A stretch of DNA of 64,000 nt, from the NCBI GenBank assembly GCA_025612375.1, contig JAAXKN010000013.1, positions 1 to 64,000 on the forward strand, written 5' to 3'. Shown one piece after another: positions 1 through 64,000 of this stretch. Source of the DNA: Ignavibacteria bacterium. Lineage in GTDB: Bacteria; Bacteroidota; Ignavibacteria; Ignavibacteriales; SURF-24. Position numbers and translations under genes: made by a program. Within the stretch, counting starts at the first letter, position 1, and every line of letters starts with the position of its first letter. The notes below the pieces were generated by a model that saw only the letters and a program-made list of their open reading frames with translations, had not been told where the DNA came from and ran no database searches.

Positions 1-140
1 ACTTTTTATTTACCTGCAAAAAATTCAGGGGAACTTGACTTTGCACATTTCCTGCATTGTCTGGTTATGCTGTTGCAATTAGTTAAATATTTTTATTTCT
101 TATAGTACTAAAAGAGACACTAAATCAGGAGATTATCTTC

Positions 141-554
141 ATGGAAACTATCAGTGCTCTTATGATCGAAGACAGCCTTGGCGACGGTCATTATATCAGC
201 CAGATTATTCAGGAAGAGGAAAAGATTAAGATAACTGTTGAACAGACCTTCCGGCTTTCTACGGGACTGGATAAGCTGAGTAAGCATAAATATGATGTCA
301 TACTCCTTGACCTTTCACTGCCTGACAGTACAGGCCTGGCTACGCTTACACGACTTCTTCAGGATGCAAAGAATACACCGGTTGTTGTGATGACTGGTTT
401 GGAAGACGAGGAACTGGCCCTGAAGGCAGTTAAGCTCGGTGCTCAGGATTACCTTATAAAATATCAGATCGACTGCCGTACACTGGTCCGCTCAATTTGT
501 TATGCTATTGCAAGACAAAATACCTCGAAGATTTCAGCGGAGACCTGCCTCTGA
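141..554 (+). CDS. Single-domain response regulator (receiver only)
   Basis: A 137-residue protein that is a CheY-like receiver domain with no output domain. The acidic pair lies at E10-D11, the phospho-acceptor is D57 in the segment ILLDLSLPDS, T85 is the switch Thr and K107 the conserved Lys. It probably relays phosphate from a hybrid or orphan kinase, possibly the PAS kinase 390 bp downstream; that pairing is inferred only from proximity. AGGAG sits 8 nt before the ATG. The usual third acidic residue is replaced (EDS rather than EDD), a common tolerated variation. Confidence 0.9.
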   Translation: METISALMIEDSLGDGHYISQIIQEEEKIKITVEQTFRLSTGLDKLSKHKYDVILLDLSLPDSTGLATLTRLLQDAKNTPVVVMTGLEDEELALKAVKLGAQDYLIKYQIDCRTLVRSICYAIARQNTSKISAETCL

Positions 555-593
555 AGAAACTTTTACTTTCCGGGCCTTTATAAAGACTGTTGG

Positions 594-633
594 CTTAAAA
601 AGAAAAAAGCCCCGCCTTTTAATGACGGAGCTT
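594..633 (-). terminator. Intrinsic terminator reading on the minus strand
   Basis: On the minus strand AAGCTCCGTC pairs with GGCGGGGCTT over 10 positions, two of them G-U wobbles, and is followed by TTTTTTCTTTTT. On the plus strand those wobbles become A-C mismatches and there is no following T-run. The hairpin therefore terminates leftward transcription, although no recognised minus-strand gene lies upstream. Confidence 0.6.
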
Positions 634-944
634 CTGATTCTTAATGCAAACAAAGCAGAATCTGCACCGCAATAAACCTTCGTTTATGTGCGCCTGCATT
701 CCTGTTTCCTTAGCTGTAAGAACCTGATAAGAAGTACGTTTTCATGGCTATAATACCTCATAGTATGGCCTTCATCAATGTATAAAAATCTCCATTCCCT
801 GATTTGTCTCCTGCTTTTAAGATTCTTGCCTGCCGGATTAAAAAATGGATTATTTGCTATTTAAATTTCAATTTTCCTTTCGATAATAATGCGATATTTA
901 CTATTTCCTTGCTTAAATGCGAAAACAACTAATCTGAGCGGAAA
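634..944 (-). other. Gene-free stretch; possible small minus-strand transcript
   Basis: No recognisable gene lies between the receiver gene and the PAS kinase. Because a minus-strand terminator closes this stretch, a short leftward transcript is possible. The best small ORF I can read is 26 codons on the minus strand (699 down to 619), starting MQAHINEG and containing a CRFCFVC segment, with AAGGA and CAGGA before its ATG and its stop inside the terminator stem. It could equally be a non-coding RNA or nothing. Confidence 0.2.
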
Positions 945-2816
945 ATGAGCAGAATCCCCAAATCTGATGTTGAAATCTTAAGCGACCTGTTTAATAATAT
1001 TCCTATCGGGGTGTATATGACTACACCGGGCGGGAAAATATTAAAAGCAAATAAAGCCCTTATGCAGATGATGGGATATGATTCTTATGAGGACTTTTTA
1101 AGATTGGATCTGGAGGATGAAGCGTCTCTTAATCACGGCTATTCGAGGAAACAGTTCCGCGAACTCCTGGAGAAAAATGGGGAAGTGATCGGGCTGGAAA
1201 ATTCCTGGCGCAAAGAAAACGGCGAACTCATCTATATACGCGAAAATGCCCGGATCATTAGGGACGATGATGGCAGTATTGTTTATCAGGGTACTGTTGA
1301 AGATATAACAGAACGCAAAAACCTTGAAATGAATCTTTTGGAAAAAGAGGTCCGTTTCCGTACTTCAATTGAGAACATGCTGGACTGTTTTGCCATTTTC
1401 GAGCCTGTAAGAAATGAAAGCGGCTTAATTACAGACTTTATATTTGAGTACGTGAACGAGGCAGCATGCCGCTTCAGCGGAAATTCACGCAGTGAACTTA
1501 TCAATAGCAGGCTTTTTACAAAATTCCCTGACAGCAAATCTTCAGGCCTTTTTATGAATTACTGCAGCGTGGCCGATTCCGGCAGGCCTTTTATGAAGGA
1601 TTCCTTTCCTATCGGAAACCCTGCTGAAGGCAGAGCAATCAGGTATTTTGATGTCAGAATAGTCAGACTTGGCTCCGGGATTGCTGTAACCTGGCGTGAG
1701 GTGACAGAGAAAATACAGGCTGAGAACAGCCTCCGTCAAAGTGAATCACGCTACAGAACGCTGGCCAGCAACTTCCCGAACGGTGCCGTAGTACTTTTTG
1801 ACCACGACTTCCGCTACCTCCTTGCTGAGGGAAAAGAAATTGAAAATGCCGGATTTTCGAGGGATAAGCTTCTGGGCAAAACAATGTCTGAAACCTTCAG
1901 CCCCAGGGTTTGTGCCATACTTAATGCCCCTTATAGTGCAGCCATAAGGGGTGAAACAAGCATGTTTGAACTGGATGGAATTGCAGGGGACTGCTATCTG
2001 GTTTATACTGTCCCGATCAAAGATGATTTGGGTGTGGTTGTGGCAGGTATGGCTATGTTTCAGAATATTACACACATGAAAAACATTGAAAAAGAGCTCA
2101 AGGAGATAAACGCCAGCAAGGATAAGTTCTTTTCCATTATATCACACGATCTTAAAAGCCCCTTTAGTTCGCTTCTTGGATTTTCGGAATTCCTGGCCAG
2201 CGATTTTGAACAGCTTTCCCCTGAGGAGGTTAAAACATTTGCGCAGAATATTTATAAATCGGCCAAAAGCGTTTTTGACCTGCTGGAAAACCTCCTCCAG
2301 TGGTCCAGATTGCAGACGGGCGGCATGGAGTATTCACCCGTAAGATTTAATCTTGAAGAACTGATTGACGACATATATAATATTTACGAAATAAGCGCTA
2401 TTAGAAAAAAAATCAGGCTTAACATTAATACTTCGGGGCCAGTTGAGGTCTATGCCGATAAGAATATGATTGAAACTGTTTTAAGGAACTTAGTCTCAAA
2501 CGCTATAAAGTTTACAGGGGCAGGCGGTGAAGTGGAAATTAAAGTTGAAAAGTCGGACCTTAAAGCCCTGGTTTCCGTAAAAGACAGCGGTGTGGGAATA
2601 AGCCCTGAAAACCAGAAGAAGCTTTTTGAAATCGGAGAAAAACTTTCCACTCCCGGCACCGACAGGGAAAGGGGAACTGGCCTTGGACTTATAATCAGTA
2701 AAGAGTTTATAGATAAAAATAATGGCATTCTGAATGTAAAAAGCGACCCGGATAAGGGCTCCTGCTTTAGTTTTGCCCTACCCGAATTCCGCCGGGAAAT
2801 AGAACTTAAATTCTGA
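945..2816 (+). CDS. Soluble multi-PAS sensor histidine kinase
   Basis: A 623-residue protein without membrane segments. Three PAS-like domains lie at roughly residues 10-125, 133-262 and 268-384, followed by a HisKA dimerisation domain with phospho-acceptor H401 in IISHDLKSPF and an HATPase domain at about 500-615 with N-box RNLVSNAIKF, G1 DSGVGIS and G2 GTGLGL. It should autophosphorylate in response to a cytoplasmic ligand or redox cue sensed by the PAS domains; the signal cannot be read. No response regulator is adjacent downstream, and the receiver-only protein upstream is a possible partner. The ATG follows GAGCGGAAA, a weak Shine-Dalgarno. Confidence 0.93.
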   Translation: MSRIPKSDVEILSDLFNNIPIGVYMTTPGGKILKANKALMQMMGYDSYEDFLRLDLEDEASLNHGYSRKQFRELLEKNGEVIGLENSWRKENGELIYIRENARIIRDDDGSIVYQGTVEDITERKNLEMNLLEKEVRFRTSIENMLDCFAIFEPVRNESGLITDFIFEYVNEAACRFSGNSRSELINSRLFTKFPDSKSSGLFMNYCSVADSGRPFMKDSFPIGNPAEGRAIRYFDVRIVRLGSGIAVTWREVTEKIQAENSLRQSESRYRTLASNFPNGAVVLFDHDFRYLLAEGKEIENAGFSRDKLLGKTMSETFSPRVCAILNAPYSAAIRGETSMFELDGIAGDCYLVYTVPIKDDLGVVVAGMAMFQNITHMKNIEKELKEINASKDKFFSIISHDLKSPFSSLLGFSEFLASDFEQLSPEEVKTFAQNIYKSAKSVFDLLENLLQWSRLQTGGMEYSPVRFNLEELIDDIYNIYEISAIRKKIRLNINTSGPVEVYADKNMIETVLRNLVSNAIKFTGAGGEVEIKVEKSDLKALVSVKDSGVGISPENQKKLFEIGEKLSTPGTDRERGTGLGLIISKEFIDKNNGILNVKSDPDKGSCFSFALPEFRREIELKF

Positions 2817-2956
2817 TTAAGAACTCTTCCTGCCGCCACTTTTCTCATCGAAAAATGGGATTGACTATTAACCCCCGAATGTTATTTTTCAAATGTAACA
2901 TCTCAAATTTCCACATCATCTTGACAAAACCTTTCAATTAAAAAACGGAGGGAGCG

Positions 2957-3340
2957 ATGTCAGAGGAATTCAAATCCACAGAGGAACTGCTTCTTGAATG
3001 CAACAGGCTGGCTGAATACCTGGGTGTACATCCTTACTGCTATCAGGATGAAAAGCTGGTCCAGATTAACAGGAGGCCGGATCCCATTTCCACGAGCCAT
3101 ATAGAATGGACGCCCGGAACGCGCAGGATCGTCACAAACATCAAGTACTTTACAGAACTCTTCCCATACTATGAATGGGAGGCAAAGGAGGTCTCGGAGA
3201 TGTACTTCGAGGAGGCCTTACGCGTGATGTTCCAGCGCATTAAAGCTGACGCGGTAATTAAGGCTAAAAGTGAAATCCCCGATTCTGTCTTAAACCAGAT
3301 TGCGGCCGACAAGGTGGAACATATCTTAGAGCAGAGGTGA
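2957..3340 (+). CDS. Conserved-looking hypothetical protein, 127 aa
   Basis: I do not recognise the family. The protein is acidic and soluble, with no signal peptide or membrane segment. The middle part is rich in aromatic residues (YFTELFPYYEWEAKEV) and the C-terminal third is predicted helical. A strong CGGAGGGAG Shine-Dalgarno 4 nt before the ATG and normal codon use support a real gene. It is monocistronic: the kinase upstream ends 140 bp away and the next gene is convergent. Confidence 0.75.
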   Translation: MSEEFKSTEELLLECNRLAEYLGVHPYCYQDEKLVQINRRPDPISTSHIEWTPGTRRIVTNIKYFTELFPYYEWEAKEVSEMYFEEALRVMFQRIKADAVIKAKSEIPDSVLNQIAADKVEHILEQR

Positions 3341-3362
3341 AAATTACAGTGTGAAACCACAA

Positions 3363-3396
3363 CTGCCGGGGAAGCCTTTTGAGAATTCTCCGGCAG
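3363..3396. terminator. Hairpin between convergent genes
   Basis: CTGCCGGGGAA pairs with TTCTCCGGCAG (11 pairs, one wobble) between the ends of the 127-aa gene and the propeller gene. No clear T-run follows on either strand, so termination is inferred from position. Confidence 0.45.
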
Positions 3397-3420
3397 CTGC
3401 AGTCTTAAAGATAAGTACTA

Positions 3421-5532
3421 CTACTTCAAGAGCATCAGTTTTCTGGAGTAATTGAATTCTCCAGCCTGAATTCTATATATGTATACTCCGCTCGGAAGAA
3501 GCGAAGCATTAAACTGAAGAGTGTAGCTTCCTGCTTCTTTATATTCATCTACAAGAGTTGAGATTTCTTTGCCCAGCATATCGTAAATCTTTAGCCTTAC
3601 AAATTTCCCTTCAGGAATAGTATACGATATTTTGGTCGAAGGGTTAAATGGGTTCGGGTAATTCTGCTCCAATGAAAAATGACCCGTAACTACCTGCTTA
3701 TGAGGCTTTATATCCGTCAGATTAACTCCAGCCTCATTGAAAGCCGATAACCCGGTTTCAGTTGCAATCCACATGTTGCCAAGCTTATCAATGTCAATTG
3801 AATTTATGGAATTACCCGCAATTCCGGAGTTAAAGATATTATAAGCCTTCCAGTTTGTACCGTCAAATTTTACGAGCCCATTTTTACCGGTGCCGATCCA
3901 TTTGTTGCCCTGCGGGTCAATTTCAATTACTCTGATTAAGTTTTCCGGCAGTCCGGAATTTGACGTGTTGTAGATTGTCCATGATGTATCATCGAACTTT
4001 GCAAGCCCCTGGTCAAATGTGCCGATCCATTTAGTGCCATTTTTCTCAATTGCAATGGAAGCAACAGCATCGCTTTTAAGTTCTGAATTATATTTATCAT
4101 ACCAGGTCCAGGTCTTACCGTCATACTTTGTAAGAGCGCCTTTCATCGTGCCAAACCACTTATTGCCGTCGTGGTCTACAGCAATGGCAGTTACCTGATA
4201 ATCGGGCAAGAGGGAATTCTGGGGAGAATAGATAGTCGATCTGCCTGAAGCATATTTTACAACTCCGCCTGCTGTCCCAATCCATTGGTCCCCATTTAGG
4301 TCAAATGCCATTGAAGAAATTCCACCATTGGGTAAAGTTACATTCAGCTGTGTATATGTTTGTCCGTCATATTTAACGATACCCGGCCCACAAAGCCACA
4401 CGTTCCCCAGAGAATCTGTCATTAAATTATTTATTGGAAAGTAACCCACATGTGGAGTAGTACTTTTGCAATCCGTAAAAGACTGTCCATCGAACTTATA
4501 AAGATCGTCATACTCATATCCCAGCCATTTAATTCCCTTATCGTCAGCTGCAACTGCACTTATAGCGTTCCAGGGGAGTCCAGTGCTGGTAAAATAAAAG
4601 TCCTTCCACGTCTTTCCGTCAAATTTTGTTATTCCGCCGGGGTGCCCGAAGTACGCATTCCCGTTTTTATCAAATGTAATTGATTTACAGAAGTTGAATT
4701 TGGAATCTGTGTTGGAACTGTTAAAGAAACTCCAGGCTGAATCTTTGTATGCCGCAATTCCTTGGTTATGGCCAACCCAAATAGTTCCGTCCGGGCCGAT
4801 TGATACAGCCATAACAGAAAGCATGGGCAAAGGCGAGTTCTCATGAGTTGAAACGGTCCACGTGGAGTCGTCAAACTTGGAAAGTCCCTCGAGATATGAT
4901 CCTGCCCATTTGTTTCCCATGGAGTCAATTGCTACAGTCTCCATAAAATCGTATCTCAGGCCGGAATTTAAAGTGTTATAATTTGTCCACGTCGAATCAT
5001 TGAATTTTGCAAGGCCGTAAGTAGTTGCCAGCCATTTATTTCCCTTACGGTCGATAACAATTGAACAGACATAATCGCCTGGAATCTTTGAATTTGAAGT
5101 GGTGTAATTTGTCCAGTTTAATCCATCGAACTTAAATAGACCATGTTCAGCTGTCCCAAACCATTTATTTCCTTTTGCCTCTACGGCAATTGCCAGCACC
5201 TGACCAAAGGATAATCCGGATTTTGGACCTGATATGCTATTCCATGACTTTCCGTCAAAGGTAAGCAGGCCTTCTTTTGTCCCAATCCATTTTGTACCGT
5301 TTAAGTCAACAGCAATTGCAGAAACGGCAATGCCGCTTTTTATAATTTCCATTCTACATGTCATTGTATTGAACCTGGCTAGGTATTCCGGCGTACCGAC
5401 CCAGATATAGTTACCTTCCGAGACTTGGCAGGCCGTTGAGGAATTTGCGTAGTAATTGATCCACTGATCCGCCTGCGCCGAAATAAGGCAGGGGAATATG
5501 AAAAAAAGATAGAGAATCCTGAAAAATTTCAT
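3421..5532 (-). CDS. T9SS-exported double beta-propeller protein
   Basis: A 703-residue protein with signal peptide (MKFFRILYLFFIFPCLISA). It carries about 14 repeats of the two-component-regulator propeller type, each built around W-[IVF]-G-T ... G-L-x-K-[FY]-D and spaced about 45 residues apart; 14 blades would make two seven-bladed propellers. The last ~80 residues are a type IX secretion sorting domain (NYPNPFNPST, then KIYDMLGKEI and a final SRKLMLLK). Expected location is the cell surface or medium after C-terminal processing. Unlike hybrid two-component propeller sensors, it has no membrane segment or kinase, so a ligand-binding or adhesive role is more likely than signalling. Transcribed alone on the minus strand. 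Confidence 0.92.
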   Translation of the reverse strand: MKFFRILYLFFIFPCLISAQADQWINYYANSSTACQVSEGNYIWVGTPEYLARFNTMTCRMEIIKSGIAVSAIAVDLNGTKWIGTKEGLLTFDGKSWNSISGPKSGLSFGQVLAIAVEAKGNKWFGTAEHGLFKFDGLNWTNYTTSNSKIPGDYVCSIVIDRKGNKWLATTYGLAKFNDSTWTNYNTLNSGLRYDFMETVAIDSMGNKWAGSYLEGLSKFDDSTWTVSTHENSPLPMLSVMAVSIGPDGTIWVGHNQGIAAYKDSAWSFFNSSNTDSKFNFCKSITFDKNGNAYFGHPGGITKFDGKTWKDFYFTSTGLPWNAISAVAADDKGIKWLGYEYDDLYKFDGQSFTDCKSTTPHVGYFPINNLMTDSLGNVWLCGPGIVKYDGQTYTQLNVTLPNGGISSMAFDLNGDQWIGTAGGVVKYASGRSTIYSPQNSLLPDYQVTAIAVDHDGNKWFGTMKGALTKYDGKTWTWYDKYNSELKSDAVASIAIEKNGTKWIGTFDQGLAKFDDTSWTIYNTSNSGLPENLIRVIEIDPQGNKWIGTGKNGLVKFDGTNWKAYNIFNSGIAGNSINSIDIDKLGNMWIATETGLSAFNEAGVNLTDIKPHKQVVTGHFSLEQNYPNPFNPSTKISYTIPEGKFVRLKIYDMLGKEISTLVDEYKEAGSYTLQFNASLLPSGVYIYRIQAGEFNYSRKLMLLK

Positions 5533-5861
5533 AATTATCTCTTCATTAGTTGTCGGGGAAGATTATTTAATTAAGATCTATAAATACGGGCTTAATTCTT
5601 ATGCATAAGAAGGTAATAAATAAAATACTGTGAAAGGATCTTTTCACTCCGGCCCCTTTTATTAATACTGAAATTCCCATAGATGCACTACTTTGAAATT
5701 AAACATATGCAAATACGGGTGAAATATCAATTATTGGAAAATGGAAAAGAAAAAATAAAATGGATAAAAAGGAAAATTAAGCTTATAATAAAATAAGCTA
5801 AGAACAGATGATTAATTAATGATTGAAGGGCAAAAAGCAATTGTGCAGAGGCAAATGAGGA
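5533..5861. promoter_or_regulatory. Divergent intergenic region with a 16-bp perfect palindrome
   Basis: This 329-bp gap separates the divergent propeller and mlaE genes and holds no recognisable gene. It contains the perfect palindrome TTCTTATGCATAAGAA at 5596-5611 and a second inverted repeat, GTGAAA-N6-TTTCAC, at 5630-5647. The string AAATACGGG occurs twice (near 5583 and 5712). These are candidate operator sites for either gene; no regulator can be assigned. Confidence 0.35.
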
Positions 5862-6641
5862 ATGACTGAGGTTACAAATACTGCTAAGAATTCTTTTACA
5901 GAAAAAATTAAAAAGCTCCAGGAGTACTCTTTCCTGGTTGCTGATATATTCAGGCTTTCTCCCACTGCAGCCCAAAACCGGAGGACGATTCTTTCTGAAA
6001 TGTACCTCATTGGTACACAGGCGGTTCTGCTGGTTCTGGTCGGGGGACTATTCACTGGCATTATTCTCGCCATCGAGACAGGGCATAACCTTGAAAAGTT
6101 CGGCGCAACGTTTATGATCAGCCGCACTGTTTCATACGGTATGATAAGGGAATTGGGCCCTGCTATTACCGGACTTTTGCTTGCCGCTCGTACGGGAGCC
6201 AAAAACACCTCGGAAATAGGAACCATGCAGCTGAGTGAACAGATTGATGCCCTGAGAGCTTTTGGCCTGAACCCCGTGGTTAAACTTGTCATTCCAAGAG
6301 TGGCTGCCGCACTCATTATGTTTCTTCCTCTTACAATGATTGCAGATATGGCGGGGATCTTAGGAGGAATGTTTATTACAAAAATGACATTTAATATCGA
6401 CCTGGCTTACTTCTGGAATACGGCAATTAACATCCTTGCCTTCAGGGATATATTTGTCGGGACCTTCAAACCTATTTTCTTTTCTTTCTTTATCTCAAGC
6501 ATCAGCTGCTTCTATGGGCTTATAACAAGAGGGGGCACTGCAAACCTGGGGAAAAATGCTATTAATTCCGTCGTGATCTCTTCAATGGTGGTAATACTGC
6601 TTGACTTTATTTTCACCAAGGTTATCTGGGAAATTATGTGA
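5862..6641 (+). CDS. mlaE: MlaE-family ABC transporter permease
   Basis: A 259-residue inner-membrane permease for MCE-type phospholipid transport between the two membranes. The family core is clear: GGLFTGIILAIETGHNLEKF, then RELGPAITGLLLAARTGA and TSEIGTMQLSEQIDAL, followed by three further hydrophobic segments. The ATPase gene starts 1 nt after its stop (TGA-A-ATG) and mlaD follows, forming an EFD operon. No MlaB or MlaC is next to it, which is usual outside proteobacteria. The ATG at 5862 follows GAGG; a shorter out-of-frame ATG 7 nt earlier ends at once. Confidence 0.95.
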   Translation: MTEVTNTAKNSFTEKIKKLQEYSFLVADIFRLSPTAAQNRRTILSEMYLIGTQAVLLVLVGGLFTGIILAIETGHNLEKFGATFMISRTVSYGMIRELGPAITGLLLAARTGAKNTSEIGTMQLSEQIDALRAFGLNPVVKLVIPRVAAALIMFLPLTMIADMAGILGGMFITKMTFNIDLAYFWNTAINILAFRDIFVGTFKPIFFSFFISSISCFYGLITRGGTANLGKNAINSVVISSMVVILLDFIFTKVIWEIM

Positions 6642-6642
6642 A

Positions 6643-7407
6643 ATGATCGAACTGAAAAACATATTCCTCAACCTTAACGGCAAGACGATTCTCGAAGATG
6701 TTTCTCTGGAAGTTGAACACGGGCAGACACATGTTATTCTGGGGCCAAGCGGAGCCGGCAAGAGTACAATATTAAAGGTTATTCTGGGGCTTGTGAAAAT
6801 TGATGGTGGGGAGGTGGTTATTGATGGAAAGGAAATTTCATCGCTTCCGGAAAAGGAGGCCATTGCAGCAAGACGCCAGATGGGCGTCGTCTTCCAGGGA
6901 AATGCACTCTTTGATTCCCTTAGTGTCAGGGATAATACCGCCTACTTCCTTAAGGACTCCAACATGTTTTCAAAAAAAGAAATTGATGAAAAAGTTGAAC
7001 GGGTGCTCTCTTTCGTGAATCTGGACGGGACGGAGGATCTTTACCCTGATCAGCTAAGCGGGGGCATGAAAAAACGCCTCGCTGTTGCCCGCGCACTTGT
7101 GAGCACGCCCAAGATAATTCTTTATGATGAACCCACAACCGGTCTCGACCCGATAAACTCAAAAGCTGTACTGCACCTGATTCAGAGACTTAAAGGCACA
7201 GGTACAACTTCTGTTGTGGTAACGCATATAATAAATGATGCAATTATGCTCGGCGATACATTGACCATTATAGAAAATGGTAAAATTATTGAATCCGGGA
7301 CAATTAAAAAAATTCTCCAGTCGGAAAATAAATTTGTTAAGGATTTCTTTTATGAGGTTTTCCAGGATTCTTCGGTATTAAATGAAATTGAAACCAGAAA
7401 ACAATGA
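6643..7407 (+). CDS. mlaF: MlaF-family ABC transporter ATPase
   Basis: A 254-residue ATPase that powers lipid movement through the MlaE permease. Walker A is GPSGAGKST (residues 34-42), the signature is LSGGMKKRLAVARAL, and Walker B is IILYDEPTTGLD with the D-loop following; the switch His is in VVVTHI. I start it at the ATG at 6643 (MIELKN...), 1 nt after the mlaE stop; an in-frame start at 6601 would add 14 residues that merely read through the mlaE end. Its stop overlaps the mlaD start (ATGA), so translation is coupled. Confidence 0.95.
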   Translation: MIELKNIFLNLNGKTILEDVSLEVEHGQTHVILGPSGAGKSTILKVILGLVKIDGGEVVIDGKEISSLPEKEAIAARRQMGVVFQGNALFDSLSVRDNTAYFLKDSNMFSKKEIDEKVERVLSFVNLDGTEDLYPDQLSGGMKKRLAVARALVSTPKIILYDEPTTGLDPINSKAVLHLIQRLKGTGTTSVVVTHIINDAIMLGDTLTIIENGKIIESGTIKKILQSENKFVKDFFYEVFQDSSVLNEIETRKQ

Positions 7408-8360
7408 GTAATGAAAAAAACATCAGCTTAAGGGTCGGATTTACTGTACTGGCGGGACTCATAGTGCTTTTTATTTTTGCAATTCTGGTCGGCACCAATG
7501 AGTTTCTCTTTTCCAGAACATATACTCTTTATATTAAACTTAGTAATACTGCGGGGCTTGTAGCCGGGGCACCGGTTACTTTGGCAGGTTATAAAGTAGG
7601 GGATGTAAGGGCAGTTGAGTTCGTTGTAATGAATAATCAGCCTGTTATACGCGTAAACCTGAGAATTAAAACTGAATACAAAGAACAGATCCGTTCAGAT
7701 TCAAAAGTAAGAATTACCAGCATTGGAATTTTAGGCGATAAATTTGTTGATGTTTCTCTGGGAAATCCCGGCGCCAGGTCAGTTCCCGAAGGCTCTTTCC
7801 TCGAAGTAGAACCAACCTTTTCACTGGACAATCTGGCTAAGAACATTACCCCCAATATTGAAAAGTTTAATTCAATTATTGACAATATTAAATCGGTAAC
7901 TGATTCAATTTCAAAAGGAAAGGGGACACTTGGCGAACTGATAAATAACCGTTCTGCAATTGCCGGAATAAATGATGCAATAAAAAGAATAGATCTTGCA
8001 CTTATCGCTCTTGAAAATAAAAAGGGATCTTTAGGCAGGCTGCTTCATGATTCAACACTCTACAATGGCCTTTCTTCAACGGCACTTAACCTGAAAAAGC
8101 TCACCGAGGGGTTAAACCGCGGGAAGGGCACGCTGGGAAAAATGATTGCAAGCGACTCTCTTTATAGCAGCCTTGTAAATTCCTCAGGACAGTTAAACCG
8201 TTTCATCAGCAAAGCCCAGAACGACAGTACGGTTTTTGGCGGGCTGGTGGGAGACAAAAAACTGTACCGCGATATAAACCTCCTGATCCAGGAACTCAAC
8301 TCGCTCATCTCGGACATTAAAACTCACCCGGAAAAGTATGTTAAAGTATCAGTATTTTAG
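7404..8360 (+). CDS. mlaD: MlaD-family MCE-domain lipid-binding protein
   Basis: A 318-residue protein with one N-terminal membrane anchor (about residues 13-32) and an MCE domain at about 41-118 (AGLVAGAPVTLAGYKVGDVR, then VRITSIGILGDKFVDVS). The remaining ~190 residues are helical with repeated KGSLGRLL/KGTLGKMI motifs, as in long MCE proteins whose C-terminal helices extend the lipid channel. It should form a periplasmic hexamer on top of MlaE. Its ATG overlaps the mlaF stop and a hairpin follows the gene. Confidence 0.93.
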   Translation: MSNEKNISLRVGFTVLAGLIVLFIFAILVGTNEFLFSRTYTLYIKLSNTAGLVAGAPVTLAGYKVGDVRAVEFVVMNNQPVIRVNLRIKTEYKEQIRSDSKVRITSIGILGDKFVDVSLGNPGARSVPEGSFLEVEPTFSLDNLAKNITPNIEKFNSIIDNIKSVTDSISKGKGTLGELINNRSAIAGINDAIKRIDLALIALENKKGSLGRLLHDSTLYNGLSSTALNLKKLTEGLNRGKGTLGKMIASDSLYSSLVNSSGQLNRFISKAQNDSTVFGGLVGDKKLYRDINLLIQELNSLISDIKTHPEKYVKVSVF

Positions 8361-8400
8361 AATTGAATGCTTGACCAAAAATCTGGAACATTAATCTCTA

Positions 8401-8434
8401 GACAGGTGTAGAGAGGAACCTGTCCTTACTTTTT
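8401..8434 (+). terminator. Probable terminator of the mlaEFD operon
   Basis: GACAGGT and ACCTGTC form a perfect 7-bp stem with a 10-nt loop, followed by CTTACTTTTT. It lies 40 bp after mlaD and overlaps the end of the convergent kinase gene. Confidence 0.6.
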
Positions 8435-10996
8435 GGGCATGGTAAAATAAAATGTCGTGCCTTTTCCCCTCTCAGATTCCACCCAGATCCTTCCCTGGTG
8501 CCTTTCTACAATCTTCTTACATACAGCAAGCCCTATTCCTGTTCCCGGATATTTATCCCTGTCGTGCAGGCGCTGGAAGATAATAAAAACCCGGTCATAA
8601 AATTCCGGGTCAATTCCTATTCCATTATCTTTCACAGAGAAAATCCATTCGTTGTCTTTTTCTTCAAGGCCAATATGAATTTCCGGTGTTTTTTTGTCGC
8701 AGAATTTGATTGAATTGCTTAAGAGGTTCTGGAAAAGCTGAACGAGTTGTGTTTCATCGCCCCGTATAACCGGGAGGCTGTCAAAGGTAATACGGGCGCC
8801 CGATTCTTCAATGCTGATCTGAAGGTTGTCCAACACGTTTGACATTACCTCCATACAGTCAACAGGTTCAAATGGCTTTCCTCTTGTTGTAACTCGTGAA
8901 TACTGCAGGAGGTCGTTTATCAGCTGCTGCATGCGTTTTGCTCCCCCTGTAATGAAATATAGGAAATCATCTGCACTTTCATCCAGCTTCCCCTCGTATC
9001 GTTTTTCTAGGAGCTCGGCGTAACTGTGCATCATGCGCAGCGGCTCCTGAAGGTCATGTGAGGCAACGTAGGCGAACTGTTCGAGCTCAACATTCGACCT
9101 TTCAAGCTCTTTAAGCGTTTTTTCGAGTCTTGTCTGAGCCAGCTTCCTCTCGGTAATATCTAAAATAGTACCATATACCTTCAACAGGTTGCCGGAGCTG
9201 TCATAAACTGGCTGGCTTATTGTTGCAACATGCCTTATTCTGTTTCTTGCCGTAAAAATCCTGTATTCAGCAGTCATGGCATTCTGTTCTTTAACTGCAT
9301 CATCAATTGCTTTTAGAACAGTTGCCCGGTCGCCGGGGTAAAGGTGCTCCATCCAGTCATTAATTGAAAGTGCCGGCTGTCCGGGATCCATTTCAAATAT
9401 CCTGTAGACTTCTTCAGACCACTCCACTTTATTGTTAAGGGCATCAATATAAAAGCTTCCCATATGGGCGAGGCTCTGTGCATTCAGAAGGTTTGTTTCG
9501 CTTTCCCTTAATTTGGACAATGCTTGCTGAAGCTCCTGCTGTATAATTTTTTGCTCATTAATGTTTGTTGAACTGCCGAACCATTTTATGATTCCGTCTC
9601 CTTCCTTCATTGGAACGCTGCGGGTTAAAAACCAGCAGTATGTATCGTCTTTCCTGCGCAGCCTGTGTTCAATTTCGTAATCTTTCCCGCTTGAAAGCGC
9701 GTAAAGCCATATCTCTTTGGTCCTTTGCTGATCCTCCTGGTGGATCAGATCAAGCCATTTCCACCCCTGGCTTTCTTCCAGGCTCAGTCCTGTAAATTCC
9801 GTCCACTTTTGGTTGTAATATGTATGCCATCCATCAGAATCTGTTGACCAGATTATCTGCGGCAGGCTGTCTGCCAGAAGGCGGAAGCTTTCCTCACTCT
9901 GGCGCAGGTTTTCTTCAATTATCCTGCGGTTTGTAATATCCATTGCCATGCTGATAACAAGACGCCTGCCGTCGGGCAGGTTTCCAAGCGGGGCGGAGTA
10001 GAACTGCCATATGAGCTGCTTTCCGAAGCGTGTTCTGACCTTCAGTTCCAGGTCGACATTTTTACCTTTAAGGTTATATAAGCTTTTAATGAAGCTTTCT
10101 ACCTCATAATTTTTGCTCCCGTATGCTTTTTTCGTCCAATCTGGGATTGTAGGAATATCTTCCCGACTGTAGCCGCTTAACTCCGTCCAGGCTTCATTTA
10201 CAAGCGTTATCTCACCGTCCTCAGCATGTATCATTATGGGAATCGGGGAATCCTCAATTGCACGTCTGAATCGCTCCTCGCTTTGCCTGAGAGCCTCCTC
10301 ATAGTTTTTGCGGACAGATATATCCTCAATTGTAGTGATATAAAATTTGAAATTCCCTTCGGAATCGTACGCTCTTGATTTTGTATTAAAGCACCAGAGG
10401 AGGCTCCCGTTCTTAAGAACAAATCTTTTTTCAATGGAATATAATTCAATTTCCCCGGACTGCAGCTGGTGAAAGAAGGGGAGTTCTTTTTCCAGATCCT
10501 CAGCGTAGGTGATATCATAAAATGTCCGGGCGTAAAGCTCTTCGTGAGTATAGCCAAGTATATCGCAATACTGGCGGTTCAGCCGTAAATACCTGAGGTT
10601 TTCCCCAATATGCCCGGTTCCAATATAAGACTGTTCAAAAGTGCTCCTAAAGAGGATCTCGCTTTCTTTTAGCCTGGAATTTGCCTTCTTTCTCTGAATC
10701 TGCAGATAGGCTATTGTCCAGATCGTTATAAGATAAAGGGATACATTAAAGAGAATAGAGCCTGGATCATACGGATTAAAGGTAAGCAGAGACTTTATAA
10801 GTATAAAAACAGTATCTGCCGCAGCTACTGAAATTACATAAACTACTGTAATATCCTGCGCCGAAAGTACCAGAAGGGGGATTATGTACAAAAGCCAGAT
10901 GCTGTGTCCAAAAGAAGCATTAATGTCTACGAGAAATACTGCAATAATGAACAATACATTAAATAATATTGTAAAAAAGTAAGCTTTGTGTTTCAT
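8426..10996 (-). CDS. Membrane-anchored multi-PAS histidine kinase
   Basis: An 856-residue sensor kinase. About four hydrophobic helices fill residues 1-115, followed by four PAS/PAC units (roughly 118-235, 240-360, 365-490 and 500-625), each closed by a PAC-like ITTIEDISVRK, MAMDITNRR, SSTNINEQK or GTILDITERK segment. HisKA carries H647 in ASHDLQEPLRMM and HATPase ends the protein (DNGIGIDPEF, GTGIGLAVCK). The HDLQEPLR H-box and the PAC series resemble bacteriophytochrome-type and HWE-like soluble sensors, but no GAF/PHY domain is present. No response regulator is adjacent, so it is an orphan kinase. It is convergent with mlaD. Confidence 0.93.
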   Translation of the reverse strand: MKHKAYFFTILFNVLFIIAVFLVDINASFGHSIWLLYIIPLLVLSAQDITVVYVISVAAADTVFILIKSLLTFNPYDPGSILFNVSLYLITIWTIAYLQIQRKKANSRLKESEILFRSTFEQSYIGTGHIGENLRYLRLNRQYCDILGYTHEELYARTFYDITYAEDLEKELPFFHQLQSGEIELYSIEKRFVLKNGSLLWCFNTKSRAYDSEGNFKFYITTIEDISVRKNYEEALRQSEERFRRAIEDSPIPIMIHAEDGEITLVNEAWTELSGYSREDIPTIPDWTKKAYGSKNYEVESFIKSLYNLKGKNVDLELKVRTRFGKQLIWQFYSAPLGNLPDGRRLVISMAMDITNRRIIEENLRQSEESFRLLADSLPQIIWSTDSDGWHTYYNQKWTEFTGLSLEESQGWKWLDLIHQEDQQRTKEIWLYALSSGKDYEIEHRLRRKDDTYCWFLTRSVPMKEGDGIIKWFGSSTNINEQKIIQQELQQALSKLRESETNLLNAQSLAHMGSFYIDALNNKVEWSEEVYRIFEMDPGQPALSINDWMEHLYPGDRATVLKAIDDAVKEQNAMTAEYRIFTARNRIRHVATISQPVYDSSGNLLKVYGTILDITERKLAQTRLEKTLKELERSNVELEQFAYVASHDLQEPLRMMHSYAELLEKRYEGKLDESADDFLYFITGGAKRMQQLINDLLQYSRVTTRGKPFEPVDCMEVMSNVLDNLQISIEESGARITFDSLPVIRGDETQLVQLFQNLLSNSIKFCDKKTPEIHIGLEEKDNEWIFSVKDNGIGIDPEFYDRVFIIFQRLHDRDKYPGTGIGLAVCKKIVERHQGRIWVESERGKGTTFYFTMPKK

Positions 10997-11240
10997 ACAT
11001 TATTTTGTCTTTCGGAATTATTTATACTCCTTGCTTCCGGCTAAGAAAGTCCTCTCACTATCAATTTAACTCCTAAATTGTGGGGAAAATAGGGAAATTT
11101 TCATTCATGACGGATTTATCCCTTGGGGAATCTCCTTAAAAAGTATACTGAAAATTCTGCCCGGTTATCGCTGCATTGCCAGATCGTGAAGCCCCCAATT
11201 TTGAAGACTGTCTTTTCTAAACTACACCTCCAGTCCTATT

Positions 11241-11256
11241 AATTGTACATACAATT
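11241..11256. promoter_or_regulatory. Inverted repeat upstream of a sigma-54-like promoter
   Basis: AATTGT-ACAT-ACAATT is a perfect inverted repeat centred about 50 bp upstream of the -24 element at 11300. The location would suit an enhancer-binding activator site; the role is inferred. Confidence 0.3.
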
Positions 11257-11298
11257 CGTGTTAATATGGAAATGGGGCATTATTTAAGGGATAAAAAA

Positions 11299-11314
11299 GG
11301 GCACGGAAATTGCC
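11299..11314 (+). promoter_or_regulatory. Sigma-54-type promoter (-24/-12)
   Basis: GGGCACG-GAAA-TTGCC matches the sigma-54 consensus TGGCACG-N4-TTGC at all but the first base, with the required GG-N10-GC spacing. It would transcribe the exported His-rich gene at 11440 with a leader of roughly 115 nt. The same bases can form a short GGGC/GCCC hairpin, so the match needs experimental support. The rest of the 443-bp gap upstream of 11440 shows nothing else recognisable. Confidence 0.5.
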
Positions 11315-11439
11315 CCTATATTAGCGGCAACATAAAGTGTATATTTGCCGGGAGGGAAATCTAAAGGGCGGTTTATGCTTCCGTTATTTGAATACTATTT
11401 TTGTAAGTTATTAATTTAGCAGTCTTTAGGAGAGTCGTT

Positions 11440-12165
11440 ATGAAAAGTAAACATCTTATATTCGTCTTTACTTTATGCGCTGGTATAAGTGTAAACGCCC
11501 AGCAAATTGATGCCGGAATTTCAATCGGCGGCGGACAGAACAGTTTTTACCTGTCAATCGGTAATTATTTCCGGGTTCCTGAAAGGGAAGTAGTTGTTGT
11601 CAGGGAAAGAAGGATTCCGGATGAAGAGATTCCTGTAGTATTTTATATAGCTCAGAGAGCAAGAGTTCCTTATCGCGATATTATCGGATGCCGCCAGAGA
11701 GGGATGTCCTGGATGGATATCACATACCATTACAATCTCGGACCGGATATCTATTTCCCCGGAGAGGTACAGGGACCTCCTTATGGAAAGGCCTGGGGAC
11801 ACCGTAAAAAAGAAAGAGCAATGTACAGGGATTATGAGATCGTCAATGCCGTTAATTCAAGATTTATGTCGGACTATCATCACTGCTCGCCCTCTGAAAT
11901 AACCCGCCTGAGGGGCCAGGGAGTCTCTTACGTCCAGATAAACGACAGATATGTCGGAAAACGGGATCACGGACACGGAAAGGATAAGCATTATGAAGTT
12001 ATCGACCGCTCAAACGGGCGCGGAAGGGGTAATGGAAACGTGGTAATCGAACGCTCAAATGGAAAAGGGTATGACAAGGTTTTTGACAATGATGAAGGCC
12101 ACGGACATGGAAATGGTCATGGTAATGGAAATGGTCATGGAAATGGTCACGGAAAACATAAATAA
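11440..12165 (+). CDS. Exported protein with His/Gly/Asn-rich tail
   Basis: A 241-residue protein with signal peptide (MKSKHLIFVFTLCAGISVNA). Residues ~40-165 form an unfamiliar, charged, probably folded domain with two related segments: FYIAQRARVPYRDIIGCRQRGMSW and a later SPSEITRLRGQGVSYVQIND, suggesting an internal repeat. The last ~70 residues are low complexity, ending in tandem GHGNGHGNGNGHGNGHGKHK, likely able to bind divalent metals in the periplasm. AGGAG precedes the ATG; a sigma-54-like promoter and a strong terminator bracket it as a single-gene unit. Function unknown. Confidence 0.8.
   Translation: MKSKHLIFVFTLCAGISVNAQQIDAGISIGGGQNSFYLSIGNYFRVPEREVVVVRERRIPDEEIPVVFYIAQRARVPYRDIIGCRQRGMSWMDITYHYNLGPDIYFPGEVQGPPYGKAWGHRKKERAMYRDYEIVNAVNSRFMSDYHHCSPSEITRLRGQGVSYVQINDRYVGKRDHGHGKDKHYEVIDRSNGRGRGNGNVVIERSNGKGYDKVFDNDEGHGHGNGHGNGNGHGNGHGKHK
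12097..12156 (+). repeat. In-gene tandem repeat encoding the His/Gly/Asn tail
   Basis: Imperfect 6- and 12-nt units (GGNCAYGGNAAT and variants) repeat through the end of the preceding gene and encode the GHGN units. Slippage here would change tail length without shifting the frame. Confidence 0.8.
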
Positions 12166-12241
12166 CTGTCTCATTTGATGTAATTTGGCTGGAATTTCTT
12201 CACCTCCCGGCTTTTGCTCCACAACCAGAAGCCGGGATACT

Positions 12242-12285
12242 GAACCTTGAGGGCCTCCCCTTACCCTCAAGGTTCTTTTATTTTT
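12242..12285 (+). terminator. Strong intrinsic terminator
   Basis: GAACCTTGAGGG and CCCTCAAGGTTC form a perfect 12-bp stem followed by TTTTATTTTT. It ends transcription of the His-rich gene and separates it from the small gene at 12370. Confidence 0.88.
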
Positions 12286-12313
12286 AAATAAATTCATATT
12301 TTTCCAAAAAAAA

Positions 12314-12340
12314 TTCCGAAAACGTGTGCCGTCACCATAT
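12314..12340 (+). promoter_or_regulatory. Copy A of a shared 27-nt promoter-like element
   Basis: TTCCGAAAAC-N6-CGTCACCATAT, continuing into TATATATT, ends 29 nt before the start of the 50-aa gene. Two other copies with identical spacing are at 12834-12860 (minus strand) and 55763-55789. A purine tract AAAAAAA lies just upstream. Confidence 0.6.
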
Positions 12341-12369
12341 TATATATTAAGAGAAATTTTGGAGCTTTA

Positions 12370-12522
12370 ATGAAGTTAACTCGAAAAAGAGGCAGGCGGT
12401 CACGTCTTTTGCTTAAAATAGCACTCCAGGAGCAGCAGATTGCTGAAATGAGGCTCTATATTGAAGAGATGAAGAAGCTTATGCATGAAAGAATGAGAGG
12501 CATGAATTGTAGTGATAACTAG
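12370..12522 (+). CDS. Small basic coiled-coil protein, 50 aa
   Basis: ATG preceded by GGAG at 7 nt opens a 50-codon frame: a very basic N-terminus (KLTRKRGRRSRLLLK) followed by a continuous amphipathic helix (QEQQIAEMRLYIEEMKKLM). No family recognised. The promoter-like element upstream, the Shine-Dalgarno and the terminator directly after the stop together support a real small gene; a nucleic-acid-binding or protein-scaffold role would fit its charge but is a guess. Confidence 0.6.
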   Translation: MKLTRKRGRRSRLLLKIALQEQQIAEMRLYIEEMKKLMHERMRGMNCSDN

Positions 12523-12558
12523 GCCTGCAGTCTTATAATCTGCCCGCAGGCTATTTTT
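12523..12558 (+). terminator. Intrinsic terminator after the 50-aa gene
   Basis: GCCTGC and GCAGGC pair across a 17-nt loop and are followed by TATTTTT, starting 1 nt after the stop codon. Confidence 0.65.
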
Positions 12559-12713
12559 CTATAGTCAACTCCGGAAATTTACCGCTAAATTCTGATTAAA
12601 TGTGAGCTTTATACTCCGAATACTAATTTCTAGCTTTTCATTATTTGTTTCCACAACTGAGTACCATGCTGGTTTTATTGCCAACTATTAAGAGACAGCA
12701 CAGAGAGGGGAAT

Positions 12714-12809
12714 CTAAATAGCAATAAAAAGCAGATAATAGATCATTCCCGAGATCAGTGTGATAAAAAGAGCGTCAAAAAAGAAATGTTTCAGGGTTTC
12801 ACGTCTCAT
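12714..12809 (-). CDS. Tiny single-span membrane protein, 31 aa
   Basis: On the minus strand AAGGAG lies 7 nt before an ATG opening 31 codons that encode MRRETLKHFF followed by one hydrophobic helix (ALFITLISGMIYYLLFIAI) and a TAG stop. The same promoter-like element found before the 50-aa gene lies 25 nt upstream. The positive N-terminus predicts N-in orientation. It is convergent with the 50-aa gene. Too short for standard calling; I do not recognise a family. Confidence 0.55.
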   Translation of the reverse strand: MRRETLKHFFFDALFITLISGMIYYLLFIAI

Positions 12810-12833
12810 AATTTCTCCTTCTTATACATATAT

Positions 12834-12860
12834 ATATGGTGACGGAAGGCGAATTCGGAA
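12834..12860 (-). promoter_or_regulatory. Copy B of the shared 27-nt promoter-like element
   Basis: Read on the minus strand: TTCCGAATTC-N6-CGTCACCATAT, continuing into ATATATGTATAAG before the 31-aa gene. Spacing between the two conserved blocks is the same 6 nt as in the other two copies. Confidence 0.6.
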
Positions 12861-12997
12861 AAATTTTTGAAAAAAAATGAAAAAAATAAAATTTTCTTTT
12901 AAAGTACTAAGATTTTGCACCACTGAGATATATTAAATACCGGTATGAGCTCATTAGGGCTGCACTTACAGCCCGTGACGGGAAATAAAAGCAGGTC

Positions 12998-14155
12998 TTA
13001 ATTCTTTACAAGAAATTCCGCTACATCGGCTGTTCCGTTACTCAAACGTGCCTTTTCTATGTTAATGAGGTAGGATTGGTAAAACGCTTCATCTTGGAGT
13101 AGCTTTTTCACCACTTGCGGGAGTTTTTTCATATTCTTTTCATACACTCCCAGTCTGTTTTTCACAAGAAATTCTACGTTCCCTTTTTCCTGCTCCCAAA
13201 TGTAGTCGTTTACAACTGGTATCTTTCTAGTCATCAGTATCTCCATGAACGTGGATGCCCCGCATTTTGTAATTACCACATCCGAAACACTTAAAAGGTT
13301 GTAAACAAAACTGATATATCCATAAACCTTCAAATTCTCATAATTTCCTTTCTTCTTCAACTCCAAAGCAAATTCGTACAGGCTTTTATTCTTGCCGCAC
13401 ACAATTGCCAGACAAACCCCCGGGAGCTCCTCAAGCAGGTTTTTCAGTATTATCTCACCCTTTGGGATCCCGTCACCGCCGCCCATAATGAGGACAATTT
13501 TTTTAGTTACTTCAAAACCCAGCCTCTTTTTGAGAACCGGTATTTCCTCTCTTGGCATTGGAGCAGAATACTTTTCATCGAGTATGAAAGGGAATACATG
13601 AACCTTTTCATGTGGTATATTTTTTTTAAGAGCGTAGTTTTTCAGCTGCTGGCTGAAGACAATCATTGTCTGCTGCTTGTTAAGGAACCATATAGGGTGT
13701 GCTATATAGGGGTCTGTAACCACGGTTACAACCGGTATATCAAGCTTGTTTTCCTGCAGAATGTCGTAAACCGGTTTAATTAGAAAAAAATGGAAGATAA
13801 CAATTTTGCACGGCTTCTCATTTAAGATTTTCTCTTTCAGATATGGTTTTATTCTGTCTGAAACCAGGAGTGAATTGTACTTAGCTATGCCGATAATTTT
13901 ATTAAGTGCGTACAAAAGTTCATAGTACCACTTTGCTTTGCTTTGGAGTATGCGGTATCCATCCTCAACTATAAACCGTGCATATGAGGGAGCCTCAGCC
14001 AGGCCGTCAATCAGTACCGGCTCGATCTTATCTGTATAATTTTGCTGTATGTAATTTGATACAGACTTAGCCGGAGCCAGGTGTCCGCCTCCGGTTTTAA
14101 GATAGAGCATCAGGTATTTACATTTATGTTCTTCGTGTTCCATTTTATGCGGCAT
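12998..14155 (-). CDS. GT-B glycosyltransferase of the MGDG-synthase/MurG type
   Basis: About 385 residues. The N-terminal MGDG-synthase-like motif TGGGHLAPA is followed by a Rossmann-type half and a C-terminal GT28-like domain with VLIMGGGDG, VYGYISFVYNLLSVSDVVITKCG and a sugar-nucleotide-binding TFMEILMTRKIPVV. It probably transfers a hexose from a UDP-sugar to diacylglycerol or another lipid at the inner membrane. In-frame starts exist at 14164 (TTG), 14155 (ATG) and 14143 (ATG); I favour 14155 but the choice is uncertain. A second GT-like gene lies 117 bp upstream on the same strand, so both may act on one glycolipid. Confidence 0.85.
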   Translation of the reverse strand: MPHKMEHEEHKCKYLMLYLKTGGGHLAPAKSVSNYIQQNYTDKIEPVLIDGLAEAPSYARFIVEDGYRILQSKAKWYYELLYALNKIIGIAKYNSLLVSDRIKPYLKEKILNEKPCKIVIFHFFLIKPVYDILQENKLDIPVVTVVTDPYIAHPIWFLNKQQTMIVFSQQLKNYALKKNIPHEKVHVFPFILDEKYSAPMPREEIPVLKKRLGFEVTKKIVLIMGGGDGIPKGEIILKNLLEELPGVCLAIVCGKNKSLYEFALELKKKGNYENLKVYGYISFVYNLLSVSDVVITKCGASTFMEILMTRKIPVVNDYIWEQEKGNVEFLVKNRLGVYEKNMKKLPQVVKKLLQDEAFYQSYLINIEKARLSNGTADVAEFLVKN

Positions 14156-14238
14156 CAATCCCAAAACTGTAAGTTATTTGTTTAATAATCATTACTTCCC
14201 CTAAACCTTGATCTCAACCTGCTTCCTTCTGTCCTTAC

Positions 14239-14269
14239 TTTTTAATTTTTCATTTTTAATTTTTAATTG
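14239..14269 (+). repeat. Heptad AT repeat, copy 1
   Basis: Four 7-mers TTTTTAA, TTTTTCA, TTTTTAA, TTTTTAA followed by TTG, in the gap between the two glycosyltransferase genes. The same arrangement occurs at 39655-39685 and, less regularly, at 40308-40347, each preceded by TTAC. Confidence 0.7.
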
Positions 14270-14272
14270 ACT

Positions 14273-15592
14273 TCACCTGAATACAGGCGATACTTCCTTT
14301 TCCATTTTCCCGGTTTCCAGCACCTCCAGAATTTTGTATGTGCCAAGTTTCCTGGCCTTCAGGAATCCGGACCATGCAGCCTCGGCCAGGCGTCCGCTAT
14401 CCAGAAAGTCGAAGAGCCACTGGTCGGTATAGTCCGGGTCTTCCTGTCTGATCCCGGCATTAATTTCAGTGAGCCACTCCCTGTTGAAAATCTCCTGAGA
14501 TCCGAGGGCAGGAGTCATAACAATAGGAAGACCAAGTCCGCTGTAGAAGGAGAGTTCGCTCGGCTTTGTCCAAAGTATATCAGTCTTCCTTACAGTATCA
14601 TTGAACTGCTTGAAGTAGATTTGTATGTCAGGATCATAAATAATTTCAATGCTCTTTCTTGCATCCGGTAGCCGGTCTGCAACGTGATCAAAATATTCTT
14701 TTACCTCTTTTCTGATTCCGGCAACGAGGTTAAGTTTAATTTCTCCAGCGGCAAGTTTTTTCCTGAGGCTAAAGGCAATTTTACCCCCGATTTCCTTCTG
14801 TGCTCCGGCGCCTCCAACGCCGTAAGTAATTGTCAGCTTGCGGTCCTGCCTGAACTCGCAGTTTTCTTTGCCAAGAAAATATTCCACATTCCTTCCGTGC
14901 ATATGGTGAAATCTGCCTTTGGGATCCAGATAAAAAAGCCTTTGCCCAAGATCCGACCTTAAAGTAGGAAGGTCTTTACCTCCTAAGAGGTCGTCTGAAA
15001 CAGGAAAGCCAGTCAGGAATATCCTTTCATCTGGTACGCCATATGCTTTAAGCCTCTGGGCTGCCTTGGCGCAAGGAGCGAAATATTCAATGCGGCTGTC
15101 AAAAGGATTTTTTGAAACCCACACCCTGTTCAGGTCCGCATCGCAAATGATGCAGTAAATTTTATCATACCCATTCAGGTCCGCCGCAATAGCAGGGGCA
15201 TAGAAGGAGGTGAGAAGAGGGAGGTGTTTCTGCCGTATCTTTTCGAACATACCAAGGCACAGACCTTTTCTAATTGCTGACAAGAGCATTGAAACCTGCA
15301 GAGTACCCCGCGAAAGGTCTCGCATTGGATAAAAAGAAGGTATATGAAGAAAAGAGTCCAGTATTCCGAAAATTGGTTTTCCGACAACAGGGATGCCTCT
15401 TGCACGCGAGAACAGTTCATATGTGCCAAGCATCCTCCTCCAAAGTTTCCTCTCCGATGGCGCAGAGAGATCTGTTGCACCCACTGTAATAATTCCGTTC
15501 TCGGCAATATATTTAAAAGGGTATACCGCCCTCTGATGGCCGTAGCCCATATCGGCCGAAACTACCCACGCTTTTACATTTGTATCCAGCAT
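14273..15592 (-). CDS. GT-B-like putative glycosyltransferase, 439 aa
   Basis: The N-terminus WVVSADMGYGHQRA parallels the GGGH loop of the downstream glycosyltransferase, and the C-terminal half contains LTITYGVGGAGAQ and WTKPSELSFYSGLGLPIVM, resembling the sugar-nucleotide site of GT28 enzymes. The central ~100 residues do not resemble any family I can name. No signal peptide; cytoplasmic or membrane-peripheral. It would be transcribed before the 12998-14155 gene. Acceptor and donor unknown; the alternative is a non-catalytic GT-B fold protein. Confidence 0.7.
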   Translation of the reverse strand: MLDTNVKAWVVSADMGYGHQRAVYPFKYIAENGIITVGATDLSAPSERKLWRRMLGTYELFSRARGIPVVGKPIFGILDSFLHIPSFYPMRDLSRGTLQVSMLLSAIRKGLCLGMFEKIRQKHLPLLTSFYAPAIAADLNGYDKIYCIICDADLNRVWVSKNPFDSRIEYFAPCAKAAQRLKAYGVPDERIFLTGFPVSDDLLGGKDLPTLRSDLGQRLFYLDPKGRFHHMHGRNVEYFLGKENCEFRQDRKLTITYGVGGAGAQKEIGGKIAFSLRKKLAAGEIKLNLVAGIRKEVKEYFDHVADRLPDARKSIEIIYDPDIQIYFKQFNDTVRKTDILWTKPSELSFYSGLGLPIVMTPALGSQEIFNREWLTEINAGIRQEDPDYTDQWLFDFLDSGRLAEAAWSGFLKARKLGTYKILEVLETGKMEKEVSPVFR

Positions 15593-15745
15593 CGCCCTGA
15601 TTATTTATTTAATCTAAAATACATAAAATATAAAATAATTTTCCCGGATTCTTAAAACAAATATTTTTTGTGAAATTCACCGGCTCAGCTAAAATTTAAC
15701 CTTGAAATTTGGGCCAAACATCAAAATCTTTATAATAAGAAAGAA

Positions 15746-16216
15746 ATGGAGGAATGGATGAGAAAAGATTTGAAACTCGACAGCGCACAACTGGCATCCA
15801 AAATTGAAGCGGATAAATTCATGCTTTACCTGGGTGTTGAATCTGAGCTTGACAGCTTTTTGCATAAACTCATTGAACTGGGTGACCTGAAGAAAGGGGA
15901 CGATTATATAATCTATGAAGATCCCGTAGAAGGCAGAACTATAAAAGAATATTTTATCGGCTTTAACGCCGTGGAATTCCTTCTCAGGCTTATTAAAGGT
16001 GAGGCGGGAATTACAAACGTAGAACTTTACAGGGATATACACTCTAATCCCCGGACAGTTGATAAAATCTCTGATTACTTTAATAATCTCAAAAGAAAAT
16101 ACCCCGAATTAAAGGAGGGCTATATCCCTTCTGCCGGCCAGAAGGAGAGGATTCATGAACTAAAGAGCCAGGCAGTTAAAGAGTTAAGACACATAATCGA
16201 TATGGAACAGGGCTGA
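15746..16216 (+). CDS. Hypothetical protein, 156 aa
   Basis: Family not recognised. Soluble, helical and charged; the middle (YIIYEDPVEGRTIKEYFIGFNAVEFLLRL) and the C-terminal helix (KERIHELKSQAVKELRHII) are the most structured parts. ATGs exist at 15746 and 15758 in frame; GGAGGA at 15748-15753 is only 4 nt from the second, so the start is uncertain. It is a single gene ended by a strong bidirectional terminator. Confidence 0.65.
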   Translation: MEEWMRKDLKLDSAQLASKIEADKFMLYLGVESELDSFLHKLIELGDLKKGDDYIIYEDPVEGRTIKEYFIGFNAVEFLLRLIKGEAGITNVELYRDIHSNPRTVDKISDYFNNLKRKYPELKEGYIPSAGQKERIHELKSQAVKELRHIIDMEQG

Positions 16217-16250
16217 TAAGCAGAATAAATTCAAAATTTTTAGGACTAAA

Positions 16251-16290
16251 ATAAAGAACAGCCCCGTTTTACAACGGGGCTGTTCTTTAT
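16251..16290. terminator. Bidirectional intrinsic terminator
   Basis: A perfect 18-bp stem (ATAAAGAACAGCCCCGTT with its complement) and a TTAC loop lies between convergent genes and is A/T-rich on both flanks, so it can end both transcripts. Confidence 0.9.
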
Positions 16291-16302
16291 TTATTTGTCT
16301 TT

Positions 16303-16509
16303 CTAGAACGTTACCCTGTTTCTCAGGTTGTCTATTACGTCTCTTGAGATGCCGGGTACATTGTTCAGATCATTCCAGCTTCTGTATGGACGATGGCTTA
16401 CTATATCCTGAGCTTTATCCCTTCCTACATTTGGAAGACTTGCTAACTCATCAACACTGCAGTTGTTGATATTGATCATGTTCTGAGAACCTTTTCCTGG
16501 TGTTGCCAT
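16303..16509 (-). CDS. Helix-hairpin-helix (ComEA-like) small protein
   Basis: 68 residues, almost entirely two HhH motifs: INNCSVDELASLPNVGRDKAQDIV and WNDLNNVPGISRDVIDNL. This is the DNA-backbone-binding module of ComEA/ComE proteins, but there is no signal peptide or membrane anchor, so it is not a standard competence receptor; a cytoplasmic DNA-associated role is likelier. The ATG follows AAAGAGGATAAAAC on the minus strand. Monocistronic. Confidence 0.85.
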   Translation of the reverse strand: MATPGKGSQNMININNCSVDELASLPNVGRDKAQDIVSHRPYRSWNDLNNVPGISRDVIDNLRNRVTF

Positions 16510-17249
16510 AGTTTTATCCTCTTTTTGTTAAACAAATAAGTTAACGTTTAGAACTACTGTTGCTCCTGCCAAGGCAAAGAGCAACCTTACGGATGTTTGA
16601 GGTATCCGCCGGCCTTTCTAAAGAAAGAATCTCCTGGGGGAGGTTTATTTTTCCGGAGCCTTCCTTAAATCTAAAAGGCACTTTATTTCTTGCCTTTAGA
16701 AAAAGAAATACGCCATTAATATTTAAAATTCAAGGGGCAAAATTATTGGGAATGACGGGAAGGGAAAAGAATAAAACAGAATTTTAATTAGCTGATATTA
16801 AACATTTTTAATTGAAAAAAATATCCGCCCATCTGACTTAAAATTAAAGGATTGCAAGTACAATTTCCCGCTCTGGAAATGTGAATGAGTACTGCCGCAG
16901 AAGACGCAATTTTGAGGTGCATAAATTTTTCCCGGAAAAATCGCATAATTTAATGACGTACCGATATAAATCTCCTCCAAAAAAATCTTCATTTATCAGT
17001 ACTTGTACTGATTCTTTTTATTAGTTTTTAATTTATATTTGACCGTCCAATTAAAATGTCAAAACAGCCTTATTGCCTTATGGCTGATTGCCGGAAAAAG
17101 GATGCTTCTTAATATTTATAGTCTGATGAACGCTGTATTTTTATCTCCTCTGACTATGGAGGAGTCCGGAAATTTATTTTGTATTCAATTCCATAGATAA
17201 TTTCTGTTTTTTAAGATGTAGTTCAGTATCAGGATTGAGGGGAAAGCAA
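16510..17249. promoter_or_regulatory. 740-bp gene-poor region with an 8+2+8 inverted repeat
   Basis: No convincing gene. Two ORFs of 64-75 codons (16560-16787 plus, 16798-16992 minus) lack recognisable domains; the minus one contains a CVFC segment but overlaps no good ribosome site at its ATG. At 16995-17012 ATCAGTAC-TT-GTACTGAT is a perfect inverted repeat, a plausible dimeric-regulator operator just upstream of that minus ORF and about 240 bp upstream of the two-component operon. Confidence 0.35.
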
Positions 17250-17480
17250 ATGGACAAAAAGCTGCTTAAGAAAGCTCTAAAGGAAGTGCTTAATGAAAAT
17301 TATGTTTTTTCAGAAGAATACCAGGATAAGTATTATCTCTCAAGAGAAATTTTGGAAAAACTTCCGTCTCTTAATGAGAAGCAGGTGTATGGTGCGATAG
17401 ATTTTGCAAATGGAGTGGTTAGTCCTCCCAGGAAAACAGGGCGCTTTATTGACGCTTTTATTTCTTTTATACAGGAATAA
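17250..17480 (+). CDS. Small acidic/basic protein leading a two-component operon, 76 aa
   Basis: GAGGGG lies 8 nt before the ATG at 17250; an upstream TTG at 17235 would leave no Shine-Dalgarno. The protein begins MDKKLLKKALKEVLNEN and is helical with no signal or membrane segment. Family unknown. It ends 2 nt before the kinase start, so it is co-transcribed and may modulate the kinase. Confidence 0.65.
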   Translation: MDKKLLKKALKEVLNENYVFSEEYQDKYYLSREILEKLPSLNEKQVYGAIDFANGVVSPPRKTGRFIDAFISFIQE

Positions 17481-17482
17481 AT

Positions 17483-18673
17483 ATGCTTGCTGCTGTATAT
17501 GCTATTAACAGCGTTCTGCTGGAAGAATTAAAAGAATACTTCAGTGTATTTAAGGATTTTAACAATCCAGTTTATTCCTCCATACTGGTGGCGTTGATTA
17601 TAGTAACAGTCCTGTATATTACAATGCGCAGCATCGTTTTTCCGCAGAGGGTAAAACACTCTCTTGAGAAGAAAAATCTCAGCCTGCAGAACACTCGCTT
17701 AATGGCTCTATTTGCCGATCTGGATCCCGATCCGGTTATAAGAGTTGATTCCACGGGGAAAATAATTTTTCTCAATCCTGCTGCATGTGCAAACGGGTTT
17801 GAGGAATATATGGGGAAGATTGTAACCGAAGTATTTCCTGATCTTTCAATTGGGTGGGACGAATTTATTTCACAAAATGGTGTTATTTCACTTTATGATT
17901 GTTTTAAGGATAAGCATTACGCAATCCACATAAATGGCATAAATAACCTGGAGATTGCACAGGTTTATATGCACAATGTTACTGAGCTGAAACTGAACCA
18001 GCAGGCACTCGAAAACTCAGAGCGTGAACTAAGAAATTTTTCCAGGTACCTGCAGGTCAAGATTGAGGAAGAGCGGCAGAGAATTTCAAGGGAACTGCAC
18101 GACGGTATCGGACAAAATCTTATTATCCTAAAAATGAACCTTCAAAAAAGCATTGCGGAACTTACAGGGAAAGAGGATTCTCCTGTCTACCTCAGCAATG
18201 CCCATATTATAGAACAGGCCATTACGGACCTGAAGAGTATGGCTTACAGTCTTAAGCCGCGGGTTCTTGAGGAAATCGGCCTCGTGCCGGCTCTTATATC
18301 TCTTGTAAGTACAATACAAAAGCAAAGTTCAATACACGGAGCAATCGACTTTATAAACCTAAAAGAAAGGCTTGAGCACGATCTGGAGACGTCAATTTAC
18401 AGGATTACACAGGAGGCGCTCAGTAATATTGTTAAATATTCGAACGCCGAAGAATTCAACATACAGCTAATAAATAAAAATGACTCGGTCCGGCTGATCA
18501 TTTCCGATAACGGGGATGGATTTGATGCGGACAATTGTAATAAAGGAATGGGAATTAAAAATATGAAAGAAAGAGCTGAAAGCCATATGGGAAACTTCCG
18601 CATCAGTTCTTCAAAAGAAGACGGAACGGTACTGGTAGCCGATTTGACAAAGGAGGCTTTGTATGCCGGGTGA
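17483..18673 (+). CDS. NarL/DesK-type sensor histidine kinase
   Basis: 396 residues. One membrane segment at about 28-50 (VYSSILVALIIVTVLYITM), a short PAS-like domain (~75-170; DLDPDPVIRVDSTGKIIFLNPAA), a HisKA_3 dimerisation helix with phospho-acceptor H206 in ISRELHDGIGQ, and an HATPase domain (DNGDGFD, GMGIKNMKERAE). The ELHDGIGQ box is typical of kinases that pair with LuxR-type regulators, and exactly such a gene follows with an 11-nt overlap. Confidence 0.93.
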   Translation: MLAAVYAINSVLLEELKEYFSVFKDFNNPVYSSILVALIIVTVLYITMRSIVFPQRVKHSLEKKNLSLQNTRLMALFADLDPDPVIRVDSTGKIIFLNPAACANGFEEYMGKIVTEVFPDLSIGWDEFISQNGVISLYDCFKDKHYAIHINGINNLEIAQVYMHNVTELKLNQQALENSERELRNFSRYLQVKIEEERQRISRELHDGIGQNLIILKMNLQKSIAELTGKEDSPVYLSNAHIIEQAITDLKSMAYSLKPRVLEEIGLVPALISLVSTIQKQSSIHGAIDFINLKERLEHDLETSIYRITQEALSNIVKYSNAEEFNIQLINKNDSVRLIISDNGDGFDADNCNKGMGIKNMKERAESHMGNFRISSSKEDGTVLVADLTKEALYAG

Positions 18674-19322
18674 TATAAGGATACTGGTTGCCGAAGACCA
18701 CAATATCGTCCGTGATGGAATAATTGGCCTGCTTGAAAACATGGCCGGACTATATGTGGTCGGCGAGGCGGCAAATGGAAATGATTTGGTTGAGAAGTAC
18801 TCTATGCTTGTCCCTGACGTCGTAATCTCAGATATTTCAATGCCGGGTATGTCCGGCATTGACGCCGTGATTGAGATCAGTAAAAAGTATCCCGATATAA
18901 AGGCTCTTTTTCTCTCGATTCATGAAGGCGAGGAATTTATTTTCCACGTCCTGAAAGCCGGCGGGAAGGGGCTGCTGAGTAAAAATATTATTAAAGGCGA
19001 GCTCATCTATGCAATCAAAGTTGTAGCCCAGGGAGGAAAATACTTCGGGAGCGGATATACGGAAGAAAAGCTTAAGGAGATTCTTGAAAGGAATACACCT
19101 GCAGATCCGGCTGCTGTTTTCCAGTTTACAGATTTAAGCCGCAGGGAAATTGAAGTGCTGAGACTTGTCTGCGACGGCTACAGCAGCTTTGAAATTGCTG
19201 AAGCCCTGGAGATTGGAAAAAAAACTGTGGATACCCACCGCTCCAGTATCATGAAAAAGCTGGGTGTGGAAAACACCTCCCAATTGATCAAGTTTGCCGT
19301 TAAGAACAGGCTGGTGATCTGA
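18663..19322 (+). CDS. NarL/LuxR-family response regulator
   Basis: 219 residues. Receiver domain with acidic E11-D12, phospho-acceptor D57 (VVISDISMPG) and KNI near residue 105; LuxR-type HTH at about 155-215 (LSRREIEVLRLVCDGYSSFEIA, then KTVDTHRSSIMKKL). It is phosphorylated by the overlapping kinase and activates transcription. The gene overlaps the kinase by 11 nt, and a coupled 47-aa ORF begins immediately after its stop. Confidence 0.95.
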   Translation: MPGDIRILVAEDHNIVRDGIIGLLENMAGLYVVGEAANGNDLVEKYSMLVPDVVISDISMPGMSGIDAVIEISKKYPDIKALFLSIHEGEEFIFHVLKAGGKGLLSKNIIKGELIYAIKVVAQGGKYFGSGYTEEKLKEILERNTPADPAAVFQFTDLSRREIEVLRLVCDGYSSFEIAEALEIGKKTVDTHRSSIMKKLGVENTSQLIKFAVKNRLVI

Positions 19323-19466
19323 ATGAGCAAAGGAATATTTTCTGTTTTTTTCAAAGACGACTATTTTGCTTTGAATTTAAGGAAATGCATGAGCTGGAGA
19401 TCAGGAAATCTTCAAACAATTAAAATTCAGGAAATATTTTTCAATAATAAAACACACTATTTATGA
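19323..19466 (+). CDS. Translationally coupled small ORF, 47 aa
   Basis: The ATG starts directly after the response-regulator stop (TGA then ATG) and the stop TGA overlaps the ATG of the next gene (ATGA). It encodes MSKGIFSVFFKDDYFALNLR and continues mixed aromatic/basic to KTHYL. No domain or membrane helix is evident. Exact coupling at both ends argues for a real gene or at least a coupling leader; neither junction would be expected by chance. Confidence 0.5.
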   Translation: MSKGIFSVFFKDDYFALNLRKCMSWRSGNLQTIKIQEIFFNNKTHYL

Positions 19467-20035
19467 ATGTCATACAAATAATTAAATATACTTCATCAGT
19501 TATATGGGCCCTTCCACCATTCAGACAGTATAAAGGAAATTTCTTTTACTACTTTTTGTTTGTTGCACTTTCTGATCCTATAGTGGTGTTGCTTCGTAGT
19601 CACCTGCGCTTGGTGCCTTCAAATATTTATTTTGTAATTACCTTTTTTGCAGCATTGGTTTCTATAATCTCAATTAATAAAAAGATTAAATGGCAACTTG
19701 TAATACCTGTTCTTATTGCAGTATTAACTCTTGGCCTTTCTATTCCAAACTGGGATATAGCATATATTGTGTGTATAATTCTTGTCCTTATATTGTATTA
19801 TTCCATTCGCCATACAATTGTTTATTCTGGAAAAAACAGGTATGTCAGTCTTTTTCATTTCCTTTTTCTCATTTATAATGCATCATTGCTTTTCAAGCTT
19901 GTAAATGCAATGATGGATCCCATCAAAGGGGCAACATATTATTTTTCCACAACTATCTTTGAAATTATGCTTGGAATACTCTTCTGCATTTTCAGAGAAG
20001 AGGATAAGCGCTTTGCCTTAAAACTGAGTAAATAA
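19463..20035 (+). CDS. Polytopic membrane protein, first of a tandem pair
   Basis: 190 residues with about six hydrophobic helices. It begins with a conserved-looking WALPPFRQYKGNFFYYFL segment and ends ILFCIFREEDKRFALKLS. Family not recognised; it resembles the membrane-sensing N-termini attached to some histidine kinases, but has no kinase. The start overlaps the 47-aa ORF stop, placing it in the two-component operon. Its closest visible relative is the next gene. Confidence 0.75.
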   Translation: MNVIQIIKYTSSVIWALPPFRQYKGNFFYYFLFVALSDPIVVLLRSHLRLVPSNIYFVITFFAALVSIISINKKIKWQLVIPVLIAVLTLGLSIPNWDIAYIVCIILVLILYYSIRHTIVYSGKNRYVSLFHFLFLIYNASLLFKLVNAMMDPIKGATYYFSTTIFEIMLGILFCIFREEDKRFALKLSK

Positions 20036-20089
20036 TAGAGCTCCGGCTCCCAAGGCCCAAAGTAAAAGTAAATAAACTGGGGAAAACTT

Positions 20090-20680
20090 ATGAATATTGG
20101 TTATATAATTGTGGATTTAGCATGGTTTGTGTGGCTTCTTCCGCCTTTCAGACAATACAAGGGAAATTTCTTCTACTACTTTCTTATTATGGGGTTGTCT
20201 GATCCTGTTGGCATGTTTTTGCGTTACTTGCATATATCATATCCTTATGCATTATATGCATTTGTATCGGGTGTATTGCTGGTCTCTGTGATTGCAATAA
20301 ATAATAAAATCAGGTGGGCTGTGATACTTCCTTTTCTTGCGGGAACTTTAGCCCTGGGATTATTCTATCGCCAAAGAGATATAGGCCTGATTACAGCAGC
20401 AAACTTTATTATTCTATTTTTCTATGTGATTCGCTACGTAACAGTTTTTGCTTCCAAATACAGGTATGTAAGTTTTTTCCATATTCTTTTATTAGTCTAT
20501 AATGCATCCTTGATTTTCAAGATGATCAATTTTGTTTTAGACTATCAAAAAGGGCTGCTTTATTTCTTTTTTTCATCTGCCTTTGGAATTGCCGTGGCCA
20601 TTCTGTTCTGCATTTTCAGAGAAGAAGATAAACGATTTTCCGTTAAATTGTCCGGACCTGAAGAAAGTGAAGTAATGTGA
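20090..20680 (+). CDS. Polytopic membrane protein, paralogue of its neighbour
   Basis: 196 residues, about six hydrophobic helices. It shares PPFRQYKGNFFYYFL, the central YVSFFHILLLVYNASLIFK region and the end AILFCIFREEDKRF with the preceding protein, so the pair arose by tandem duplication. GGGG lies 8 nt before the ATG. Last gene of the operon; a strong terminator follows. Confidence 0.75.
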   Translation: MNIGYIIVDLAWFVWLLPPFRQYKGNFFYYFLIMGLSDPVGMFLRYLHISYPYALYAFVSGVLLVSVIAINNKIRWAVILPFLAGTLALGLFYRQRDIGLITAANFIILFFYVIRYVTVFASKYRYVSFFHILLLVYNASLIFKMINFVLDYQKGLLYFFFSSAFGIAVAILFCIFREEDKRFSVKLSGPEESEVM

Positions 20681-20720
20681 CATACTGAGCAATAGTAATA
20701 AACGGGTAAAGAATGATAAA

Positions 20721-20753
20721 AGAAAAGGCAGAAGTAAGATTTCTGCCTTTTCT
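20721..20753. terminator. Bidirectional intrinsic terminator
   Basis: AGAAAAGGCAGAA and TTCTGCCTTTTCT form a perfect 13-bp stem with a 7-nt loop between convergent genes; GTTTT follows on the plus strand. Confidence 0.85.
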
Positions 20754-20779
20754 GTTTTAAATTACAAACAGCTTAACAT

Positions 20780-22056
20780 TTATTCCAGAATCAGGCTCAT
20801 CGTTTCATAGTTTAGCGTCATTCTGTCGAATTGTCCAATTATATCCTTCCCTAGATTGCCGTAAAAATACTGGTCGTTTTCATCCAGCGGTTCGGTAAGG
20901 ACAGTCACCTGTCCGAGTCCCGCATTCCGGCCTGAAATGTTTATATTGAAGTTCTTAAGCCTGTAAACAGTTAGTTTCCTAGAGCCCCCGGCGCCAGCCA
21001 GTTCCTTGGTCTGCATTTCTGAATTTTCTTTAATGCTTTGTTCGTAATTCCGGAAGAACGACTGGTAGAGCACAGAATTCTTGGCTCCCGTATCCAGGTT
21101 AAAAGAAAGTTTTTTGCCGTCAAATTCTCCAAGAATTATGGGGGATAGACCCGACAGGCACATATTCTGAAGCATATGCCTTCCGGCCTTTTCCGGAATT
21201 ATCAGGCTGTCGGTTCTGGTAAGTGTTACTTCACCCAGGCTTTCAATTACAGGGAATCCGATTATACCGTTGCACTGGTAGTTAAATGAAGGAACAGAAA
21301 GGTCGCTGTCGTTAAATACCAGAAAAACCGAATTTTCTATTACCGCATTACCGATCTTGATAGCCGGGGCAATACCGAGCGAGGCGTAAACCGTGTTTCC
21401 TGTAAAAGCATTTACTGCAATTGAATCACCAACAATTTTGAAATTGAGCATCCGCGCGTAGGATTTTGTTATGCTAGAAATCCCGGCACCAGTGTCAAAA
21501 ATAAAATCAAGCTTATCGCCGTTTATCTCAACAGGAATATTTGTCAGACCGACCTTATCCTTTTCAGTCTTTATTTTTGTATCGCCCTTTAAGCTTACCG
21601 ACTGGGGAGGGACCTCACTAAATGCCTTCCAGAGCCTGACGGAATTCCTTATGTCCTCGATCTTTTCCTCTTCAAGAAAGGAGGTAAACCTGTCCAGCAT
21701 TACCTGGTAGCTTTCAGCTGCTTTTTTGTATTGGTAAGACTTGACATAATTATCGGCTAGTATATCATAGCTTTCTATCATATACTCGGCGTTTGAATTA
21801 TTGCCCGTTATATCAATGTACTTTTTTATATAACTAATCGATTTGTCGAGCTGATTAAACTTGTTACTTACGGCACCCTTCAAAAATAGTATTAAAGGGG
21901 AATCTTCTGAAGTATCCTTTTCCAGAGAATCCCTCAGTTCAAAATATTTTTTGCTTTCAAACAACTTTTTAAGATCGGATAGGATTCAACCCTATGCGGA
22001 AGAGCTGCGGACAAAAGGAGTAACAAGAGCCCTGAAAATAAAATCCTTAAGTTCAT
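20780..22056 (-). pseudogene. Two-domain aspartyl protease split by a one-base frameshift
   Basis: The main frame (21964-20780, 394 codons from a TTG) has a TPR-like helical N-terminus and two retropepsin-type halves, each with the catalytic DTGA motif (residues 157-160 and 291-294), plus NGIIGFPV. It lacks a signal peptide. In the -1 frame an ATG at 22056 with GGGGGAG 7 nt upstream encodes MNLRILFSGLLLLLLSAAL, a clear signal peptide. Adding one A to the A5 run (plus-strand T5, 21966-21970) joins them as ...PILKKLFESKKYFELRD. Intact length would be about 425 residues, a periplasmic or surface protease. The lesion may be a sequencing or assembly error, a real mutation or slippage. Confidence 0.75.
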
Positions 22057-22172
22057 TATTTCTCCCCCTGAGTTTTGCAGTATAATTTAAGTATTTAATT
22101 GCGCTTTGGGTATAGCCTGAAAGCGGAAAAATCCGTACCGTTAAAATTCATTACATCGTGGTTATTTAAAAT

Positions 22173-22217
22173 GCAAAAACCCTGAAGGTTTCTTACATAT
22201 TTCCTTCAGGGTTTTGC
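22173..22217 (-). terminator. Terminator of the efflux operon
   Basis: GCAAAACCCTGAAGG (read on the minus strand) pairs with CCTTCAGGGTTTTTGC across a loop containing ATATGTAAG. It begins about 25 bp after the outer-membrane factor gene. Confidence 0.75.
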
Positions 22218-22240
22218 ACTTTTCTTGTGAGTACAGTTTC

Positions 22241-23551
22241 TTACCGTTCTTTCCAGAGTTTGTCGCCTGCAGCTCTTTGGAGCTGATAGCGGCTCATGAT
22301 GTTTTTATAGATAATCTGCAATTCCGAGAGTCTTGCCTCAGTAAGACCCGTCTGCGCATCTAGAAGGTCCAGGTTGCTGATCACGCCGTCTCTGTACTGA
22401 AGTTCTGCTTTTTGCAAAGCCTTCTGCGCGTGAAGCACCTGAATTCTTACAGTTTCAAGCTGCTGCTTTGCCGCATTGATGTCTGAAACTGCACGGTTAA
22501 CCTCGGCCCTTATGCCAAGTGCAACGTCACTCGTATGGGCAAGTGACGACTGTAAGTTTGCTTCTGCCTCTTCAAGCAGGTAACGCGAGCGTTCGCCGTT
22601 ATAGATCGGATACCTGAATATGACCGCGGCAGTCCAGTTACCCCTTAATACATCAAGATTTGGGATATAGCCGTTCTTAAAACCGTATGCAGCTCCTAAA
22701 CTTACCGTAGGTTTATCCGACATACGGGCTACATTTTTCTGCTTGTCTGCACTCATCTGGAGGTCGCGTGCAAGCTTTACTTCGCCTCTTTGATTAATCG
22801 CAACATTTATCAGTGAATCGGCTTTAATGGTTTCAGGTACAAAGTTAAAACTTCCTGAAACGTTTACAGGAGCATTCTCCTGAAGCCCCATGAGGCTTCT
22901 AAGAATAATTTCCTGTTTGCTGATTTCATTTAAGATGTCTGTTTTCTGATTCATGGCAGACGAAACCCTGACCTCTGTAGTCGAAACGTCGAAATCAGTT
23001 GCCGTTCCGGAGGAGACCTTTGCCTGCGTTACCTGCAGGTGGCTGTTCAGATCAGCTATCTGCTGGTCTTTTACGGTCAGGCTCTGCTTCAGGAATAATA
23101 GAGAATAAAATGCCTGTACGGTCTGATAGGATAAATTTGTTTTAATGACTTCGAGGTTGTCCTGAGCCGAATATTTATACGAAGCCGTCAGGTCACGCAC
23201 AGCATCACGCTGTCCGAAATCATAAACCAGGTATTTGCCGCTTAAGTGCGCATCATAATTGTTCTCTGGATAGAGCTTTGCAGAAAGGCCTCCAAACTGG
23301 AATGAAGGCACAGGGCCTATCCTGGTGTAAGAGGCATCAGCTTCCACTTCAGGCTGATAGGAAGTAGACTGTTGTTTAATTCTTGCCTCAGCTGTTCCGA
23401 TAAGGCTTTGGGCCTGTTTAATAGCTGGATGATTCTGCAGCGTAAGCTCAATTGCACTTGTTAAACTAATAGAATCCGCAGAAACACCCTGCGCATTGGT
23501 ATTATGTGCAAAAACAAAAATTACAAGTAATGCCAAAAGTGTATTTTTCAT
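22241..23551 (-). CDS. TolC-family outer-membrane efflux protein
   Basis: About 436 residues with signal peptide (KNTLLALLVIFVFAHNTNA). It has the long alternating coiled-coil and beta segments of the OEP family in two repeats, with typical motifs such as ALQNHPAIKQAQSL near the N-terminus and AELQYRDGVISNLDLLDAQTGLTEAR near the end. It forms a trimeric outer-membrane channel with the EmrAB pump. GAGGA lies 6 nt before the ATG at 23551, favouring it over the TTG at 23563. Last gene of the operon; the 99-bp gap before it holds no recognisable site. Confidence 0.93.
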   Translation of the reverse strand: MKNTLLALLVIFVFAHNTNAQGVSADSISLTSAIELTLQNHPAIKQAQSLIGTAEARIKQQSTSYQPEVEADASYTRIGPVPSFQFGGLSAKLYPENNYDAHLSGKYLVYDFGQRDAVRDLTASYKYSAQDNLEVIKTNLSYQTVQAFYSLLFLKQSLTVKDQQIADLNSHLQVTQAKVSSGTATDFDVSTTEVRVSSAMNQKTDILNEISKQEIILRSLMGLQENAPVNVSGSFNFVPETIKADSLINVAINQRGEVKLARDLQMSADKQKNVARMSDKPTVSLGAAYGFKNGYIPNLDVLRGNWTAAVIFRYPIYNGERSRYLLEEAEANLQSSLAHTSDVALGIRAEVNRAVSDINAAKQQLETVRIQVLHAQKALQKAELQYRDGVISNLDLLDAQTGLTEARLSELQIIYKNIMSRYQLQRAAGDKLWKER

Positions 23552-23650
23552 CAATTTCCTCAAAACTAAAATATTCCGGTTTAAGTAATTAAGGCAGAGG
23601 GAGTTCTTATAAATGCTCTTCTTTACCTTTACCTCTTCCTTTACTTTTCT

Positions 23651-25264
23651 TTATTCCATTGCCGCAACGTGTTCGCCCTTTTCGCCTTTTTTCTTTTTAT
23701 ATCTAAGAAAGAACAGGGGAATGAGGCAAAGAAGTGTTATTCCTGCAGCCAGAAGAAAGTCATCATTTATTGCCTGAACAAATGCCTGATTTGCAATGTG
23801 CTGTACGATGAGCGCCTGCGATCTGTTTGCAACTTCACTGCCTGCCCCGCCAACGGACTGTTGTACAAAATGTCCCACGCCATATTGTACCTGCTGAAAA
23901 GTTGGGGAATAGCGGTTTACAGATTCTCCAAGTGCCTGTGTATGGAACAGTATCCTGCGTGTGAGCATTGTTCCAAAAATGGCTACTCCGAAACTTCCTC
24001 CAATCTGTCTTATAACATTAAACAATCCCGATGCCTGAGCCATTTTTTGCTTTGGTATATCTGCCAGCGCAATAGTGCTTAATGGAGTAAACATCATTCC
24101 CATTGCAAGACCTCTTATATAGAGGGGCAGCATTATCTGTGCATGTTCAGAAAAAAGGGAAAGAAAATTGTTAAGATAAAGACTGAAGGCCAAAAGCATG
24201 AGTCCAATGAACGCCGGGATCTTTGGATTAATTTTATCGGCAAGAAATCCGGAAATAGGAGACATTACCGCCTGGAGCACTCCGACGGGGAAAAAAACAA
24301 GTCCTGCCTGAAGCGCCGTATAGTCAAGCGAATTCTCCAGGAAAAGCGGCAGCAGGAATGTGCTCCCGAAAAGTCCCATACCAAAGATGAACAATATTGC
24401 ATTAGTAACCGAAAAGTTAAAATTTTTAAGAAGATTTAACTCGATCAAAGGATGCTTCGCTGTTAAATCTGTTGCCAGAAATACAGTAAAGCCAATAATT
24501 GACAGGGCAAAACAGATGAGTATAAATGAGGAAGTCCAGCCTCCCGTATTCCAGGATGCATTCCCGTTTGAGAGTGCTAGCAGAAGGAATGTAAGAAACA
24601 CCGTCATGGAAATAAATCCCAGAAAGTCAAAAGAGCGTGTATGTTCAGTCTTGTATTCTCTCTGGATTATATAAGTTGCAGCCATACCGAGAATTCCAAC
24701 GGGAATATTCACGTCAAAAATTGAATGCCAGCTGTAATTGTCAATCAGATATCCGCCTATCATGGGCCCTAAGGACACCGAAGCCGCAGCAGCAATTCCC
24801 CAGAATCCAAGTGCAATGCCTCTTTTCTCCGGCGGGAATTCGCGCGTTACGATTGCCATGCCAACCGGCATCAGAAATCCTGCACCTGCTCCCTGGACGA
24901 GCCGGAAGGCAATGAGCGCGTTTTCATCCCAGGAGAGGCTGCACAAAAACGATCCGAATGTAAAGAGAAACAGAGCCAGAAAGTACGTCCTCTTGTATCC
25001 AAAGTGATCTGCAACCCAGCCTGAAGTGGGCAGCATGACGGCAAAAACCAGAAGGTAAGCAGTCAGGACCCATTCAATTTTGTCCACGCTGGTCCCGAAT
25101 GCCGTCATAATCTTTGTCAGTCCCACGTTCACGATCGTTGAATCCAGCACTGCCATGAAAGTGCCGACCATGATATTTGCAAGTACCCACCATTTATAAG
25201 AAGGATGCTCCTGATCAAGCTTCAGGAAGCCTTTCTTCCTGTGTCTAAGCTGATTCTGAGCCAT
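23651..25264 (-). CDS. emrB: DHA2-family MFS drug exporter (EmrB/QacA type)
   Basis: 537 residues with 14 predicted membrane helices. Motif D-like LDSTIVNVGLTKI in the first helix, the TAYLLVFAVMLPTSGWVADHFGYKR loop (motif A) and RLVQGAGAGFLMPVGMAIV mark the DHA2 family. It exports hydrophobic toxins using the proton gradient, coupled to EmrA and the TolC homologue. It starts 1 nt after the emrA stop. The C-terminus is charged and cytoplasmic. Confidence 0.95.
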   Translation of the reverse strand: MAQNQLRHRKKGFLKLDQEHPSYKWWVLANIMVGTFMAVLDSTIVNVGLTKIMTAFGTSVDKIEWVLTAYLLVFAVMLPTSGWVADHFGYKRTYFLALFLFTFGSFLCSLSWDENALIAFRLVQGAGAGFLMPVGMAIVTREFPPEKRGIALGFWGIAAAASVSLGPMIGGYLIDNYSWHSIFDVNIPVGILGMAATYIIQREYKTEHTRSFDFLGFISMTVFLTFLLLALSNGNASWNTGGWTSSFILICFALSIIGFTVFLATDLTAKHPLIELNLLKNFNFSVTNAILFIFGMGLFGSTFLLPLFLENSLDYTALQAGLVFFPVGVLQAVMSPISGFLADKINPKIPAFIGLMLLAFSLYLNNFLSLFSEHAQIMLPLYIRGLAMGMMFTPLSTIALADIPKQKMAQASGLFNVIRQIGGSFGVAIFGTMLTRRILFHTQALGESVNRYSPTFQQVQYGVGHFVQQSVGGAGSEVANRSQALIVQHIANQAFVQAINDDFLLAAGITLLCLIPLFFLRYKKKKGEKGEHVAAME

Positions 25265-25265
25265 G

Positions 25266-26291
25266 TTATTTCACACCGCCTTCCTTTATTCTTACCTCAA
25301 CGCTCATTCCCGGAAGAAGAGAGAGTTTTCCCACAGGGTTCCTGGAATCCTTTGTCCTTCCGTCAATTGAAATCTTGACAGGAACTCTCTGTGTTACTTT
25401 TGTAAAGTTACCGGAGGCGTTATTAGGCGGGATTAGCGAAAACTGGCTTGCAGTGTTAGCGCCAATCTGAAATACCTTGCCATTAAACTTCTGATCGGGA
25501 TAGGCATCAACGTCAATTTCCACATAATCGCCCGGCTTTATGCTTGAAACCTTTGTCTCTTCAAGCTGAGCCGTAATCCAGATATTCTTCGTGTCATATA
25601 TTGTATAAATCGGCTGCCCGGGTTGTACCACGTCTCCGGCCAGTACCCATCTTTTGGATATTACGCCATTCATAGGGGATACAATTACTCCGTTCTGCAG
25701 GTTGGTCTTAATTATACCAAGCTGTGCCTTGGCAGTTCCAACCCTGGAGACTGCAATATTATATTCTGCCTGTGCTGCCTCAAGGGCTCTTGCAGCGTGA
25801 TCATACTGCTCTTTCGGTATAATGCTGCTCTGGAATTGCGATTTGGCTCTCTGGAAATCGTCCTTTGCCCTTTCAAGATTGACTTTTGAAAGCGTAATGC
25901 TTTCCTCGGCATTGTTAATTGTTGCAGCGGCTGAGTTTTCCTGTGCCCTGAGATCTGATGCATCCAGTATAACCAGCTTTTCATCGGCCTTAACAGTATC
26001 GCCTTCATCTGCTGCAAGCGAATCTATTCTTCCCAGCATCTTTGAACTTAAGGTTGCCCTGTTGCCGTCAATATAGGCGTCGTCTGTTGATATATAACCC
26101 TGCTGTCCCATGTACCAGTAAACGCCTGCTGCGATAAGGACAAGGAAAATGAACAGGGGGATCAGTACTCTTTTCTTTTTATAAACCGGCGTTGACTCTA
26201 CAGTCTCTTCGCCGTCGTCCTGTATGTTTTGTCTGTGTCTATTTACTTTTACTTGTTGCATATTGTCTTCCAACTCTAAATTCTCCTTCAT
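25266..26291 (-). CDS. emrA: EmrA/HlyD-family membrane fusion protein
   Basis: 341 residues: cytoplasmic basic N-terminus, one membrane helix at about 42-60 (VLIPLFIFLVLIAAGVYWYM), biotinyl-lipoyl halves (YISTDDAYIDGNRATLSSKMLGRI and GVIVSPMNGVISKRWVLAGDVV) around a helical hairpin, then a beta-barrel. It bridges EmrB to the outer-membrane channel. Start at 26291 lies 9 nt after tetR; an internal ATG at 26261 preceded by GGAAG is an alternative. Confidence 0.93.
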   Translation of the reverse strand: MKENLELEDNMQQVKVNRHRQNIQDDGEETVESTPVYKKKRVLIPLFIFLVLIAAGVYWYMGQQGYISTDDAYIDGNRATLSSKMLGRIDSLAADEGDTVKADEKLVILDASDLRAQENSAAATINNAEESITLSKVNLERAKDDFQRAKSQFQSSIIPKEQYDHAARALEAAQAEYNIAVSRVGTAKAQLGIIKTNLQNGVIVSPMNGVISKRWVLAGDVVQPGQPIYTIYDTKNIWITAQLEETKVSSIKPGDYVEIDVDAYPDQKFNGKVFQIGANTASQFSLIPPNNASGNFTKVTQRVPVKISIDGRTKDSRNPVGKLSLLPGMSVEVRIKEGGVK

Positions 26292-26300
26292 TCTAAAAAA

Positions 26301-26912
26301 TTATGGCCTGATCCCTGATATAAAAATGTCAATTGTCAGTAGCATTTCATCCCTGAGTTCACGGTACGTCTTATTGTCCATAGTATTTGCCCCTGCAATA
26401 GTGCGTACCATTCTGAGCCTCAGTCCGTGGAGGACGTGAAGCAGAATTTCCGGAACGCGTTCATCCATATCTTTTTTGAATTCACCCGACGATCTCCCTT
26501 CATCAATGATATACCGCATAATCCTGAGCTCCTGGTCACCGAATTCATCAAAAAGATTTCTGAAAATGGACTTTTTCTCAAGGAACGAATGAACGGTCAG
26601 TGTTCCTAAGTTTACCAGTTCCTGGAAGAATTTAAGCCTCTCTTCCACATAGGTGTGGAGTTTACCGACTGCCGAATTCTGTTTTTCAAGTATTTTCTCA
26701 ACTTTTCTTACAAATTCATCTTTCTCTTCAGCCATTGCGGCCTTAAAAAGACTTTCTTTAGTGGGGAAGTAATAATAAAGCGAGGCTTTTCCCATCTCCA
26801 CGCCTTCGGCTATGTCTTCCATGGTGGTCTTGGAAAATCCGTAGCGCGCAAAGGTCTGCCTTGCCGCCTTCAGGATCTGCTGTTCTTTTTCTTTTGTTAA
26901 AGTTTCATTCAT
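26301..26912 (-). CDS. TetR-family repressor of the efflux operon
   Basis: 203 residues. The N-terminal HTH (ILKAARQTFARYGFSKTTMEDIA, VEMGKASLYYYFPTKESLF) is canonical and the C-terminal helical ligand domain is unspecific. It is the first gene of the operon and a perfect 10-bp inverted repeat lies 8-34 bp upstream of its start, so it likely represses itself and emrAB-tolC until a toxic substrate binds. Confidence 0.95.
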   Translation of the reverse strand: MNETLTKEKEQQILKAARQTFARYGFSKTTMEDIAEGVEMGKASLYYYFPTKESLFKAAMAEEKDEFVRKVEKILEKQNSAVGKLHTYVEERLKFFQELVNLGTLTVHSFLEKKSIFRNLFDEFGDQELRIMRYIIDEGRSSGEFKKDMDERVPEILLHVLHGLRLRMVRTIAGANTMDNKTYRELRDEMLLTIDIFISGIRP

Positions 26913-26919
26913 TATGCTA

Positions 26920-26946
26920 TTCGACTATTTTACTTGAATAGTCGAA
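26920..26946. promoter_or_regulatory. TetR-type operator
   Basis: TTCGACTATT-N7-AATAGTCGAA is a perfect inverted repeat immediately upstream of the repressor gene, between its start and a likely promoter. It is the obvious binding site for the adjacent TetR protein. Confidence 0.85.
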
Positions 26947-27102
26947 AAATATAAAATAATTGCCAATTAATCAACAATGTCCGGTTTTGACTCCTGATGG
27001 CAATATTCCTGGTGGAAAGCTGTTAAATTAAGTCTTTATTGGGATCTTGAACTATTGTGATTGCAAAGGGGAAGGGATGTTAATATAAAGGCTTATTTCA
27101 GA

Positions 27103-27127
27103 GGGGAAGTCACAGAAGGGCTTCCCC
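27103..27127. terminator. Hairpin after the DUF6448 gene
   Basis: GGGGAAG and CTTCCCC form a 7-bp stem 15 bp beyond the end of the minus-strand gene. No T-run follows, so termination is uncertain. The remaining gap up to the TetR operator shows no gene. Confidence 0.35.
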
Positions 27128-27142
27128 AAAATTCAAACTGGA

Positions 27143-27754
27143 CTAGCCGTGGATTTTATAGCGTTTGCTTTCATGCCCTTCGTGCTCATTGCTTCCGGAA
27201 AGATCCGCGGCATAGTGAACAAACTCCGTATAGGCTTTAACATAACTGCGTCCTGCCTCAAGGTCATTTATGTCGAAGTGCTTCTTTGACAGGACTTCTT
27301 TCAGTCTATTTTCAATTTCTTTTTTATCCTGCCCCTTTGAGAAATATTTAAGAAGCTCATTCTTGTTTCCTGTCTCAATTGCAAGATCGGCAGCATGAAT
27401 TACTGGCGGGACATCCTTATCTGTAATCTTAAGACCCTCATACGGCTCTCCCTCGCCATTGCGGTGCAGACGGACGAGAGTTTCAAAGAAGTACATATCT
27501 GCAAGTTCACGGGCATCCGTGGAAAGTTTTCTTACTTCCACCGACTTTTGAAAAAGATTCTTTATAGCTTCCTCATTATCCTTTGAAACCCATATCAGGG
27601 CATAATTTACATTTCCTGTTTCAAGAGCTTTTTTTGCTGAAATCACAACCGGCCCCTTGATTCCGTCGCAGTGGGCATACAGGTCTTTACTTAAAAAGCT
27701 TGAAATCAAGAGCATCATGAATAAACCTGATGCAGCAAATTTTATTATTTTCAT
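27143..27754 (-). CDS. Exported DUF6448-type protein
   Basis: 203 residues with a signal peptide ending near SKDLYA, then HCDGIKGPVVISAKKALETGNVNYALIWV and ELADMYFFETLVRLHRNGEGEPY, features I associate with the DUF6448 family. The mature protein is helical, begins with a His-Cys pair that could bind metal or haem, and ends in a His-rich HEGHESKRYKIHG. Function of the family is not known to me. AAAGGAGGAG gives a near-perfect Shine-Dalgarno. Monocistronic. Confidence 0.8.
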   Translation of the reverse strand: MKIIKFAASGLFMMLLISSFLSKDLYAHCDGIKGPVVISAKKALETGNVNYALIWVSKDNEEAIKNLFQKSVEVRKLSTDARELADMYFFETLVRLHRNGEGEPYEGLKITDKDVPPVIHAADLAIETGNKNELLKYFSKGQDKKEIENRLKEVLSKKHFDINDLEAGRSYVKAYTEFVHYAADLSGSNEHEGHESKRYKIHG

Positions 27755-28176
27755 TTTCTCCTCCTTTTACATTTAGGATTCCGGCAGCCCCTAAAACCTG
27801 ACTTAATAAACTTCGTACTTAAAAAACTTTTTGCTTAAAAACTTCATATTAAACTGCCTCATAAATAATTTAATTCCGCAATGGATCAGATCATTTGACT
27901 TAAGTCAAAAGAGTCAGGAATCCATGGAACTGGCGGTGCCTTAGTGAATCCGAGCAAATTATCTATAAGTCTTAAGAAGGTTTTTAGCGGCAGAATAAGC
28001 TGCATCATAACGGAAAAGTAAAAGTGCTTACATAAAAAAAGCAGGCAATATGTCTGAAACTTTGTCTTCAGCAAAAAAAGAATAAGATACGAGGTTCTGT
28101 TGCAATTTAAAGAAGGGATAATTAACTTTAAAACTCGAAATATTACTAAAATCGCTACTAATTTTGGGGATTCATT
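27755..28176. promoter_or_regulatory. Gap with a perfect 16-bp palindrome of CRP/FNR geometry
   Basis: No convincing gene in 422 bp. TTTGACTTAAGTCAAA at 27894-27909 is a perfect palindrome whose core TTGAC-N4-GTCAA has the 5-4-5 spacing of CRP/FNR-family sites (FNR consensus TTGAT-N4-ATCAA). It is 140 bp upstream of the DUF6448 start and 268 bp upstream of the gene at 28177, so either could be the target. Confidence 0.4.
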
Positions 28177-28587
28177 ATGCAGCTTAGACGCGTCTCTTTT
28201 GTAGTTGTTTTTTCACTGTTTTTTTGTTCTCTTATCTTCGCTCAGCAGCCATGCACATCGAAGTCCAAGACCACACATAGAAAAAAAACTGTGCTCACCA
28301 GATACAAAACTACTGCCAATATTTCTTCATGGCAGATGGAAAAACTCAAATCGCGTGAGAAATTTACCACAGACTGGATTAACCGTCTGGAAAAAGAACT
28401 TGCCCGCTACAAGCAGGAAAGGTCCGAAATACGTAAGGATATAAAGAGTCTTATAGCACAGGATGTAAAAGAAAAGCTGGATGCAAAGGCAAAACTGGAA
28501 AAAGATCAGAAGGAACAGCTCTACTCCAGGGATAAAGAAATTGAAGCCCTTCAGCAGCTGAGTAGTGAAATAGATACGACGAAGTAA
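28177..28587 (+). CDS. Exported coiled-coil protein, 136 aa
   Basis: Signal peptide (SFVVVFSLFFCSLIFA) followed by a basic stretch and then a long charged helix from about residue 45 to the end (KLKSREKFTTDWINRLEKEL, DKEIEALQQLSSEID). Periplasmic, probably an elongated helical protein or small chaperone; no family recognised. It is a single gene with a strong terminator after it. Confidence 0.7.
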   Translation: MQLRRVSFVVVFSLFFCSLIFAQQPCTSKSKTTHRKKTVLTRYKTTANISSWQMEKLKSREKFTTDWINRLEKELARYKQERSEIRKDIKSLIAQDVKEKLDAKAKLEKDQKEQLYSRDKEIEALQQLSSEIDTTK

Positions 28588-28609
28588 ATTTTAATTACCG
28601 GCTTTTATG

Positions 28610-28641
28610 AAACCCCGGGCACCACACCTGGGGTTTTTTTT
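28610..28641 (+). terminator. Strong intrinsic terminator
   Basis: AAACCCCGGG and CCTGGGGTTT pair with one internal mismatch and are followed by an uninterrupted T-run. It insulates the next operon from the 136-aa gene. Confidence 0.9.
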
Positions 28642-28657
28642 ATCCCGTTATTATCAA

Positions 28658-28689
28658 AAATCTGATATCTCCATCAGAAATCTGATATC
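28658..28689 (+). promoter_or_regulatory. Tandem direct repeats, candidate enhancer for the envelope operon
   Basis: AAATCTGATATC occurs twice with a 20-nt period (28658 and 28678), about two helical turns, 50-80 bp upstream of the -24/-12 promoter. TCTGAT and ATCAGA also form a short inverted repeat. This is the expected position of an enhancer-binding-protein site; the NtrC-type protein encoded in the operon is the natural candidate. Confidence 0.5.
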
Positions 28690-28739
28690 CCTGGAGTGGA
28701 AAATTAAAATTATTTCAGATTAAATAAGTCATATCCTCC

Positions 28740-28755
28740 CGGCACGCATCTTGTA
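28740..28755 (+). promoter_or_regulatory. Sigma-54-type promoter of the envelope operon
   Basis: CGGCACG-CATC-TTGTA fits TGGCACG-N4-TTGCA except for the first base and the C of the -12 GC, with correct spacing. Predicted transcription start is near 28766, about 40 nt before the first gene. Confidence 0.55.
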
Positions 28756-28803
28756 CCTCACAGGCTGAATTCTTCTATTCTGCTACAAATATTGGGCACT
28801 AAA

Positions 28804-29559
28804 ATGAAAAAGTCTATTGTTTCATCTGTAACTATTTTCATCTTCATTCTGTTCTATAATCCCAATTACGGCCAGGAAGCAGGCATCAGTTTCGGCAACA
28901 GTGTCTTCCCGCCTGCCTTTCTTGAGCAGTCCTACTCATACTATGATCTTGTCCCAATGGATCCTATTTACAGTATTGCCGCTGCCCCGGCAAAGGAGCT
29001 GATGTTCCATTTCTCTTATTATCTCAATTCAAATGTCAGACTTGATTTTTCAACAGGTTACGGGTTTGGCAATACTAAAAAGGAGTGGAAGACGGTCTAT
29101 ACTAACCAGACACAGGGTAGTGAGATGGTTTTAACAAATTCAAAGGAATTAGATACAGATGGATTCCCGGGACTCATAGAACTGCAGTTTTTTGCACCGT
29201 TAAATGAGTCAGGCACGCTGGTCCCTTTTATGGGTATTGGGGTGGGCTACTGTTCCTATAAAACAAAAGTTTCTGATAAGAGCAGCTCTCTTACAACTAA
29301 GACCGACCTCAGTACAAAAGGTTTCGGGCAGTACGTTTCGGCAGGATTAAGTATCAAATTCATGGAAAGGGCTTCCGTGTTCTTCCAGATGCAGAAGATT
29401 TTAATAAGCAGCGTGAAAACAGAAAAGTCCAACCCTGTGCGCTTCCCACCCGATGCGGGCATTCCTATTGAAACTTCTTCAATTGAGCAACCTGTAAAGC
29501 CAGGCTTAGGTGATATTGGCCTGTCGGCCGGGGTAAGGTTTTATATGGGTAAACAATAA
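28804..29559 (+). CDS. Outer-membrane beta-barrel protein, 251 aa
   Basis: Signal peptide starting MKKSIVSSVTIFIFILFYN; the mature part alternates aromatic and polar residues with glycine turns (LDFSTGYGFGN, YVSAGLSIKF) and ends GLSAGVRFYMG, as in OmpA/OprG-like barrels of 8-10 strands. ATG at 28804 is preferred over a TTG at 28792. First gene of an operon with six coding genes; substrate unknown. Confidence 0.8.
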   Translation: MKKSIVSSVTIFIFILFYNPNYGQEAGISFGNSVFPPAFLEQSYSYYDLVPMDPIYSIAAAPAKELMFHFSYYLNSNVRLDFSTGYGFGNTKKEWKTVYTNQTQGSEMVLTNSKELDTDGFPGLIELQFFAPLNESGTLVPFMGIGVGYCSYKTKVSDKSSSLTTKTDLSTKGFGQYVSAGLSIKFMERASVFFQMQKILISSVKTEKSNPVRFPPDAGIPIETSSIEQPVKPGLGDIGLSAGVRFYMGKQ

Positions 29560-29593
29560 TATTAATCAGGGAATTTAACAGGACGGTGAAAAC

Positions 29594-31393
29594 ATGAAAA
29601 AGATATTATTCTTTCTGCTGATCATTCCGGCCTTATGTTCAGCACAATACTATGGGGAAAGGGCGGCCGAAAAAAGCTTCCAGAATTCAGACATGTACTT
29701 TAAGAGCCATTATCTCAATACCTTTGCCCTGCCTGCATTTAGGCAGGTAGCAGCTGGCTTTGTGCGCGATCCGTTTCTGGACCTTTTCAATAATCCGGCC
29801 AGCCTGCCCGACCTGAACGGGAAGGAAATAAAGTTTTACATGGATTTCAGGGGCGACAGGGAAGTCCCCTCAATTGTAGGCAGCTATGTGCCGCTTAACT
29901 TCTATGCTCCTGCCGACATAAGCTTACCGGACCGGCGCTGGATCTCTACGGCAAGAATGGAGCCTGAACCCGTTGTCTCAATCGGGCTCCTGACATACCC
30001 TGTCAAGGAGATTAATAAAAGTTTCTTCCTCGGGGCTACTTATCAGCTCATACACAGGGAAGAGAAATATTATTCAATGCCTTATTTTATTTACACTTCA
30101 CGCTACGGCTACGATGCATTTAATGCAAAGGTTGCATCTCCAGCAAGCGATATTCCAATAATTGACCGCGAGGCTAATACTGACGAGATGCTGACCTCGG
30201 GGCATCTTTTCAGTGCGTTTATGGGCTTCAGGGTGCTAAGCAACCTTACTTTCGGGCTTTCCCTAAACGGTGTCTCCCACTCCAGAGCGGGGGAGTATCT
30301 TAATCTAAATAATAGCGAGTACGGCAATACGAGCCAGACAAAATACAGTAACTCCAGCTCCGAGGCTAAGGATGAGAAGTACCGCCACCTGGATATTTCT
30401 GCGGGCGTAAGCATGGAGGTCTCTCCGCTGCTCACGCTCGGCCTAAAAGGAGGTTTTCTTTCCGGGAAAGCCGACCAGGCATATAATGAGGGAAGTTCAT
30501 ATTTCTACCAGTATAGGGTGACAGGACAGCTCCCGGACTGGTCTTACAATATGTCAAACTCTGTTACAGAGCAAAGCTGGAGCCATAAGGGAACAACAAA
30601 ATACCTCGGAGTAAACTTTATAAAAAGGCTGCCTGAAGGCAAAGAAATTGCAGGGTTTTACAGGTATAACCATAGCAATATCGATCTTTCCAGCCTGTCG
30701 GCGATAAATGATACATCTTACAGCGATTCCAGGTGGGTATATAATTACGACAGCAGCGTCTACATCTCACACGGTTATTCTTTTGTGCACGACAGCCGTA
30801 CAGGTTCGGGAGAAAAAACAGTGAACTCACACGAGGCAATGATTAATTTTAAGTGGGATCTGACCCAATCAAATACACTGCTTGCAGGGTTTTATTATAA
30901 TTATTCCAAAAGCTCAGTTTTAGATAATGAGCCGGTTGTGGCCGGCAGGTACTCTGAATATACTTATAACTCCAGGAACTATAATAATTTCTATATTAAC
31001 GGCCTGAAGGAAAATAAGATCCTGAATTGGAATTATACGGCTGAAGAGTGGACCTTGCAGATCCCTGTCCTCCTCTATTTTAAGCTGCATGAAAAGTTCG
31101 GCCTCTGGCTCGGTGTAAACAGAATTCTGCGCGACTGGGAGATTCATGATGTGACGGTAGCATATTTTAACTCAAGGGAGCGCAATGAAAACGGGGTAAA
31201 TGGAAAGGAGACAAATTTCGGTGAAAGATACACTGAACCGGCAAAAAAGCTGACTGAAAACACCACGGATTTTATTACAAAGTTCGATCTGAATATATCT
31301 CCTGACCTGAAAATAAACCTTCTGCTGGATCCTGATTATGAGGGGGCCTTCCATCTGGCACAGTGGTGGCTTAGCTTTGAGGCAAATTTATGA
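29594..31393 (+). CDS. Large outer-membrane barrel protein, 599 aa
   Basis: Signal peptide MKKILFFLLIIPALCSA, then beta-rich sequence throughout with many aromatic girdle residues and a terminal QWWLSFEANL. The early segment RQVAAGFVRDPFLDLFNNPASL is reminiscent of the NPA segment near the N-terminus of FadL/PorV-like outer-membrane proteins. It may be a transport barrel or a long-chain-lipid protein, but the family is not secure. Co-transcribed with the preceding barrel (34-bp gap). Confidence 0.75.
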   Translation: MKKILFFLLIIPALCSAQYYGERAAEKSFQNSDMYFKSHYLNTFALPAFRQVAAGFVRDPFLDLFNNPASLPDLNGKEIKFYMDFRGDREVPSIVGSYVPLNFYAPADISLPDRRWISTARMEPEPVVSIGLLTYPVKEINKSFFLGATYQLIHREEKYYSMPYFIYTSRYGYDAFNAKVASPASDIPIIDREANTDEMLTSGHLFSAFMGFRVLSNLTFGLSLNGVSHSRAGEYLNLNNSEYGNTSQTKYSNSSSEAKDEKYRHLDISAGVSMEVSPLLTLGLKGGFLSGKADQAYNEGSSYFYQYRVTGQLPDWSYNMSNSVTEQSWSHKGTTKYLGVNFIKRLPEGKEIAGFYRYNHSNIDLSSLSAINDTSYSDSRWVYNYDSSVYISHGYSFVHDSRTGSGEKTVNSHEAMINFKWDLTQSNTLLAGFYYNYSKSSVLDNEPVVAGRYSEYTYNSRNYNNFYINGLKENKILNWNYTAEEWTLQIPVLLYFKLHEKFGLWLGVNRILRDWEIHDVTVAYFNSRERNENGVNGKETNFGERYTEPAKKLTENTTDFITKFDLNISPDLKINLLLDPDYEGAFHLAQWWLSFEANL

Positions 31394-31483
31394 TAATACC
31401 TCATTTGGCGATATTGACTATTTCGGTTCAAGCTTTTACTTTTAATCTGCATATTAATAAACCATTAAACTTTTTCGGCAAGG

Positions 31484-32902
31484 ATGAGTCTCTTAAAAGG
31501 CCTTATTGAAAAATCATACTACAAGATCAGAATTATTTTTACCTTCTGTCTTGTGACTTCAGCCCTCGTGCTGATTACTTCGGCAGTTAGTTACCGCTTT
31601 ATAAAAGAGCTTTATCTTGGTGAACTCAGCCGGCAGGTAAACGTTTCCACTCAGCTCCTTTCCAGGCAGTTTGATAAAAAATACCTCGACATACTCCACT
31701 TCGGTCTTCCGGAGAAAAGCGTGGGGGATTACTTCAGGGACATTTTTCAGCTCTTCCTGGACCCGGACCTGCAGAATGAAGCCTTCATCTTCGACAGGAA
31801 TTTTACGGTCATGGTCCATTCAGCCTCAAAAGCCTTCGAAGGTACACAGGACGTGCGGCTCATGCTTAACCGCAAAGAAATTTCAGAGATTAAACCGGGC
31901 CAGTCCGTCTCTTCTCTCCCTTTTAAGGGGGATGACGGGAACTGGTACCTGTGGAGCTTTTGCCGCCTGGATGATTCCTTCTGGCTTGCCCTCAGGGAAA
32001 ATGCACTGCACCTTGAGAAGGTTGAGGATTTTTCTTTGATTTTCCTTTATATAGGTCTGGGCGGACTTATTGTCTCCATACTCCTGGGTTTACTGCTCGC
32101 AAGGTCGGTTTCAAGGCCGCTTGACCGTCTGGCTGCCTTCAGCCGCCAGATCGGCGGCGGGGACCTGCTGGCTCCGGAGCCTGAGAAAATGTACGGAGAG
32201 ATAAAGGAGCTTTCCTCATCCATGAATAAAATGAGATACGGCCTGGCCAGAATTCAAAGTGAAAAGGAAGCCATGCTGGCACAGATTGCCCACGAGATCC
32301 GTAACCCTTTAGGCGGCATTGAACTCCTGGCGGGACTGCTGAAAGAGGATATGCTGAAGGAGAATAAAAGCCCGGCTTACCCGGATAAAATCCTGGGCGA
32401 AATTAACGGCCTTAAGTCTCTTATTACGGCATTTTTAAGCTACAGCCGCCCGATGCCTTCGAACCCCTCATGGGTCAATACTTCTTTGGTATTTGGAGAA
32501 ATAAGGGACATTTTCTGCACAAAACTAAAAGAAAAAAAAGTATGCCTGAGTATAAGTGATAATCTTGGACGCATATATTTCGACGCTGCACAATTGCGTA
32601 ACATTATAGTAAACCTGATTGCCAACAGCCTGGAGGCCCTCCCGGAAGAAGGACATATTGATCTTATTGCAGAAAAAGATGGCAGCGCCAGCCTGATCGC
32701 AGTCAAAGATGACGGACCGGGCATACCAAAGGAAAATCTGCCTCAGATATTTGAACCCTTCTTCTCTACGAAAAAAGACGGTACAGGCCTCGGCCTTTCA
32801 ATAAGCAAAAAGCTCTGTCTTGAAAATAATGCCAGGCTCATGGCCGGAAATAACCCTGATAAAGGTTCTGTTTTTACAATTATCAAAAAGAACAGTTTAT
32901 GA
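31484..32902 (+). CDS. NtrB-type membrane sensor histidine kinase
   Basis: 472 residues: membrane helices at about 18-38 and 186-206 flank a periplasmic sensing domain, then HAMP (ARSVSRPLDRLAAFSRQIGGGDLL), HisKA with H270 in IAHEIRNPLGGIELLAGLL and HATPase (DDGPGIPKENLPQIFEPFFSTKKDGTG). The EIRNPL box and DGTGLGLSIS motif are those of kinases that partner sigma-54 activators. Its last codons overlap the activator gene (ATGA). It probably senses an envelope state produced by its operon partners. Confidence 0.93.
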   Translation: MSLLKGLIEKSYYKIRIIFTFCLVTSALVLITSAVSYRFIKELYLGELSRQVNVSTQLLSRQFDKKYLDILHFGLPEKSVGDYFRDIFQLFLDPDLQNEAFIFDRNFTVMVHSASKAFEGTQDVRLMLNRKEISEIKPGQSVSSLPFKGDDGNWYLWSFCRLDDSFWLALRENALHLEKVEDFSLIFLYIGLGGLIVSILLGLLLARSVSRPLDRLAAFSRQIGGGDLLAPEPEKMYGEIKELSSSMNKMRYGLARIQSEKEAMLAQIAHEIRNPLGGIELLAGLLKEDMLKENKSPAYPDKILGEINGLKSLITAFLSYSRPMPSNPSWVNTSLVFGEIRDIFCTKLKEKKVCLSISDNLGRIYFDAAQLRNIIVNLIANSLEALPEEGHIDLIAEKDGSASLIAVKDDGPGIPKENLPQIFEPFFSTKKDGTGLGLSISKKLCLENNARLMAGNNPDKGSVFTIIKKNSL

Positions 32903-34269
32903 ATAGTAACAAAGTAATTGTGGTTGAAGATAATGATATAATGAGGCTTGGTATAACTGAAAGCCTTTCACGCGAAGGCTACGAGGTCCATGCATTCAGC
33001 AGCGGCCCCGAGGCGGAGGAATTCTTCAGGAAAGACTCTATTCCAGTTGCAGTTATTGACCTGAAAATGGAACCTATGGATGGAATTGAGGTCCTGAGAC
33101 GCTTTAAGGAGATTAACCCCTCAGCCGAGGTCCTCATGATCTCGGCATTTGGTACAGTGGAATCGGCTGTACAAGCAATAAAGCTTGGAGCAGCCGATTT
33201 CCTGACCAAACCCTTTGCTCCCGAGGAACTGCGGATAAGAGTCAAAAAACTCTTTGAAAAATATACCAGTACGAGCAAGATTACTTTTCTTATGGAACAA
33301 AACCGGCTCTTAAGCGATGAGATAAGCCGCGGCTACGAAGAGATAATTGGCCATTCGGCCCCGATGAAAAGTGTATTTTCCATTGTTGACCAGGTGGCCC
33401 TCAGCGACTCCACAGTTCTTATCGAGGGGGAGAGCGGAACGGGGAAAGAACTCATTGCAAGGGCAATCCACAGGAAAAGTAACAGGAGCCTAAACCCTTT
33501 TATTAAAATAAATTGCGGCGCCTTAAATGAGAATCTGCTTGAAAGCGAACTCTTCGGCCATGAAAAGGGATCTTTTACCGGAGCATATAAGCTTAAAAAA
33601 GGGCGCTTTGAGCTTGCCGACAGCGGCACATTGTTTTTAGATGAGATTGGCGATGTTTCTCCTTCGATGCAGGTAAAACTTCTGAGGGTTCTTCAGGAAG
33701 GGGAATTTGAACGCGTGGGCGGGGAAGTTACAATTAAGACAGATGTCAGAATAATTGCTGCTACAAACCGCGACCTCAAGAAAATGATTCAGGAAGAGAA
33801 ATTCAGGCAGGATCTTTACTACCGCCTGAGCGTGATTCCGGTAACACTTCCTCCATTAAGGGAAAGAAAAGAAGATATACCGCTCCTTGCGGATTTCTTC
33901 CTCAAAAGGCAGAGCCAAAGGTATAAACAGCCCTTCAAAACTATTTCTAATGAAGGCCTAAGCCTCATGCTTAACTATTCCTGGCCCGGAAATATACGTG
34001 AACTTGAAAATTTAATTGAAAGGCTCTTTGTAATTTCCACGGCAGAGGAAATTGATACTTCACTAATAGGGCATTACCTGTGCGGAAATAACCCCCTTAA
34101 GGCTCCTTATGAGGCTCTTCCACTTGAAGATGCCCTCTATGAACTTGAAAAAAATATGATTACAGATGCAATGAAAAAAGCCGGCGGGGTTAAAAATCGC
34201 GCGGCCAAAATTCTTGGAATAAGTACTAGCGTACTTTATTATAAACTTGAAAAATTTGGGCTCTTATGA
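32899..34269 (+). CDS. NtrC-family sigma-54 activator (response regulator)
   Basis: 456 residues: receiver domain with D54 (AVIDLKMEPMDG), AAA+ sigma-54 interaction domain at about 145-380 (GESGTGKELIARAIH Walker A; TLFLDEIGD Walker B) and a Fis-type HTH at the end (KNRAAKILGISTSVLYYKL). The sigma-54-contact loop reads GSFTGA at residues 224-229 in place of GAFTGA, a known natural variant. Coupled to the kinase before it and the exported protein after it by ATGA overlaps. Confidence 0.95.
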   Translation: MNSNKVIVVEDNDIMRLGITESLSREGYEVHAFSSGPEAEEFFRKDSIPVAVIDLKMEPMDGIEVLRRFKEINPSAEVLMISAFGTVESAVQAIKLGAADFLTKPFAPEELRIRVKKLFEKYTSTSKITFLMEQNRLLSDEISRGYEEIIGHSAPMKSVFSIVDQVALSDSTVLIEGESGTGKELIARAIHRKSNRSLNPFIKINCGALNENLLESELFGHEKGSFTGAYKLKKGRFELADSGTLFLDEIGDVSPSMQVKLLRVLQEGEFERVGGEVTIKTDVRIIAATNRDLKKMIQEEKFRQDLYYRLSVIPVTLPPLRERKEDIPLLADFFLKRQSQRYKQPFKTISNEGLSLMLNYSWPGNIRELENLIERLFVISTAEEIDTSLIGHYLCGNNPLKAPYEALPLEDALYELEKNMITDAMKKAGGVKNRAAKILGISTSVLYYKLEKFGLL

Positions 34270-35261
34270 AAAATTTTATGATATTTGTATACCTTGCTGC
34301 TTTGCTCTTTACCTTTTGCAATCTGAAGGCACAGGACATTCAGTCACTGGAAAAAAAGTACAACTATCTTGCTGAAAAACTTCAGCAGGAGGACTCGATT
34401 CTTACAGTGCTGAAGAATTCCTTGAGTGACAGGGCAAGACAGATAGATTACGAAAAAAAGAAAAGCAGCGCCGACAGGAATAAAATTACAAGCCTCATGT
34501 CCAACTCCATTAACCTTTCCTCGCAAATCGAACATCAGCAGAAAAAAGTGCAGAATATTTTCACAGAGCTTGAGGCCGTAAAACATTCTCTTAACTCAAT
34601 TTACGGGGAAAACCTTGAGAAGCTTCAAAGCCGTAAAAAAGCGGCAAAGAATTCACAGGAAATCAGCTCCATAGATAGCGAGATACTGCTTCTCATGGGC
34701 AAAAAGCTTGCTGTAATGCCTTATATGCCGAAGTTCTCTTCTGATCCGGGCAGAATTAAGTCTCTGGAAATCAGTGGCTTAAGCGGAAAGGAAAAGGATA
34801 TTTATGACGCTTATCTGAAGACGGCCTTAAATGAAACTGAGACTCAGCTTAACCAGGTGAATATTGTATACAGGGAAACCGAACAGGTTCTCAAGCTCCG
34901 GAAAAAGACGCACAAGTTCCTTCAGGAAGCTGAGATGGAAAGGGGAATCCATCCGGCGGGAAAAGTAAATAATTCAACTGTCGCAGGCGTTTCCGGTGAA
35001 AAGGATTCGCACGTTTTCCCCGGCTATGAAAGCTCTTCGGCTCAAAGAAATACGACTGATATGATCCAGTCGCAGGCTTTACTTTTTAGCCAGCTCAATC
35101 CGGAACGCTCACGCGAAATTGAGCGAAGCCTGAAGACGATAATCGACACTTCGGGGAAAAAGTTTTCTCTTAACGCGTACTTCAATTTGCTCAAGGATCT
35201 AAAACGAAGCCTGGAAGATTACAGAAATATGCTTTTAAGCAAAACCGGCAGCTCTAGATGA
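34266..35261 (+). CDS. Exported coiled-coil protein, 331 aa
   Basis: Signal peptide (FMIFVYLAALLFTFCNLKA) followed by a long coiled coil from about residue 20 to 135 (IQSLEKKYNYLAEKLQQED onwards), a shorter helical region and a Ser/Thr-rich linker near 220-270. Periplasmic; the layout resembles tether or adaptor proteins. No family recognised. Start overlaps the NtrC stop, end overlaps the next barrel gene (both 4 nt). Confidence 0.75.
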   Translation: MKNFMIFVYLAALLFTFCNLKAQDIQSLEKKYNYLAEKLQQEDSILTVLKNSLSDRARQIDYEKKKSSADRNKITSLMSNSINLSSQIEHQQKKVQNIFTELEAVKHSLNSIYGENLEKLQSRKKAAKNSQEISSIDSEILLLMGKKLAVMPYMPKFSSDPGRIKSLEISGLSGKEKDIYDAYLKTALNETETQLNQVNIVYRETEQVLKLRKKTHKFLQEAEMERGIHPAGKVNNSTVAGVSGEKDSHVFPGYESSSAQRNTTDMIQSQALLFSQLNPERSREIERSLKTIIDTSGKKFSLNAYFNLLKDLKRSLEDYRNMLLSKTGSSR

Positions 35262-36289
35262 GGCTCGCCGTTATTTTTATTGCAGGACTTGTCCTGTTCT
35301 CCGGCGCTGCCTTCTGCCAGCTAAACTCAAGGCTGGACCTGGAAGCCGGGTATTTTAACAACCATAACCCGGCTCTTAAGGGCGAGGAAGATATCCTTCT
35401 GCGGGCAGAAGGGGAACTCTCATATAACTACCCGGATGCCGGGAACGGCTCTTTTAATGCTAACCTCAGGCTTAGGCCCGAATGGTCAGGCGTTGAAACT
35501 GCCCTCAGATCTGTAAAAATGGGCGCCCAGGCGGGGTATTTTTATGAAACAGAAGTATTGGGCCTGGGCTTTACGGCAGCGGCTAAAAGAAACCTGTATA
35601 ACTCTTATAAGCCTCTTATTACTCACGACCTTTTAAGCCTTCAGGGGGATGTTACTTATAGCCTTCCTTCTGAAGTAACTTTACGCCTCAGCCCCGGCTA
35701 TTTTAGACAGATAATAAACTTTGAGAACAGGCAGACAACTGACCTGTTGTCACTGAAACTGTCGGCAGGGAATTCTCTTTTAGGCCCGGTTAATGGCGAA
35801 GAGGGGATCTATGCGGAATTCTTTACCATAAGGGAATTGCCAGGCAAAATAGCCCCGCAAAAGGAAAGCTCTCTTCCGGGCTGGAAAATCGGGCCTGAAC
35901 TTAATTTTACGTACTCTGAGGAAAGTATCCTTACCTTTCAGTACCATTTCCTCCTTGTAAATTCAGGAAGTACAAAATTTCCTTCATATGAGCAGATGGT
36001 AAGATTTATGGCCGGGATAATGCCTGAAGAAAACATATCAGTTATGCTTATGGCTGACTACTTCTGGCACAATATTAAAGTCCGTAAGAGCGCCTCTTAT
36101 GAAGAAGCCGCAACTCTGAACTATTCGTCATTAAATTATGAAAACCGTATCCTGCTTAAAATCGGCTACGATGTAACTGAGGATGTTGAGGTATATTTAA
36201 GGACAGGTTATTCCAAAGAAAACCTTATTAACGACATTTTCTCGGAAAAATCCTGGTCCATAATGGCTGGTTTCAGTTTTACAAGGTAA
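35258..36289 (+). CDS. Outer-membrane beta-barrel protein, 343 aa
   Basis: Signal peptide (RLAVIFIAGLVLFSGAAFC) and a barrel with repeated amphipathic strands (LSYNYPDAGNGSFNANLRL, VYLRTGYSKENL) ending SIMAGFSFTR. Unlike the two barrels at the operon start it follows the regulator genes. Last gene of the operon; the next gene is convergent and 5 bp away with no separate terminator visible. Confidence 0.78.
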   Translation: MRLAVIFIAGLVLFSGAAFCQLNSRLDLEAGYFNNHNPALKGEEDILLRAEGELSYNYPDAGNGSFNANLRLRPEWSGVETALRSVKMGAQAGYFYETEVLGLGFTAAAKRNLYNSYKPLITHDLLSLQGDVTYSLPSEVTLRLSPGYFRQIINFENRQTTDLLSLKLSAGNSLLGPVNGEEGIYAEFFTIRELPGKIAPQKESSLPGWKIGPELNFTYSEESILTFQYHFLLVNSGSTKFPSYEQMVRFMAGIMPEENISVMLMADYFWHNIKVRKSASYEEAATLNYSSLNYENRILLKIGYDVTEDVEVYLRTGYSKENLINDIFSEKSWSIMAGFSFTR

Positions 36290-36293
36290 GGCC

Positions 36294-36929
36294 TCAGGCC
36301 CCAGTAGGGAAATACTTAATTAAGAATACCACGCGGTATATAGCTTCAATTTCCGACTGCTTTGCAGTAATGGGCTCCTCGTTGAAGTCAGGCGAATAGA
36401 ACTGTACCCACTCTCCGGGGAGTTTGCGGTAGTACCTGATAAACTGTTTTTGCGCCTTCAGCCTGCAGGCGACAATTGAACCGTTGGCGTATCCTGCTTC
36501 AATATCAATAAGGACTTTATCCCCCTTGTTTAAAATGCCGTCCATTCCGCTTTCGGCCATTATTGCAAAGCAGTTTGTCTTTTGTGTATAGGGAAGCCTG
36601 ATTGTCCCGATGATGTTCTGCGGGTGAAATATATCCTGCCCTGAAAGGATTTCACTGACTATAGGGAATTCATTGCCGTCGATTCTGAAGAGTTCCAGGT
36701 TTTTATGTGAAACGTTCTGTGTATAACGGACTCTGTTAGTGTCTGAATCATCAATCTTAATGTCCAGAGCCTCTTCGAGCTTTCTTATTGTAGTCTGACG
36801 GGGTCTTAAGGTGGAGCCCTTCTTAAGGCTGTAGATAACGCTTCTGCTGATGGAGGTTTTCTTCTCCAGTTCAGCGCCGCTTATTCTGAATTCCTTTTCC
36901 AGACGGAGTATGAAATTCTGCCAGTTCAT
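36294..36929 (-). CDS. XRE-type regulator with S24 (LexA/CI-like) C-terminal domain
   Basis: 211 residues. HTH at about 5-58 (ISGAELEKKTSISRSVIYSLKKG), then an S24-like domain with FAIMAESGMDGILNKGDKVLID. In LexA/CI proteins the nucleophile is in a GDSM-type motif; here S127 is followed by G-M (ESGMDG), and K158 or K161 could be the catalytic Lys. It may be a self-cleaving stress regulator or an inactive peptidase fold. No prophage genes surround it; it reads towards the end of the sigma-54 operon. Confidence 0.85.
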   Translation of the reverse strand: MNWQNFILRLEKEFRISGAELEKKTSISRSVIYSLKKGSTLRPRQTTIRKLEEALDIKIDDSDTNRVRYTQNVSHKNLELFRIDGNEFPIVSEILSGQDIFHPQNIIGTIRLPYTQKTNCFAIMAESGMDGILNKGDKVLIDIEAGYANGSIVACRLKAQKQFIRYYRKLPGEWVQFYSPDFNEEPITAKQSEIEAIYRVVFLIKYFPTGA

Positions 36930-37007
36930 AGTATTTATAAATTGTTAAGGAAAAGTTATCCAAAAGAATTCTCATTGGCAAGCGTCATTTACCGCTTTTC
37001 GTAAAAT

Positions 37008-37021
37008 CCGGCTGCAGCCGG
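37008..37021. promoter_or_regulatory. Perfect 14-bp palindrome between divergent genes
   Basis: CCGGCTGCAGCCGG lies 79 bp from the XRE/S24 start and 106 bp from yihY. It could be an operator or form a short hairpin; no regulator can be assigned. Confidence 0.25.
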
Positions 37022-37126
37022 CGATCTCTTTCTTTCTGCCATTTCTTCCTGCCTTGAAAAATAAACCTCTATTCCGTAACTATTTATTAATGCCATTTTT
37101 CAGTCATTTAGAAAGGGTAGGGAAAT

Positions 37127-38083
37127 ATGAAATTTAGTTTCAAGGGAGCCTGGGAGGTAACAAAACAGGTAATAGATGAATACAGCGACAATAAAACTCC
37201 AAAACTTGGGGCGGCACTAGCCTATTATACTGTCTTTTCTCTGGCCCCGCTTCTGGTTATTGCAATTGCTGTAGCAGGCCTGGTATTCGGACCTGATGCC
37301 GCTGCGGGCAGAATTAACGAGGAGATGAGGGGGCTTGTTGGACAACAGGGCGCAGAACTGATGCAGACTGCAATTCAAAAGAGTTATAACTCCAGTGCCG
37401 GAATTCTGGCTACAATTCTGGGTGTGGTAACACTGGGAATAGGAGCTACAGCGGTTTTTATAGAGCTGCAGGATTCGCTTGACATCATCTGGAAGGTAAA
37501 GTCCGTTCCCTCGAATGCCATCTGGGGCTTTGTCAAAACCCGTCTTGTCTCATTTGCGCTTGTTGTTGCAATGGGTTTTCTTCTTCTGGTCTCGCTGCTC
37601 ATCAGTGCCGCTCTTACGGCCCTGAACCAGTTCATGACAAAGCTCGGGTTTATTCCGGTCTTTGTGCTTCAGATAATAAATATTGTTATCAGCCTGGGCG
37701 TCATTTTTGCGCTATTTGCACTTATTTATAAGGTGCTTCCTGATGTTGAGCTGACATGGAAGGAGGTTCGTTTTGGTGCTTTGGTAACAGCTGTGCTCTT
37801 TCAGGTCGGGAAATATCTGATTGGGCTCTACCTGGGGAGCAGTTCAATCAGTTCCACCTACGGCGCTGCAGGAAGCCTTGCCGTTCTATTAGTATGGATC
37901 TACTACTCCTCACAGATCCTATTCCTTGGAGCTATTCTGACATATGTCTATGCAGTAAGGGCCGGAGCAGGCATTCAACCCTCAGCGCATGCCGTAAAAC
38001 TGCAGACTGAAACAAAAGAGATCAAACCCGAAGATGTGCAGAAGGATGATGAAAAGCATAACATCAGGTCCAAAGCCAGCTGA
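37127..38083 (+). CDS. YihY/BrkB family membrane protein
   Basis: 318 residues with about six membrane helices. Family features include KLGAALAYYTVFSLAPLLVIAIAVAGLVFG near the N-terminus and STYGAAGSLAVLLVWIYYSSQILFLGAI near the end. Once called RNase BN, this family is now viewed as inner-membrane transport or envelope proteins of unsettled function. The last ~45 residues are charged and cytoplasmic. Monocistronic, with a terminator after it. Confidence 0.93.
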   Translation: MKFSFKGAWEVTKQVIDEYSDNKTPKLGAALAYYTVFSLAPLLVIAIAVAGLVFGPDAAAGRINEEMRGLVGQQGAELMQTAIQKSYNSSAGILATILGVVTLGIGATAVFIELQDSLDIIWKVKSVPSNAIWGFVKTRLVSFALVVAMGFLLLVSLLISAALTALNQFMTKLGFIPVFVLQIINIVISLGVIFALFALIYKVLPDVELTWKEVRFGALVTAVLFQVGKYLIGLYLGSSSISSTYGAAGSLAVLLVWIYYSSQILFLGAILTYVYAVRAGAGIQPSAHAVKLQTETKEIKPEDVQKDDEKHNIRSKAS

Positions 38084-38097
38084 TAAAAAAAAGAAAA

Positions 38098-38134
38098 GGC
38101 AAGAGTAAGGGGTAAAAATCACCTTGCTCTTGCC
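38098..38134. terminator. Bidirectional intrinsic terminator
   Basis: GGCAAGAGTAAGG and CCTTGCTCTTGCC form a 13-bp stem with one wobble pair between the convergent yihY and sigma-factor genes, with A-rich and T-rich flanks. Confidence 0.85.
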
Positions 38135-38143
38135 CTATTTTCA

Positions 38144-39004
38144 TCAACCTAAATACATTCTGATTGAAGCGCTGTTGGATCTGATTTTCAGTTTCCTGAT
38201 CGCTTTATCCTTAATTTGTCTTATTCTTTCTCTTGTAAGACCCAGCATGTCTCCGATCTCCTCAAGTGTAAGAGGCGTATCGCGGTCAATCCCGTAATAG
38301 CATTTTACAATTAAAGCCTCTCTTTCAGAAAGCCCTTTTAAGGCAAGGCGCAGGTCCTTTTTAAGCGATTCCTTCATAATTGAAAAGTCCGGCAGCGCGT
38401 CACCTTCAAGAGGGATCGTATCCATCAGGCTGCTGTTGTTCATGTCGTCCTGGAAGACGGGCATATCAAGAGAGACATAGCGTCCGGAATTTTCCATGAT
38501 GCTGTCAATATCCTCAACATGCATATTAAGCTCGTTTGCCAGTTCCGACATACTGGGCTTGCGCTCCATTTTCTGCTCCATTGTATTGGCTGTCTTTAAG
38601 ACCTTGTTCAGGTCGCCAATCCTGTTGGCCGGAAGCCTTACGATCCTGGCCTGTTCTGAAATGGCCTGCTGTATTGACTGTCTGATCCACCATACAGCAT
38701 AAGAAATGAATTTGAATCCGCGGGTCTCATCGAACCTTTCTACGGCTTTGATCAATCCCAGGTTTCCCTCACTGATAAGATCGGGCAGGGAAAGGCCCTG
38801 GTTTTGATACTGCTTGGCTACGCTGACTACAAACCTTAAGTGCGATTTTATAAGTGCGTCAATTGCATCCTTATCACCATTCTTTATCCTCATGACAAGC
38901 TGTAGTTCTTCCTCTGAGGAGATAAGTTTTGCTTTACCAATTTCCTTTAGATAGGTATCGAGAGAGTGATCTCTGTGCAGGGCATACTGTCTTCTTATCT
39001 TCAT
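38144..39004 (-). CDS. rpoD: Primary-type sigma-70 factor (short RpoD/SigA)
   Basis: 286 residues, lacking the long N-terminal region 1.1 of proteobacterial RpoD as is usual in Bacteroidota and Chlorobi. Region 1.2 YLKEIGKAKLISSEEELQLV, region 2 LRFVVSVAKQYQNQGLSLPDL and FDETRGFKFISYAVWWIRQSI, region 3 and region 4.2 (TLEEIGDMLGLTRERIRQIKDKAI) are all complete. GAGGGGAG precedes the ATG. It is most likely the housekeeping factor, but a paralogous primary-like sigma factor cannot be excluded from this window. Confidence 0.88.
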   Translation of the reverse strand: MKIRRQYALHRDHSLDTYLKEIGKAKLISSEEELQLVMRIKNGDKDAIDALIKSHLRFVVSVAKQYQNQGLSLPDLISEGNLGLIKAVERFDETRGFKFISYAVWWIRQSIQQAISEQARIVRLPANRIGDLNKVLKTANTMEQKMERKPSMSELANELNMHVEDIDSIMENSGRYVSLDMPVFQDDMNNSSLMDTIPLEGDALPDFSIMKESLKKDLRLALKGLSEREALIVKCYYGIDRDTPLTLEEIGDMLGLTRERIRQIKDKAIRKLKIRSNSASIRMYLG

Positions 39005-39424
39005 CTACTCCCCTCGCTGTTAATTATTCAATTTGTATTTAAAAGAACAATAATATTAACGGACAATAACCAGAGTACGAGAGCCTCTATACTATTTTAA
39101 TTTACTAATTTTCAGCTGAGATGCCATTAAATTCTGACGGATAATAGTAAAAAAGCTCACGTTTTTGAAGAATAAATTACAGCAGTAAAATATATCACAA
39201 TTTTATGCACGGGCAAGTCATTTACCTACCCACTTTAGGCTTAAAAATGGGATTGAATGCCACTGTTCATTGCAGTATAATATATATTAGCCCAGGGAAT
39301 TAAAACATAGTTTGAGCCTGGAATTTTTCTCCGGTTTATCAAATAGCAAGAGACAAAAATGTTATTCTTCAATTCCGGCATTTTTTTGTGCAGCGGATTG
39401 TATAACATGAAAGGATAACGTGTC
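39005..39424. other. 420-bp AT-rich gap
   Basis: Upstream region of the sigma factor and of a small membrane gene. A 64-codon minus-strand ORF (39241-39435) has no recognisable domain and overlaps the start of the small plus-strand gene; I do not call it. No palindrome or hairpin stands out. Confidence 0.4.
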
Positions 39425-39532
39425 ATGTGGTTCATAATTATAGCGTCATTAGTTGTTCTGATTGCAGCTGGTTTAACGGCTTTTTATATCATAGGCAAGA
39501 AAACATTTGAAGATGAATACCCGATAATATGA
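39425..39532 (+). CDS. Small single-span membrane protein, 35 aa
   Basis: An ATG with AAAGGA about 9 nt upstream opens a 35-codon frame: MWFIIIASLVVLIAAGLTAF forms one membrane helix, followed by a short charged tail KKTFEDEYPII. A terminator-like hairpin follows 40 bp later, defining a single-gene unit. No family recognised; it resembles the size class of regulatory or assembly micro-proteins of membrane complexes. Confidence 0.55.
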   Translation: MWFIIIASLVVLIAAGLTAFYIIGKKTFEDEYPII

Positions 39533-39571
39533 TCATAAAGGTTCTTACAGACCTTCACCTATGGATTAAAG

Positions 39572-39605
39572 AAAGGCGGAAAGTATCTGACTACTTTCTG
39601 CCTTT
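39572..39605 (+). terminator. Intrinsic terminator-like hairpin
   Basis: AAAGGCGGAAAGTA and TACTTTCTGCCTTT form a 14-bp stem with one wobble and a 6-nt loop; the following T content is modest (GCTTTAATTGTTCTC). Confidence 0.65.
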
Positions 39606-39654
39606 GCTTTAATTGTTCTCTTTCTTAGATTTGCTCCGTGTTCTGACCTTTTAC

Positions 39655-39685
39655 TTTTTAATTTTTAATTTATAATTTTTAATTG
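39655..39685 (+). repeat. Heptad AT repeat, copy 2
   Basis: TTTTTAA, TTTTTAA, TTTATAA, TTTTTAA then TTG, preceded by TTAC. Same length and end as copy 1 at 14239. Confidence 0.7.
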
Positions 39686-39768
39686 TACTGATTTTAGGTT
39701 TTACTTAACGCATAACTTTGAGTAAATTTGTGTATTAATCCATAATTTGATTTAAGGAGTCAGTTTAA

Positions 39769-40260
39769 GTGCCAGACAGCAATGATATGTTGGAACAGAA
39801 GAACAGCGGCAATTCAGATTCTATGAGCAGGGCGGGTGAGAACCAGGAGAATTTCCAGCCCCAGACTAATACGGATGCCGAGGGAAAAAAAATGCTCGTC
39901 TTCCAGGATCCTCTTTATTCTCGTGAGAAGAAAAGCGTCGTCAATTACGCAGTTTTCAGGGGAAAATGGGAATTTGAGAATATGGAAGAACCGGATGACA
40001 TAGATCCTGAAAAATGTGCCGTAAAATTCACCCCTACGACCGAGGGGGCACAGTTTATTATTACTTTCAAGTCCTATAAAGACAGGCTTGAATTTATGGA
40101 TTCCATATATAGTGAAAAGGAATTAAAGCAGACTGGAAGCGGCGTTCAGCTTGAAAACCTCGCCAATTCAAAGGTTCTTAAAACTACAGGAGGCCTTATA
40201 GGTCTTTCAATTGCAGGTTATGGCCTCTATAAACTCTTCGGTAAGAAAAACAGCGATTAA
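39769..40260 (+). CDS. Hypothetical protein with C-terminal membrane helix, 163 aa
   Basis: Starts on GTG with AAGGAG 10 nt upstream. Residues 1-40 are polar and probably disordered (Asn/Gln/Ser-rich), residues ~45-125 form a folded domain (FRGKWEFENMEEPDDIDPE, FIITFKSYKDRLEFMDSI), and a Gly-containing hydrophobic helix near the C-terminus (TGGLIGLSIAGYGLYKLFG) is the likely anchor. No signal peptide, so the soluble part is probably cytoplasmic. Family unknown. Monocistronic with a terminator. Confidence 0.7.
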   Translation: MPDSNDMLEQKNSGNSDSMSRAGENQENFQPQTNTDAEGKKMLVFQDPLYSREKKSVVNYAVFRGKWEFENMEEPDDIDPEKCAVKFTPTTEGAQFIITFKSYKDRLEFMDSIYSEKELKQTGSGVQLENLANSKVLKTTGGLIGLSIAGYGLYKLFGKKNSD

Positions 40261-40274
40261 TTCAGTTTAAGATA

Positions 40275-40310
40275 AAAAGGGAATAGTACCGGATCCGGAC
40301 TTTCCCTTTT
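40275..40310 (+). terminator. Intrinsic terminator with nested palindrome
   Basis: AAAAGGGAA pairs with TTCCCTTTT around an inner CCGGATCCGG palindrome, followed by TTAATTTTT. Confidence 0.7.
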
Positions 40311-40347
40311 TTAATTTTTCCTTTATCTTACTTTTAATTTTTAATTG
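40308..40347 (+). repeat. Heptad AT repeat, degenerate copy 3
   Basis: TTTTTAA, TTTTTCC, an irregular TTTATCTTAC, then TTTTAATTTTTAATTG. It shares the TTAC and terminal TTTTTAATTG of the other two copies. Confidence 0.55.
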
Positions 40348-40398
40348 ACTCTGCCTCCGGCCTAAGAAAGTTTCATCAGCGTCTTTCTTAAGAAAGAT

Positions 40399-40442
40399 TT
40401 GACAATTGAATTAAAATAATTTATATTTGTGTGTCGTAACAC
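40399..40442 (+). promoter_or_regulatory. marR promoter with overlapping operator
   Basis: TTGACA (40399-40404), a 17-nt spacer and TATATT (40422-40427) form a near-consensus sigma-70 promoter. GTGTCGTAACAC at 40431-40442 is a near-palindrome just downstream, matching the GTGTTATAACAC site before doxX. The MarR protein probably binds both. Confidence 0.75.
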
Positions 40443-40457
40443 GGAAAAATAACTCTA

Positions 40458-40925
40458 ATGGGCGAAAAGCTTAAACAAAGACTAAAGCAGGATAAATTCA
40501 CGGGTATAGAGCACGAAGCGCTGCTGAACCTGTTCCTGGCAAACAACTTCATTAAGAAAAAGATGGATGACGTATGCCAGGCCTCCGGTATTACCAGTGC
40601 ACAGTATAACGTCCTCCGCATTTTAAGGGGAGCGTACCCCGAGGGTTATCCGCGCTGCGAAATAATCGTCAGAATGATCGACCAGGCACCTGACGTTACA
40701 AGAATAATAGACAATCTTGAGAAGCAGGACCTTATTTTAAGGGAAAATTCTCCTGAGGATAGGAGACTCTCTATAACCAAAATTACAAAAAAGGGGCTTC
40801 TTCTTATCGAGAATATGGGGCCTGAGGTCGATTCGCTGAATAAATATTTACGGGATTCCTTATCGGAAGCAGAAATAATTCAGCTCTCTGAAATTTGTGA
40901 GAAAATTTACCCCCACGGGAAATAA
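40458..40925 (+). CDS. MarR-family transcriptional regulator
   Basis: 155 residues. Winged-helix core SAQYNVLRILRGAYPEGYPR, recognition region VTRIIDNLEKQDLILRENSPEDRRLSITKITKKG with the typical D-x-R wing, and flanking dimerisation helices. It likely represses itself and the downstream doxX by binding GTGT-N4-ACAC operators in both promoters. No cysteine of the redox-sensing type is evident in the wing. Confidence 0.93.
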   Translation: MGEKLKQRLKQDKFTGIEHEALLNLFLANNFIKKKMDDVCQASGITSAQYNVLRILRGAYPEGYPRCEIIVRMIDQAPDVTRIIDNLEKQDLILRENSPEDRRLSITKITKKGLLLIENMGPEVDSLNKYLRDSLSEAEIIQLSEICEKIYPHGK

Positions 40926-40943
40926 AAAAATTTAACAATGTGT

Positions 40944-40955
40944 GTGTTATAACAC
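40944..40955. promoter_or_regulatory. MarR operator before doxX
   Basis: GTGTTATAACAC is a perfect 12-bp palindrome within TGTGTGTTATAACACTA; the marR promoter has TGTGTGTCGTAACACGG. It precedes a TATAAT at 40964-40969. Confidence 0.75.
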
Positions 40956-40986
40956 TAAAAATATATAATAAAGAAAGGTTCAATAC

Positions 40987-41490
40987 ATGTTATCCAGGTC
41001 AATTAACAAACTTTTTAATACAGATGAAAACAATTATTCACTCCTGTTTTTGAGGATTATCGCCGCTATAGCAATTTTCCCGCATGGGGCTCAGAAACTC
41101 CTGGGCTGGTTTGGGGGAGCTGGGCTCCAGACCACATTAAATACATTCTCTGCTTACCTTGGAATACCTCCATATCTGGCAGTCCTGGCCGTACTGGCTG
41201 AATCAGTCGGCGCAATACTCCTTGTCCTGGGACTCTTTAGCAGGGTCTCTGCTTTCGGCCTTGCTGTGACAATGATTGTTGCCGTTTTTACAGCACACAT
41301 CCATAACGGATTTTTTATGAACTGGGCAGGAACCGCAAAAGGTGAGGGTTTTGAATACCATTTAATCTATTTTGCCATCGTAATGGTAATTGCGGTTAAA
41401 GGCGCTGGTGCCTTTGCTCTGGATTCTCTGCTTTCTAAAAAAACAGCAGGTGAAAAAAGAAAGGAATTTGAACTTCAGGGAAGCAACTGA
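40987..41490 (+). CDS. DoxX-family membrane protein
   Basis: 167 residues with four membrane helices and the family pattern LRIIAAIAIFPHGAQKLLGWFGG, LAVLAESVGAILLVLGLFSR, and FFMNWAGTAKGEGFEYHL. DoxX-type proteins of this subgroup are associated with oxidative or thiol stress and redox handling at the membrane. It has its own MarR-type operator and is the likely output of the upstream regulator. Confidence 0.92.
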   Translation: MLSRSINKLFNTDENNYSLLFLRIIAAIAIFPHGAQKLLGWFGGAGLQTTLNTFSAYLGIPPYLAVLAVLAESVGAILLVLGLFSRVSAFGLAVTMIVAVFTAHIHNGFFMNWAGTAKGEGFEYHLIYFAIVMVIAVKGAGAFALDSLLSKKTAGEKRKEFELQGSN

Positions 41491-41512
41491 TTTTTTACTA
41501 ACGAAGTAAACT

Positions 41513-41553
41513 AAAAAGGGACTTTACTGCATTGAGCTGTAAAGTCCCTTTTT
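41513..41553 (+). terminator. Strong intrinsic terminator
   Basis: AAAAAGGGACTTTAC and GTAAAGTCCCTTTTT form a perfect 15-bp stem followed by more T. It can act in both directions for doxX and the convergent lipoprotein gene. Confidence 0.9.
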
Positions 41554-41580
41554 TTTAATTTCAAATGACCTTTTCTGTTT

Positions 41581-42627
41581 TTATGATCCGATCAGCTGAA
41601 GCGAGTTTGTGGTTTCCATGTCGTCATTTCTTACAGCCTTCATAGGGCCGCGCGGGCCTCTTGAAGTCTTTACTGTAACAGACATCTTCATCTTTGTGGA
41701 TGTTTTGGAATTCTGCACGCAGCCTTTTGAAAAGTTAAAATAGATCTTTCCGCTTCCCTGAGCCTCAGGGTTCTTAAAATCGTAATCAATGCCCCTGTCG
41801 CTTACCTTATTTTTTCCTTTAGGGACAATCTGCAATCCTGCCTCAATTACGGCCAGCTTATTGTCGTTGCTCAGCATTTTTTCAAAATTGACCAGCTTAT
41901 ACTGCGCTATATTCTTAATATCAAATACTCCCATTCTGCTGGGATAGTCAAAGTGCCAGGTCGAATCCTTTGCTACTTTATTCTGCGGCAGTGTCCTGAA
42001 TACCTGCTGGATAAGAGGCTTTAAGGCCCCTTCAGAGATATTTCCCTGGAACTGGTGCTTCTGTTCATTGTTAACTGAATCTTTTATTCCCTGAATTTCC
42101 AGGTATTTGTCCACTATTTTGTCTACGCGGTAGATCTCAAGAATCTCTCCCTTGGGGTTCATTCTGAAGTAGAACGGATTGTTGAGCACGGCTTCATAAT
42201 CAACGAACTTTGCAATTTCCTTGGGATCTTTCAGTTTCCCCGATTCATAGGATAGCTTCTGTCCGTTAGCCTCACCGTCAAGCTTTGCCCATTTGATTGT
42301 GGCTTTTATATCCATGACGTTATCATTGTCTACTTCTCTGACATCCATATCGATAATGTATGATACCGTCTGCTTTGCAACCTGCTTTAATGTTGTGTCG
42401 GATACAACAGACTGTGTTTGTGAAGAAGTGCTCGTAAGCTTATAGGAAAGGTGCTGATCCTTCTTCAGCATATAAACCAGGTTCACATCTTTAGGCGGTG
42501 CATCGTCAGGCACTGTTTTCAGTACGGAAGACGTATCATTCATTGCGGCAGTCTGTTTATTTTCGTCTTTTTTCCCGCAGCCGAAAACGAAAAGTGAAAT
42601 AAACAATAATAAAAAGATATTTTTCAT
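41581..42627 (-). CDS. Lipoprotein, 348 aa (DUF6263-like)
   Basis: Lipoprotein signal peptide with FVFGC lipobox (Cys17) followed by KKDENK. The mature part is beta-rich (QTVSYIIDMDVREVDNDNVMDIKATIKW, then FRTLPQNKVAKDSTWHFDYP), a layout I tentatively associate with DUF6263 lipoproteins. Probably anchored to the outer membrane facing the periplasm or surface. No operon partner: 139 bp separate it from the next gene upstream. Function unknown. Confidence 0.8.
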   Translation of the reverse strand: MKNIFLLLFISLFVFGCGKKDENKQTAAMNDTSSVLKTVPDDAPPKDVNLVYMLKKDQHLSYKLTSTSSQTQSVVSDTTLKQVAKQTVSYIIDMDVREVDNDNVMDIKATIKWAKLDGEANGQKLSYESGKLKDPKEIAKFVDYEAVLNNPFYFRMNPKGEILEIYRVDKIVDKYLEIQGIKDSVNNEQKHQFQGNISEGALKPLIQQVFRTLPQNKVAKDSTWHFDYPSRMGVFDIKNIAQYKLVNFEKMLSNDNKLAVIEAGLQIVPKGKNKVSDRGIDYDFKNPEAQGSGKIYFNFSKGCVQNSKTSTKMKMSVTVKTSRGPRGPMKAVRNDDMETTNSLQLIGS

Positions 42628-42766
42628 TTAACCAATTCCTTAAAAATTTTACAAAATCCGGATGACCTCAAAAATCCGTTCTTTCTCTTTCTTTCTGTGC
42701 ATCCACGGGTTTTCCGGTCAGTTAAACATTATATTATCCGGTATTGTTTCAGATAAATTGCCGGGA

Positions 42767-44014
42767 CTAATAAAGCAGGTACTTCTTTCTTAATCCCTTA
42801 AACTGATTTAATTCCTTCTGCCAGCCTTTAATTATCTCATCGGCAGTTTTATTTGCTAAGATTTCTTCTCTTATAGACTTGTCTCCCGAGAGGCGGTCAA
42901 ATCTCGCATCGCTGAATTTGAATTTACCGGGATAAAGCTTATGCACGGCATAGATCAGCTTTATGCCGAACTGCACCGGTTCAAATTCATTCCTATCGGT
43001 TACCCTGATCTGAAGGCCGTTTACATTCTCTCCCTGAAACTTGGGCTGGCTGGCCATATTGGGTATTTCAACCGGTTTATATTCTGCTTTCTCAAATTCG
43101 GCCCCTTTAATCCCCAGCTTCTTTAACTCACTGGTCAGCTCTTCGGAATTTATAAAAGGAGCTCCGAAGGTAAGAAAAGGCTTATGTGTGCCGCGCCCTT
43201 CCGAAACGTTTGTCCCTTCAATAAGGCACATGCCGGGGTAAACGATTGCGGTTTCAAGATCGGGAATATTTGGTGAAGGCCTTACCCATTTTAGGCCTGT
43301 TTCATCGTAGTAGTAATCTCTTTTCCAGTTCTCCAGCTTAACAACGGTCAGTTTAGCCTTAAGATTTTTTCCCAGCATACCTGATTCGTTAAAAAGCGTG
43401 GCCAGCTCGCCTATTGTAAGCCCGTGCATAACTGGAATAGGAGCTATGCCTACGAATGATGAAAGTTCTTCTTTCCTTATGGGGCCGCCAACCTTAATGC
43501 CTGTAATCGGGTTTGGCCTGTCCAGCACAATTACAGGAATATTGTTCTCAGCCCCGGCCTGTACGGTATAAAAAAGTGTTGAAATAAACGTATAGAACCT
43601 GGCTCCCACGTCCTGGATGTCATAAATAAGTACATCAACATCCTTAAGCATATCCTTTGTAGGTTTATAGACTTTTCCATACAAAGAGTAGACTTCAAGA
43701 CCCGTTTTTGCATCTTTGCCGTGTGATATTGTTGTGCCGTCAGGAGCATCGCCCCTTATGCCGTGTTCCGGGCCGAAGAGAGCCGATATTTTAACGTCTT
43801 TTCTGTGGAAAAGTGTATCTACCAGGTGTGTCCCGTTTGAAAGCAGGGCAGAATGGTTGGTAACAATGCCAAGCCGTTTGCCCTTAATAAGATTCATGCG
43901 TTTGGCCAGCAGTACGTCCGCTCCCGCAACTGTTTTATTTTTTTGTGAAGGTACTGCCGGATAAATAACAGATGTAATGAATATTGAAACAAAAACATAA
44001 AGCCAAATTTTCAT
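42767..44014 (-). CDS. namZ: NamZ-like exo-beta-N-acetylmuramidase (DUF1343)
   Basis: 415 residues with an N-terminal signal peptide. DUF1343 landmarks: GIVTNHSALLSNGTHLVDTL, ALFGPEHGIRGDAPDGTTISHG, DVLIYDIQDVGARFYTFIST, VLDRPNPITG and VSEGRGTHKPFLTFGAPFI. The family includes NamZ, which removes terminal MurNAc from peptidoglycan fragments in recycling. Expected in the periplasm. On the minus strand 49 bp downstream of a Nudix gene. Assignment is by family; activity of this member is inferred. Confidence 0.88.
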   Translation of the reverse strand: MKIWLYVFVSIFITSVIYPAVPSQKNKTVAGADVLLAKRMNLIKGKRLGIVTNHSALLSNGTHLVDTLFHRKDVKISALFGPEHGIRGDAPDGTTISHGKDAKTGLEVYSLYGKVYKPTKDMLKDVDVLIYDIQDVGARFYTFISTLFYTVQAGAENNIPVIVLDRPNPITGIKVGGPIRKEELSSFVGIAPIPVMHGLTIGELATLFNESGMLGKNLKAKLTVVKLENWKRDYYYDETGLKWVRPSPNIPDLETAIVYPGMCLIEGTNVSEGRGTHKPFLTFGAPFINSEELTSELKKLGIKGAEFEKAEYKPVEIPNMASQPKFQGENVNGLQIRVTDRNEFEPVQFGIKLIYAVHKLYPGKFKFSDARFDRLSGDKSIREEILANKTADEIIKGWQKELNQFKGLRKKYLLY

Positions 44015-44063
44015 GTTGAATGAGCCTTCTAAAAGAACTAAAAAAAAGTGAATTTGTATACTA

Positions 44064-44603
44064 TTATTTTGTTAAATACTTTCTTGCAAGCATCCATGCC
44101 GAAAGGCTTAATCCGTCCCAGATGAAATTACTTTCAATGAGCTCCTCAATTTCGGAGTACGTATTCTCTACAAGCTCAAACTCCTCTGTCAGATCCGCCT
44201 GCAGGGGGGCAGGGGAGAGTCCGCGTGCAATAAAAACCGTGCACATTTCATCGCTTGCACCGGTATAGGGAGAAAATTCGCCGGCTTTTTCGAGCCTTTC
44301 GGCCGTAAATCCGGTTTCTTCTCTTAATTCCTTGATGGCATTCTCTTCAGCTGTCAATCCTTCTTCAACCGAGCCGCAGGGAAATTCAAGGCTTTCCTTC
44401 TGGTTCAGGTACCTGAACTGCTTTACCATCAAAATCCTGCCTCCATCAGTAAACGGAATGACCATCGAAGAGCCGCAGGTGTGTACATAGTGATATTCCC
44501 CGCGGCTGCCGCCTTCAATTTGAAACTCATCCAGGCGGTAACTCCAATGGTCATTTTTTATTACTGTTCTTTCGGAAATTTTCTTCCAGCGTTTAAGAGG
44601 CAT
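44064..44603 (-). CDS. Nudix hydrolase (ADP-ribose/NDP-sugar pyrophosphatase type)
   Basis: 179 residues. Nudix box GSVEEGLTAEENAIKELREE followed by TGF, with K in place of the usual first R. The N-terminal VIKNDHWSYRLDEFQI and MVIPFTDGGRILMVKQFRY segment is typical of ADP-ribose pyrophosphatase-like members. Its start overlaps the ndk stop by one base, so it is translationally coupled to nucleotide metabolism. Confidence 0.9.
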   Translation of the reverse strand: MPLKRWKKISERTVIKNDHWSYRLDEFQIEGGSRGEYHYVHTCGSSMVIPFTDGGRILMVKQFRYLNQKESLEFPCGSVEEGLTAEENAIKELREETGFTAERLEKAGEFSPYTGASDEMCTVFIARGLSPAPLQADLTEEFELVENTYSEIEELIESNFIWDGLSLSAWMLARKYLTK

Positions 44604-45034
44604 CAGTCGTTATAATTTTCCAATAATTCTTTTCTTGAAAAGAAATGCGCAATTTCCTTTGCTGCATTCTCGTCCGAATCAGAACCGTGCACTATATTGA
44701 ACTGCTTGCTCTCGGCAAAGAGCTTTCTGATTGTGCCCTCGGCTGCTTCTGCCGGATCGGTTGCACCGATCAGTTTTCTAAAATCGGCAACTGCATTTTC
44801 TTTTTCAAGCGCAATCGGAACGCATGGGCCGGAGATCATAAACTGCACGAGGTCGTTAAAAAACCCGCGCTCTTTATGTACTTCATAAAAGCCTTCAGCT
44901 GATTCTTTTGTCAGGCGCGTCATCTTCATCGCTTTTACCTTAAAACCAGCTTCAGTGATTTTTGTAATTACTTCACCAATAAGATCCTTCCTGACGCAAT
45001 CAGGCTTCAATATGGCAAGTGTCCTGTTAGTCAA
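44603..45034 (-). CDS. ndk: Nucleoside diphosphate kinase
   Basis: 143 residues, normal length. N-terminal [17 protein letters not shown], the [14 protein letters not shown] segment, [19 protein letters not shown] and catalytic H116 in NIVHGSDS are all present. It transfers the gamma phosphate between NTPs and NDPs via a phospho-His. It lies 45 bp downstream of sucD on the same strand; sucD makes GTP or ATP, so the pairing is metabolically sensible. Confidence 0.97.
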
Positions 45035-45079
45035 ATTAACTCCTTTTTATATAGGTTTCTTCTTTTTGTTATAGGTCGC

Positions 45080-46210
45080 TTATTTCTTTCTTGAAACTGC
45101 TTTAGGCTTTAAGGCTTTCTTTGCTTGTCCTGCCGGCTTTGACTTTGCCCTGGCAACTACCGCAGTTTTGGGCTTTGCCGTGGCTTTTGAGGCTGTTTTG
45201 GCCTTAGAGACAGTTTTAGGTTTCGCCGGTGCTTTTACTGCTGCCTTAGCTTTTACAGCAGTCTTAGCTTTTGCTGCAGGTTTTGCCTTCAGGCCGCCTT
45301 TGGGAGTACTCTTTAAGGGCGATTTAGAAACCTGCTTTGCCTGTTCTAAAGCCTTCTGCATTGTAATGCCAATTTCTGCAGGGGATTCAACGACTTTAAT
45401 TCCTGCTTTTTTCATAACTGCCATCTTTTCAGCTGCAGTGCCCTTGCCGCCGGAGATGATGGCGCCTGCGTGTCCCATTCTTCTGCCTGCCGGCGCGGTA
45501 CGCCCTGCAATAAAACCGACAACTGGTTTTTTAACAAATTTCTTTATGTACTGAGCCGCTTCTTCTTCTGCGCTTCCGCCGATTTCACCGATCATTATTA
45601 TGCCTTCGGTTGCGGCGTCTTCATTAAAAAGTTTGATTATATCAATAAACTGGGAACCAACAACGGGGTCTCCTCCTATTCCAACGCATGTAGACTGCCC
45701 GATCTTAAGGTCAGTCAGCTGCTTTACGGCTTCATAAGTCAGAGTGCCGCTGCGTGAAACAACGCCTACTTTACCGGCTTTATGGATAAAACCGGGCATA
45801 ATACCGATCTTTGCCTTTCCAGGTGAAATGACCCCGGGGCAGTTCGGACCGATAAGGCGGACATCCTTGTTTTTTATGGAATTGTATACTTTGACCATAT
45901 CTGCGGCAGGAATTCCCTCGGTAATGCAGATGATCAGTTTAATACCGGCCTGTGCAGCCTCCAGAATGGCATCTGCTGCAAATGCAGGCGGAACAAATAT
46001 CACTGATGCATTTGCTTTCTGCGCTTTAACTGCATCTTCAACTGTGTTATAAACCGGAATATTATCAAATTTCTGTCCTCCCTTTCCGGGTGTTACTCCA
46101 GCCACTACATTGGTACCATACTGAACCATTTGCTGTGTGTGGAATGAGCCTTCACCCCCGGTTATTCCCTGAACTACAAGACGTGTTTTGTTATCAACAA
46201 GTATACTCAT
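45080..46210 (-). CDS. sucD: Succinyl-CoA ligase alpha subunit with Lys/Ala-rich tail
   Basis: 376 residues; the enzyme proper (1-~292) is complete: CoA-binding [25 protein letters not shown], and phospho-His H247 in [16 protein letters not shown]. It would join SucB to make succinate and ATP/GTP. Residues ~295-376 are an extra low-complexity tail made of [20 protein letters not shown]-type units, resembling histone H1 C-termini. Family members normally end near residue 290. No sucB neighbour is in the window. Confidence 0.95.
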
Positions 46211-46603
46211 TTTGTTTCCCTTATTATGTATAACAAACTTGTATTTGATTTCAGTAAAGATAATGATTATCAGACATAAATGCTAAAGGTTCTGCGCAGT
46301 GATTGGGACGAAAAACTCCCGGATTCTTATAAAAACCGGGCTTAATCTTCATCCTGGGCCCCTTCTGATATTCAATTCCCGGTAGTGCACTTATCCCTTG
46401 CAGCACTGCATTTTAAGGCTCCGCATAAAGAAGAGCAGGGCCAGGGTGATTTACATCAAGAGAAATTTTATTTTGAAAAAAAATAGTCCATGTAAGAATA
46501 TCTTCTTGCATTTTATTCAATAAATACTAATTTACTAAAGGGAAAGCAGCCGGTTCATGTTTTATTATTAAATTAACCAATTCACTAGTTTTTGAGGGGA
46601 GTA
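46211..46603. other. 393-bp intergenic region
   Basis: Contains the sucD upstream region and the upstream region of a small plus-strand gene. CCCGG-N13-CCGGG near 46318-46340 could form a short hairpin. No gene or convincing promoter recognised. Confidence 0.3.
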
Positions 46604-46843
46604 ATGAGTGAGGTAGCAGCTGGTGTGGAAAAGGGGGGATCTGAAATTCTGCATTATTACTATTTCAGAAGCACCTCTGTTAAGCTTGTCAGAAATGACG
46701 GCAAGTATTTAGTTATAATGAAAAAGTATATTCTTTATCTTTTCAAAAAGATAAAAAGATTTGAATATTCAAGCTACAGCGATGCTGAAGACAAATACCT
46801 TGAAATTAAGTCGATGCTTCAGTATCAGGGGAGGCTTAATTAG
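46604..46843 (+). CDS. Hypothetical protein, 79 aa
   Basis: ATG at 46604 follows GAGGGGAG, so it is preferred over a TTG at 46592. The protein begins MSEVAAGVEKGGSEILHYYY and is basic and aromatic, with KYILYLFKKIKRFEYSS in the centre. No domain or signal peptide. It is the only plus-strand gene between sucD and gatA. Confidence 0.6.
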   Translation: MSEVAAGVEKGGSEILHYYYFRSTSVKLVRNDGKYLVIMKKYILYLFKKIKRFEYSSYSDAEDKYLEIKSMLQYQGRLN

Positions 46844-46951
46844 CTCAAAGGCTTGAATTAAAAAAAGCTTTATTTCTGTCTGATAATTCCGGACAGGGAG
46901 TATTCTTCGTCTGTGTTTTCTTTCGAAGGCAGAGATTTTTTTATCACAAAG

Positions 46952-48409
46952 TTAAATTTCTTCAGATATATAACGGCACATCTTCATAATCGTCAATTCA
47001 TCAAACTGATTGGCCATGAGCTGCATTCCAATGGGCAAACCCTGGCTGTCAGACCCTACAGGTAAACTAATTCCTGGAATGCCTGCAAGATTTGCCGAAG
47101 TGGTGTAGATATCGTTTAAATACATTTCGAGGGGATTACTCGATTTCTCTCCCAGCCTGAACGCCGTTGTCGGGGCTGTGGGGGTTAAGATCAAATCTGT
47201 TTCACTAAAAACCCTGTCAAAGTCATTCTTCAAAAGCCTGCGCACCTTTTGTGCCTTCCTGTAATAGGCATCATAATAGCCGGCTGAAAGAACGTAGGTC
47301 CCGAGCATAATGCGCCTTTTCACCTCGGTTCCGAACCCCTTGGACCTTGAATCGGTGTACATATCCTGAAGTGTGCGGCTCTCAGGGCTTCTAAAGCCGT
47401 ATCTGGCTCCGTCAAAACGGGCAAGATTTGAGGATGCCTCAGCCGTAGTTAAGATATAATATGTAGCAATTGAATAGGGAGTATTGGGAAGACTTACTTC
47501 CCGGACATCAAAGCCGTGCGATTTTAACTTTGAAATCACACCTTCAATTACACTTTTAACCTCGTCATTTAAGCCTTCAGAAAAGTATTCCTTTGGAATT
47601 CCGATGCGCGGCTTCCCCGAATAGCCATCTTCGGTAATATCCACTTCAGACAGAAGACCTGAATACTCAGGGACTTCTGCTCTTGCACTTGTTGCATCGT
47701 TGATGTCACGGCCCGAAATTACTTCCATAACAAGAGCTATATCTCTGATGTCTTTCCCGATGGGGCCTATGGAGTCAAAAGATGAAGCAAAGGCGGTTAG
47801 CCCGAACCTGGATACTCTGCCATAAGTTGGTTTCAGTCCCATAACGCCGCAGAATGATGCCGGCTGGCGTATGGATCCTCCGGTATCGGTGCCTATTGAA
47901 ACGTCACACAGCCCTGCTGCCATGGCTGCTGCCGCCCCGCCGCTGGAGCCGCCCGGGACGCGTGATGTGTCGGCTGGATTTAAGACCGGTCCGAATGCGG
48001 AATTTTCATTTGAGGAGCCCATGGCAAACTCGTCACAGTTAGTCTTGCCAATAATTATTGCGTCTTCTTCAATAAGTTTTTTTACTGCCGTTGCAGTATA
48101 TAAAGAGGTGAAATCCTTCAGCATGCCGGAAGAGCAGGTAAGAGGCCTGTCCTTAAGGGCCAGAACGTCCTTTATGGCTATAACCATCCCTGCAAGCTTC
48201 CCGAAGGAGCCTTGCTTAATCTTTGCTGAAACTTTTTCTGCCTGCAGGAGAGCATCTTCATGAAAAACAAAATTAAATGCATTAAGATGTTTTTCTTTTT
48301 CGATCCTGTCGAGGAAATAAAGCACGTTCTCTTTAAGAGAAAGCTCTCCCTTTTTCAGCTTTTCGATTTTTTCGAAGTAGTTCTTATATTCTATTGAGTC
48401 TGATGTCAT
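46952..48409 (-). CDS. gatA: Aspartyl/glutamyl-tRNA amidotransferase subunit A
   Basis: 485 residues, full length. Amidase signature complete: catalytic Lys in GMVIAIKDVL, GGSSGGAAAAMAAGL and cis-Ser/nucleophile region SIGTDTGGSIRQPASFCGVMGLKPTYGRVSR. It releases ammonia from glutamine to convert mischarged Glu-tRNA(Gln) or Asp-tRNA(Asn). gatB and gatC are not nearby. Last gene in a minus-strand run that also holds the tatA pair. Confidence 0.97.
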   Translation of the reverse strand: MTSDSIEYKNYFEKIEKLKKGELSLKENVLYFLDRIEKEKHLNAFNFVFHEDALLQAEKVSAKIKQGSFGKLAGMVIAIKDVLALKDRPLTCSSGMLKDFTSLYTATAVKKLIEEDAIIIGKTNCDEFAMGSSNENSAFGPVLNPADTSRVPGGSSGGAAAAMAAGLCDVSIGTDTGGSIRQPASFCGVMGLKPTYGRVSRFGLTAFASSFDSIGPIGKDIRDIALVMEVISGRDINDATSARAEVPEYSGLLSEVDITEDGYSGKPRIGIPKEYFSEGLNDEVKSVIEGVISKLKSHGFDVREVSLPNTPYSIATYYILTTAEASSNLARFDGARYGFRSPESRTLQDMYTDSRSKGFGTEVKRRIMLGTYVLSAGYYDAYYRKAQKVRRLLKNDFDRVFSETDLILTPTAPTTAFRLGEKSSNPLEMYLNDIYTTSANLAGIPGISLPVGSDSQGLPIGMQLMANQFDELTIMKMCRYISEEI

Positions 48410-48425
48410 AATCGGGAAATGAAAA

Positions 48426-48617
48426 TCAGGATTTTTTCTCTTCTTTGTTTTCCGGGGTGCTCTTTACATCCTCGTCAACATCCTTCAGCGCCTTCTTGAA
48501 TTCCTTCATCCCTTTACCGACACCCTGTGCCAATTCCGGAATCTTCTTTGCCCCGAAGAATATGAGAATAACCAGGACAATAATTATTATTTCGCCGGTC
48601 CCTAAATTGCCAAACAT
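48426..48617 (-). CDS. tatA: Twin-arginine translocase subunit TatA (short copy)
   Basis: 63 residues: N-terminal helix GTGEIIIIVLVILIFFG, amphipathic KKIPELAQGVGKGMKEFKKAL and a charged tail. It oligomerises to form the Tat pore with TatC, which is not in this window. Located 16 bp upstream of gatA. Nearly identical over its first 45 residues to the next gene. Confidence 0.95.
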   Translation of the reverse strand: MFGNLGTGEIIIIVLVILIFFGAKKIPELAQGVGKGMKEFKKALKDVDEDVKSTPENKEEKKS

Positions 48618-48745
48618 CTTTTTGCCTCGTTTTGTTTGATTTGGAAATACCGCAAAAGGTAAAACACTTCGCAGTATACCCCAGTTAATAAATTAAAACT
48701 GCCTGCTTCTGAAAAGATATATTTTTTCTTGCAAATATCTTCGTC

Positions 48746-49006
48746 TTATTTTTCTTCGGGAGCTTTGGTTTGCTCTTTCTGTATTGCAGGAATCTGTACA
48801 CCTTCAGATTTTGGCTCAAGAGTTTTTGCAGGGGCAGGAGCCGTGTCGTTTTTTAAGCCATCTTCCACGTCACGCATTGCTTTTTTAAACTCCCGCATTC
48901 CTTTACCGATTCCCTGTGCAATCTCGGGGATTTTTTTAGGTCCGAAAAATATTAGTATTACCAGTACTATAAGTATTATTTCGCCAGCGCCAAGATTACC
49001 AAACAT
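48746..49006 (-). CDS. tatA: Second TatA-family protein (long tail)
   Basis: 86 residues. The membrane and amphipathic helices match its neighbour (MFGNLGAGEIILIVLVILIFFGPKKIPE) but the tail is longer and rich in Pro, Ala, Lys and Glu (NDTAPAPAKTLEPKSEG). The tandem copies suggest division into TatA- and TatB-like roles, a plausible but unproven reading. Confidence 0.93.
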   Translation of the reverse strand: MFGNLGAGEIILIVLVILIFFGPKKIPEIAQGIGKGMREFKKAMRDVEDGLKNDTAPAPAKTLEPKSEGVQIPAIQKEQTKAPEEK

Positions 49007-49106
49007 AATTCTTAGTTCCTTAACTTGTAAGTTATTTTTATATGGCGGCAGTTCCGGTTTTTGTTCCTTGAATCAGCGCATTACTGCAGCCCTCGGTTGA
49101 TTTTTG

Positions 49107-49808
49107 CTAAACGTTCACCATGTGTTCAGCTACTGATTGAAATATAAAAGTTCCGTCAGTCTTCCCGAGCAGGGGATCGCAGGCCCTTTCAGGATGAGGC
49201 ATCATGCCCAGCACGTTGCCGCGCTTGTTTATGATTCCGGCTATGTTAAGCTGGCTTCCATTGGGATTTAATTCTTCTGAAACCAGGCCATCGGCTGAAG
49301 AGTATCTGAAAACTATCTGATTATTCTCCTCAAGCTCCTTCAGTGTATCCGTCTCGGCAAAATAATTACCCTCGCCGTGTGCTACAGGGATTTTTAAGGC
49401 TCTTTTTTCAGCCTGAAAACTTGTAAATATAGTATCCGGGTTTTCAACCTTAAGATATACATCTTTGCAGACAAATTTCAGTGAATTATTCTTTACCATA
49501 ACGCCGGGAAGCAGACCTGCCTCAAGCAGTATCTGGAATCCGTTGCATATGCCGATTACAATGCCGCCGTTTTGAGCAAAGGAAATTACTTTTTCCATAA
49601 TAGGGGAAAACCGCGCAATTGCGCCGGTCCTCAGATAGTCGCCGTAGGAAAAGCCTCCCGGCAGAATAATGGCATCGCTGTTCTCTAAATCCCTGTCTTT
49701 ATGCCAGAGGAAAGTAACATCGTATCCAAGCTTTTTTTTCAAAGCGTAATATGCGTCATGGTCACAATTAGAACCCGGAAACACCACTACACCAAATTTA
49801 GGTTTCAT
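49107..49808 (-). CDS. purQ: FGAM synthase glutaminase subunit
   Basis: 233 residues, class I glutamine amidotransferase: catalytic Cys in [21 protein letters not shown], and [10 protein letters not shown] with the catalytic His-Glu dyad. It supplies ammonia to PurL in purine synthesis with PurS as the third subunit. Its ATG overlaps the purS stop by 4 nt. purL is not in the window. Confidence 0.97.
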
Positions 49809-50056
49809 TTCACCTCTTCTAAAGTAAACTCAAAGTCTTCCATTATCGGATTTGAAAGCAGCTTCGTCGAGTATTCATTAAGCTCTTTTTCTGCCGTCTG
49901 TCTGTCATCCACATTAACAAAAAATTCAATATATTTTCCAATTCGTGTCTGCTGTATGTTATTGAATCCAAGCATTTTTGCGCCCTGTTCGACGGCTTTT
50001 CCCTGCGGATCAACAATCGAAGGCCTTCTTTTTACTATAACAGTCGCTTTATACAA
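49805..50056 (-). CDS. purS: FGAM synthase subunit PurS
   Basis: 83 residues, normal size. [22 protein letters not shown] and the VGKYIEF-type segment ([10 protein letters not shown]) are typical. PurS bridges PurQ and PurL. Overlaps purQ by 4 nt. Confidence 0.96.
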
Positions 50057-50128
50057 TTTGTTTCCTCATTTGTTATACTGTTTTGTCCGGAATAGGTATT
50101 TTCGGCGCATTTCAGTCCAGCTTATCTC

Positions 50129-50887
50129 TTAGTTCTTGCCGGCTGTTTCCTTAGGGCTTACCTTGTGCCCTTTGCCGGTCCTGAAAGCCAGTGAAAATGC
50201 ATGTCTGAAAATACCAATAAGAATCATCAAAATAAATACATAGAAGAGGGCTTTCCCTTCAGTGGCAATAATAATTATAAGAGAAATTACCACAAATGCA
50301 AAAGAATAAGGCCTCTCTTTTATCCCTTTCCCTGAAAATTTCGGAAGAGTCTCATACCTGATCTTACTTACCATGAGCAGTGAAAGCAATATGACGAGCG
50401 GGATTATATATGTATCGAAAGGCTCCTGATAGGAATTTCCGTTGAAGTATACCAGAACGTAGGCCGCAATTGTAATAGCTGAAGAGGGGATTGGCAGCCC
50501 CGTAAAATATGATTTGTCGAAGCCTACGAGCTGCACGTTAAAACGTGCTAGGCGGAGCCCGCCGAAAACCATCAGAAGTGAGCTTATTACGATGCCCAGA
50601 GCCCCCAGATGGTTTAAATAGGAGTGGTAGATCAGAAAAGCAGGGGCAACGCCAAAGCTAACCAGATCAGAAAGAGAGTCAAGCTCAACTCCAAACTCAC
50701 TGCTTGAATGTGTCAGACGCGCCATGATTCCGTCAAGTGCGTCAAAAACGGCTCCAATAATTATAAACATTGCCGCCTTTATGTAATCCTGTTCGCTGGA
50801 GTAAATTACTGACACAAAACCGCTGAACATGTTCAGCGAGGTAAACAGGTTAGGGATTACAGAGCGCGTTATTCTGATATTTCTCAT
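50129..50887 (-). CDS. pssA: Phosphatidylserine synthase
   Basis: 252 residues; a membrane CDP-alcohol phosphatidyltransferase with the catalytic motif DALDGIMARLTHSSSEFGVELDSL (D-G-x2-A-R-x8-G-x3-D-x3-D). It makes phosphatidylserine from CDP-diacylglycerol. Start overlaps the psd stop by one base; the two enzymes act in sequence. Confidence 0.96.
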   Translation of the reverse strand: MRNIRITRSVIPNLFTSLNMFSGFVSVIYSSEQDYIKAAMFIIIGAVFDALDGIMARLTHSSSEFGVELDSLSDLVSFGVAPAFLIYHSYLNHLGALGIVISSLLMVFGGLRLARFNVQLVGFDKSYFTGLPIPSSAITIAAYVLVYFNGNSYQEPFDTYIIPLVILLSLLMVSKIRYETLPKFSGKGIKERPYSFAFVVISLIIIIATEGKALFYVFILMILIGIFRHAFSLAFRTGKGHKVSPKETAGKN

Positions 50888-51534
50888 TACTTTTGATACT
50901 CAAATAAAATTGTTTGACCGGCAGTGACTTTGTCACCTTTTTTTACCTTCACCTGCCATTGTTTCGGGACCACAACGTCCACACGGCTGCCAAAACGGAT
51001 CATGCCGAACCGCTCTCCCATTTTAACATCGTCGCCCGGCTTTAATTCATAGACAATCCTGCGCGCAACATATCCGGCAACCTGTGTGAAGAATATCTTC
51101 CCGAACTTTGAATTAATGCCGAACTCGGCCCGCTCGTTTTTCTCTGAGGCTTTGTCGTGGCTTGCAATCAGGTACTCGCCATGTATGTACCTTAAGTATT
51201 CAACCTTGCCATTGACCGGAATACGGTTAACGTGCACGTTCAAAGGCGACATAAAGATCGAGATCTGCCAGGCTTTGTCCTTAATGTATCTGTCGTCAAA
51301 AACTTCCTTTACGAGCAGAACAGTCCCGTCGGCAGGCGAAACCGCAACATTGTCCTTATTTGGGGAGACCCTTTCCGGATCCCTGAAAAAATACAACGTA
51401 AATATAAGCAGCAGAGCGCCCAGGGCAATAAGAAAAAACTTAAAGAAGTTATTGTTTATTAAAATTCCTGCTCCGGCCAGTATAAAAACGATAATGGACA
51501 CAACACCAATTGTGGAATAACCGTACTTAGTCAT
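50887..51534 (-). CDS. psd: Phosphatidylserine decarboxylase, short PSD type
   Basis: 215 residues with an N-terminal double hydrophobic hairpin. VSPADGTVLLV, FMSPLNVHVNRIPVNGKVEY and the autocleavage site MIRFGSRVDVVVP mark the short PSD-A family; cleavage at Gly-Ser would generate the pyruvoyl cofactor. It makes phosphatidylethanolamine from the product of pssA. 4 bp from the PurC-like gene upstream. Confidence 0.96.
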   Translation of the reverse strand: MTKYGYSTIGVVSIIVFILAGAGILINNNFFKFFLIALGALLLIFTLYFFRDPERVSPNKDNVAVSPADGTVLLVKEVFDDRYIKDKAWQISIFMSPLNVHVNRIPVNGKVEYLRYIHGEYLIASHDKASEKNERAEFGINSKFGKIFFTQVAGYVARRIVYELKPGDDVKMGERFGMIRFGSRVDVVVPKQWQVKVKKGDKVTAGQTILFEYQK

Positions 51535-51538
51535 AATG

Positions 51539-52321
51539 CTAGTATTTTGTTAAGCTTAAAATAAATTCTGCGTAATCCTTGTAATCAGCTGATGTCTTTA
51601 TCTTGTAGGGATTTATATTCTTTAGGCCCGGATCCAGCGGCAGGACTTTCAGGCTGACAGGTGTGAAATCATCCACAATAAATATCTTCTCCTCATCTTT
51701 TCCAAAATAACAGCTTACCTCGGCTAAAAATGAGTTTCTCCTTTCAAAGTAAGACTTTAGGACAGCATTGACTTTTGTACAGATCCTTTTAATTACTTTC
51801 AGTTCCTCTATCGGAAGAATATCAAGCGATATCAGATGGCTTTCGGTTATAAGATTATCTTTAGAGCTCCCGTACCTGTATTCAAAAACAGGCAGAACCA
51901 GAAACGTGCCATCCGGCTTGTCAAAGATTTTACTTGTGCGCTTGTCTATAATGTTTGAAATTGTAATTGAAAACGGATAAGTGCTGTGTTTTTGCAGCAC
52001 AAGGCTGTTGTCTTCAACCTTCTTGTAGCCCGTAGGCACATTATAGGCATTCAGGTAGTCCAGAAAAAAAGAATTAATGATTAAATGCTTTTCCCCCAAA
52101 TCCTTGATCTTTGCTTCGGTACGGCTGCTGAGGCTTACAGAATCCCTGTATTCTATCAGTATAGAACTGTCTTCTTTTGCCTGAAAGACAACCTTCCCGC
52201 TTTTTTCCTGAACAATATTTTTGCTGTATTTCAAGACCTGATTACAAAAATTGTTTAACGCCCCGAAATTATAGAAATAGGCGTTCAAAGTCAAATACCA
52301 ACTTTTTGCTCTATTGTCCAA
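51539..52321 (-). CDS. Divergent PurC (SAICAR synthetase)-like protein
   Basis: 260 residues from a TTG. The order of conserved PurC blocks can be followed: EKSGKVVFQAKEDSSILIEY (PurC start, normally YEGKAK), LIINSFFLDYLNAYNVPTGY, PVFEYRYGSSKDNLITESHL, LKVIKRICTKVNAVLKSYFE and IFIVDDFTPVSL. The catalytic spots are altered: SNIIDKRTS replaces RN-x-AAGS, and DDFTPVSLKV replaces DE-I-[ST]-PD-x-x-R. It may be a pseudo-enzyme or have a new substrate. Its context psd-pssA-purS-purQ supports the purine link. A strong AGGAGG lies 28 nt upstream of the TTG without a canonical start at the usual distance, so the start is uncertain. Confidence 0.7.
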   Translation of the reverse strand: MDNRAKSWYLTLNAYFYNFGALNNFCNQVLKYSKNIVQEKSGKVVFQAKEDSSILIEYRDSVSLSSRTEAKIKDLGEKHLIINSFFLDYLNAYNVPTGYKKVEDNSLVLQKHSTYPFSITISNIIDKRTSKIFDKPDGTFLVLPVFEYRYGSSKDNLITESHLISLDILPIEELKVIKRICTKVNAVLKSYFERRNSFLAEVSCYFGKDEEKIFIVDDFTPVSLKVLPLDPGLKNINPYKIKTSADYKDYAEFILSLTKY

Positions 52322-52367
52322 ATTCAGCTTATTTTTATCATTTTTAGCCAGTATCCTCCTGCTAACC

Positions 52368-52396
52368 TTGACTTTGCCGCTGAAGCGGGCTACATT
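52368..52396 (+). promoter_or_regulatory. Sigma-70 promoter of the DinJ-like gene
   Basis: TTGACT, a 17-nt spacer and TACATT give a good -35/-10 pair 25 bp before the ATG at 52421. Confidence 0.6.
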
Positions 52397-52420
52397 TTAT
52401 TAATAACTGGGGTGACGTAT

Positions 52421-52687
52421 ATGGCTAAGACAGCAACAATCAGAGCAAGAATTGAACCGGAATTAAAATCCGAGGTGGAAAATATCTTCAAGAAGCTGGG
52501 GGTTTCAACTACTGAGGTGATCAGTATGCTCTACAGCCAGGTGAAGCTCAACAAGGGCCTGCCTTTTGAGGTGAAACTGCACCACAAGGCTGCTCAAGCT
52601 CAGCCTAAAGGAGTGCATACTCAGCCAAAGGGCGTGCATTCTCAACAGGGTGCTCAGAAAAGAAAAATGAAACGCGGAGTAAAATAA
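52421..52687 (+). CDS. Orphan RelB/DinJ-like ribbon-helix-helix protein
   Basis: 88 residues. The start TATIRARIEPELKSEVENIF and KKLGVSTTEVISMLYSQVKL matches the RelB/DinJ ribbon-helix-helix antitoxin N-terminus, then GLPFEVKL as in DinJ. The C-terminal tail contains repeated QPKGVH units (QPKGVHTQPKGVHSQQGAQ) and a basic end, in place of the usual toxin-neutralising segment. No toxin gene is adjacent on either side, so it may be a free-standing DNA-binding protein. GTG at 52412 is an alternative start. Confidence 0.75.
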   Translation: MAKTATIRARIEPELKSEVENIFKKLGVSTTEVISMLYSQVKLNKGLPFEVKLHHKAAQAQPKGVHTQPKGVHSQQGAQKRKMKRGVK

Positions 52688-52956
52688 TTTATTGCCCTGA
52701 AACCGGCCCTGAATAAAAGGCAATTAAACACTGGCTTCCGGCCTGAATTCTCAGGCGTAAATTTTATTTTAATAGAACTTTTTCTTTTCCCGGCTTATTT
52801 TTTACGGGGAACCTGCAGATCATTACACCGGTTAATAATGAAAAGATACTAATTTCTGTTTAGTGTTTTTTCTTATTTTTTTGTAAATTTTACACTTAAA
52901 AATCGAGCCTTTAGCCAGGGCCGGAAGTATAATTTATCTTAGATTCAGGAGGCAAA

Positions 52957-53283
52957 ATGAAAGGCGGAATGCAGGGCATGCTAAAACAGGTACAGAAGAT
53001 GCAGGCCGAAATGGAACGCGTTCAAAACGAACTGGGCAATAAAACCGTTACTGAGGAATCGGGCGGCGGTATGGTAAAAGCTACGGTTAACGGAAAAAAA
53101 GAACTTATTTCAGTCAACATAGATAGTGAAGTTATTTCAGGCGGCGATAAGGAGATGTTAGAAGATCTTGTTGTGGCTGCCGTAAACAAAGCTCTGGAGT
53201 CAGCTGGCAAAATGGCTGAGGACGAAATGGCCAAAGTCACAAGAGGCATGCTTCCTCCGGGCATGAATATACCAGGATTTTAA
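52957..53283 (+). CDS. ybaB: YbaB/EbfC nucleoid-associated protein
   Basis: 108 residues, typical length. MLKQVQKMQAEMERVQNEL, then VKATVNGKKELISVNIDSEV and the Met/Pro-rich end GMLPPGMNIPGF. It binds DNA as a dimer near replication and repair genes. AGGAGG precedes the ATG and recR follows by 2 nt, the usual ybaB-recR pair; dnaX is not upstream in this window. Confidence 0.96.
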   Translation: MKGGMQGMLKQVQKMQAEMERVQNELGNKTVTEESGGGMVKATVNGKKELISVNIDSEVISGGDKEMLEDLVVAAVNKALESAGKMAEDEMAKVTRGMLPPGMNIPGF

Positions 53284-53285
53284 TT

Positions 53286-53882
53286 GTGCAGATAGCTGAA
53301 CCCTTACAAATTGCAATTGATGAATTAAGCAAACTGCCGACAATAGGGAAAAAAACGGCACAGAGACTTGCTATGTACCTCCTTAAAAGTGATAAAAGCG
53401 AGGTCGAGAATCTTACGCGCGCTCTGGGCGACCTGAAGAGCAAGATCCGCTTCTGCAAGAACTGCTTTAATTTGTCGGTGGAGGAGCTATGTGATGTGTG
53501 CCGTAATCCCAAAAGGGATCACAGCCTTATATGTGTGGTTGAAGAGGCAAGCGACGTTATTGCTATAGAAAAAACAAACGAGTATAACGGCCTTTACCAC
53601 GTGCTTGGAGGCGTGCTTTCACCTCTTAGCGGTACAAGCGCCGAGTCGCTTAAAATTAAAGAGCTCATTAGACGCCTTGAGAACAGTGAAGTTAAAGAGG
53701 TGATCCTGGCCCTTAACCCTGACACGGAAGGGGAAACCACCTCTTTGTACCTTGCCAGACTCATTAAACCTTTGGGCATAAAGGTCTCCCGTATTGCCCG
53801 CGGAATTCCTGTCGGAGGCGACCTGGAGTTTACAGACGAAGCTACCATAGGAAGGGCCGTAATTTCAAGAAACGCAATCTGA
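53286..53882 (+). CDS. recR: Recombination protein RecR
   Basis: 198 residues starting on GTG. HhH (LSKLPTIGKKTAQRLAMYLL), zinc finger C-x2-C...C-x2-C (FCKNCFNLSVEELCDVCRN) and Toprim (CVVEEASDVIAIEKT, LALNPDTEGETTSLYLARL) are complete. With RecO it loads RecA on single-stranded DNA at gaps. Followed by the methyltransferase after one base. Confidence 0.97.
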   Translation: MQIAEPLQIAIDELSKLPTIGKKTAQRLAMYLLKSDKSEVENLTRALGDLKSKIRFCKNCFNLSVEELCDVCRNPKRDHSLICVVEEASDVIAIEKTNEYNGLYHVLGGVLSPLSGTSAESLKIKELIRRLENSEVKEVILALNPDTEGETTSLYLARLIKPLGIKVSRIARGIPVGGDLEFTDEATIGRAVISRNAI

Positions 53883-53883
53883 T

Positions 53884-54618
53884 ATGGCTGAATGGTTTAA
53901 GGACTGGTTTGATTCCAGCGAATATCTCGAAGTTTATAAACACCGCAACGATGAGGATGCCCGCAGACTTTTTAAGCTCATTCTTAACAATGTTTCACTG
54001 GCCCCCGGCAGCGATGTGCTCGATATAGCCTGCGGCGCCGGAAGGCACTCGGTCCTTTTTGCATCTGCGGGCTATAATGTGACAGGCTTCGACTTAAGCC
54101 GCAACCTCTTAAAGGCTGCCTTTAAGAAAAGCCTTGAGATGGGGCTTAGTATTAACTTTTTTAATGCGGACGTCAGGCGTCCTGCATTAAAAAAACAGTT
54201 CGGACTCATTATTAATCTTTTTACCAGCTTTGGCTACTTTGATTCCGACAGCGAGAATTTTGCACTTTTCCACGACGCCAGTGAACTGCTTTGTGAAAAG
54301 GGGTTCTTTGTCTTTGATTATTTTAATATCTCTTTCCTGAAGAATAACCTCGTGCCCGAGACGAGCGACAGCGCAAACGGCAGAACCGTAATACAGAAGC
54401 GCTCTATAAGGGATAAAAGGGTAGTTAAGGAAATTAAGCTTATTAACGCTTCGGGAGAAAAAAACTACGTGGAATCTGTGCGCCTTTACAACGATAATGA
54501 AATATTCGGCGCCTTAGGCAGGGCGGGCCTGAAGGTCACAAAAGTGTTCGGTGACTATGCAGGGGGTGCATTTTCAAATGAATCTTCGCCAAGGCTTATT
54601 ATCATAGCCCGCAAATAA
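53884..54618 (+). CDS. SAM-dependent methyltransferase
   Basis: 244 residues, class I fold: SAM-binding DVLDIACGAGRHSVLFA and motif II GFDLSRNLLKAA, with the acidic FNADVRRPALKKQF. The substrate is not evident; small-molecule or lipid methylation are both possible. Co-transcribed with ybaB and recR. Confidence 0.9.
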   Translation: MAEWFKDWFDSSEYLEVYKHRNDEDARRLFKLILNNVSLAPGSDVLDIACGAGRHSVLFASAGYNVTGFDLSRNLLKAAFKKSLEMGLSINFFNADVRRPALKKQFGLIINLFTSFGYFDSDSENFALFHDASELLCEKGFFVFDYFNISFLKNNLVPETSDSANGRTVIQKRSIRDKRVVKEIKLINASGEKNYVESVRLYNDNEIFGALGRAGLKVTKVFGDYAGGAFSNESSPRLIIIARK

Positions 54619-54649
54619 AAAACTTATTGCAAATGAAAATTAAATTTTC

Positions 54650-55207
54650 ATGAAAAAATACTTTTTCATACTGCTCCTTCTTACACTCTCTTCCTGTGAC
54701 GTTTTCCATACGAGAAGCTCAGAACCCCCTATTACGCAAAGGGGGAACTTTCAGCCTGCCACTACCACAGATATCCTTTTACAGAACCTGCAGAACTCAT
54801 TCAAGGATAAACTGATGGATAACTACTTGGCCTGCTTTTCGGATAAGATTTTTTCTTTTTCTCCTTCTGCCGGCTCGGTCTCCAGGTACTCCATACTGCA
54901 GAACTGGACGAGGCAGGACGAAGGGCAATTTTTTAACAACCTCATAAACTCCGTCCCGCAGAATTCGATAATCACATTAAGTTTTTCTAAAACCGAACTG
55001 ATTCCTCAGGGCGACAGCACATCCTATTCGGCCAAGTACACCATTACTGTGCCGTTTTTGGATGAACAGAAGCCTAAATTATATCAGGGCAACCTGCATT
55101 TTACTATGATCAGGGACAGCAAACTCCAGTGGGTCATAAGCTACTGGATGGATATTAAGGATGAACAATATCCCAGCTGGAGCGAACTAAAAGGAAGTCT
55201 AAATTAA
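54650..55207 (+). CDS. Lipoprotein with SnoaL/NTF2-like fold, first of a pair
   Basis: 185 residues. Lipobox TLSSC (Cys16). The mature domain (LLQNLQNSFKDKLMDNYLACFSDKIF, ending LQWVISYWMDI) has the size and layout of an NTF2/SnoaL-like cone fold. The next gene encodes a related lipoprotein and overlaps its stop. Probably outer-membrane anchored; function unknown. Confidence 0.8.
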   Translation: MKKYFFILLLLTLSSCDVFHTRSSEPPITQRGNFQPATTTDILLQNLQNSFKDKLMDNYLACFSDKIFSFSPSAGSVSRYSILQNWTRQDEGQFFNNLINSVPQNSIITLSFSKTELIPQGDSTSYSAKYTITVPFLDEQKPKLYQGNLHFTMIRDSKLQWVISYWMDIKDEQYPSWSELKGSLN

Positions 55208-55703
55208 ACGCATTTTAACATATTGCCTCGTTCTTCTGGGGCTGGCCGGATGCGTTAACCCGTTCGCACCGGCTTTGGACGAGAACCTGAATACCGGAAG
55301 TTCTCCCGTTGCCGACCAGTCTAAGGTCGAAGGCGTCTTCCAGAATATGCAGTATGCCTATACAATGAGAGACACTACAATCTATGGACAATTGCTTAGT
55401 CCCGATTTTACATTTACATACAGGGATTATGACAAGGGCTTTGATGTTACCTGGGGAAGGGACGACGAAATGAGGGCTACATACGGACTGTTTCAGAATT
55501 CAAAGCGCCTGGACCTGATCTGGAATAATATACTCCTCATTTCGGGTGATTCGACTAGTATTGTTAGGAGCTTCAATCTTACCATCACTTTTAGCCCTAC
55601 CGATGTGCAGTCGGCAGACGGAAAAGTCAGCCTCACGCTGAAGAAAAACCCATCTACAAAATTCTGGCAGATCCAGCGCTGGGTGGATGAGTCGAGTTTT
55701 TAG
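55203..55703 (+). CDS. Second NTF2-like lipoprotein, probable ATT start
   Basis: In frame upstream of the first conventional start (TTG at 55275) the sequence reads KRILTYCLVLLGLAGC, a lipoprotein signal peptide with lipobox LAGC (Cys17), opened by ATT at 55203. ATT overlaps the stop of the preceding gene (ATTAA), so it would be coupled. With this start the protein has 166 residues and matches the neighbour in architecture (VEGVFQNMQYAYTMRDTTIY, then WQIQRWVDESSF at the end). No ATG, GTG or TTG precedes the signal sequence in this frame. Confidence 0.7.
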   Translation: MKRILTYCLVLLGLAGCVNPFAPALDENLNTGSSPVADQSKVEGVFQNMQYAYTMRDTTIYGQLLSPDFTFTYRDYDKGFDVTWGRDDEMRATYGLFQNSKRLDLIWNNILLISGDSTSIVRSFNLTITFSPTDVQSADGKVSLTLKKNPSTKFWQIQRWVDESSF

Positions 55704-55762
55704 AAAAAAAATCGTATTTTTCCGAAAAAAATTAAAAAAAGTTAAGAATTTTTAAAAAAATT

Positions 55763-55789
55763 TTCCGAAAACCGATGTCGTCACCATAT
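55763..55789 (+). promoter_or_regulatory. Copy C of the shared 27-nt element, overlapping the ftsX start
   Basis: TTCCGAAAAC-N6-CGTCACCATAT followed by ATATATATA. The ftsX ATG (55775-55777) lies inside the N6 spacer, so the right half of the element encodes the first residues of FtsX. Confidence 0.6.
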
Positions 55790-56659
55790 ATATATATACA
55801 AGAATCTTTCAGATCTTTTGGAAGAGCAAAATTGTCGTTCATAATGTCGCTTTTTATGACGTGTATTTCAGTCTTGCTGGTCCTCAGCTCCCTGATACTC
55901 ATAAAATTCTCAGGTATGCTTGAAAAAAGGATCAAGGAAAAAGTGGCCATTAACGTCTTCCTTAAGGATGGACTCTCCGAGGAAGACAAATTGCTGCTTA
56001 AGGAGAAATTTGAAGGACTTTACTGCGTGAGGTCTTCAAAGTTTATTTCACGGGAGGCTGCAGAAAAAGATTTTCTGAAGGAAACAGGGGAGGATTTTAA
56101 GGAAGTACTTGAATATAACCCGCTTCCTGAGAGTTTTGTCCTGAACCTAAAGGATGAATATGTGACTCCTGATTCTCTGGGGAAACTGAGCAGGGCCTTG
56201 AGCTCGCTTCCCGGTGTAGACGAGATTGTCTATCAGAGCGGGACAGTGTACCAGGCTTTGAATTCACTGAAGACTCTGAAAAAATACGTTTTTTCTGCCG
56301 CCATCGTGCTCGTTTTGATTTCTCTTTACATAGTCTATTCAACAAACAGACTTGTAATAAACGGCAAAAGGCTGCAGCTGGAGACGATGAAACTCGTTGG
56401 AGCCAGGCTCTCGCTCATTAGGCTCCCTATAGTCATGAACGGAGTCATAATAGGCCTTGCTGCCTCATGTGTCTCATTTGGGCTGTTCAGAACAGTAAAC
56501 TGGTGGCTCATTAAATATGCAGGACTGCCGGATTTCGGCTTTGTAGACGACATTTTCTTGAACGCTGCAATTCTCTTTAGCGGCCCTGTTATCGGATTAG
56601 TTGCAGGAGTATATGCGGTACAAAAAATTACCCTGAAAGTACAGAAGATTCTATTTTGA
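55775..56659 (+). CDS. ftsX: Cell-division protein FtsX
   Basis: 294 residues, four membrane helices in the 1+3 FtsX layout with a large extracytoplasmic loop. Characteristic QESFRSFGRAKLSFIMSLFMT opens the protein and the last helix ends GVYAVQKITLKVQ. With FtsE it couples septal peptidoglycan hydrolysis to division. ftsE is not adjacent. The ATG has no Shine-Dalgarno; the first in-frame downstream ATG would remove the conserved N-terminal helix, so 55775 is likely correct despite the overlap with element C. Confidence 0.9.
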   Translation: MSSPYIYIQESFRSFGRAKLSFIMSLFMTCISVLLVLSSLILIKFSGMLEKRIKEKVAINVFLKDGLSEEDKLLLKEKFEGLYCVRSSKFISREAAEKDFLKETGEDFKEVLEYNPLPESFVLNLKDEYVTPDSLGKLSRALSSLPGVDEIVYQSGTVYQALNSLKTLKKYVFSAAIVLVLISLYIVYSTNRLVINGKRLQLETMKLVGARLSLIRLPIVMNGVIIGLAASCVSFGLFRTVNWWLIKYAGLPDFGFVDDIFLNAAILFSGPVIGLVAGVYAVQKITLKVQKILF

Positions 56660-56730
56660 TATGTTAGTCTTATTTAAGTAAATTTAGGTTCCAAATTTTG
56701 GGACTCTTTTCAAACCAAAGGAACATCTTA

Positions 56731-57252
56731 ATGAAACAATTTCTTTACCTACTTTTCCTGGGACTCTTACTTACTACTACAATGTTCGCTCAGGAAGGCA
56801 ATATAAAGATTGGTGCCGATCTAAACCAGCTCAGGAACACACAGGGCGGGTTTTTCGATTATTCTGATCCCGAAGCCGTAAACATTAAAGTCTCTGTCTG
56901 GGGCTTTGTCAGATACCCGGGCCGCTACCTCGTCCCGAGCTACGTCAACGTCCGCGACCTCATGTCATATGCAGGCGGGCCTACAGATGAAGCTCACCTT
57001 GACGACCTGAGGCTCTTCAGGGTTAATCAAGATTCATCACAGTCACTTATAAAGTTTAATTATAATGACCTTCTGTGGGGTGAAAAACTTACGAAAAACA
57101 AGGAACAGATTCCTAACCTTACTGTCGGCGATGTGCTCTTAGTTCCCGGTGAACCGAGGATGTATTTCAGGGATTATTTTAATATGACTTTGTCTGTTGT
57201 CTCGACGCTGATATCGCTAAGCATTTTAGTCTTAAATATTGCAAGAAAATAA
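56731..57252 (+). CDS. SLBB-domain polysaccharide-export protein, short
   Basis: 173 residues from the ATG at 56731 (AAAGGAAC upstream). Signal peptide (YLLFLGLLLTTTMFA), one SLBB domain (VSVWGFVRYPGRYLVPSYVNVRDLMSYAGGP, then LTVGDVLLVPGEP) and a C-terminal membrane helix. It is shorter than Wza-type export channels and lacks the Poly_export domain, so it is probably an accessory of the polysaccharide secretion system encoded next. Followed by the tyrosine kinase after 15 bp. Confidence 0.85.
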   Translation: MKQFLYLLFLGLLLTTTMFAQEGNIKIGADLNQLRNTQGGFFDYSDPEAVNIKVSVWGFVRYPGRYLVPSYVNVRDLMSYAGGPTDEAHLDDLRLFRVNQDSSQSLIKFNYNDLLWGEKLTKNKEQIPNLTVGDVLLVPGEPRMYFRDYFNMTLSVVSTLISLSILVLNIARK

Positions 57253-57267
57253 AGGGAAATATACACG

Positions 57268-59532
57268 GTGGAAAAATTAAAACTCAGTGACAGGGAACCC
57301 GAAAGTAATTCGTTTAAAGATTATATAAATCTTATCAGGAATAATATAATTCCGATTACCCTGATAAGCCTGACAGGACTGGTGGTTGCTATTATTTATG
57401 CTATTAAAGCTCCCGATATCTTCAAATCAACCACAGTGCTTAAAGTGTCGAAACCTCAGGGCAGTATCCTTGAGTCTCCGCTAATGCCTGACTTCCAGGA
57501 CTTCGGAAGCGACCGTTTCATTGCAAATGAAATTGAAATTCTCAAAAGCTATACAGTGCGTGAAAACGTTGCAAAGGCACTTATTGCAGACTACAACCTG
57601 GAGAAAAGGAAAGACTTTTTTAACATAATTCTGGATAAGAAGCTCCTTCAGAAGGGTAAGACCACACCGGTTAAATCGGTATCGGTCCTGGCCGAGATGC
57701 TCGAGAAAACCGCTGCCATAGACCAGAAAAGAGGGCTTGATATTGTTGAGATCTCCGTTGAGTCCCCATCGCCTTACGAGGCTTCACTCATTACAAACGA
57801 GTATGCAAAGGCTTATAAAGATTATAACCTTCAGAACAGCAGGATGCAGCTTACTCAGGTAAAAGAGTTTCTCCTGGGGCAAAGAAAAGAAAAGCAGGAT
57901 GAGCTCCTTAAATCCGAAGAGAGCCTTCGCCAGTACCAGCAGGCAGGCGGCATTGTTGCACTCGATGAACAGGCAAAGGCCCTGATCGAACAGCTCAGCA
58001 AGTTTGACGCTGATAAAAATGCGGCTGACATCGACATGAAAGTCTCTGAAAAAAATCTTTCCAAGTACAGGGATGAGCTTAAGAAGCAGGATCCGCGCCT
58101 TGCTGACTATGTAGAAAGCTTTGTAGCGGAACCTTATGTAAAGGCCCTCCAGGAACAAATTGCAAAAATCGAGATCCAGAAGGCAATTGCGCTTTCAAGT
58201 AAAGATGCCGGTGCGGTCGACAAAAAGACCTTAAATGAATATGATGCAAAAATAAAATATCTGAAGAGCCAGGTTGAGCAGAAAAAGGCCACTTATAAGG
58301 CGGGCATTCTTGCTTCAAGTCCTGAGGAGGTTAAGCTCCTTACTAAAAGCGTAATTGAGGAAGAAGTTAAGTCTCAGGCCGCTAAAAGCTCATATCAGGA
58401 ACTCTCGAAGATAGTTGGCAACTACGAGAAGAAATTCAACTCGCTTCCTTCGGCAACAATTGAATACGCAAGGCGCGAACGCGAAAGAGCAGCTCTTGAA
58501 AAGCTTTATCTTCTTGTAGAAGAAAAATACCAGGAATCAATGATCAACGAACAGAGCAAGCCTGGTAACGTTTTAATCGTTGATCCGGGCAGAATTCCTG
58601 AAAAACCTGCCAAGCCGAACAGGCCGCTCATTGTCCTAATAGGACTGGTGCTGGGCGTCGGTATGGGTGTCGGTTTTGCATTTGTACGTAATTACTTCGA
58701 CAATACTATTAAGACTCCAGAGGATATCGAACGCAGAAACGTCAACGTCCTTGCCTGGATTCCGAAAATTGAAGGCCTTGGCCCGGGCGGAAACAAGGAT
58801 CTGGAATTTATTGTTGCCCGTAAACCGGATTCAATACCGGCTGAAGCCTACAGGGCATTAAGAACAAGAGTCCAGTTCTCAAAGTTTGAGAATGACGGAA
58901 TAAAAACAATTCTTGTTACTTCTTCAGCTCCTTCAGAAGGTAAAACCACTACGGCGGTTAACCTTGCCGGAAGCTTTGCACAGGCAAATAAAAAGACCAT
59001 CATTATAGATTCTGACTTAAGGAAACCCAGACTTCACAACGTCTTTAAGGCTGAAAGATATCCAGGCTTTACAGACTACGTCTTTGGTGAGGCTGAATTT
59101 GAGCAGATCATAAGAAAGTCTGACGTCAATAACCTTTACTTTGCTACGGCTGGTACCATTCCGCCGAACCCTTCAGAACTTTTGGGATCAAGCCATTTCG
59201 ATGATTTCCTAAGGCGCCTGAAGTCTGAATTTGATATGATCATCGTCGATTCACCGCCAATTATTGCGGTTACAGATTCCGAGATATTGTCCAGAAAGGT
59301 CGATGCCTCAATACTTGTGGTCTCGGCTGAGAAAACTGAAGCAGACCTGATGTCGAAATCTATAGAGCTTCTGACGCACGAAGCCAATACATTTATCGGC
59401 GTTCTGCTAAATAACTTCAGCTACAGGGCAGGCTACGGATCATATTATAAGTATTACTACTATTACTCACGTCCTGCAGACGGAAAAAAGGGACTCAAAG
59501 GGGTCTCAAAAAGCAGGGTGCTAGGTAAGTAA
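57268..59532 (+). CDS. Wzc-type polysaccharide co-polymerase and tyrosine autokinase
   Basis: 754 residues from a GTG. Wzz domain with first membrane helix (~32-52), a long periplasmic coiled coil (~190-420), second helix (~450-470) and a BY-kinase domain: Walker A SSAPSEGKTTTAVN, A' IIIDSDLRKP and Walker B IIVDSPP. The C-terminus ends with a tyrosine cluster, YGSYYKYYYYYS, the site of autophosphorylation that controls polymer length and export. With the SLBB protein before it and the UDP-sugar enzyme after it, it marks an exopolysaccharide or capsule locus. Confidence 0.95.
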   Translation: MEKLKLSDREPESNSFKDYINLIRNNIIPITLISLTGLVVAIIYAIKAPDIFKSTTVLKVSKPQGSILESPLMPDFQDFGSDRFIANEIEILKSYTVRENVAKALIADYNLEKRKDFFNIILDKKLLQKGKTTPVKSVSVLAEMLEKTAAIDQKRGLDIVEISVESPSPYEASLITNEYAKAYKDYNLQNSRMQLTQVKEFLLGQRKEKQDELLKSEESLRQYQQAGGIVALDEQAKALIEQLSKFDADKNAADIDMKVSEKNLSKYRDELKKQDPRLADYVESFVAEPYVKALQEQIAKIEIQKAIALSSKDAGAVDKKTLNEYDAKIKYLKSQVEQKKATYKAGILASSPEEVKLLTKSVIEEEVKSQAAKSSYQELSKIVGNYEKKFNSLPSATIEYARRERERAALEKLYLLVEEKYQESMINEQSKPGNVLIVDPGRIPEKPAKPNRPLIVLIGLVLGVGMGVGFAFVRNYFDNTIKTPEDIERRNVNVLAWIPKIEGLGPGGNKDLEFIVARKPDSIPAEAYRALRTRVQFSKFENDGIKTILVTSSAPSEGKTTTAVNLAGSFAQANKKTIIIDSDLRKPRLHNVFKAERYPGFTDYVFGEAEFEQIIRKSDVNNLYFATAGTIPPNPSELLGSSHFDDFLRRLKSEFDMIIVDSPPIIAVTDSEILSRKVDASILVVSAEKTEADLMSKSIELLTHEANTFIGVLLNNFSYRAGYGSYYKYYYYYSRPADGKKGLKGVSKSRVLGK

Positions 59533-59554
59533 TAAACTGTAACCCATAAATATT

Positions 59555-59591
59555 AAAAACCCGGTAATAAATTTTATTATCGGGTTTTTTT
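59555..59591 (+). terminator. Intrinsic terminator of the export genes
   Basis: AAAACCCGGTAATAA pairs with TTATTATCGGGTTTT, followed by T7. It separates the kinase gene from the epimerase, which therefore has its own promoter. Confidence 0.88.
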
Positions 59592-59667
59592 ATTTACTTT
59601 TATATAAACGGTTATTCTTCAATAAGCTTAATAATTTTTGGCATAAGAACATTTATAGAGGATTGGA

Positions 59668-60621
59668 ATGTATAAGCCTGTTGCTGTTGTTACCGGCGGG
59701 GCCGGATTTCTTGGCTCCCACCTTTGCGACCGCCTCCTGGAGGAGGGATTCAGGGTTCACTGTATCGATAACCTGGTTACCGGCAACCTTGAAAATATAG
59801 AACACCTTTTTGGCAATGAAGACTTTAATTTTATAAAACACGACGTCACAAACTACGTTCACGTGCCTGGCAATGTGGATTACATCCTCCATTTTGCATC
59901 CCCGGCAAGCCCGATTGACTACCTGAAACTTCCCATACAGACCCTTAAGGTCGGCTCACTTGGGACGCATAAGGCTCTGGGGCTGGCAAAAGAGAAGAAA
60001 GCGAGATTTCTGCTTGCTTCAACCTCAGAGGTCTATGGCGACCCGACCGTCCACCCTCAGAGGGAGGATTACTGGGGCAACGTAAACCCAATCGGGCCCA
60101 GGGGAGTCTACGATGAGGCCAAGCGCTTTGCTGAGGCCATGACGATGGCTTATCACCGCTTTCACGGCGTACAGACAAGGATAGTTAGAATATTCAATAC
60201 CTACGGTCCAAGAATGCGCTTAGATGACGGGCGTGCACTCCCGGCGTTCGTAGACCAGGCACTAAGAGGCAAGGACCTGACAGTCTTTGGCGACGGTTGC
60301 CAGACCAGGAGCTTCTGCTTTGTAAGCGATCTGGTTGACGGCATCTTCCGCCTCCTCATATCCAACGTTACAGAACCCGTAAATATCGGCAACCCCTCGG
60401 AAATTACTATCAAGGAATTTGCCGAAGAGGTAATAAAGCTTACAGGGACAAAAAAAAGTAAAATAGTTTATAAGGAGCTTCCTGTAGACGATCCCCGTGT
60501 AAGACAGCCCGATATTACAAAAGCCCGTACGCTTCTTGGCTGGGAGCCCAGGGTGGACAGGGAAGAGGGCCTGAAAATTACAATTGACTTCTTTAAGAAA
60601 AAGGTCAGCTACGGCAGTTAA
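59668..60621 (+). CDS. UDP-glucuronate decarboxylase (UDP-xylose synthase type)
   Basis: 317 residues, extended [18 protein letters not shown] cofactor loop, STSEVYGDP, then the [22 protein letters not shown] segment with catalytic Tyr-x3-Lys, typical of UXS enzymes making UDP-xylose from UDP-glucuronate. It is cytosolic and would provide a sugar for the polysaccharide made with the neighbouring export genes. A related dTDP-glucose dehydratase is less likely because of the GPRGVYDE box. Confidence 0.9.
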
Positions 60622-60644
60622 AAAAGAAGGGAAATAAAGGATAT

Positions 60645-60681
60645 AAAAAAAAGCGGAGACATTGTGCCTCCGCTTTTTTTT
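60645..60681. terminator. Bidirectional intrinsic terminator
   Basis: AAGCGGAG and CTCCGCTT with long A and T runs on both sides lie between the convergent epimerase and groEL genes. Confidence 0.9.
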
Positions 60682-60691
60682 GATGAATCTA

Positions 60692-62341
<1,650 letters not shown>

Positions 62342-62346
62342 TTAAA

Positions 62347-62646
62347 TTATTTTTTTATAATTCCAAAAATATCGCTCTCGCGCATAATTAAATATTCTTC
62401 GCCGTCAATTGAAACTTCAGTTCCTGAATATTTACCGTATAAAACTGTATCTCCAACCTTTACTGTCAGCGCGGTTACTTTGCCATCTTCAGAGACTTTA
62501 CCCTGACCGACTGCAACAACTGTTCCTTCAATAGGTTTTTCTTTTGCAGTATCAGGTAATATGATTCCGCCTTTGGTCTTTTCTTCTGCCGCCATCGGTT
62601 TTACGACAACTCTGTCAGCTAAGGGTTGAATTTTGAAATTTGCCAT
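62347..62646 (-). CDS. groS: Co-chaperonin GroES
   Basis: 99 residues. [29 protein letters not shown] is the mobile-loop region and [16 protein letters not shown] the core. Caps GroEL. First gene of the heat-shock operon, behind a promoter with CIRCE. Confidence 0.98.
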
Positions 62647-62680
62647 TTTTAATCCTCCTTAAATTTAACAAAATATGTAA

Positions 62681-62734
62681 TTAGCACTCTCTATAGCTAA
62701 GTGCTAATTTAATAAAGTTTGAAGTATCTGTCAA
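62681..62734 (-). promoter_or_regulatory. groESL promoter with CIRCE operator
   Basis: On the minus strand TTGACA (62734-62729), a 17-nt spacer and TAAATT (62711-62706) form the promoter. The CIRCE operator TTAGCACTT-N9-GAGTGCTAA (62707-62681) begins right at the -10 box and differs from the consensus TTAGCACTC-N9-GAGTGCTAA at one base. HrcA binding there would block transcription initiation at normal temperature. Confidence 0.93.
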
Positions 62735-62872
62735 GATTTCATGCACGAAATTATACAAAAGCAGCGTGTTTGCCATGAATTTTGCCCGGAAATGCTCTAA
62801 TAATTTGGGAAAAAAGCAAAAAAATTACATTTTTAGGTATTCAGAAATAACTTACTTGAGAACTGGTGCCGG

Positions 62873-63667
62873 ATGAACTTTAGAACTGAGCTTAAAAATC
62901 TCCTCGTCATAATAAAAGGCCTGGATAAAAAAGTAGTAATCGTGTTCATCTCGGTGGCAGTTCTGCAGACAATTTCCTGGTATTATACCTCCGGGCGCTT
63001 TTACCAGACGGCTATTAGTGAAAGCCCCCTGGTTTCCCCTGAGACAGCCTCCCCTGAGGCGGAATTAAGCCGGTTTATTTACTGGTTCCTGGGCGATTTT
63101 GGGCTCTTATTCCTGATCCCGGCTTTTATAATAAAGTTCTTCTTTAAGGAGAAGCTTTCACAATATGGCCTAAGAAAAGGGGATTACACCTTCGGGCTTA
63201 AGGCCTCAGGCTTTGCTCTGGTCTTAATGCTGGTTATTGTCTGGTTTATTTCAGCCTTGTCTTCCTTTTCGGAGAGCTATCCCACGCTTTCTTCAGCCAG
63301 GGATGACTGGAATATGTTCTTTCTCTTCGAGGCCGCACTGCTTTTATATATGCTCGCCTGGGAGTTCATATGGCGGGGATTTATGCTCTTCGGACTCGAG
63401 GAAAAATTTAATTACTATACTGTACTTGTTCAAATGCTCCCATTTGTTATTTTACATAATGGAAAGCCTGTGCTTGAAACGTTCGGTGCAATACTTGGCG
63501 CCCTTATGCTTGGCGTTCTGGCCTTGAGAACGCGGTCACTATATTATGGAATTATTATACACTTCAGCACGCTTTTTTCCATAGATGTTATTTCTATTCT
63601 TAGATACAGAACGGGGGAGTACGGTACAGGACTAAACTCTATATTGAATATTATTAGAAATTTATAG
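62873..63667 (+). CDS. CPBP-family membrane protein
   Basis: 264 residues, about seven membrane helices. The abortive-infection/CPBP motifs are recognisable: EFIWRGFMLFGLE (first acidic residue of the usual EE is replaced by W-E-F), FVILHNGKP with the His, and HFSTLFSIDV. CPBP proteins are CAAX-type membrane proteases, often for bacteriocin self-immunity or signalling. Loss of one Glu of the pair makes activity uncertain. It precedes pdxJ by 9 bp and may be co-transcribed. Confidence 0.83.
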   Translation: MNFRTELKNLLVIIKGLDKKVVIVFISVAVLQTISWYYTSGRFYQTAISESPLVSPETASPEAELSRFIYWFLGDFGLLFLIPAFIIKFFFKEKLSQYGLRKGDYTFGLKASGFALVLMLVIVWFISALSSFSESYPTLSSARDDWNMFFLFEAALLLYMLAWEFIWRGFMLFGLEEKFNYYTVLVQMLPFVILHNGKPVLETFGAILGALMLGVLALRTRSLYYGIIIHFSTLFSIDVISILRYRTGEYGTGLNSILNIIRNL

Positions 63668-63676
63668 GAGAATAAA

Positions 63677-64000
63677 ATGAGATTTTGCCTTAATGTTGAC
63701 CACATAGCAACTCTGAGGAATGCCAGGGGGGAAAATCAGCCCGATCCTGTCACCGTGGCCCTGATTGCAGAACAGGTGGGCGTCGACGGTATTGTTGTAC
63801 ACTTAAGGGAGGACCGCCGCCACATCAACGAGCGCGACCTGAGGCTGTTGCGTGAGCTTGTAACCACAAAGCTTGACCTTGAAATGGCTGCAGTGCCGGA
63901 GATCATTAACATTGCCTGCGACGTCCAGCCTGAACTTGCAACGCTCGTTCCGGAAAAAAGGCTTGAGCTTACAACTGAAGGGGGCCTGAACGTCATTGAT
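63677..64000 (+). CDS. pdxJ: Pyridoxine 5'-phosphate synthase, N-terminal part
   Basis: The first 108 codons of pdxJ; the gene runs off the window. [48 protein letters not shown] and LDLEMAA are the family landmarks. PdxJ condenses 1-deoxyxylulose-5-phosphate with aminoacetone phosphate in DXP-dependent vitamin B6 synthesis. ATG 9 nt after the previous stop with TAGGAG upstream. Confidence 0.95.

Follow-up and report, generated by a model that had tools for sequence, protein, structure and literature searches.

The open reading frame at positions 51539-52321 on the minus strand of the window (the whole stretch of 64,000 nucleotides analysed here, from contig JAAXKN010000013.1 of an Ignavibacteria bacterium) raises the question of what a relative of SAICAR synthetase (PurC) does once its catalytic motifs have changed. 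A preliminary description had read the frame as PurC-like and offered two options, a pseudo-enzyme or an enzyme with a new substrate. An ORF call on the window recovers the frame, with a TTG start. The SAICAR synthetase HMM search suggested in that description gave a significant match to SAICAR_synt (PF01259; E 9.7e-18, 65.2 bits against the curated cut-off of 20 in Pfam), and the contrary outcome named there, no match to the PurC family, did not occur. A profile of the orthologue family matched eight PurC sequences in the PDB, with a best E of 4e-25. The PurC equivalog model TIGR00081 gave 51.5 bits against a curated cut-off of 189.9. By sequence profile, the frame encodes a PurC homologue. 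Its homology to short-type PurC (PDB 3nua, 3u54, 2ywv, 2gqr) spans about 220 residues and preserves the block order; it differs from short-type PurC in the loss of catalytic and substrate-binding residues, in its failure to reach the equivalog cut-off, and in a new conserved helix face. AlphaFold models from single- and two-sequence input had mean pLDDT values of 34.6 and 33.9, too low for use.

The N-terminus, previously described as longer than that of PurC, probably needs reassignment. Compared with the congeneric genome G001, the window differs at 1 of 90 bases in positions 52296-52207, as against mostly 2-12 per 45 in the rest of the gene. A TTG aligned with window position 52234 is present in relatives from family f1 (family numbers are labels of this analysis) and gives a protein of 231 aa; lengths across the family are mostly 203-237 aa. 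The real start is probably this TTG, which would place the PurC-like gene, the putative pseudoenzyme, at 51539..52234 on the minus strand and leave the rest, up to 52321, to the mechanical ORF. Because the upstream segment is nearly identical to that of G001 and contains a promoter-like element, and because 231 aa is the usual family length, the extra N-terminal stretch is most likely a start-codon artefact in which a conserved promoter region is read as protein.

The promoter-like element, TTGACTTTGAACGCCTATTTCTATAAT (52268..52294, minus strand), is nearly invariant relative to the congener, and elements resembling it were found upstream of many orthologues. With up to three mismatches allowed, the pattern occurs once in the genome. 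A general sigma-70 promoter was considered and found insufficient as a full explanation, given this single occurrence of the extended pattern in the window's genome. Of six other genomes, G002 and G004 have a close variant a short distance ahead of the PurC-like gene; the remaining four lack it but have looser versions upstream of their PurC-like genes.

To compare catalytic residues, we numbered positions on a human PAICS sequence that agrees with all 24 residues named in the paper that follows. The PAICS active site includes Gly16, Lys17, Glu97, Lys131, Asp137, Lys191, Glu193, Asp207, Asp212, and Arg215 (PMC9376930). All ten are identical in the 36 intact short and 19 long PurCs that we compared. 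The 48 order-level orthologues have generally lost Gly16, Lys17, Glu97, Lys131, Lys191, Glu193, and Asp212, including Lys131, Lys191, and Asp212 of the ATP, aspartate, and CAIR sites. As for the Mg ligands, Glu97 is not kept and the Asp137 column is mixed (Asp in 23 of 48); the Asp207 column is likewise mixed, and most others are scrambled. In the window, the ATP loop YEGK(A/T)K is represented by QEKSGK in place of YEGKAK (52193..52210, minus strand), at positions that the residue table and the gained-conservation analysis show to vary across the clade. Both motif replacements of the preliminary description were borne out, with SNIIDKRTS (51932..51958, minus strand) in place of RNxAAGS and DDFTPVSLKV (51644..51673, minus strand) in place of DExSPDxxR. 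Every less diverged changed family has also lost several active-site residues. The fewest losses, often conservative, are in f10, the least clear of these families, where Glu97 is kept and Asp137 is mostly Glu. As judged from these alignments, the window homologue has lost Mg, ATP, CAIR, and aspartate residues.

The search for a canonical purC in the same genome, also proposed earlier, was successful: an intact PurC of the long type, scoring 262.8 bits, lies on another contig (C12). This pattern extends to the class. By hand count, none of the 46 genomes whose locus encodes an intact short PurC has another PurC, and a changed copy is accompanied by a long PurC elsewhere in 58 of 63 genomes; these counts are not independent because the changed copies form one clade. 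The five exceptions are all drafts; three are less than 85% complete and two consist of about 110 and 170 contigs. It is from the latter two, G014 (L251) and G048 (L250), that one could argue that the changed protein has remained a SAICAR synthetase despite its unusual residues, since they have estimated completeness of 99% and 96% and the degenerate copy is the only PurC seen in them; PurC homology and the purSQ neighbourhood point the same way. However, the Mg, ATP, and aspartate ligands are lost and the window's genome has an intact PurC, and in drafts of that fragmentation the long copy may be unassembled, which makes this explanation extremely improbable. Either a contig is missing from G014 and G048 or they are real purine auxotrophs.

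Relatives of the gene were found in 49 of the 96 genomes of the order sample, the window's own genome being counted in both numbers, and the scan of genome contigs gave one congeneric relative only. Confinement to this order was rejected, as eleven families of the class have degenerate copies. In a sample of 296 genomes from across the phylum, no match outside the class scored above the range of intact PurC. Family f2 and several others have lost the gene, and it is very divergent in some genera.

The genes adjacent to the PurC-like gene are, as previously described, psd, pssA, purS, and purQ, all on the same strand according to ORF calls and profile matches. The phosphatidylserine decarboxylase gene psd (50887..51534) begins 4 bases downstream of the PurC-like stop codon and is followed by a pssA-like CDP-alcohol phosphatidyltransferase gene (50129..50887), purS (49805..50056), and purQ (49107..49808). 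On the other side, divergent on the plus strand, are two conserved neighbours that we take from their sequences to be ybaB and recR (52957..53882). Between ybaB and the PurC-like gene, a RelB-like antitoxin ORF (52412-52687, plus strand; PF04221, E 6.4e-9) occupies the same place in the window and in its congener. The order across the collected loci is ybaB-recR (divergent), PurC-like gene, psd, pssA, purS, purQ, and gatA, apart from small losses and contig ends. The most constant neighbours, for intact and changed PurC forms alike, are psd and pssA, and the PurC-like gene is directly upstream of them in every recovered neighbourhood where the gene is intact; purS and purQ are not always adjacent.

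Besides the window, 47 order-level loci have psd directly downstream of the PurC-like gene, at a distance of -11 to +9 bases in 46 and of 98 bases in the other. This tight spacing, together with the promoter-like element upstream, is what one would expect of a leader ORF whose stop codon is coupled to translation of psd and whose protein is itself of little importance. Yet the amino-acid-level constraint is similar to that of the neighbours, a gained motif has been kept over eleven families, and the sister family f2 has psd beside ybaB with no PurC-like gene between them. As the main explanation, a leader ORF therefore seems unlikely; a leader role may exist alongside that of a pseudoenzyme because the spacing to psd is tight.

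The linkage to the phospholipid genes is older than the loss of the motifs. In f8, f12, and f15, related families in which short-type PurC occupies the same genomic place as the window gene, an intact short PurC with YEGKAKK, VVRNIAAGS, DFKLEFG, and DEISPDTCR is encoded just upstream of psd. In 30 stretches from these families psd lies downstream of the intact purC, with most gaps within 33 bases and a few that are larger or depend on start assignment. The arrangement purC-psd-pssA-purS-purQ is also present in L237, a genome that belongs to a different class of the phylum. Because other families of the class, and one genome outside it, have an intact purC upstream of psd-pssA, the linkage is, on the evidence of gene order, ancestral and older than the loss of the catalytic motifs. 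The preliminary wording that the gene is "now" co-transcribed with phospholipid genes was mistaken in implying a recent linkage; gene order and spacing are the grounds for presuming co-transcription.

Changed copies are found in f4 and f14 (in part), f10, f13, f18, f20, f22, f23, and f24, mostly directly upstream of psd in the recovered neighbourhoods. All degenerate copies form a single clade with SH-aLRT support of 98, or 94 with the helix columns removed, in quick trees whose long branches make details unsure. The changed copies thus represent essentially one transition followed by several losses. Since an intact copy stands alone and a degenerate copy is accompanied by a long PurC, the ancestral purC appears to have decayed in place after the long type took over, and we infer that the gain of the long PurC preceded the decay of the short copy.

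What was left behind is not junk. With dN/dS estimated by NG86 for close pairs only, leaving pairs saturated at synonymous sites uninterpreted, the PurC-like gene gave values of about 0.03-0.15 in most pairs, including 0.08 for the window and its congener and 0.03-0.07 for further close pairs, and psd and pssA gave similar values in the same pairs. The exception is genus g16 (L080 and L081), at 0.23 versus 0.02-0.03 for its neighbours, which indicates weaker constraint. The PurC-like gene is under purifying selection. A slowly decaying, functionless pseudogene might be expected from the family-level losses and the strong divergence in some genera, but the frames of the collected orthologues are open, dN/dS is well below 1, and new invariant residues have appeared, which makes a pseudogene highly improbable.

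Where these new residues lie bears on the choice between the two options raised at the outset. Relative to the 46 intact short PurCs, 15 positions have gained conservation in the degenerate clade, at thresholds of our own choosing. Eleven of the 15 fall within residues 171-197 of the 260-aa frame (Fisher p 1e-8) and the gained positions tend to group on a single helix face (permutation p 0.007), p-values that are optimistic since the sequences are related by descent. This segment, RxxSKxNAVLKSFFERR (51731..51811, minus strand), is a predicted helix, an assignment that rests on homology and low-confidence models. Its Arg194 is invariant in all 80 degenerate sequences and is found in none of the 46 intact ones. 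The comparison suggests a shift of constraint away from the cleft and onto the surface of a helix, and the direction of this shift is clear.

An active enzyme with a new substrate would instead have kept the cleft and built a new active site from Asn123, the DKRxAKIF stretch, His162, Arg179, Lys183, Arg194, and Arg195. Strong purifying selection is consistent with this, as is a new DKR.AK motif that order-level orthologues share where PurC has AAGS, and inositol phosphate kinases belong to the same fold class (PMC9376930). Pseudoenzymes can also regain chemistry through migrated residues, which counts against reading the protein as dead (PMC10211241). However, the ATP loop, Lys131, and the Mg ligands have not been preserved, and the clade has no invariant acidic residue. 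The gained positions are mostly on a helix face where true PurC varies, rather than in active-site columns. We consider a new enzyme unlikely. The two options of the preliminary description were well chosen, and the pseudo-enzyme is the better supported: the catalytic motifs are missing by sequence and selection acts on the protein.

Our preferred reading, which we hold to be probable, is that the gene encodes a retained pseudoenzyme, a dead PurC with a non-catalytic binding or regulatory role. In this scheme, a short-type purC headed an ancestral purC-psd-pssA-purS-purQ cluster, and the gain of a long-type PurC by the lineage would have made it redundant. The sites for ATP, Mg, CAIR, and aspartate would then have been lost from the redundant copy, which would have stayed at its position in a non-catalytic role that depends on a single remodelled helix surface. 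The face of this helix could bind another molecule and thereby modulate it. Against such retention is the dispensability of the gene, since f2 and several other families have lost it. By linkage, the most plausible candidate partner is Psd or PssA from the same gene cluster; PurS and PurQ, whose genes are not adjacent in every case, are less likely partners. A bolder and speculative version, to which we give little weight, would make the dead purine enzyme a dedicated subunit of phosphatidylethanolamine synthesis (Psd/PssA), with a regulatory or scaffold function. It might use a non-catalytic contact that the intact ancestral PurC had already made. If true, purine and membrane-lipid synthesis would be linked physically or in regulation.

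Psd, like S-adenosylmethionine decarboxylase (AdoMetDC), is a pyruvoyl enzyme. The AdoMetDC of trypanosomes is activated by prozyme, a catalytically dead paralogue (PMC5201418), and the window gene would resemble prozyme as a dead homologue of a metabolic enzyme kept for a putative non-catalytic role. Prozyme, however, is a paralogue of the enzyme that it activates, whereas the putative partner of the window gene is unrelated to it. Bacterial pseudokinases and other pseudoenzymes have likewise lost motifs while retaining homology and selection (PMC12599244, PMC10211241). In the paper library searched, we found no pseudoenzyme of the SAICAR synthetase family and nothing relevant on a purC-psd cluster or on purC in Ignavibacteria. 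With intact, partly changed, and heavily changed forms at one genomic position, the route from housekeeping enzyme to pseudoenzyme can be traced by lineage, and the locus offers a test case for whether an enzyme made redundant, here by the arrival of a second PurC, is thereby free to turn into a binding protein. It also indicates a possible link between purine and phospholipid synthesis. Annotators should check the active site before giving the name PurC to PF01259 matches beside psd in these bacteria.

Two further observations concern families f8 and f2. In L245-L249, from some genera of f8, the only PurC match is a third type of about 340 aa (MGSVKDLK...), which is a further replacement of PurC; where checked (L257, L260, and L261), f8 genera with this type have no short purC upstream of psd. 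In family f2, which has no PurC-like gene, a different recurring element (AAGAAATTAA...AAAATATTA.ATTTG) is present upstream of psd (L082-L108).
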